27,726 nt of DNA from a virus, in the IMG/VR virus record IMGVR_UViG_3300027736_000200, positions 1 to 27,726 of that record. One strand, given 5' to 3'. Below the pieces are notes generated by a model. It was not told the DNA's origin. It did no database searches and saw only the letters and a program-made list of their open reading frames with translations. This document shows, in pieces, positions 1 through 27,726 of this stretch. The position numbers were made by a program, and so were the translations under genes. Positions within the stretch are counted from its first letter, which is position 1; each line of letters starts with the position of its first letter.

Positions 1-3000
1 TCCTACGACCTGGCTGTCCAGAGGAAGAGACAAGAGGATCTTGCTAGGTCTAGTCGTATTGCTGCTGAAAGATCTGCCAATGCACTTCCTGCCAAGCCCA
101 AGGCTTTCTCCAAAGAACAGGCCGATCAAGTGTTTGCTGCTTATGGAAAGCGATTTGGCGTTGTCGATACTGGACTATCTCCACAGGAGATACAAAACCT
201 TCAGGACATGGGCGAGTCGCCCGAAAACATTCAGCGCCTGGTTGAACAGGATAGACAGAGAGCGGTGACTTTTGCCCTTGCCCATATGTCTGACCCAACA
301 GCCGGTGAAGTTGTCAAAGAGACGGCTACGCCGGCAGGTCTTGCTGGAGCACTAAACTCGGCAGCACTAGGTTTGCCTGAAGCAATTGTGACTGCCACAT
401 CAAGCCCAGAGCAGAGACGAGCACTTGAAGAATGGAAGAAACAAAACCCTGGATATGGTTATGGAGGCGTTGTCGGAGACATTGCTTCAATGGCAATCCC
501 TACCGGTGCGATACTTAAAATGGGTGGGTATGCCGCAAAAGCGTTCAATGCAAAGGAAGTTGCTACAAGCCTTTTCAACGCGGCCAAGTATGCTAGCGGC
601 GCTCCGAGCGCGGGATCTTTCATGGTTGCAGCAGCGGAGCAGGCGGTGCCTAGAGGAGTTGCTACTGCACTTCAAACAGGAAATGTTGGACAAGGTCTCG
701 ACGTAGTAAGTGTAGGCACACTTGCTGCACTTCCTTTTGGGAAAGCCTTACAGCAAATTTATAAGACATCGCCAAAATTGGCAGAAGACCTAACGAAATA
801 TCTGGAGGAACAAAATGCACGAAAGTTATCAGATGCCAGTCAAAGAGAACTATCAGGATCAGGAGACCTACGAGGAAGCTCTGGGGTTTTGGCGCAATCG
901 GATAGGACGGTATCAGAGGCAACCAGAGAAGCCGATGGTTCCCTCCTCGGTCTCCCAAGAAAACCCATTTCTGTCGGTAACGAACAAATAGTAACTTCGG
1001 CTCATATGCCGGCAAAAGAAGTCGCTAATACTTACATGGAAAGCCAAGGTATTCCCTACACTCCACCAAATACGTATCAGAAAGTTGATCCTGCCCGTGC
1101 AGAACGAATCGCTGCTGAGTACGACAAGATGTCCCACTCTCCAGACGATCCTCAGGTAAAGGCGGCTTACAATGCTATGGCTAAAGAAACCATGGCACAG
1201 TACCAAGCAATTAAGGATTCAGGCGTAAAGTTTGAGTTCTTAGATCCTTCACTTCCTGACCCATATCATGGCAATCCTAGAGAGATGACCGAAGACGTTC
1301 GTAAGAACAATCATATGTGGGTATTCCCTACCGAAGCAGGTTTTGGGTCTGGCGCCGCAGACATATCTGGCAATCCACTACTTGCCCAGTCGGGAGAAGT
1401 ATGGAACGGTAAGCCGGCCACCATCAACGACATATTTCGGGGTGTCCATGATTATTTTGGTCACGTCAAGGAAGGTGTAGGTTTTCGAGCCGATGGTGAG
1501 GAGAACGCCTGGAGAGCTCATAGTGCTATGTACTCCCCTGAAGCCCGAAGGGCCATGACTACCGAGACCAGAGGACAAAACTCTTGGGTTAACTATGGAC
1601 CTCATGGCGCTTTCAACAGAACTGCCAAGCAGGGTGAAACAATTTACGCTGACCAAAAGACCGGTCTTTTACCAGATTGGGTTGTGAACGAAGGGGCCTT
1701 TGATCCTGTCATGGGGAAGGGTGGCAAGGCGTATGAACCGCCAGAAGGCGCATACATCTCATCTGGTAAGAACGCTGATCCGATATGGGATGCAGAAGGA
1801 AATGAGTCTTTCGGGCCAGAGTACAATCTAATCGAGAAGGTTTTCGTACCCAAGGATCTTAGAGGAAAGAAGGTCGGAGAGACTCTTGTCAAGAATGAGA
1901 TCAGCAAGATTCTAAATGGCCCTGACGGGGATCTTCCTATCCGACTTTCTGCCGACCCATTCGGTGAGGGGAAGATGGATCAAGAAGACTTGGTTAAGTA
2001 CTACGAAAAGTTGGGATTCCAAGTCGAGGACAATATCCCCCAAGGGATGCAGGGAGTCCCAATGGTTTACCGTGGTGGTGATCCTGGGATGACTCCATTC
2101 AAGACCTCCGATCCTGTCATGGCTAAGGTTGAGCTACCTGCCAATCTTACACCTACTCAGGAAATAGTCAGTAACACAGTACAAGAGCCCTATGGTGGCT
2201 ACAAGTTTAAGGTTGACAAGAAAGGTAACCTAAGCCTGATAGGCGACCCAGACGAGATAAGGTCTTTGTTGCCGGCCAATTTCCAAGGTACAGCCGGCGA
2301 AGGTAAAATTACCTTTACCTCAACCTCGGCCCCCCAGGTTAAGGCTATTCTCGAAGGAGCAGACAACAAATACTCCCGTGCTGGAAAAGTAGAAGAAAAC
2401 ATCAGATACAAATCTGGTGATAGGAAAGGTCAATACATAGGAGCACCTGCTATAGGCAACACACCCGCTAAACTGCCAAACCTTCGCAAACGAGTGATGC
2501 AACTTGCTGTTGAAGGTGAATATGGTAAGATGTGGTATGAGCGTTCAGGTGAGGCCATTTTAAAGATGGTGGGTGGAAGCGTGGATCTAGCTAGGAAGCT
2601 TGCAGCCACACTTGCTATTTATTCTCCACAGGCCAAGGTAAACGCAAACTCCACCTTTGGTGCTCAAGCTTGGGCGCAACACCATGGTGAGGGAGATATT
2701 AAGGTCAAGACTAAGTTCCAAAATGACGCCGCTACAAACGTGCTAGGTAAAGATGAAGCATGGGGCGGCGAAAAGACCAACAACTTTTATCGCAACCTGA
2801 TGCGTGTTATTGACCCTAAGGGATTCGGAGCTGCTGAAAAGCAGGGAGTCACAGTCGATATGTGGATGATGCGCGCTTTTGGTTTTGACTCTGATGCACC
2901 AACAGCTGCTCAATACCGTTTTGTCGAGAACGAGTCCAATAAGATGGCTAAAGAACTTGGTTGGGAACCGCAGCAATTTCAGGCTGCTGTCTGGGTTGCT

Positions 3001-4251
3001 ATGAAGGCACGCATGGAGAACCAGGGCGTAAAGGACGCGGTCAACGCCAAGTCTTTGGCTAACGGATGGATTCGTAAGGATGGTAGCGACTACACCTACT
3101 TGAACTATGACGCGCACCGCAAGAACTGGATCAACCAGGCCATGGCTCACCAAGTTACTCCTGAGGACACCGCCGGCGCCAAGTTTGACTTTGCAGATGG
3201 TCTAGAAAGAAACATGGGGCAGATTTCATGGGAGACGCGTCCTGGAGTTTCTACAAACATACTTCCTGGTATTCACGCCGCACCTTTCCATGAGCAATTG
3301 CAATTTCAAAAGTCTATCGCTTCTGCACTTCTGGATGACAATGGAAACGATCTGTTGGCTCAAAAGCTTGGTATTTTGCGTGGTGGTGATACGCTTGCGC
3401 CAGGAGTATGGGAAGGGAGTGTTTCACCCAGCAGCCAGACTGACGTTGTCATGGCTCCAACAAAGAAGGTCAAAGGCGAAACTCTTACCATTGATCCGGC
3501 TCAAAAAAAGCTTCTTGATGTATATAGTTCTATTTTGGGTATAATGCTACGACAAGACTCAGTTGGATATCATCGACCATTTTGGAAGGCAAACAAAGGC
3601 GACAACAACGGTCTGGATATGCAAGTTGGCAGACCTTTGACCGATATTGAATCGAAAGACCTTTGGACAATTCTTGATGGCAAAATGCAAACGTCAGGTT
3701 TGACAGATTGGATTGACAAATCTGCCATGGTTTCAACACCAGATGGTATGCGGCTTATCAACTTTGGTCTGACCGATAACAAGCAAGGACTTAAAATATT
3801 TAAGGAAGCTGCAAACGATTGGGCAAAAACGCATCCCTCTGAAGAAACGTTAAGGTTTAAAGATTTCAATTCTGATGGTAAATTGATTAAGAACGATTGG
3901 ACAAAGGAGACACAAGGTGAAGGTTATCGATCTAGGATCAGCGAAGCAGAACGATCCGATATACTCCAATGGGCTACAGACATTCTTGGGCCAAGACTAC
4001 AGCAAGTCTACGAAGATGCCTCAAAACAGTACGGATGGGGTGATGCCGGCACAATCCCAGGGCTCAAGCCTAATTGGAGAGAAAGCTCCAAACCCACTGG
4101 CAATGTCAAACCTGCCAAAGAAGAATTTCTAATCAAGGCAAAACCCAATCTCACAACAAATGATCGAATGACGGAGTTGCTTTCAAGAAGCATTAGGATA
4201 CCCACAATGCTTGAAAGCAACGACCGTAAGAACAGAAGGAAAGCACAATGA
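1..4251 (+). CDS. Large phage polyvalent protein, 5'-truncated by window edge
   Basis: The frame is open from base 1, so the true start lies outside the window; the first GTG inside (130) has no reason to be the start. At least 1416 residues are present. From left to right: an Ala/Gly-rich hydrophobic part (about 300-750) like those of ejected virion proteins; a conserved-looking segment at about 1020-1690 with HDYFGH at 1447-1464; a GNAT-acetyltransferase-like segment at about 1750-2080 with RGKKVGETL (1861-1887) and YYEKLGF (1999-2019); a segment at about 2480-3010 with IYSPQ, EKTNNFYRNL and VTVDMWMMRAFG that resembles helix-hairpin-helix glycosylases; and a C-terminal part without a recognised fold. 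Giant proteins that string enzymatic domains together are known in phages as polyvalent proteins and are thought to enter the host with the DNA. The stop overlaps the TerS start as ATGA. Its exact activity is unknown; the class call is fairly secure, the individual domains less so. Confidence 0.75.
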   Translation, partial: SYDLAVQRKRQEDLARSSRIAAERSANALPAKPKAFSKEQADQVFAAYGKRFGVVDTGLSPQEIQNLQDMGESPENIQRLVEQDRQRAVTFALAHMSDPTAGEVVKETATPAGLAGALNSAALGLPEAIVTATSSPEQRRALEEWKKQNPGYGYGGVVGDIASMAIPTGAILKMGGYAAKAFNAKEVATSLFNAAKYASGAPSAGSFMVAAAEQAVPRGVATALQTGNVGQGLDVVSVGTLAALPFGKALQQIYKTSPKLAEDLTKYLEEQNARKLSDASQRELSGSGDLRGSSGVLAQSDRTVSEATREADGSLLGLPRKPISVGNEQIVTSAHMPAKEVANTYMESQGIPYTPPNTYQKVDPARAERIAAEYDKMSHSPDDPQVKAAYNAMAKETMAQYQAIKDSGVKFEFLDPSLPDPYHGNPREMTEDVRKNNHMWVFPTEAGFGSGAADISGNPLLAQSGEVWNGKPATINDIFRGVHDYFGHVKEGVGFRADGEENAWRAHSAMYSPEARRAMTTETRGQNSWVNYGPHGAFNRTAKQGETIYADQKTGLLPDWVVNEGAFDPVMGKGGKAYEPPEGAYISSGKNADPIWDAEGNESFGPEYNLIEKVFVPKDLRGKKVGETLVKNEISKILNGPDGDLPIRLSADPFGEGKMDQEDLVKYYEKLGFQVEDNIPQGMQGVPMVYRGGDPGMTPFKTSDPVMAKVELPANLTPTQEIVSNTVQEPYGGYKFKVDKKGNLSLIGDPDEIRSLLPANFQGTAGEGKITFTSTSAPQVKAILEGADNKYSRAGKVEENIRYKSGDRKGQYIGAPAIGNTPAKLPNLRKRVMQLAVEGEYGKMWYERSGEAILKMVGGSVDLARKLAATLAIYSPQAKVNANSTFGAQAWAQHHGEGDIKVKTKFQNDAATNVLGKDEAWGGEKTNNFYRNLMRVIDPKGFGAAEKQGVTVDMWMMRAFGFDSDAPTAAQYRFVENESNKMAKELGWEPQQFQAAVWVAMKARMENQGVKDAVNAKSLANGWIRKDGSDYTYLNYDAHRKNWINQAMAHQVTPEDTAGAKFDFADGLERNMGQISWETRPGVSTNILPGIHAAPFHEQLQFQKSIASALLDDNGNDLLAQKLGILRGGDTLAPGVWEGSVSPSSQTDVVMAPTKKVKGETLTIDPAQKKLLDVYSSILGIMLRQDSVGYHRPFWKANKGDNNGLDMQVGRPLTDIESKDLWTILDGKMQTSGLTDWIDKSAMVSTPDGMRLINFGLTDNKQGLKIFKEAANDWAKTHPSEETLRFKDFNSDGKLIKNDWTKETQGEGYRSRISEAERSDILQWATDILGPRLQQVYEDASKQYGWGDAGTIPGLKPNWRESSKPTGNVKPAKEEFLIKAKPNLTTNDRMTELLSRSIRIPTMLESNDRKNRRKAQ

Positions 4252-4529
4252 CAGCTGAAAACCCAGTAGGAAAAACTGGCTATACAGGAAATCCCGGTGG
4301 CCGGCCAAAAATGCCCGAGGAGCTTAAAAGAGCGTTTCAGAGTCTTGCGCCAGAAGCGCTAAAGACTCTGGCCGATGTCATGGCAAACGGAAAGGACTCG
4401 GATCGAGTTAAGGCGTCCGAGGTTATTCTTGATCGTGGCTATGGCAAGGCCACCCAGCAGATTGATGCAAACTTAGAAGGCTCTCTACAGGTCATAAATG
4501 TCGGTGTGCCGGCCTTCGTGAAACAATGA
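4248..4529 (+). CDS. Putative terminase small subunit
   Basis: A 93-residue protein directly before TerL, overlapping the upstream stop and the TerL start by ATGA on both sides, so translation of the three genes is probably coupled. The N-terminus carries GNPGGRPK, a motif common at the start of phage and prophage small proteins linked to packaging genes (DUF5681-like). It is followed by predicted helices (about 24-75) with a KASEVILDRGYGKATQ stretch typical of small DNA-binding terminase subunits. In the packaging motor the small subunit recognises phage DNA and passes it to TerL. The role is inferred mainly from position and the N-terminal motif; no classical helix-turn-helix is obvious. 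P22 gp3 is longer (162 residues), so this would be a different TerS type. Confidence 0.65.
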   Translation: MTAENPVGKTGYTGNPGGRPKMPEELKRAFQSLAPEALKTLADVMANGKDSDRVKASEVILDRGYGKATQQIDANLEGSLQVINVGVPAFVKQ

Positions 4530-5764
4530 CCAAGGTTGACTGGTCAGGTCTGGACGTCTGCACAAACGATATATACAAGCCACTGTACGCCAATTGGGAC
4601 CGCTTCAACGTAATCTTTGGTGGATCAGGTTCGGGCAAGTCCATGTTCATAGCGCAGCGCTTTGTTTTCAGGCTGCTGACAGTATCAGGATACAACCTAC
4701 TAATAACTAGAAAGTTTGCTGTGACCAACCGGTTCTCGACCTTTGCCCTAATGAACCAGGTCATTTCACAATGGAACATGGAAGGCTTGTTTACGGTGAA
4801 CAAGACCGACATGACCATAACAGCACCAAACGGTAACCAAGCCCTTTTCCTTGGGCTCGACAGCCAAGACAAGATAAAGTCTATCACTTTCAAGACGGGC
4901 ATACTGCAAGCCGTCTGGATGGAAGAGGCAAACGAGTTTGAGCAGGACGACCTAACGCAGCTGGACCTACGTTTGCGCGGTATGTCGGAGGTTCCCTTCC
5001 AGATCACGGTGTCGTTTAACCCCGTGAGTTCTTTTCACTGGCTGAAGCAGTACTTCATCGACGCACAGATCAAAGGCTGCACGATAGTTAAGACAACATA
5101 CCTTGATAACAGGTTCATCGACGAAGCCTATAAGGAGCGCCTAAACTCCCTGACTGGAACTGCACGACAGGTTTACGCTCTTGGTGAATGGGGCGTTACA
5201 GAGGGACTTGTGTTCAAGTCTTTCTCTCAGTCAGACATACCAGAGAACGCCAAACGTTATGGATACGGGCTCGACTTTGGTTTCAGTAGCGACCCTGCGG
5301 CGCTGATTGATGTGTGGACTCGGGGCGAAGAGGTCTATCTAGATGAAAAGATCTACCAGACCAACCTAACCAACTCTGATCTTTCTGGGCTCATGCGTGG
5401 ACGTGAAGTGTCGTCCACTGCTTTTATAGTTGCCGATTCATCGGAGCCCAAATCTATAGAAGATTTGCACCGTGCTGGCTGGAATATCCACGCCGCCAAG
5501 AAAGGCCCAGACAGCATACGATTCGGACTAGACTTTATGTTAGGCAAGAAGATATTTATCACGCCGCAGTCTAGAAACCTGATTAAGGAGTTTTATGCTT
5601 ACACTTGGAAGGCCGACAAGAACGGTAAGTTCCTGCCGGAACCCATTGATGCTTTTAACCATGGCATTGACGCAGCACGGTATCTGCTAATGCATATGGC
5701 AAAAGATAACCACAAAGAGATCGTAAGGGCTAAACCCTTGCCAACAGTGAGCAAGTGGAGTTAA
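4526..5764 (+). CDS. terL: Terminase large subunit (ATPase and nuclease)
   Basis: 412 residues, usual length for the family. The ATPase domain shows Walker A FGGSGSGKS (31-39), a Walker B strand ending in the acidic pair of AVWMEEANEF (129-138), and the coupling motif TVSFNP (161-166). The C-terminal RNase H-like nuclease shows its acidic residues in YGLDFGF (Asp250), IVADSSEPK (Asp304) and the terminal DAFNHGIDAARY segment (375-386). This is the pattern of the PBSX/Terminase_3-type large subunits. It pumps DNA into the prohead through the portal and cuts the concatemer. ATG at 4526 overlaps the TerS stop. All catalytic residues appear intact. Confidence 0.97.
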   Translation: MTKVDWSGLDVCTNDIYKPLYANWDRFNVIFGGSGSGKSMFIAQRFVFRLLTVSGYNLLITRKFAVTNRFSTFALMNQVISQWNMEGLFTVNKTDMTITAPNGNQALFLGLDSQDKIKSITFKTGILQAVWMEEANEFEQDDLTQLDLRLRGMSEVPFQITVSFNPVSSFHWLKQYFIDAQIKGCTIVKTTYLDNRFIDEAYKERLNSLTGTARQVYALGEWGVTEGLVFKSFSQSDIPENAKRYGYGLDFGFSSDPAALIDVWTRGEEVYLDEKIYQTNLTNSDLSGLMRGREVSSTAFIVADSSEPKSIEDLHRAGWNIHAAKKGPDSIRFGLDFMLGKKIFITPQSRNLIKEFYAYTWKADKNGKFLPEPIDAFNHGIDAARYLLMHMAKDNHKEIVRAKPLPTVSKWS

Positions 5765-5773
5765 TGTATCGGC

Positions 5774-6121
5774 ATGATTATCCATAACAAAGGACCAAAG
5801 GCTACTCGTGACCGTGCTATTTTTTTAGGAATGTACACCGAGATGGTTGAGGTATTCCACGTCAAACCATTGAAGCCGGCAGAAATTGCTGCTCTTGATA
5901 ATTTTGCGTTACACAGACTGTGCCAGGATATCTACGCAAAGCAGACGGAGCTCGACCACCGTTGGTATCTTGAGCTCTTAGGCAAGGCACCAAAGTCTAA
6001 ACGCTTTTGGTTTAGGCGTCTGGTTTGGGGATTAATGCATCCTAAGCATATTGAAAAAAAGAAAAAGCCAACTTACAAAAAGGAGCCCAACCGTGGCATA
6101 CCCTTCGCCAATGCCCTCTGA
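5774..6121 (+). CDS. Hypothetical basic protein between TerL and portal
   Basis: 115 residues, not recognised. It is mostly helical, with a strongly basic C-terminal third (KSKRFWFRRLVWG, then a lysine run). No membrane segment or catalytic motif is clear. The ATG at 5774 has only a distant GGAG (5757-5760) upstream, so initiation is probably weak or coupled to the TerL stop nine bases before it. Its end overlaps the portal start (GTG 6093) by 29 bases, and the portal ribosome binding site lies inside this gene. Position suggests a packaging or head accessory role, but this is only inference. Confidence 0.6.
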   Translation: MIIHNKGPKATRDRAIFLGMYTEMVEVFHVKPLKPAEIAALDNFALHRLCQDIYAKQTELDHRWYLELLGKAPKSKRFWFRRLVWGLMHPKHIEKKKKPTYKKEPNRGIPFANAL

Positions 6122-8393
6122 GTCTGAATACGAAGATTCAGAAGAAGCACCAACCAGAAAGACCAAAGCGCAAAAGCTTGCAGATATCCATGAAGATGCT
6201 CTCGAGCGCTTTAATGCTATTCAGGAAGTTATGTTCGACGTGCGCCAAGAGTGCCTGGCTGACCGTCGCTTCTGCATGGTCCCCGGTGCTCAGTGGGAAG
6301 GTGATTTCGGAGCTCAGTTTGCCAACCGACCCAAAATGGAGGCCAACAAGATCCGAATGTCTGTCATCCGTATCATGTCAGAAATGCGGAACAACCCGGT
6401 CACAGTGAACTTTGTGAACCATGACGGTAGCGAAACTGACCTTGCCGAATTATGCGACAGCCTGCTACGGGCCGACGAACAAGACTCAAGCGCACAGGAA
6501 GCATATACTACTGCTGCCGAAGAGGCCGTCACTGGTGGCTTTGGTGCCTACCGTCTTCGGTGTGAATACGAGAACGAAGAGTCAGAAGATGAGTACCAAC
6601 GTATCAGATTTGAGCCCATTCCAGATGCCGATAAGAATGTATGGTTTGACCTTGGAGCCAAAAAACAGGACAAATCAGACGCTAAGTGTGCCTTCATCCT
6701 TCAGCCCTATAGTCGAGAAGACTATGAAGACGAGTTTGACGATGACCCAACCAGCTGGCCACAACTAATTGGCCAGACCTTCTTTGACTGGTATGCCGAA
6801 GACGTGGTCTATGTCGCAGAGTATTACGAGGTTGAAATCCTTAAAGATACCGTAACGGTTTGGCAATGGCTGCCGGCGGTTGACTCGATTGAAAAGTTAC
6901 CTGAGCAAAAGTACCTTGCCTCTCGGCTCAAAGAGTTTCCCGAGATTGAGAAGGATTTGGTGTCAAAGGGATACCAGAAAATTCGAGAAAAGAAAGTCAA
7001 GTCGAGAAAAGTCCACAAGTACCTGCTCTCTGGAGGTGGCATCCTAGAAGATTGTGGGTATATAGCTGGCAAATACATTCCTATTGTCCCAATTTATGGG
7101 CAGCGGTTCTTTATCGACAATAAGGAATGGTCCATGGGTCAGGTCAGACCTGCCAAAGATCTCCAGCGTATAAGCAACGCACAGCTGACAACGCTCACCG
7201 AGATGGCTGCCCTGTTTAAAACTCAGAAGCCAATTTTCCTTGATGAGCAGATTGTCGGCCACGAGCAGGAATGGGCCGAAGCCAACATTAACGATATGCC
7301 GTTCCTAACTGTCAATCCAATCAAGAACCTAGCTGGTGACACGATGCCAGCTGGACCTGTTGGCTACACCAAACCCCCAGAGATTGCGCCGGCCACCGTT
7401 GCGCTACTTTCTTTGGTGCAGACTGGTATGCAGGAGATTTTAGGCGGCGCTAATCAGGCAGACAAGATTATCTCAAACGTGAGTGCAGAGACCGTTGAAA
7501 GCATTCATGCTTCTCTTGATATGCAGACCTTCATGTACCATAGCAACAATGCAATGGGCCGAGCCTATGGTGGCAAGATCTGGCTATCCATGGCACAAGA
7601 AACCTACACAGAGCCTGGGCGAAAGATGAAAGCTATTGGTCCACAAGGCGAAGTGAACTCCATTGAGCTTATGGCCAAAAAAGTGATGGGCGGCATTATT
7701 GCCGCATCCAACGATTTAACAGAGGCAAGCTTTGACGTGGTGCCGATTGTTGGCCCTGCATCTGCTACCAAGAAGGCGGCGACAGTTCGTAATCTTGTGG
7801 GAATGCTTCAAGGCGTAGACGATCCAGAAAGCAAGTCAGTCTTGCAGGCCACCGCTATTCTAAACTCGGAAGGCGTTGGACTTAACGACGTTCAAGAGTT
7901 TTTCCGTAAAAAGATGCTTAAGATGGGTATTGGCCAGCCTACCGACAAGGACAAGGCAGACGCTGAAGCTATGGCACAAGCCAATAACGTTCCAGATGCA
8001 CAGCAGGAATACCTAAAAGCAGCTGCTGACCAAGCTAGTGCCGCCGCAAATAAAGATCGGGTATCGATGATGGAAACAATGGCAAATGTAGAGAAGATCC
8101 AAGCACAAACCAAGCTTACGCTGGCTGACGTGCAAAAGACCAAGGCTCAAGTGCTTGAAATGTTGGCAAAGGTTGGAGCTCAGTTTGAGGCCGTTCAGGC
8201 AGAGGCCGCCTCTCTTGAACCTATGCCTGAACCAATGCCAATGCCAGTTCAGCAGCAAATGCCACCAATGGACCAGTCAATGACACCACCAATGGATATG
8301 GGCATACAACCACCGGCTCAGGCTGATCAAGGGGCTCCTCCACCAGCTATAGCTGATTTATTATCAGGACAAAATGGCCCCGTTGGGGCTTAG
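6093..8393 (+). CDS. Portal protein, P22 gp1-like
   Basis: The start is GTG at 6093, preceded by AAGGAG (6080-6085) with a seven-base spacer; an in-frame TTG at 6051 has no such site. The product is 766 residues (P22 portal 725). The acidic N-terminal part and the WEGDFGAQFANRPKMEANKI and GGFGAYRLRCEYE segments match the P22-type portal pattern. The C-terminus has long Ala/Gln/Lys-rich helices (about 615-710), as expected for the portal barrel, and then a Met/Pro-rich tail with repeated PMP motifs. The portal forms the dodecameric ring at the head vertex: DNA enters through it, scaffold assembles on it, and gp4-like protein attaches below it. It sits between TerL and scaffold exactly as in P22. 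Confidence 0.93.
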   Translation: MAYPSPMPSESEYEDSEEAPTRKTKAQKLADIHEDALERFNAIQEVMFDVRQECLADRRFCMVPGAQWEGDFGAQFANRPKMEANKIRMSVIRIMSEMRNNPVTVNFVNHDGSETDLAELCDSLLRADEQDSSAQEAYTTAAEEAVTGGFGAYRLRCEYENEESEDEYQRIRFEPIPDADKNVWFDLGAKKQDKSDAKCAFILQPYSREDYEDEFDDDPTSWPQLIGQTFFDWYAEDVVYVAEYYEVEILKDTVTVWQWLPAVDSIEKLPEQKYLASRLKEFPEIEKDLVSKGYQKIREKKVKSRKVHKYLLSGGGILEDCGYIAGKYIPIVPIYGQRFFIDNKEWSMGQVRPAKDLQRISNAQLTTLTEMAALFKTQKPIFLDEQIVGHEQEWAEANINDMPFLTVNPIKNLAGDTMPAGPVGYTKPPEIAPATVALLSLVQTGMQEILGGANQADKIISNVSAETVESIHASLDMQTFMYHSNNAMGRAYGGKIWLSMAQETYTEPGRKMKAIGPQGEVNSIELMAKKVMGGIIAASNDLTEASFDVVPIVGPASATKKAATVRNLVGMLQGVDDPESKSVLQATAILNSEGVGLNDVQEFFRKKMLKMGIGQPTDKDKADAEAMAQANNVPDAQQEYLKAAADQASAAANKDRVSMMETMANVEKIQAQTKLTLADVQKTKAQVLEMLAKVGAQFEAVQAEAASLEPMPEPMPMPVQQQMPPMDQSMTPPMDMGIQPPAQADQGAPPPAIADLLSGQNGPVGA
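8374..8391 (+). other. GC-rich hairpin at the end of the portal gene
   Basis: A stem of GCCCC against GGGGC with a GTT loop covers the last portal codons. There is no T-run after it on the plus strand, so it is not a classical terminator. It could slow transcription or shield the portal mRNA end. Confidence 0.3.
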
Positions 8394-8422
8394 ACTTGAC
8401 AAAAATGGAAAAAGGGGACTAA

Positions 8423-9292
8423 ATGCAAGAAGACGAACTTGAGGATGATCTTGACTTGGAAGATCAGGAAACTGAGATTGTCGATGAGACCAATTCCATC
8501 GACGCGCCAGGGACTGCTGAAGACGAGGACCAAGAAGACCTTATTTTCGAAGCTGATGCAGAAAACACAGAGGAAGAAGAGCCGGAAGAGCCGGCACCTT
8601 TGGTTAGGACGCTGAGAAAGGTAGCGCGGGAGAAGGACAAAGAGCTTAGGAAGCTTAGGCAACAGGTTTCTGAACTTAGTGGAGCAAGTGCAACACCACA
8701 AGAAGAAGAACTTGGACCAATTCCCCGTGCAGTAGACTTTGGTTTTGATGAGGAGCAGCACGTTGTTGCTGTTCTTGAATGGAACAAGAAGGCAGAGAAG
8801 GTTAGAGCTAGAATTGCTGAACAAAAAGATCAGCAAAACCGAGCAAACCAACTTTGGGAAAGCAAGAAGTCTGGGTATGAGACGGCAAAGGCGCAGGCCA
8901 TTGGAAAAGTCGCAGACTATGAGGATGTAGAAGAGCTTGTGACTGGTAAGCTTAATGAGACACAGCGAGGATTGGTCCTAGCTGCGGCACAAAAGCCTAC
9001 TGCGTTGATTTATAGTTTGGGCAAGGACAAGAAAGCACTTGAAGCTTTAGCGGCCATTCAGGAGCCAATCTTGTTTGTGGCTGAAATGGCTCGATTTGAG
9101 CTAATGAGGAAGGGTATGGCAACATCTTCAGGAAGGACTGCTCCAGAAAGGACGGTATCAGGAACTGGTGGAGGCCGAGTGTCTGACCAAGTACTAGCTC
9201 GTCTAGAGAAAGAGGCCGAGCGATCCGGTGACCGCACTAAGATTATTGCTTATAAAAGGAACTTGAGGGACAGACAGTCCGCTCGTAGGTAA
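8423..9292 (+). CDS. Scaffolding protein (P22 gp8-type)
   Basis: 289 residues (P22 scaffold 303). The first 70 residues are very acidic (runs of Glu/Asp), the middle is helical and coiled-coil-like with EKVRARIAEQKDQQ, and the C-terminus is a small basic helical unit, GDRTKIIAYKRNLRDRQ. A basic C-terminal helix-loop-helix that binds coat is the known feature of P22 scaffold. It lies between portal and coat, the standard site for a scaffold gene. It would direct coat assembly into a prohead and leave or be cleaved before packaging. AAAGGGG precedes ATG 8423. The assignment rests on position and charge pattern, because scaffolds diverge quickly. Confidence 0.85.
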   Translation: MQEDELEDDLDLEDQETEIVDETNSIDAPGTAEDEDQEDLIFEADAENTEEEEPEEPAPLVRTLRKVAREKDKELRKLRQQVSELSGASATPQEEELGPIPRAVDFGFDEEQHVVAVLEWNKKAEKVRARIAEQKDQQNRANQLWESKKSGYETAKAQAIGKVADYEDVEELVTGKLNETQRGLVLAAAQKPTALIYSLGKDKKALEALAAIQEPILFVAEMARFELMRKGMATSSGRTAPERTVSGTGGGRVSDQVLARLEKEAERSGDRTKIIAYKRNLRDRQSARR

Positions 9293-9443
9293 AAACATGA
9301 AGGCCGTTGTGAGCGGCTAGTACTTTGGATTCGCGCCCCATTAAAAGCGCAGTACAATTCGGCCCCGTCCACCGTTATGGATGAGTCACTTATGAGGGAT
9401 TCTGCGTTGCAGACACCTCGACTTCATCTACAGGAGGCCAATT
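9293..9443 (+). promoter_or_regulatory. Structured 151-base leader before the coat gene
   Basis: The longest true gap in the plus-strand head module. It can form GGCCG (9302-9306) with CGGCT (9314-9318), then GTACT (9320-9324) with AGTAC (9351-9355) enclosing GCGC (9333-9336) with GCGC (9347-9350). A tiny CTGC/GCAG hairpin lies near 9398-9408. The coat ribosome site AGGAGG (9432-9437) ends the leader. No convincing -35/-10 pair was found. A structured leader that stabilises coat mRNA or controls its translation is plausible but unproven. Confidence 0.4.
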
Positions 9444-10718
9444 GTGGCTAACTCTTTTGGAAAAGAAATCCGAATTGCGTTTGATGAGGCTTTGGAAGCC
9501 TATCAGGACGCCATGGTTATGGTCAGGAACGTAAGCATTTACAAAACCGACCAAACCGAAATGGAACGTGCTGCCAACGGCATTTATCGTCCCATGCCCT
9601 ATATTGCTACCACCTATGCCGGCTCTGACATGACGAATAACTTCGCCACCCAGACCCAGCTTATGGTGCCCGCTGTCATCGACACCCGTCGTGCTGCTAC
9701 TTGGATCTTGAGTGACCAAGAAATGCGCGACATGGCTCAGGGTGGTGAACTGAAGAAGGCTGCTACTCAGCGCTTGGCTTCTGATATCAACATCTCGATC
9801 AGCGACAAGGCTGCCCTTCAGGGAACCTTGACCATCAAGCGAAGTGGAGCTGCTTCTGGCTTTGATGATGTGGCTCAGATGGACCAGATCATGAACGAGC
9901 AGGGCGTACCGATGATGGACCGCGTGTTCGGTATCTCGACCCGTGACTATAACGGCCTTGCTTCCAACTTGCAGGTTGCTTCTCGCTCGTTTGACAATCC
10001 CAAGTCCACCAGGGCTTACGAAGAAGCCTACGTTGGTCGAGTGTCTGGTTTTGAGACGTTCAAGCTTGACTATGCTTACCGTTTGCAGGCCGCTGCTGGT
10101 GGTTCAGGTCTCACGATTTCAACCCTTGACTCGGGTGGTCAGTACTACAACCCCACTTCGTCTACTACCAGTGCCTCTGGGTTCTCGCCCACTGACAACC
10201 GGTTCCAGACCGTAACTGTTTCATCGACCACAAGCGTGGTTGCCGGCGACCGTTTCACGATTGCGGGGCTCAATGCTGTTCACCATATCACCAAGCGTGA
10301 CACGGGTTCCTTGAAGACCTTTACGGTTTCTCAGGTTCTTACCTCGACCACCATGGTTATCTCTCCTCCGATTATTACCAACCAGTTGGGAACTTCGGAC
10401 GCTGCGGCTCAGTACCAGAACTGTATCATTAACACCAAATCTAGCACTTCTGCCATTGTGTTCTTGAATACTGTTGCCGGTCCTGTCAATCCGTTCTGGC
10501 AGAAGGATTCGATTGAAATTTTGCCCGGTAAATTGGTTATGCCTCCCGGTGTTGGAGCCGACTTTATGCAGGCCGAAACTGATCAGGGTATCCAGTTGAC
10601 TTTGCAACGCCAGTGGGACATCAAGACCTCCAAGTTGCTGTGGCGTTTGGATGCGTTCTGGGGTGTTGTCGTTAAGCAGCCCGAGATGGTGGGTTCGATC
10701 CACTTCTCGCAGACCTAA
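9444..10718 (+). CDS. Major capsid (coat) protein, P22 gp5-like
   Basis: 424 residues (P22 coat 430). GTG at 9444 is chosen because AGGAGG stands six bases upstream. The N-terminal helix region (about 1-30), the ATWILSDQEMRDMAQGGELK segment (about 82-101) and the late DNRFQTVTVSSTTSVVAGDR segment, followed by FTIAGLNAVHHI, line up with the P22 coat pattern, including the stretch in P22 that reads DNRFATVTLSATTGMKRGD. The C-terminal part NPFWQKDSIEILPG also matches. It forms the HK97-fold icosahedral shell. Codon use is more uniform and C-rich than in neighbouring small genes, consistent with high expression. Confidence 0.95.
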   Translation: MANSFGKEIRIAFDEALEAYQDAMVMVRNVSIYKTDQTEMERAANGIYRPMPYIATTYAGSDMTNNFATQTQLMVPAVIDTRRAATWILSDQEMRDMAQGGELKKAATQRLASDINISISDKAALQGTLTIKRSGAASGFDDVAQMDQIMNEQGVPMMDRVFGISTRDYNGLASNLQVASRSFDNPKSTRAYEEAYVGRVSGFETFKLDYAYRLQAAAGGSGLTISTLDSGGQYYNPTSSTTSASGFSPTDNRFQTVTVSSTTSVVAGDRFTIAGLNAVHHITKRDTGSLKTFTVSQVLTSTTMVISPPIITNQLGTSDAAAQYQNCIINTKSSTSAIVFLNTVAGPVNPFWQKDSIEILPGKLVMPPGVGADFMQAETDQGIQLTLQRQWDIKTSKLLWRLDAFWGVVVKQPEMVGSIHFSQT

Positions 10719-10739
10719 TAGGAAAAAGGAGAAAGCAAC

Positions 10740-11357
10740 ATGGATACCATTGTTTCGCGTCAGGGCAACACCGTTCTTCTGACCATTCCCGCCGGCTCCC
10801 AGATTGCCGTTTGGACCCAAGGAAAAGGATACGTCAATCAGACTGCTCAGTCTGCTACCGTTCCTGTAGTTCCCCAGAGTCTTTTGGCTACGGTGAGTGC
10901 TGGCGTTCCCTACCTTTCGGGTGTTTTGTCGGCTACCTTGCCAACCTACATCCAGATCGAATCTGCCGGAGAATCGCCCGTGTTCTACAACATTGGCGTA
11001 TCTCCCCTGTCTTTGGCTTCTGTTGACGGTGTATATCAGCCCGTCCCTGGCACTTTGAATGCCACAGGTACGCTGACCATAGCCCTCCTTTCAAACCGCA
11101 TCGTGACCTCGACCACAGCTGCTGCGGTTACCGCGACTCTTGATACCGGAGCCGTTCTAGATGCTGCCGCAGTCTGGGCTATCGGTGACTCATTTGACTG
11201 GGTTGCGATCAACACTGGAGCCACCTATGCCTTCACGGTGACTGCTTCTACCGGCCACACTATTGTTGGTGCGGCTGCTGTTGCTCTCTCAACCTCGGCT
11301 CAGTTCCGTACTAAAAAGACCGCAGCTTCGACCTTTGTGACCTATCGTATTTCGTAG
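10740..11357 (+). CDS. Probable capsid decoration or head fibre protein
   Basis: 205 residues, almost entirely beta-type: short Thr/Ser/Ala/Val strands, no Cys, few charges. The N-terminal half (1-100) reads like a small beta-barrel module; the C-terminal half (about 105-205) has SNRIVTSTTAAAVTATLDTG and TGHTIVGAAAVALSTSAQFR, a module that recurs in structural proteins of environmental phages. AAAAAGGAG lies just before ATG 10740. The gene directly follows coat and directly precedes a strong terminator, so it is likely co-expressed with coat in large amounts. A shell decoration role fits best; P22 has no counterpart at this site. Confidence 0.65.
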   Translation: MDTIVSRQGNTVLLTIPAGSQIAVWTQGKGYVNQTAQSATVPVVPQSLLATVSAGVPYLSGVLSATLPTYIQIESAGESPVFYNIGVSPLSLASVDGVYQPVPGTLNATGTLTIALLSNRIVTSTTAAAVTATLDTGAVLDAAAVWAIGDSFDWVAINTGATYAFTVTASTGHTIVGAAAVALSTSAQFRTKKTAASTFVTYRIS

Positions 11358-11367
11358 TTTCCTCTTG

Positions 11368-11406
11368 GCCCTAGCAGGTATCCCCCTGCCTGCTAGGGCT
11401 CCTTTT
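11368..11406 (+). terminator. Rho-independent-type terminator after the coat unit
   Basis: A perfect 11-base-pair stem, GCCCTAGCAGG (11368-11378) against CCTGCTAGGGC (11389-11399), with a ten-base loop, is followed by TCCTTTT. It starts 10 bases after the decoration gene stop. The T-tract is interrupted, so readthrough into the next genes is likely: a good way to make more coat than tail protein. The stem also rules out a TTG at 11365 as a gene start. Confidence 0.85.
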
Positions 11407-11418
11407 AAGGAGTATAAA

Positions 11419-11619
11419 ATGGACTTTCCAAGATCTGTATTCACAAGCCCAGGTTCCCAGAAGGGTGGTGGATATTCATTTGAATATGAACTTGTAGAAA
11501 ACGAAGCGGAACTAGCTGATGCTTTGGCTAGTGGAGTTTGGTTTGAGTCTGTTCCAGAAGCCGTTTCGGCGTTTGAGACAGGAGTAACACCTAAAGCCAA
11601 GAAAAAGGCAAAGGAATAG
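11419..11619 (+). CDS. Small hypothetical protein
   Basis: 66 residues. ATG 11419 has AAGGAG (11407-11412) at six bases and lies just after the terminator; the longer in-frame version from TTG 11365 would start inside the terminator stem. The sequence begins MDFPRSVFTSPGS, continues with an acidic helix VENEAELADALASGVW and ends in a Lys-rich tail KAKKKAKE. Similar small proteins with an Pro-Gly start and an acidic E-E-x-x-A-L helix are often found between coat and connector genes of podoviruses, with no known role. Confidence 0.75.
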   Translation: MDFPRSVFTSPGSQKGGGYSFEYELVENEAELADALASGVWFESVPEAVSAFETGVTPKAKKKAKE

Positions 11620-11622
11620 AAA

Positions 11623-12054
11623 ATGCCATTGAAGAAAGGATCTTCACAGAAGACTATCTCAAGCAACATCAAACTTGAAATGAAGCATGGAAAGCCCCAG
11701 AAGCAGGCTGTTGCCATTGCCTTAAGTACCGCTGGAAAGTCAAAGCCTAAGCCAAAAGCTAAGGCCAATGATATGTCTAAGGGAATGGATAAGGAAATGT
11801 CTAAGGGCATGGCTAAGGAAATGTCTAAGGACAATTCTAAGGGCAATTCTAAGCCTGAAGCTGTTGCTATGAAAATCTCAATGCTTGAACCTTCAAAAAA
11901 AGAAGAAGCAAGATTTCAGGCTCACACTGACCTCCATACCTTGAGTGAAGCTATAGTTATTCAAGGTGATAAAAAAAGACTTGCTGAGGCCCACAAACTT
12001 GCCCGTGAAAACGTGGACAAAATCTCGAAGGTACTTCCCAAGAGTAAGACATGA
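11623..12054 (+). CDS. Small basic phage protein with tetrapeptide repeats
   Basis: 143 residues. The N-terminus, [17 protein letters not shown] followed by a [17 protein letters not shown] stretch, is a pattern seen in many short phage proteins of unknown function (DUF6496-like). Residues 51-78 are seven imperfect copies of a four-residue unit, [M/N]-[S/D/A]-K-[G/E/D/P], encoded by 12-base repeats at 11773-11856. The C-terminal part (80-143) is helical and charged. It is three bases after the previous gene and its stop overlaps the gp4-like start as ATGA. No strong ribosome site precedes ATG 11623. Function unknown. Confidence 0.75.
11773..11856 (+). repeat. Seven 12-base tandem coding repeats
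   Basis: Units close to ATGTCTAAGGRN repeat seven times in frame and encode [24 protein letters not shown] and NSKP. Divergence between units is at codon positions 1 to 3, so the array is old enough to have drifted. Slipped-strand change in copy number is likely between related phages. Confidence 0.8.
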
Positions 12055-12539
12055 GCTACACCAAACGTCAGTTCGTTACAAAAGCTTATGAAAAGATAGG
12101 ACTAGCGGACTACGTTTTTGACTTGTCCCCAGAGCAGCTACAGAGCGCCTGCGAGGAGCTCGATGCACTTATGGCTGACTGGGCCGGCAAAGGAATCAGG
12201 ATTGGGTGGCCCTTTGCCATGAATCCTGACAATTCAAATATAGATACTGATACCGGAGCTCCATGGCAGGCCAACCTTGCCATATACACCAACCTTGCAA
12301 TCACGTTTGCGTCCAATATTGGAAAGTCTGTTCCTGGAGAACTTCTAAAATCTGCTTCTTCTTCGTACGCCTCTGTTTTACGCTTTGCAGTAAAGAGTAA
12401 TATGGTAGAAATGCAGTATTCTAGCGGAACTCCAATGGGTGCCGGAAATAAGTGGCGCGGTCCAAATTATCCATTTGTTACAATACCAGTCGACAAAACA
12501 CTGCCCCCACCGGAGCAGGATCTAACGTTCAGCCAATAG
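12051..12539 (+). CDS. Head-to-tail connector, P22 gp4-like tail accessory factor
   Basis: 162 residues (P22 gp4 166). The opening [20 protein letters not shown] followed by [20 protein letters not shown] is very close to the P22 gp4 pattern (YVFDLQPEQLQSALRRLDAM in P22), and the [11 protein letters not shown] and [11 protein letters not shown] segments also correspond. In P22 twelve gp4 copies bind beneath the portal ring, close the channel after packaging and provide the site for gp10. In P22 gp4 also has a reported cell-wall hydrolase activity; nothing here tests that. The start is ATGA-coupled to the upstream gene. Confidence 0.93.
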
Positions 12540-12548
12540 GAGACCAGC

Positions 12549-13004
12549 ATGGCAGTAGGCGCACTTTCAATTGTAGATACACTTTCACTTGGTGACCTTA
12601 TGGTTTTGTTCCAGCAGAACGGAGCCACATATTCAGCGTCAACCATCCAAACCTTGCTGACCTTACTAGAAGAAAATATCAGCAATGGTGGATTTACCAC
12701 GCAGTATTCATCTCCTACGGCAACTGGATTTACTGTTGTTTTAACCACCGGTTCTTTAGATATTCATCTAATATTGACACCCTTGGCGGGCTACGCAGCT
12801 GGTGCATTTACCTTGCCACTTGCTTCTACTTGCGTTGATGGTCAGAGAGTTTTGATCAATTCAACTCAAATTGTTACAACAGTGACTTACAACTTGAATG
12901 GTGCTGCTTCTGTTGTTGGAGGTCTTACTACTTTTGCAGCAGCAAATGCATTTGAAACTTTGACATTTGATAAGCCTTCCAGCATCTGGTACAGAACGGC
13001 ATAA
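12549..13004 (+). CDS. Beta-rich virion-associated hypothetical protein
   Basis: 151 residues. ATG 12549 follows TAGGAG at a good distance. The N-terminal 45 residues are helical (FQQNGATYSASTIQTLLTLL); the rest is beta-rich, ending in a module with TLPLASTCVDGQRVLINSTQ and a terminal SIWYRTA. That C-terminal module is of the kind found on small structural and fibre proteins of environmental phages. It sits between gp4-like and gp10-like genes, where P22 has nothing. It could decorate the tail hub or act in trimeric fibres; this is inferred. Confidence 0.7.
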   Translation: MAVGALSIVDTLSLGDLMVLFQQNGATYSASTIQTLLTLLEENISNGGFTTQYSSPTATGFTVVLTTGSLDIHLILTPLAGYAAGAFTLPLASTCVDGQRVLINSTQIVTTVTYNLNGAASVVGGLTTFAAANAFETLTFDKPSSIWYRTA

Positions 13005-13014
13005 GGAGCCAAAA

Positions 13015-13317
13015 ATGAACGTACATCCCTTTACACCAGCGTTTAAAAGTACTCAAAAAATTACAGTTGTAGGAACTTCTACCGCTGCAACCAATTTGAT
13101 GAATGCAAACGATCCTTGTGTTAGGATCACAAACTCGGGTGGAAACGATTGTTTTGTCAACATTTCTAGCATAGCTACGACCTGTGATGACACAGATCTT
13201 ATTGTATTGAGCAAAACCTCTATTGTTGTTTACAAGGGTTCAGCGCAATATCTTTCTGCAATTCACGTTTCAGCAAATACTGTCTTGTACTTTACAACTG
13301 GTAATAACGGAGTCTGA
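13015..13317 (+). CDS. Small beta-rich virion-associated hypothetical protein
   Basis: 100 residues. ATG 13015 has AAGGAG (13003-13008) six bases upstream; a longer in-frame TTG start at 12967 would overlap the previous gene and has no site. The sequence is a single beta-domain: PFTPAFKSTQKITVVGTSTA, then CVRITNSGGNDCFVNIS, then YLSAIHVSANTVLYFT. Proteins of this length and pattern are frequent next to tail genes of podoviruses from the environment and are thought to be structural. It ends one base before the gp10-like ATG. Confidence 0.7.
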   Translation: MNVHPFTPAFKSTQKITVVGTSTAATNLMNANDPCVRITNSGGNDCFVNISSIATTCDDTDLIVLSKTSIVVYKGSAQYLSAIHVSANTVLYFTTGNNGV

Positions 13318-13318
13318 T

Positions 13319-14788
13319 ATGGCTGAAGTCCCTATTCTGAGCGGAGTCTTTACAGATGGTGCCGCCGATATTAGGGTGGCTTATCCGGTCAACATGGTCC
13401 CTGTTCCCATGGATTCTGGTATTAGTAAAGGCTATCTAAGACCTTCTGATGGCATTATCCAGACAGGTACTGGTCCTGGCTCGTCTAGGGGTGGTGTCAA
13501 TTGGAATGGCGTTTGCTACCGAGTTATGGGGTCAACACTTGTTTCTGTTTCATCGACTGGCGCAGTAACTGCCATAGGTGATGTAGGTACTGGTGGACAG
13601 TGTACATTTGACTATTCACCTCAAGTTACCGCCCCTGCCAGTCCAACATACCCAGGTTACCTTGCAATCAGTTCTGGTGGTGCTCTTTATGTTTTGACAT
13701 CTGCCGGCGTACTAACAAAAGTTACAGATGTAGATTTGGGAACTTGTCTGGACATTATCTGGGTTGATGGATATTTCATTTCGACCGACGGAAACTATTT
13801 GGTACAATCAGCACTTCATGACCCTTTTACATGGACAACCACAGGATACGGAGCATCGGACGTTGACCCAGATCCTATTAAATCAGTCAACAAAATCAGA
13901 AATGAAGTTGCAGCAGTAAATCGTTATTCTATTGAGTTTTTTCGTAATATTGGAGGAACATTCAATTTTACGTTTGAACGCATCAATGGAGCTCAAATTA
14001 ACAAGGGTTCTATTGGCACATATATGACAGTAGTCTTTCAAGACTTTCTGGCCTTTGTCGGTTCTGGCAGGAATGAATCACCAGGGGTATTTTTGGGAAC
14101 TCACTCACAGGCTCAAAAGATTAGCACTACGGAAGTAGATACGATACTTCTTCAGTATACAGAAAGCGCTTTGTCGGGTTGCACTATGGAAGTAAGAAAC
14201 GACAGGGGCCAGAAACACATTTGGATCAATCTCCCTGACCGAACCTTAGTATATGATTTGGACGCCAGCCAAGCTTTTGGAGCTCCAGTATGGTTTGTTT
14301 TGACGTCTGGTCTTTCTGGTTTCAGCCGTTATGTTGCCAAAGATTTAGTGTGGTGCTACGACAAATGGCTTGTGGCAAATCCTGTATCTTTCCAAATTGG
14401 ATATCTTACTGATAGCACATCGCAACAGTGGGGAGCTACAGCACGTTGGGAGTTTTCAACGCAGATTCTATATAACGCTGGTATGGGTGCTATTGTCCAC
14501 CAGCTCGAGCTCGTTTGCCTTACTGGTCGAGCTCCAAACGTCTACACCAGTGGCACTACAGAAGGCCCTGATGAACGCACAATTACAAGCAGTTACTCTG
14601 TCGATGGAAAAGTGTGGAGCCAGCCAAAGGCCATTAAGATAGGTTCTAGAGGAAATGGTAATAAACGCATCATTTGGTATAACCAAGGACACCTGCGGAA
14701 CTTTCGTATTCAACGTTTTCAAGGTGACACTTTGTCTTATATTTCGGTTGCTAGACTAGAAGCTCAACTTGAACGGCTGGCAGTATGA
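13319..14788 (+). CDS. Tail accessory factor, P22 gp10-like
   Basis: 489 residues (P22 gp10 472). ATG 13319 is used; the in-frame TTG at 13223 lies inside the preceding gene. Matches to the P22 pattern include a GYLRPSDGI N-terminal segment (GYLRSFPGI in P22), the EFFRNIGG segment (EYFSLTGA in P22), LPDRTLVYDLDASQ (LPRHVLVYDASSSQ in P22) and a C-terminal RIIWYNQGHLRNFRIQRF segment. The protein is expected to be a beta-propeller that forms the hexameric hub between the gp4 ring and the tail needle and anchors the tailspikes. The next gene starts at the overlapping ATGA. Confidence 0.92.
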   Translation: MAEVPILSGVFTDGAADIRVAYPVNMVPVPMDSGISKGYLRPSDGIIQTGTGPGSSRGGVNWNGVCYRVMGSTLVSVSSTGAVTAIGDVGTGGQCTFDYSPQVTAPASPTYPGYLAISSGGALYVLTSAGVLTKVTDVDLGTCLDIIWVDGYFISTDGNYLVQSALHDPFTWTTTGYGASDVDPDPIKSVNKIRNEVAAVNRYSIEFFRNIGGTFNFTFERINGAQINKGSIGTYMTVVFQDFLAFVGSGRNESPGVFLGTHSQAQKISTTEVDTILLQYTESALSGCTMEVRNDRGQKHIWINLPDRTLVYDLDASQAFGAPVWFVLTSGLSGFSRYVAKDLVWCYDKWLVANPVSFQIGYLTDSTSQQWGATARWEFSTQILYNAGMGAIVHQLELVCLTGRAPNVYTSGTTEGPDERTITSSYSVDGKVWSQPKAIKIGSRGNGNKRIIWYNQGHLRNFRIQRFQGDTLSYISVARLEAQLERLAV

Positions 14789-15306
14789 GTCGTGTTCTTA
14801 GACTCAACCGAGAACAACTTGATTCGTTTGCGCCTGATTTTGATACCATTGATCAGTTTGAAAGATTATTTTCTGAAGTCAATTTACTAACGCAGGACAT
14901 GACTACAGGACAAACAAAGGCCGCATCAGCAGTTGCACTGACAACTAACGTTACCGCAAATATAACTTCAGTAGCACTGGCTGCTGGTACATGGGACGTT
15001 ACCTTTTCAGGATCTGCGGTACATTCAGCGACAACTATTGTTCAGTCAGTTCGATTCGGTCTTAGTTTGACATCTGCCACATTGCCAACTGTAAACGTTG
15101 GAGAACTACCGGTTGGCGGAGAATATTTGCAATATCAACCTTTTGCTAATCCTACAACGTTTGGTGATGTAAATCCCAGAACGTCTAACAACCGTGTTAG
15201 AATAACTCTTTCAAGCTCTGCTACGGTTTATTTTGTGACTAGGATGTCATTTACAATTTCAACATTGAGCGTATTTGGTTGGATTCAGGCCGTAAGGGCA
15301 TATTGA
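14785..15306 (+). CDS. Candidate tail plug or needle in the gp26 position
   Basis: 173 residues, not recognised directly. It stands where P22 encodes the gp26 tail needle (just after gp10). The N-terminus, RLNREQLDSFAPDFDTIDQF, is short and anchor-like, followed by a brief helix (about 25-45) and then a beta-rich C-terminal domain (about 48-173) with LAAGTWDVTFSGSAVHSATT and a terminal FGWIQAVRAY. A short stalk with a trimeric beta-knob would be a compact alternative to the long P22 coiled-coil needle; needle tips with knob domains are known in Sf6-type phages. A small fibre or receptor-binding protein is the alternative. The -35 of the next promoter overlaps its stop codon. Confidence 0.6.
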   Translation: MSRVLRLNREQLDSFAPDFDTIDQFERLFSEVNLLTQDMTTGQTKAASAVALTTNVTANITSVALAAGTWDVTFSGSAVHSATTIVQSVRFGLSLTSATLPTVNVGELPVGGEYLQYQPFANPTTFGDVNPRTSNNRVRITLSSSATVYFVTRMSFTISTLSVFGWIQAVRAY

Positions 15307-15331
15307 CAACGGATCTGATATCATAGATTAT
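15303..15331 (+). promoter_or_regulatory. Candidate sigma70-type promoter for the ejection genes
   Basis: A perfect TTGACA (15303-15308) is followed by 17 bases and GATTAT (15326-15331), which has the essential A2 and T6 of a -10 box. It overlaps the stop of the gp26-position gene and lies ahead of an 85-base gap, so a transcript starting near 15338 would begin with the stem-loop below. Confidence 0.55.
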
Positions 15332-15366
15332 GGATGTAGCCGTGTAACGGGTTCCGGCGCTCATCC
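15332..15366 (+). other. Stem-loop in the leader of the ejection genes
   Basis: GGATG (15332-15336) pairs with CATCC (15362-15366), continued by AGC with GCT, and a CGG/CCG hairpin fills the apex. It sits right at the predicted transcript 5' end and 12 bases before GGAGGA of the next gene, so it may protect the mRNA end. Confidence 0.45.
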
Positions 15367-15391
15367 TGTACTTTATACGGAGGAATGAGCT

Positions 15392-16123
15392 ATGGCTGAC
15401 ACTATTGGTACTTGGTTCGCTCAGGCGGTAAAAGGTTGGCAGGATTTAACTGGTCAAACCGCTCAAAATACTGCATCTGACAAACTTTATGAACTTACAC
15501 AACAAGGCATAAATGATGCTGCTCAAGTAATTAAGGATGATAAAGCAGCTACAGATGCGCTATTGCAACCCTATATTGAAGCAGGGAATGCTGCAACTAC
15601 TGCACAAGCGGATCTTGCTGGTTTGAATGGACCAGAAGCGCAACAAAAAGCTATTGATGCCATTAAGAATAGCCCAGGATATTTAGCTTCAGTTCAATCT
15701 GGTGAGAAGTCAATTTTATCCAATGCTTCTGTAACTGGTGGAGTTCGAGGTGGCAATACTCAAGAAGTACTTGCCCAGTTTTCTCCAGCTATGCTGGCCA
15801 ATGCTGTAAGCAATCAATACGCAGAACTTAAGTCACTTGGTGGTCAAGGAAATGCTACCGCACTTGGTAAGGCTGGACTAACGGCACAGCAAGCACAACT
15901 TTTAGCAAGTCTCGCTCAAGATCAATCAACAGCTGCTGGAAGTAGAATTTTGACACAAGCAAACTTTGCACAAGCAAATAATCCATTTTCTGTTCCAAAC
16001 CTATTTAAGCTTGGTGGAGCCGTGGCTGGATTCGCTACTGGTAATCCACTATTAGCATCTGCTGCACTTAGTAGTGGTGGCGGCGGTGGCGGTAGTCAAA
16101 CCAGTATGAATAGGTCGAGTTAG
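15392..16123 (+). CDS. DNA ejection protein (P22 gp7/gp14 position)
   Basis: 243 residues, Ala/Gln/Ser-rich and helical, no Cys. GGAGGA at 15379-15384 precedes ATG 15392. The central segment SPGYLASVQSGEKSILSNAS, then VTGGVRGGNTQEVLAQFSP and QYAELKSLGGQG, follows the pattern of phage DNA transfer proteins: S-P-G-Y, a GG-x-x-GG turn, then an N-x-Y-x-x-L helix. The C-terminus ends in a hydrophobic stretch (about 205-228) and a hexaglycine run. Such proteins are packed in the capsid and leave ahead of the DNA to form a path across the envelope. First gene of the putative promoter unit. Confidence 0.8.
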   Translation: MADTIGTWFAQAVKGWQDLTGQTAQNTASDKLYELTQQGINDAAQVIKDDKAATDALLQPYIEAGNAATTAQADLAGLNGPEAQQKAIDAIKNSPGYLASVQSGEKSILSNASVTGGVRGGNTQEVLAQFSPAMLANAVSNQYAELKSLGGQGNATALGKAGLTAQQAQLLASLAQDQSTAAGSRILTQANFAQANNPFSVPNLFKLGGAVAGFATGNPLLASAALSSGGGGGGSQTSMNRSS

Positions 16124-16131
16124 GAGATATC

Positions 16132-17571
16132 ATGGTTCCACCTTTTACAGACTATTTTGCAAACACGCCAAATCCTGTTGATTCTTTTCTTTCTGGAATT
16201 GGATCTGGACAAGCTATACAAGCAAACATGGTAAACGCAAGAAATGTCGAAGAAGCTCGACAGCAACTTGCATTGAAACATGAGGCTGATGTTGAAGCAG
16301 TAAAGCAAAAATCTATTCTTGAACAACAAATGTTTGAACAGAAAATTATTGCTGATCAAGCCGCAGCAGAAAAGGCTGCTGCTATTGAGGAAGAAAAAAA
16401 ATCTCTAGGTAAAAAAGTTGGTTTAGGAACTGCTAATGGCGAAGAAGCTTTTAGATTAGCAGAAATAAGTAACCCAGAATCTTTCAAGCAAGGACAAGCC
16501 TTAGCTGCTCAAATGGACAAAGAAAGACAACAGCGTTTTTATAGCACTATTGGAATAGCGTCTGCACAACTGATGCAAAATCAAGACCCAGAAAACATAA
16601 TTAAAAATTTGGAGGAGTCTGCAACAGCACTTGAAGCAAGTTCAGGTACAGTAAAAAATGCAACAGAAGATGCCAAACTTTATAGGATCATGGCTGGTCT
16701 TGTAAAAATAAATCCAAAAACTGCAAATCAACAACTTATGCATATTTTAGCAGTTTTGCCGGGAGGTGGAGATGTTCTAAAAAATCTTAGTGAATTGTCT
16801 GACGCCGAACAAAAAGCAAAACTGGCTGCGGGTGAACTTACTAAACAAGAATTAGAAATTCAAGCAGCTCAAAGTAAAGCAAACCTAACACCAGCCCCCA
16901 ATTTATCTCCAACTGCCGAAGCCGCTGCCACTAAAGCAACAACGCAATCAATTACAGACTTAGGATTCAGCAGTAGATTTGATAGTCTACTGACTAAACT
17001 TAGCGGTACAAAAGGTCTTACTGGATTTGCTGGTACTATTGCAGAGTTTATTAAAAAAAACGCTGGTCTTCAAGATTCCCTTTCTGGCGTAATTGCAGAA
17101 TATAAAAATATTGTCAATTCTGATTTATTGTCACAATTACCTCCTGGAGCCGCATCTGATCGTGATGTTGCTCTTGTCAGAGAAGGATATCCTGGACCAG
17201 AAGCTCCTCTAACAGTACTTATACCTTTTATTCGAGGTCTAAAAACAATCAAAGAATATTCGGCCAAAAATAACCAGGCCATTGCCGATTGGACTTACCA
17301 GAATGGTAGTCTTGGACCATCAAATTATGACATTGTGATGAACGGAAAAACAGTTCCAAAAGGAACAAACTTTCTTTCTTGGAAAGACAAAAACATTCCA
17401 TTTGGATCTACTGCCACAACATCTTCAGCTGGTGGTGCATCTGCTACTGCACCAAATCCACCAGCTAAAGGTTCTGTTACTTCAAAATACATAGTTACAG
17501 TTGATGGAGTAGATTATGATTTGGGTTCAAAAGAAAAATATGATACATACATGAAATCGGTTGGTAAATAA
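16132..17571 (+). CDS. DNA ejection protein, P22 gp20-like
   Basis: 479 residues (P22 gp20 471). TAGGAG precedes ATG 16132. There is a long N-terminal coiled coil rich in Gln/Glu/Ala (about 35-90), a helical middle, and a C-terminal conserved-looking segment LSQLPPGAASDRDVALVREG followed by YPGPEAPLTVLIPFIRGLK and NNQAIADWTYQNG. That LPPGAASD region is typical of this family of injected proteins. The very C-terminus carries a small extra module (YIVTVDGVDYDLGSKEKYD) that could bind a partner. Codon use is distinctly AT-rich compared with the coat region. Confidence 0.82.
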   Translation: MVPPFTDYFANTPNPVDSFLSGIGSGQAIQANMVNARNVEEARQQLALKHEADVEAVKQKSILEQQMFEQKIIADQAAAEKAAAIEEEKKSLGKKVGLGTANGEEAFRLAEISNPESFKQGQALAAQMDKERQQRFYSTIGIASAQLMQNQDPENIIKNLEESATALEASSGTVKNATEDAKLYRIMAGLVKINPKTANQQLMHILAVLPGGGDVLKNLSELSDAEQKAKLAAGELTKQELEIQAAQSKANLTPAPNLSPTAEAAATKATTQSITDLGFSSRFDSLLTKLSGTKGLTGFAGTIAEFIKKNAGLQDSLSGVIAEYKNIVNSDLLSQLPPGAASDRDVALVREGYPGPEAPLTVLIPFIRGLKTIKEYSAKNNQAIADWTYQNGSLGPSNYDIVMNGKTVPKGTNFLSWKDKNIPFGSTATTSSAGGASATAPNPPAKGSVTSKYIVTVDGVDYDLGSKEKYDTYMKSVGK

Positions 17572-17573
17572 TA

Positions 17574-19943
17574 ATGGCTATGGACACCGCCGAAAAGCTT
17601 GCACTTTTAAAATCTCTTGATGCAATACCGGTAGATACAACCATTACAAAACCCTCAGATTCAACTAAAAAAATAGAATTGCTCAAATCACTTGGAGCAG
17701 TTCTTGTAACTCCAACACAAGATATTCCAACTCCTGTAGATTCCGATCAAATACAACGTGACATGATGGCTTTGAATACTGGATCTCCTGACACCATGAT
17801 ACCGCCACAAGCTCCTACAACTCCACTTGGTGTAACGGCAGCAATTGATCGTGGTCTGTATGCCGGTCTCACAAGTCCAATTGCTTTTGTCGCTGATCCG
17901 CTAATAGGAATTGTAAACGGACTGACAAATGGAAACTTACCTCTTTTCTCGCGGTCTGTTCAGAATATCCTTACCATGGTGGGAGTTCCTGAGCCCCAAA
18001 ATGTGATTGAGAGGATGTTCCAAGCCGGCACTGCTGGCATTAGCGGTGCCAAGGCAATTTCCAAAACATCAATGGATGTTGCTAATCAAGCAGCAAGGCT
18101 ACAGCCAAGCTTAGTAGGACAACAGAAAGCTTTGGACATTGGCACCAGCATGGCCGCCAACCCAGCACAGCAGATGGTTGGTGGTGGTGTTGGAGCACTG
18201 GCCGGACAGGCGTCAGCAGAGGCTGGGGCAAACCCTTACGTTCAAACGCTGATGTCAATCTTAGGTACAGCTGCTGGTGGAATGGCAACACCAGCATCAA
18301 AACTTGGTCCCATGGCAAGACCCAGCACTGCTACTGCACCTGAACCAGGTGTAATGCCACAACAAGCAGAACTGCCAATTGTTGAACAAATACCTCCGCT
18401 AGAAACAGCGCGGCCAAGAATGGCAATTGCTGAAATGCCAGTAGAAAAGACGGCTCAACTTTTAAAGAAAATGAAAGGTGGTTCTACGGCAGCTACTAAG
18501 GAACTTGGAGCATCTGCTCAGATTAACTTAGAAGACAAAGCTTTGGCCGACAAAATGGGTTTTGATCTTCCGGTTGATATGTTTACTGATTCACAACGCA
18601 TCAGAGAAGTATTTGGTCTGATGCGCTCAAAGGTTGGCTCAGAAGCTTCTGGTGCGTGGAGCACAATCAAAGAAAACTTTGTATCGAAGGCCGATGACTA
18701 TCTGAAAAAACTTGGAGCTCAGTTTACCGGAGACATGGTCTCTTTGCCCGTAGTTTCTGACACCATTAAATCCGAACTTGCCACCACAAGCGCCGGCCTA
18801 AAAAATGGAACCGAACCAATTTATACACAGGTAGCAGAGCAAGTTCCTAAAACTTCTAAAGCATCAATTGGAAAAATAAAAGCTGTCATGAAAGAGCTCA
18901 CCGACGGTGTTCGTCCTGAACTTTTATCTTCCGAAGAAAAAAATCTATTGTCTATCCTTGATGAAGGAAATGTCACTTATGCAGAGCTCAACAAATTACG
19001 TCAGCGTGTAGGTGAAGCTATTGGCTCACGTACAGAGGCTTTCGGTACACAGGACACCCGCCGTCTAAACCAGATGTATGGTGCTCTTGCAGAGGATCAG
19101 CTGGCTAGTGTCGATGCTACAGGGATACCTGGTCTGGCTGACCAGCTGAAGGCCGCCAATGCCATGTACGCCAAGGCCAAGATGCTTGATAAGCTCATGG
19201 TTAATGCCTTTGGACGTGACCTTGCCGGCGACATTGGAAACCCTCTCCTGTCATCTATGAAGAGCGCAGGAACAAGCGCTGCACGTTATAACCGCATCGT
19301 GGCAGTAATTCCAGCAGAACTTCGTGGTGAGGCCATTGCTACAGCATTTGCTGAGGCCGTTCGAGGATCTCGCGGTGGTGGCAAGCAAAACTTTGGTGCA
19401 CTACAATTTAAGGACATTTACGAGGGCCTGCGAAAAAATCCAGAGATGTACAAAGATATTATCAAGAACTTGCCGGCAGGATCTCACGACACACTTCTAG
19501 GACTTTATAGTTTGTCAAAAAGAATTGTAGCAGCCGAGCGTGAAATTACTGGCACAGGTAAATCTCTACAAAAACCTTTGATGGACCTGCTGGAACAGTC
19601 TGGACTAGTAGGCAAGGTTCTTGACGGGGCAAGCGGACGGGTTAAGACAATGGTTGACCTTGGAACTTCTGGTGTTGCCAAGCCTTTCACTGATGCCCTT
19701 GTCAACGGCAAGAAAGATTCGCTTGCTAAGATAGGAACGTTGCTATCGTCGGACAAGTTTCAAAATGTTCTTCTTGAGCAGGCAAAGAAAGGCCAAGCAA
19801 GTCAAGAAACGTTGGCAAAACTTGCTGGCAGTTCAGAGTTTGGAGATTATGCAAAATCTATAGGTATTCCTAAAGAACAGCGTTTTGCGTGGATTGTATC
19901 TGCCATTGCAGCACAACCTAAATTGTATCAAGGAGCTAAGTGA
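17574..19943 (+). CDS. Large internal virion/ejection protein (P22 gp16 position)
   Basis: 789 residues; P22 gp16 is 609. ATG 17574 follows the previous stop by two bases and has no good ribosome site, so it is likely coupled to gp20-like translation; ATG 17580 is an alternative. The N-terminus has a doubled motif, KLALLKSLDAIPV (8-20) and KIELLKSLGAVLV (33-45). Residues about 95-235 are Ala/Gly-rich and hydrophobic, able to insert in membranes. The middle and C-terminal parts are helical, with TYAELNKLRQRVGEAIGSRT and a LYSLSKRIVAAERE segment seen in large internal proteins of other podoviruses. No lytic transglycosylase motif was seen here. It would be the third component of the ejected conduit. 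Confidence 0.75.
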   Translation: MAMDTAEKLALLKSLDAIPVDTTITKPSDSTKKIELLKSLGAVLVTPTQDIPTPVDSDQIQRDMMALNTGSPDTMIPPQAPTTPLGVTAAIDRGLYAGLTSPIAFVADPLIGIVNGLTNGNLPLFSRSVQNILTMVGVPEPQNVIERMFQAGTAGISGAKAISKTSMDVANQAARLQPSLVGQQKALDIGTSMAANPAQQMVGGGVGALAGQASAEAGANPYVQTLMSILGTAAGGMATPASKLGPMARPSTATAPEPGVMPQQAELPIVEQIPPLETARPRMAIAEMPVEKTAQLLKKMKGGSTAATKELGASAQINLEDKALADKMGFDLPVDMFTDSQRIREVFGLMRSKVGSEASGAWSTIKENFVSKADDYLKKLGAQFTGDMVSLPVVSDTIKSELATTSAGLKNGTEPIYTQVAEQVPKTSKASIGKIKAVMKELTDGVRPELLSSEEKNLLSILDEGNVTYAELNKLRQRVGEAIGSRTEAFGTQDTRRLNQMYGALAEDQLASVDATGIPGLADQLKAANAMYAKAKMLDKLMVNAFGRDLAGDIGNPLLSSMKSAGTSAARYNRIVAVIPAELRGEAIATAFAEAVRGSRGGGKQNFGALQFKDIYEGLRKNPEMYKDIIKNLPAGSHDTLLGLYSLSKRIVAAEREITGTGKSLQKPLMDLLEQSGLVGKVLDGASGRVKTMVDLGTSGVAKPFTDALVNGKKDSLAKIGTLLSSDKFQNVLLEQAKKGQASQETLAKLAGSSEFGDYAKSIGIPKEQRFAWIVSAIAAQPKLYQGAK

Positions 19944-22099
19944 TGGCATCAGTAATTGCACCCTTTGAAATCTTTCTAGACGCATCTGGAGCACCATTGA
20001 GCGGTGGTAACTTATATATTGGAACTGCGTCACTCAACCCAGAGACAAACCCCATAACGGTTTATTGGGACTCAGCACAAACTATCCCAGCAGCTCAACC
20101 CATTAAGATCAATGGCGGTTATCCTAGTTATGCTGGAAGTCCTGGAAAACTTTACGTTGGTACTTTGTACTCAATTACGGTCAAAGATAAAAACGGAAAA
20201 CTTGTTTTTTATTCTCCAATATCGGAAGCAGCTCTTGGTGGAGCTGCTGTTTCAACTGGAGCAAAAAACTACGTTGCTGCTCCAGATTTTGAGTCTGGTA
20301 CTACCGCCGGCTGGAATCTTTCTAAAGATTCAGGAACTACCGTTCCAATCTCTGGCGGTATTGGCGGTGGCACTACAGGTTTTTCCGCACTGACAATTGA
20401 TAACGCAACACCATTGGCCGGAACAGGGTCTTTGGTTATTAATAAAAATGCAGGCGACGTTCGTGGTTCAACTGTTTACTCAAACAATATAACGATTGAT
20501 CTTGAAGATACTGTTCGTACCCTTCAACTTACTTTCAGCTACAGGACACCGACAACAAACTACACTTCGGGTGATCTTTCGGTGTTCATTTGGGACGTTA
20601 ACGGTTCAAACCTAATTCCCATGTCTGCATCGTCTCTTGATGCTACTGTTGGAGGACCAGCAAACTTTTTTGGTACGTTCATCCCTTCTTCAAACCGTGT
20701 ATACCGAATTATTTTCCAGTTTACCACGACCAACGCTAATGCCCTATTGATGAACCTAGACTCGGTTGTCCTCGGCCCCCAGGTAATCCCCAATGCGGCG
20801 GCGGTGGGGGGGTGGACGAGTTATACATTGACCATTGGGGCTACCACAACTGCACCGACCAAGGGTACCAATACGACCGACCTAGCGCAATGGATGCGTG
20901 TAGGACAACAGATGGATTGGTCATATGACTACGTTCAAACTGCCGCAGGAGTTGCTGGATCGGGAACATATTTGTTTCCACTACCTTCAGGATATAGCAT
21001 TGATCTAACCAGATTCCCTGCTAATACCATTGTAGGTGTTGCCAATGTATCAAATATAGCGGATGAATTATCTTCCGCATCTGATCAGGGTAATCTTTAT
21101 GTTTATGATGCAAATAACTTGACTGCAAGGTATGCATCACCTCCTTCTGCTACTGATGTATTAGTAATAATTGGTTCTAGCGGTTTTCAGCTTTCTAACC
21201 CTGTTGTCAGATATCGATTCAAAGGATCATTTGCCATCGCCCAGTGGACGACCAACATCAACTTGGCGACGGATTTTACGGAGTATGCGAGTAATTCCGG
21301 TGCCGCTGGTTCCGCTGTCGATGATACCACAAACTTTGTTTACGGCATTTCGGGAAGTACATTCGGAACAATCACGGCAACCCTTAGAAGAACTGTTCAG
21401 TTTCAGCGGACCGTACAGGTATCTGATAAGCTGAGTATCGAAGTGTCTACCGACGGGACGTTCTGGACAGAGTTGCCACTCTCGGTCTATGGTACGACTT
21501 CAATAATTACTTACACCGAACAAAATGGGGTTGTCTATGGGGTGGGCATCGAGCGCTCTGGCCCATCTTCGACACAGGTTAAGGTGAGATTCGGGATTTA
21601 TCCGTACCCAACTGGTGCAACCTATGGTTCGGCGGGATCATCGTGGGTCAACGCCTCTGGATACAAATGGCGAGTCCGCAAGGTGTCCAACGGGAATATG
21701 GCTGAGACTCCTCCGGTGGTGAGGGCCGATTACTATAGTGCAGATGCGGCGGCAGTAAATGTTGCAATTAACTTTTCTACCAAGGCAGAAGATACGCATA
21801 GTGCAGTTACTACTGGTGCTGGTGTTTGGAAGTTCACTGCTCCAATTGCTGGGATGTATTCAGTCAAAGTTAACATTCAGGCAACATCAGTTAATTTGTA
21901 TGAACTAAGAAAGGGTGGAGCTACCACAACTCCAATCCAAAGTATTATTGCTTATAATTCTGGTGCTGGTGTTGGTCAGGCAGTTGGAACTACAGATATT
22001 AGACTTCTAGCTGGAGAATACATAGACGTTAGAGATATTACTGCCGCAAATCTTGTATATGCTACATCTAGAATCCAGATTGTAAGGATCGGATCATGA
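19943..22099 (+). CDS. Tailspike/tail fibre with P22-type head-binding domain
   Basis: 718 residues from ATG 19943, which has AAGGAG seven bases upstream; the GTG at 19940 is too close. The start overlaps the previous stop as TGATG. Residues 1-95 fit the P22 tailspike head-binding domain (LSGGNLYIGT, NPITVYW, QPIKINGGYPSYAGSPGKLY, DKNGKLVFY). Residues about 105-260 look like a jelly-roll carbohydrate-binding module (PDFESGTTAGWN to LLMNLDSVVLGP). Two further beta modules follow (about 275-425 and 428-595), then a C1q-like trimeric tip (about 600-718). No parallel beta-helix or clear endoglycosidase motif is visible, so it may bind and not cleave. GC content shifts between modules suggest recombination. 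Confidence 0.88.
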   Translation: MASVIAPFEIFLDASGAPLSGGNLYIGTASLNPETNPITVYWDSAQTIPAAQPIKINGGYPSYAGSPGKLYVGTLYSITVKDKNGKLVFYSPISEAALGGAAVSTGAKNYVAAPDFESGTTAGWNLSKDSGTTVPISGGIGGGTTGFSALTIDNATPLAGTGSLVINKNAGDVRGSTVYSNNITIDLEDTVRTLQLTFSYRTPTTNYTSGDLSVFIWDVNGSNLIPMSASSLDATVGGPANFFGTFIPSSNRVYRIIFQFTTTNANALLMNLDSVVLGPQVIPNAAAVGGWTSYTLTIGATTTAPTKGTNTTDLAQWMRVGQQMDWSYDYVQTAAGVAGSGTYLFPLPSGYSIDLTRFPANTIVGVANVSNIADELSSASDQGNLYVYDANNLTARYASPPSATDVLVIIGSSGFQLSNPVVRYRFKGSFAIAQWTTNINLATDFTEYASNSGAAGSAVDDTTNFVYGISGSTFGTITATLRRTVQFQRTVQVSDKLSIEVSTDGTFWTELPLSVYGTTSIITYTEQNGVVYGVGIERSGPSSTQVKVRFGIYPYPTGATYGSAGSSWVNASGYKWRVRKVSNGNMAETPPVVRADYYSADAAAVNVAINFSTKAEDTHSAVTTGAGVWKFTAPIAGMYSVKVNIQATSVNLYELRKGGATTTPIQSIIAYNSGAGVGQAVGTTDIRLLAGEYIDVRDITAANLVYATSRIQIVRIGS

Positions 22100-22380
22100 G
22101 CATTGAACTGGCTATAACGATCTTTGGTTTCCTTGCTACAATCGGAGGATTTGTCTTTTATTTCGGGCAAATGGATGTAAGGATCAAAAATATGGAACAG
22201 CGTGCAGGAGAGGATCGGCAACACAATTTGCAAGAGCATTCGGAGTTTTACATTGTTAAGACGGAAGTCACTCAAATCACCACCCAGTTTATTGACTTTG
22301 ATCGTCGAATGGGTTCTATCGAGGACTCACTCAAGGAGATCCTTTCGAGGCTTCCAAACAGGAGGACAAGCAATGTCTAA
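22096..22380 (+). CDS. Membrane-anchored coiled-coil protein, lysis cassette
   Basis: 94 residues. Residues 5-24 form one transmembrane segment (LAITIFGFLATIGGFVFYFG); the remainder is a charged helix with heptad-like spacing (MDVRIKNMEQRAGEDRQHN and on to SIEDSLKEILSRL). This topology suits an inner-membrane spanin-like or holin-accessory protein. The start overlaps the tailspike stop as ATGA, and the next gene's ribosome site lies inside its end. Function is inferred from topology and neighbours only. Confidence 0.7.
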   Translation: MSIELAITIFGFLATIGGFVFYFGQMDVRIKNMEQRAGEDRQHNLQEHSEFYIVKTEVTQITTQFIDFDRRMGSIEDSLKEILSRLPNRRTSNV

Positions 22381-22885
22381 GTCGCAGATTCTCTTTGACA
22401 AAAAAGCCGTCAAAATGACCGCGTTTGGCCGGGACATTACCGTGACCAACAACGTCAGAAACGAGCTTAATGGCTTGAGAACTTCAAGCGAAGTCGTGTT
22501 TTCCACCACGCAATCTGGTGCTAACGGCAAACCCTACTACCCGAGGCAATTCCCTGCGGGTCAATGGTACGTCACCGATGTGGTAGCCCACGACAAAAAG
22601 AAGGCCGATGGCACGCCCGCAGAACCATACCTGTACCCTTTCTTCCTGGCCACCAACGCTCATCAAACAGTTCCGGTTTACAAACTGGAAATAGTGAATG
22701 ATAAACAGAAAATTGGCGCACCCGATGGGACTGCTGAGGATTGGGGCTACGGCCTTCATCACTCCACCAGCTCCACCACCCTCGGTTGCATCAAGATCGT
22801 CAAGGAAGAAGACTTGCGCTGGCTTGTAGATCAGATTAAGGCCGCGTGGAACAACAATCAAATTGTGAGAATGGAGGTAGTCTAA
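22373..22885 (+). CDS. L,D-transpeptidase (YkuD)-like protein, candidate wall enzyme
   Basis: 170 residues from ATG 22373, which has AGGAGG (22360-22365) seven bases upstream; the longer frame from 22202 is not used. The key feature is GLHHSTSSTTLGCIKI (127-142): His129/130, a Ser/Thr patch and Gly-Cys-Ile match the H-x(n)-S-x-G-C-I/R catalytic pattern of YkuD-type L,D-transpeptidases, with Cys139 as nucleophile. NGKPYYPRQFPAGQW (51-65) precedes it as in related phage proteins. No signal peptide is visible, so export would need the holin. It sits between a membrane coiled-coil gene and a holin, which points to lysis, either cutting or editing peptidoglycan cross-links. It could instead be a virion wall protein. 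Confidence 0.7.
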   Translation: MSKSQILFDKKAVKMTAFGRDITVTNNVRNELNGLRTSSEVVFSTTQSGANGKPYYPRQFPAGQWYVTDVVAHDKKKADGTPAEPYLYPFFLATNAHQTVPVYKLEIVNDKQKIGAPDGTAEDWGYGLHHSTSSTTLGCIKIVKEEDLRWLVDQIKAAWNNNQIVRMEVV

Positions 22886-23370
22886 TGGACTGGCTCAAAG
22901 ACGTTTTTGGTGGTGCCGGTGGTGTCGGATCGGTTGTAAAATCTGTGGGTGATGCCGTCGGTCAGTTTGTTGACAAGCCGGAGGACAAACTAAAACTCCA
23001 GCAGGCCATGGCTGAAGCTGACCTGGCGGTACGGAAACTGGCGTTTGATGCCCAGACCAGTTATATGCAAGACCGTGCTAGTGCGCGGGAATTGTACGGC
23101 AAAGACAATTCAGTGCAAAAGGTCTACGCTTTGACCTTCTTAATCGGATACGTCGTAATTACATTGGCTCTTCTGATTGTAGTGGTAGGCTGGATCGGCG
23201 CAGCCGGTGTTGTGATTCCTGACTGGGCCAGTTTGTTGATAGGCACCATATTTGGTGCCATGAGCCAGAAAGTCGGCACGGTGACTGACTTTTACTTTGG
23301 CAGCTCGCAAAGTTCAAGCGACAAGACTGACCAGATGCAGCAGGCCATGGCTAGGATTCCTAAAAGTTGA
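22885..23370 (+). CDS. Holin of the 3TM (GTA_holin) type
   Basis: 161 residues. ATG 22885 overlaps the previous TAA by one base and has GGAGG at 22873-22877. An amphipathic N-terminal part with a helical DKLKLQQAMAEADLAVRKLA stretch is followed by two clear membrane segments, about 82-105 and 110-128, and the tail FYFGSSQSSSDKT (136-148). The FYFGSS-x-SS-x-K ending is typical of the 3TM phage holins. It would permeabilise the inner membrane at the end of infection and release or activate the wall enzymes. Confidence 0.78.
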   Translation: MDWLKDVFGGAGGVGSVVKSVGDAVGQFVDKPEDKLKLQQAMAEADLAVRKLAFDAQTSYMQDRASARELYGKDNSVQKVYALTFLIGYVVITLALLIVVVGWIGAAGVVIPDWASLLIGTIFGAMSQKVGTVTDFYFGSSQSSSDKTDQMQQAMARIPKS

Positions 23371-23374
23371 TTAT

Positions 23375-23447
23375 AGCGGGGGAGAGGCACGGTGACCTTA
23401 CTGGCCCCATAAGCCAGAGAGAGGCGGTTCGACTCCGCCTCCCGCAA
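23375..23447 (+). tRNA. tRNA-Met(CAT), initiator-like
   Basis: Full cloverleaf of 73 bases. Acceptor bases 2-7 GCGGGG (23376-23381) pair with TCCCGC (23440-23445); bases 1 and 72 are both A and do not pair. D arm GAGG/CCTT with GG in the loop. Anticodon stem CTGGC/GCCAG (23401-23405, 23413-23417), loop CCCATAA, anticodon CAT. Five-base variable loop. T arm GGCGG/CCGCC with TTCGACT loop. CCA is not encoded. The unpaired 1:72 and the A11:U24 pair are hallmarks of bacterial initiator tRNA. Position 33 is C, not U, and 8 and 14 are G and C, not U and A, which is odd. It could be a specialised or decaying gene. Confidence 0.75.
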
Positions 23448-23449
23448 GC

Positions 23450-23465
23450 GTGGCCCGAAGGCCAC
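23450..23465 (+). other. Hairpin directly after the tRNA
   Basis: GTGGCC, CGAA loop, GGCCAC: a perfect six-pair stem beginning three bases after the tRNA end and followed by AAAA, not T. It more likely guides tRNA 3' processing or protects the transcript than ends it. Confidence 0.55.
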
Positions 23466-23479
23466 AAAAGCCAACAGAA

Positions 23480-23498
23480 AGTATCACAAATCGATACT
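23480..23498 (+). other. Small hairpin before the phosphoesterase ribosome site
   Basis: AGTATC pairs with GATACT around a seven-base loop and ends three bases before AGGAG (23502-23506). It is AT-rich and weak alone, but its position could tune translation of the phosphoesterase. Confidence 0.35.
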
Positions 23499-23510
23499 AT
23501 CAGGAGACAA

Positions 23511-24284
23511 ATGAGTGTCCTCATCCTCGCAGAGGGAGACTATCACTGTGGCAATCTGCTCGGTTTGGTGCCACCTTCAGAGCAGACCGGGAAACTGAAG
23601 CACATACAAAAAGTTTTATGGGACTGGCGTAAGGCCGAAATCGCTTCTATTGGCCCTGTCGACATTCATATGGTCAACGGCGATTTGACCGACGGCCCCG
23701 GCAAAAAAGATTCTATCGGCCTGCTGACCACAGACACCGAAGAGCAGGCAGAGTGGGCAGAAGAGGCCGTGCGCCAGGTGCAGGCCAAGACTCGATTCTT
23801 TACCTACGGCTCCCCGTATCACGTTAATACGTCGTACAACACCGAAAGGTCAATCGCCAAGGCTTTCGACTGCGATATTGCCGACACTGCCCGGTTCCAA
23901 GTGAATGGAAAAAGATTCAAGTTTAGGCACGTTGTAGGTCGATCAGATACACCCTACGGCCAAGGCACCCAAGTGCAAAAAGAGATTGTCAGGGATGTGT
24001 TGCAAGCTGCGCTTGATGACCACGACCAAGCCGACATTCAAGGCCGGTCACACTGCCACTACTGGACGCGGGTCGATGTGAAAGACAAGACCGCATTTAC
24101 CATGCCGTGCTGGGAGCTTCCGCTGGACACCAAGGGAAGCGTGTACCCTCGCACCTTGCGGACGATGTACTACGACGTTGGCTTCGTTCTCATTGAGGTT
24201 ATGGATGACGGCGAGGTTATTATCCGGCCCAGACGCATGGACATTCGCGGTCTAACCAAAGTTCGTTACGAGGTGATCAAGTGA
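23511..24284 (+). CDS. Calcineurin-like metallophosphoesterase
   Basis: 257 residues from ATG 23511 with AGGAG just upstream; the frame is open through the tRNA to 23367 but that start is unreasonable. Metal-binding motifs occur in the usual order: GDYHCG (D10, H12), GDLTDG (D58), GSPYH (100-104, in place of GNHE/D), H140, and GRSHCHY (178-184, in place of GHTH). The first two and the final histidines are kept; the third departs from the usual Asn-His pair. The family cleaves phosphomono- or diesters and in phages includes RNA 2',3'-phosphatases, nucleases and protein phosphatases; the substrate cannot be told. Placed after lysis genes and before a small DNA-binding protein, with coupled stop and start. 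Confidence 0.85.
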   Translation: MSVLILAEGDYHCGNLLGLVPPSEQTGKLKHIQKVLWDWRKAEIASIGPVDIHMVNGDLTDGPGKKDSIGLLTTDTEEQAEWAEEAVRQVQAKTRFFTYGSPYHVNTSYNTERSIAKAFDCDIADTARFQVNGKRFKFRHVVGRSDTPYGQGTQVQKEIVRDVLQAALDDHDQADIQGRSHCHYWTRVDVKDKTAFTMPCWELPLDTKGSVYPRTLRTMYYDVGFVLIEVMDDGEVIIRPRRMDIRGLTKVRYEVIK

Positions 24285-24520
24285 ACCAGGTTAAACCACT
24301 TCGGCCCAACAACCCGGTCAAGATCGACTCTGAAAGCTTGCTTCGTGCCATAGAAAGCCTACCAGACACAAAATATGGCCCGGTAGGTTTTGAATGGACG
24401 CCAGAAATGGATGAAATCCTTTTGCGATTTTGGCCGGTCAAACGGCAAGCCGAGATCTGCAAGCTTCTTGGGTGCAGCCAAAACACGGCCCGCAACCGTT
24501 ACCGAGAACTAACCAAGTAG
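24281..24520 (+). CDS. Small helix-turn-helix protein
   Basis: 79 residues. GTG 24281 overlaps the phosphoesterase stop (GTGA) and has GAGGTG upstream. The C-terminal half reads WTPEMDEILLRFWPVKRQAE followed by ICKLLGCSQNTARNRYREL: two aromatic-anchored helices and a recognition helix of the CS-x-N-TARNR-Y type, as in Myb/SANT-like or terminase-small-type DNA-binding domains. It may be a regulator of late or minus-strand genes. It is the last plus-strand gene and its stop is one base away from the stop of the convergent minus-strand gene. Confidence 0.75.
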   Translation: MNQVKPLRPNNPVKIDSESLLRAIESLPDTKYGPVGFEWTPEMDEILLRFWPVKRQAEICKLLGCSQNTARNRYRELTK

Positions 24521-24521
24521 T

Positions 24522-24668
24522 TTACTGGCAGGCTTCGCAGTCGGGGTCTGCCACTTTGCATAGCTTGACCGGCTCTGGTTCGTAATCATCCCACGCATCA
24601 GCTTTGTACCCTATAGGATACAAAATGGGAGTTTTGACTGGCTTTTGTACCTGATCGGTGTTATTCAT
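24522..24668 (-). CDS. Small Cys-containing hypothetical protein
   Basis: 48 residues from ATG at 24668, chosen because CAGGAGACACC precedes it on the minus strand; longer in-frame starts would overlap the upstream gene. The C-terminus reads LCKVADPDCEACQ, a C-x6-C-x2-C arrangement that could bind a metal. The body has VKTPILYPIGYKADAWDDYE and no recognised domain. Last gene of the minus-strand operon. Function unknown. Confidence 0.65.
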   Translation of the reverse strand: MNNTDQVQKPVKTPILYPIGYKADAWDDYEPEPVKLCKVADPDCEACQ

Positions 24669-24688
24669 GGTGTCTCCTGGGAGAGCCA

Positions 24689-25237
24689 TCATAACACACG
24701 CGCCACCCTTTGTGCCTCCGAATAAGTCTTGTACCGCCTTCCTTTGTCGCAAAAAAGCGGCGCATAGGTCGATCGTCTGTTACTGATTTGCTCATATCTG
24801 ACCACTAGCCCTTTGATCCAAGCGCGGATCTCGGTGCCTCTGTCGCCAAATCTAGCCACTTCTCGCCAACCCTCTTTTTCAATGTCCTGTTGCAGCTTAT
24901 TGGGGTTTAAGTAAATTGGCACTTTGGCAACCGGCTTGGCTACCGATTTGGCTGCCGACTTCGGTTTAGGCTTGGTTACCTTAACCGGCTTGGGTTCTGT
25001 TGGTGGCTTGGCTTTTGGCTTTGGCCCGGACTTCTTATGTGGCACACCGGCCATTCTTTTTTCATAGGACTTTTTTGCTATAGCAGCAATTTTGGCTTTG
25101 TTTTCCTTGCGCCACTTTTCTTGTTTCTCTTTGTACCTTGCCATTGCCTCTGGGTCGGCTTTAAGGCTGGCCAAATACCGCTCATTTCGAATCCGCTGCT
25201 TTTCGGCAATCGCCTTCTTCTTTTCTTCGTCAGTCAT
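24689..25237 (-). CDS. Lys/Pro/Ala-rich basic protein, likely nucleic-acid binding
   Basis: 182 residues. The start is ATG 25237, which overlaps the upstream stop by eight bases (ATGACTGA); an in-frame start at 25306 lies deep in the upstream gene. Residues 1-65 form a highly charged helix, the middle (about 66-108) is a low-complexity linker of K-P, A-K-P and K-S-A units, and the C-terminal 70 residues form a compact domain with IEKEGWREVARFGDRGTEIR and YEQISNRRS. The layout, basic helix plus flexible linker plus globular domain, fits a DNA- or RNA-binding protein. The C-terminal domain is not recognised. Confidence 0.7.
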   Translation of the reverse strand: MTDEEKKKAIAEKQRIRNERYLASLKADPEAMARYKEKQEKWRKENKAKIAAIAKKSYEKRMAGVPHKKSGPKPKAKPPTEPKPVKVTKPKPKSAAKSVAKPVAKVPIYLNPNKLQQDIEKEGWREVARFGDRGTEIRAWIKGLVVRYEQISNRRSTYAPLFCDKGRRYKTYSEAQRVARVL

Positions 25238-25463
25238 CCCAAGCAACCCCGGCCTCGGCCCAGCAGTCTCGATGCAAAGCTCGAAGCTTGTCCACCATTT
25301 CGCCACTACTCAAACCGTCCCAGTCGGACGGCCACATATCGTATTTGAGAATGCTGCGCAACCGCTGGTCAAAATCAAAAGCAGCCATCTTCATGGCACC
25401 GGCCTTCAGCGCATTCATCGCATCGCCAGTTTCTTCTTCCCCAAACTCAAGCTTGATGGTCAT
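25230..25463 (-). CDS. Hypothetical protein, coupled minus-strand gene
   Basis: 77 residues. On the minus strand GAAGG stands about six bases before ATG 25463. The sequence is a helical domain with a repeated aromatic/acid pattern: MAAFDFDQRLRSILKYDMWP and LRALHRDCWAEAG. No family is recognised. It overlaps the upstream gene by 17 bases and the downstream one by 8, so all three are probably translated together. Confidence 0.72.
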   Translation of the reverse strand: MTIKLEFGEEETGDAMNALKAGAMKMAAFDFDQRLRSILKYDMWPSDWDGLSSGEMVDKLRALHRDCWAEAGVAWDD

Positions 25464-25710
25464 GGTTTACCTTCTTTTGCGGATATCGCAGCGACCTCGG
25501 CACGTCGACCTGATCCCAATCCAGTTGGCCGTTTGCCATCGGCGTGGTCGAAAAGTCTAGATCGGTGATCCGCAGGCCCATCGGCAACGGATAACCATTC
25601 CAGCTAATTTCGTGTTTCTTGGCAAGCGGTGCAGTGCCTGGCTCTCTGTTGTACTGCAAGCCGGTGGATCTGTTGAATCCATTCCAGTGGCTAATCAACA
25701 AATCTTTCAT
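25447..25710 (-). CDS. Hypothetical protein, coupled minus-strand gene
   Basis: 87 residues from ATG 25710, whose ATGA overlaps the stop of the 51-residue gene before it; the in-frame TTG at 25746 lies inside that gene and is less likely. AGGAAG lies upstream. The sequence begins MKDLLISHWNGFNRSTGLQY and includes HEISWNGYPLPMGLRITDLD. The aromatic and Gly/Pro-rich content suggests a small beta protein, with no recognised family. Confidence 0.7.
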   Translation of the reverse strand: MKDLLISHWNGFNRSTGLQYNREPGTAPLAKKHEISWNGYPLPMGLRITDLDFSTTPMANGQLDWDQVDVPRSLRYPQKKVNHDHQA

Positions 25711-25862
25711 TTGTCGTGCTTCCTGATCAACTGGCAGACTGGGCAATCTTCCCGGTGCTTGGTCGAGCCAAAACTCATCGACACGGCCTCGGTGTGCTCC
25801 CGCTTGAGTGCCTCCACCAGCAGACGCACTGTCTCACGCTCGATGGCTTCGTGTTCACTCAT
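25707..25862 (-). CDS. 51-residue protein with a C-x2-C motif
   Basis: A short gene below the usual ORF length limit. ATG 25862 overlaps the upstream stop as ATGA, with GAGGTG just before it, and its TGA overlaps the next ATG in the same way, which is strong support for it being real. The product is an N-terminal charged helix (EHEAIERETVRLLVEALKRE) and a C-terminal HREDCPVCQLIRKH segment with two Cys in C-x2-C flanked by His, suitable for a small zinc site. No family recognised. Confidence 0.72.
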   Translation of the reverse strand: MSEHEAIERETVRLLVEALKREHTEAVSMSFGSTKHREDCPVCQLIRKHDK

Positions 25863-26326
25863 ACCCCACCTCGGCCCTTGGTCAGGAGTAAAGCCCCTCG
25901 CATTGTCTTCGCCTTGAAATCGTTGGCGATGGCTTTCTCGTAACCCTCTTCGGTGTCCTCCTGGCGGTGAATCTCGGCGTACTTCTCAAACGTCCAAGCC
26001 GCCTCTTCCAGAGCGTCGATGATGGCCGTAGGAATCGGCACCTCGGCGGCGGGGGTCAGGGCTTCAAGAATCTCGTCGATCTTGTCATCGGAAACCACGC
26101 ACTGAACCATCGCTTCCCGCATCTGTTGGGCGCTGAACCCGACAGTCGGGGCGTTTGGAAGAAGGTCGGCGCGAATAGCTTCACGAATAGCTTCACGAAC
26201 ATCGCCAGCGACATCATCGATCATGTCTGCGAAAACTTGGGCGTCACCACTATCGATGGAAAGACAGGCTCCAAGGGCATTCTTTACTCTTCGCAACGAA
26301 TCTACAATATCTCGCAGGTCACTCAT
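25859..26326 (-). CDS. Hypothetical helical acidic protein
   Basis: 155 residues from ATG 26326, preceded by AAAGGGG and overlapping the upstream stop as ATGA; a longer in-frame start at 26413 would run far into the upstream gene. Almost wholly helical: DLRDIVDSLRRVKNALGACL, then a REAIREAIRADLL stretch created by a 12-base tandem duplication, and EEAAWTFEKYAEIHRQE. No catalytic motif. Function unknown. Confidence 0.72.
   Translation of the reverse strand: MSDLRDIVDSLRRVKNALGACLSIDSGDAQVFADMIDDVAGDVREAIREAIRADLLPNAPTVGFSAQQMREAMVQCVVSDDKIDEILEALTPAAEVPIPTAIIDALEEAAWTFEKYAEIHRQEDTEEGYEKAIANDFKAKTMRGALLLTKGRGGV
26172..26199 (-). repeat. Perfect 12-base tandem duplication in coding sequence
   Basis: CGAATAGCTTCA (plus strand) occurs twice in direct succession followed by CGAA. 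It keeps the frame and lengthens a helix by four residues (REAI REAI). The perfect identity suggests a recent slippage event. Confidence 0.85.
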
Positions 26327-26706
26327 TTTCTTTTCCCCTTTCCATAGCTCTTCATGCTCGGATATCGCTTCGGCAGTCGTTTCGGGATCATTGTCGTGGT
26401 CTGCGTGTACCACATCCCCGGTTGCCAGATTGGCAGGTCACTCATGGTTGCTCCTTTGATGCGGTCGAGGATGTTGTCGGCGAGCTTCCCAAAATCACGA
26501 TCCCAAACAGCCCAACCCTTGCCTTCGTCATCTGACTCGCCCAGACCATCCATCATGTCCACCAGCTCCTCCCGGCTGAGCCCCACCACCTCGGGCTGGC
26601 GGGCGTTCCATGCGTCTTGCCAGACACCGTATCTAAACGGTGGCCTTTCAGCATCTGGCAAAGTTTCGTACCATTTCTCAAACTCTTCTTTGCATTTATT
26701 CATCAT
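26323..26706 (-). CDS. Hypothetical phage protein with N-terminal FExWY motif
   Basis: 127 residues. Minus-strand AAAGGAGGG stands seven bases before ATG 26706, a strong site; ATG 26703 follows at once. The first 40 residues (CKEEFEKWYETLPD, then RYGVWQDAWNARQ) match a small module common in early phage proteins: F-E-x-W-Y and a W-x-x-AW-x-AR ending. The middle is acidic; the C-terminal 45 residues are basic and aromatic (IWQPGMWYTQTTTMIPKRLP), which may be a separately evolved unit. Function unknown. Confidence 0.72.
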   Translation of the reverse strand: MMNKCKEEFEKWYETLPDAERPPFRYGVWQDAWNARQPEVVGLSREELVDMMDGLGESDDEGKGWAVWDRDFGKLADNILDRIKGATMSDLPIWQPGMWYTQTTTMIPKRLPKRYPSMKSYGKGKRK

Positions 26707-27086
26707 TTCAATCCCTCCTTTACAATTTTTCTACAGAGCAAAACAATATGCTCTGGTATATCCTCAATTTTGCGATAAGGCCCGCATTTGTACGCCTCTA
26801 ATGCCCGAGTCCAAGTGCCAAACTGCCGGTGCAGCGCAGCCAGATACCGCAAAGCAATGCGGGTTGATGCCTCCACATTCACCTCTTCAAACTCCCAGCC
26901 CGCATTGTAAGTATCCCTGAACCAGCTGTGATACCGTGGGTTTAGTTGCCACGCTCCAAGATCCCCAGTACGGGAGACGGCTGTAGTGTCGCCCCCCGAC
27001 TCACTCATCATAAGGCCCCTAGCAATCCCCACCGGCACTCCGGTCTGGCTGGAATACAGGATGATGGATGCGAGGAGTAGGCTCAC
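26703..27086 (-). CDS. Lytic transglycosylase (SLT-type), candidate endolysin
   Basis: 127 residues. GTG 27086 is one base into the upstream TAG and has GAGGA before it. The first 12-14 residues are hydrophobic (MSLLLASIILYSS), short for a signal or SAR anchor. The SLT pattern is clear: catalytic Glu29 in MMSESGGDTTAVS, then GDLGAWQLNP (41-50, the G-x-x-Q-x-x-P motif), and a helical end with EASTRIALRYLAALH and ALEAYKCGP. It cleaves the glycan between MurNAc and GlcNAc. It is the second candidate wall enzyme in the window and is on the opposite strand from the holin cassette, so its timing may differ. Confidence 0.85.
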   Translation of the reverse strand: MSLLLASIILYSSQTGVPVGIARGLMMSESGGDTTAVSRTGDLGAWQLNPRYHSWFRDTYNAGWEFEEVNVEASTRIALRYLAALHRQFGTWTRALEAYKCGPYRKIEDIPEHIVLLCRKIVKEGLK

Positions 27087-27289
27087 TACTTGTCCTCGGC
27101 CAGTGCCATGATCTGGTCAACCAGGCTGTTTTGAAGGTCGACAATGGCATCTGTGTAGGACTGGGGAACCCCAGAGTAGTCTCCCAGAAAAACCTTCCTA
27201 AAATCTTCGGCACCATTTTTCCAGCCTAAGGCAGACGCTGCGCCAATGGCTGCGCCAACTAAATCGTAAAGTTTCGCTTTAGTTACCAT
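27086..27289 (-). CDS. Small hypothetical protein before the transglycosylase
   Basis: 67 residues. CAGGAGACAAATC precedes ATG 27289. It has an Ala/Gly-rich hydrophobic stretch (LYDLVGAAIGAASALGW, 7-23) that could be a weak membrane or amphipathic helix, then a polar helix ending IVDLQNSLVDQIMALAEDK. Placed directly before the transglycosylase with TAGTG overlap, it may be a holin-like or accessory lysis protein, but the hydrophobic part is short and this is only a suggestion. Confidence 0.65.
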   Translation of the reverse strand: MVTKAKLYDLVGAAIGAASALGWKNGAEDFRKVFLGDYSGVPQSYTDAIVDLQNSLVDQIMALAEDK

Positions 27290-27585
27290 GATTTGTCTCC
27301 TGAAATGCGCATCAAGTAAGGCTCTCTGATTCTTGATCCGCTCTCTGCGTAAAAATCAATCAAGGCCCGGTTGGTCTTGTCGACCACATCGATATCATCG
27401 CCGACAAGCAGGCCAATGTCGAGACCGTCCCAGTCGACAACCGACTTGATCATGTGGCTGACCTGATCGCCATCAACGGAAATCAAAACGGTGACCTTTA
27501 CGACATCGCCCTGCAGCCTATCTGACTCAACCTCAAAAACCATCGTCTTGGTATGCCTAAAAACATAATCTTCGTGTATGTACAT
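27283..27585 (-). CDS. Hypothetical protein, first gene of the minus-strand operon
   Basis: 100 residues. Minus-strand AAGGGGG stands about five bases before ATG 27585. The sequence is of mixed beta/alpha type with many Asp/Val residues (VVKVTVLISVDGDQVSHMI, WDGLDIGLLVGDDIDVVD) and no recognised motif. Its end overlaps the next start by seven bases. The first position suggests expression at the start of the unit. Function unknown. Confidence 0.7.
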   Translation of the reverse strand: MYIHEDYVFRHTKTMVFEVESDRLQGDVVKVTVLISVDGDQVSHMIKSVVDWDGLDIGLLVGDDIDVVDKTNRALIDFYAESGSRIREPYLMRISGDKSW

Positions 27586-27726
27586 CGTATCCCCCTTTTA
27601 AAATAAGGTTGCGGTGGGTCACCTCGACCACGGCCTCTGCCAGCCTCACCGCACCCCCCTATTGGCTTGCGCCCCGCACCACCCTCATCGAAGGTGGCAA
27701 AGGTCGGAAGTCAAGCTTCTCTTGTC
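27586..27726 (-). promoter_or_regulatory. Structured leader and possible promoter of the minus-strand operon
   Basis: No complete gene is seen here. TGCGGTG (27610-27616) pairs with CACCGCA (27647-27653), extended by two further pairs, and CCACC (27679-27683) pairs with GGTGG (27693-27697). A minus-strand TTGACT at 27709-27714 could be a -35, but no good -10 lies 17 bases on. A 22-codon open stretch ending at a minus-strand TAG (27659-27661) may be the tail of a gene beyond the edge. This looks like a 5' untranslated control region, with modest confidence. Confidence 0.4.

Follow-up and report, generated by a model that had tools for sequence, protein, structure and literature searches.

The three G-C pairs of the anticodon stem are the textbook hallmark of initiator tRNA. 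An initiator carried by a phage is not new in itself, and such genes are annotated plainly as tRNA-Met. A blastn search with E. coli tRNA-fMet matched 411 phage records, and a scan of viral contigs for an initiator-type pattern matched at least 120 contigs. Leaving out the kind studied here, the matches listed in that scan comprised 92 distinct sequences, part of which are probably host genes at prophage ends. According to PMC4105405, which cites Winther and Gerdes 2011, enteric VapC cuts tRNA-fMet between positions 38 and 39; altered cut sites in phage tRNAs have been proposed as a form of nuclease escape (PMC10264068).

The tRNA gene and its neighbourhood

The tRNA analysed here lies on a 27.7 kb virus record; ‘the window’ is the whole stretch analysed, 27,726 nucleotides. 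Pfam hits to a P22-like portal, a coat protein and a Terminase_3 large subunit place the source contig among the P22-like phages. The major coat protein (window 9444) has a GTG start preceded by a strong AGGAGG. Features around the tRNA, and within it, are as follows.

22885..23370, plus strand: upstream gene, holin-like by sequence; matches only PHROG families without known function
23375..23447, plus strand: initiator-type tRNA-Met(CAU), positions 1–73, no encoded CCA
23375..23381, plus strand: acceptor 5′ strand AGCGGGG; A1 unpaired, G2–G7 paired with 66–71
23384..23399, plus strand: D-arm; G10:U25, A11:U24, G12:C23, G13:C22; C14 and A15 atypical
23401..23417, plus strand: anticodon arm CTGGC-CCCATAA-GCCAG; anticodon 23408–23410
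23440..23447, plus strand: acceptor 3′ strand TCCCGCA and discriminator A73
23448..23510, plus strand: conserved intergenic stretch with two hairpins, 23450–23465 and about 23477–23501
23511..24284, plus strand: downstream gene, metallophosphoesterase-like by motifs; no Pfam or PHROG match

The stop codon of the upstream lysis gene lies only 4 bases 5′ of the tRNA, which is on the structural-gene strand. A further gene, at 22370–22885, may belong to the lysis cassette: its HHSTSSTTLGCIKI stretch resembles an L,D-transpeptidase active site, and the gene gave no Pfam or PHROG match. Among phage records the phosphoesterase-like protein had a single match, at 29.8% identity, in a virus assigned to Methanomicrobiales. 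A DNA search with 22000–25000 against the phage collection returned no match, nor did the hairpin stretch (23448–23515) against Rfam. The two hairpins (GTGGCC-CGAA-GGCCAC and AGTATC-7-GATACT; z −4.6) are nearly unchanged in relatives.

ARAGORN called tRNA-Met(cat) at 23376–23446, and the Rfam tRNA model (RF00005) scored the gene at 32.6 bits (E 3.9e-5), above the gathering score of 29 and thus within the family. A default-filter Rfam scan of the whole window did not list the tRNA at 23376–23446; default filters drop it despite its passing score, and similar phage tRNAs may escape annotation pipelines. Nine cultured-phage Met-CAT tRNAs, the majority initiator-type, scored 42–69 bits against the same model, and the window tRNA, below them all, has the lowest score of its kind in this analysis.

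With position n taken as window coordinate 23374+n, the acceptor comprises an unpaired A1:A72 followed by G2-C71, C3-G70, G4-C69, G5-C68, G6-C67 and G7:U66. The anticodon stem is C27-G43, U28-A42, G29-C41, G30-C40 and C31-G39, closing the loop CCCAUAA, in which C33 falls at 23407 and A37 follows the anticodon. Positions 9 and 26 are both A, the variable loop is AGAGA and the T-arm reads GGCGG-TTCGACT-CCGCC. The core departs from the usual tRNA in having G8 for U8, C14 for A14, and A15 facing A48. All the bases singled out in the first-pass annotation (A1 and A72, A11:U24, CAT, A37, CCCATAA with C33, and non-standard 8 and 14) are indeed present, to which may be added A15 opposite A48 and the absence of an encoded CCA. 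Its three G/C pairs beside the loop are likewise all there, but the third, C31 (23405) with G39 (23413), is the reverse of the bacterial G31-C39 and hence a departure from the bacterial form.

The tRNA is conserved in related phages

Two IMG/VR contigs (L002/L004 and L003/L005) keep the tRNA between the same lysis and phosphoesterase-like genes, so that the check proposed in the first-pass annotation, a search of related phages for this tRNA at its present location, gave a positive answer. A1:A72 and A11:U24, whose loss was to count against an initiator, are kept in all three copies. Its structure, and its retention between the same genes on all three contigs, confirm the tRNA as real, beyond chance.

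Relative to the window copy, 0/73 tRNA positions were changed in one relative and 5/73 in the other, compared with 48/186 and 50/183 (26–27%) of fourfold sites in the flanking genes (Fisher test, p 2e-8 and 2e-4). The tRNA, far less changed than these sites, is therefore under purifying selection. In the copy with five changes, four are at unpaired positions, including C33 to U33, and the fifth, C65 to U, keeps a G-U pair. The L002 copy fell below the reporting threshold in the RF00005 scan. The 63-base spacer downstream shows equal conservation, part of which might therefore stem from local recombination or from some other constraint. When the coat protein, holin or phosphoesterase was used to look for further relatives, the matches were near-identical or very partial only, and a scan for G8/C14 as a wider variant recovered just the two known relatives.

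Probably an initiator rather than an elongator

Bacterial initiators lack a Watson-Crick pair at 1:72, and A1:A72 is found in all three copies; they carry R11:Y24, here A11:U24, and G29:C41 with G30:C40, both of which are present. Their G31:C39 is replaced here by C31:G39, and the tRNA is therefore placed with phage variants of the initiator and apart from the standard bacterial form. A position profile of the sites outside the acceptor, made from 199 initiator-type and 82 other CAT tRNAs and standing in for a comparison of initiator and elongator covariance models, favoured the initiator by 9.6 bits. Most of this score is carried by the D-stem, with C14, A15 and G8 counting against an initiator; since the collecting pattern fixes the acceptor and positions 10–12, the D-stem is partly preset, making the profile supportive, not decisive. 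The test is at the same time conservative, a few initiator-like tRNAs sitting in the ‘other’ set. Together with A1:A72 and A11:U24 in both relatives, the profile supports the assignment to the initiator type.

Two ideas attached to that assignment fared less well. A bias in start-codon use late in infection is not supported: three of the 20 main ORFs start with GTG and one with TTG (starts picked by eye), and the CAU anticodon adds no decoding beyond that of the host initiator. Nor is C33 distinctive, being neither unique (8 of the 92 distinct viral initiator-type sequences among the matches listed have it) nor fixed (one relative has U33). A chimeric tRNA-Met at 37822–37897 of PfAn1, a Pseudomonas phage that is P22-like by its portal, has an initiator acceptor, a GGG/CCC arm and a CCCATAC loop, yet an elongator-type C11:G24.

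Reversal of the third anticodon-stem pair

Y31:G39 recurs across many unrelated phages and hardly ever in bacteria. Among the matches listed it occurred in 22/120 viral contigs with initiator-type tRNAs and in 20/92 distinct initiator-type sequences, and a dedicated Y31:G39 pattern found 112 stretches in viral contigs, including the 22 already among those 120. The same Y31:G39 pattern across 84,980 prokaryote species genomes found 57, the majority in Patescibacteria MAGs; as judged from titles, 39 came from Patescibacteria lineages, six from bacteria lacking a title, with similar sequences, and 12 from others; three of the 12 were identical to tRNAs on viral contigs. Bacterial initiators sampled by the initiator pattern have G31:C39. 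In Bacillota, 62/91 genomes matched, and only the seed, itself picked for the reversal, was without G31; in Patescibacteria (28/87 genomes) G39 was present in the seed and one more, and in Pseudomonadota (137/299 genomes) in the seed alone among the matches listed. The difference between 22/120 viral contigs (matches listed) and 0/61 Bacillota genomes gives p 7e-5, although neither contigs nor genomes were drawn independently and p-values are indicative only.

Cultured phages gave the same picture when their initiators were read individually: in 18 chosen across the hit ranking, not at random, Y31:G39 was found in eight and G30:C40 in all 18. The eight phages with G39 infect Pseudomonas, Sinorhizobium, Synechococcus, Klebsiella, Streptomyces, Brevundimonas, Mycobacterium and Aeromonas. 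In two Dolichocephalovirinae, Bajun and Ccr29, the tRNAs agree at all but six of 72 positions, and the 31:39 reversal accounts for two of the six. No description of the reversal was found in the limited collection of papers searched.

Three readings of the change at 31:39 were considered. The pair might simply be free to change, the 16S contacts of initiator tRNA being with 29:41 and 30:40. Plain relaxation was rejected on the types recovered: in the 92 distinct viral sequences (matches listed), the 22 that are not G:C at 31:39 comprise 13 C:G, seven U:G, one G:U and one U:U, so that 20/22 changed types are Y:G39 and none is A:U or U:A, whereas 29:41 has 52 A:U and 13 U:A. Loss of constraint alone should yield A:U, and the skew therefore points to G39 itself. 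Alternatively, recombination may have taken place between phage initiators and other CAT tRNAs, G39 being present in many of the latter. The most testable reason is that G39 would let the tRNA escape VapC-type nucleases cutting at 38/39, a suggestion we hold tentatively. Extended to all the phages concerned, it would mean that many lineages independently reversed the third pair to G39, resisting such toxins while keeping the two pairs that the ribosome needs, a scenario that is possible but doubtful on present comparisons.

Function and alternative explanations

The window tRNA is probably a working, phage-owned initiator made with the late transcripts (probability about 0.62, judged from sequence features). 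It would be cut from the late transcript, receive CCA from the host, and be charged with methionine through CAU and A73. Formylation would follow from the unpaired 1:72, G2-C71, C3-G70, G4-C69 and R11:Y24; the tRNA would be kept off EF-Tu and would use G29-C41 and G30-C40 to enter the P site. These determinants of charging, formylation and EF-Tu exclusion are those of initiator tRNAs in general. Late supply is suggested by the start of the gene 4 bases past the lysis-gene stop on the structural-gene strand, and the tRNA may sustain initiation late in infection, when host initiator could be scarce or attacked. Its activity could be poor, because the core has neither U8 nor A14 nor a standard 15:48 pair, and its Rfam score is the lowest.

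Those same missing elements, with the missing CCA, the low Rfam score and the L002 copy below threshold, would fit a host or phage initiator that has lost its function and is decaying, the alternative raised in the first-pass annotation. It is rejected on conservation, as 0/73 and 5/73 changes against 26–27% at fourfold sites, with those in the relative preserving structure, make decay improbable. Selection might instead act on a tRNA-like punctuation mark directing RNase P and RNase Z to separate the lysis gene from the gene that follows it in the late transcript, with no part in translation; the 4-base gap to the upstream stop and the hairpins directly downstream, in a spacer conserved throughout, are in keeping with such a role, but the retained A1:A72, A11:U24, CAU and A73 are not called for by it, and we consider it unlikely.

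The PfAn1 chimera, with its initiator acceptor and GGG/CCC arm joined to C11:G24 in a P22-like relative, shows the form that an elongator Met tRNA, or an Ile tRNA with lysidine, could take with a borrowed acceptor; A11:U24 and the unpaired 1:72 in all three copies, and the profile odds in favour of an initiator, leave little room for this here. Temperate phages often integrate at tRNA genes, and from this general knowledge one might propose an attachment-site relic left by integration into a host initiator gene. That origin is very improbable for a full-length tRNA whose best identity to any collected initiator is about 74%, beside which no integrase was recognised, and which the same phage genes flank in three contigs.

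Comparison with known systems

Patescibacteria initiators with Y31:G39 share G39 with the window tRNA, sometimes C33, in some cases A48 with A15, and mostly the lack of an encoded CCA, but have U8 or A8, and A14. Some combine G39 and C33 with an A48 that faces A15 and forms no Levitt pair, their sister sequences having G15 with C48. Patescibacteria were considered as the host on the strength of G39, C33, A15/A48 and the missing CCA, and rejected, as the profile places the window tRNA nearer phage initiators and the phage's portal was not found in 380 Patescibacteria genomes, against 6/398 Pseudomonadota genomes in which it was (best 37% identical).

With bacterial tRNA-fMet the window tRNA shares the acceptor GCGGGG/CCCGCAA, unpaired 1:72, A11:U24, G29-C41, G30-C40, CAU, A37 and A73, but differs in C31:G39 for G31:C39, C33, G8, C14, A15 with A48, and the absence of CCA. 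The initiator-type tRNA-Met genes of eight cultured phages (Milchi, phiM12, S-CRM01, phi1_175008, Wakanda, Bajun, Aegeus and Aeh1) are likewise phage-borne and initiator-like, with Y31:G39 and G30-C40 kept, but have a more standard core and U33; their genomes span 75–233 kb and several hold other tRNA genes, whereas the window holds a lone tRNA in a P22-like fragment. A set of phage initiators in which the middle pair is mostly kept and the third is reversed, in nearly all cases to G39, amounts to a natural experiment on the requirements of the ribosome.

The nuclease-insensitive phage tRNAs of van den Berg et al. 2023 (PMC10264068) also carry anticodon-arm changes beside known cut sites, but phages of VapC-bearing Shigella are said there generally to avoid encoding tRNA-fMet. 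Phage initiators with G39 offer a specific and cheap test of nuclease evasion, for the tRNA that the earlier study thought to be avoided by phages whose host bears VapC.
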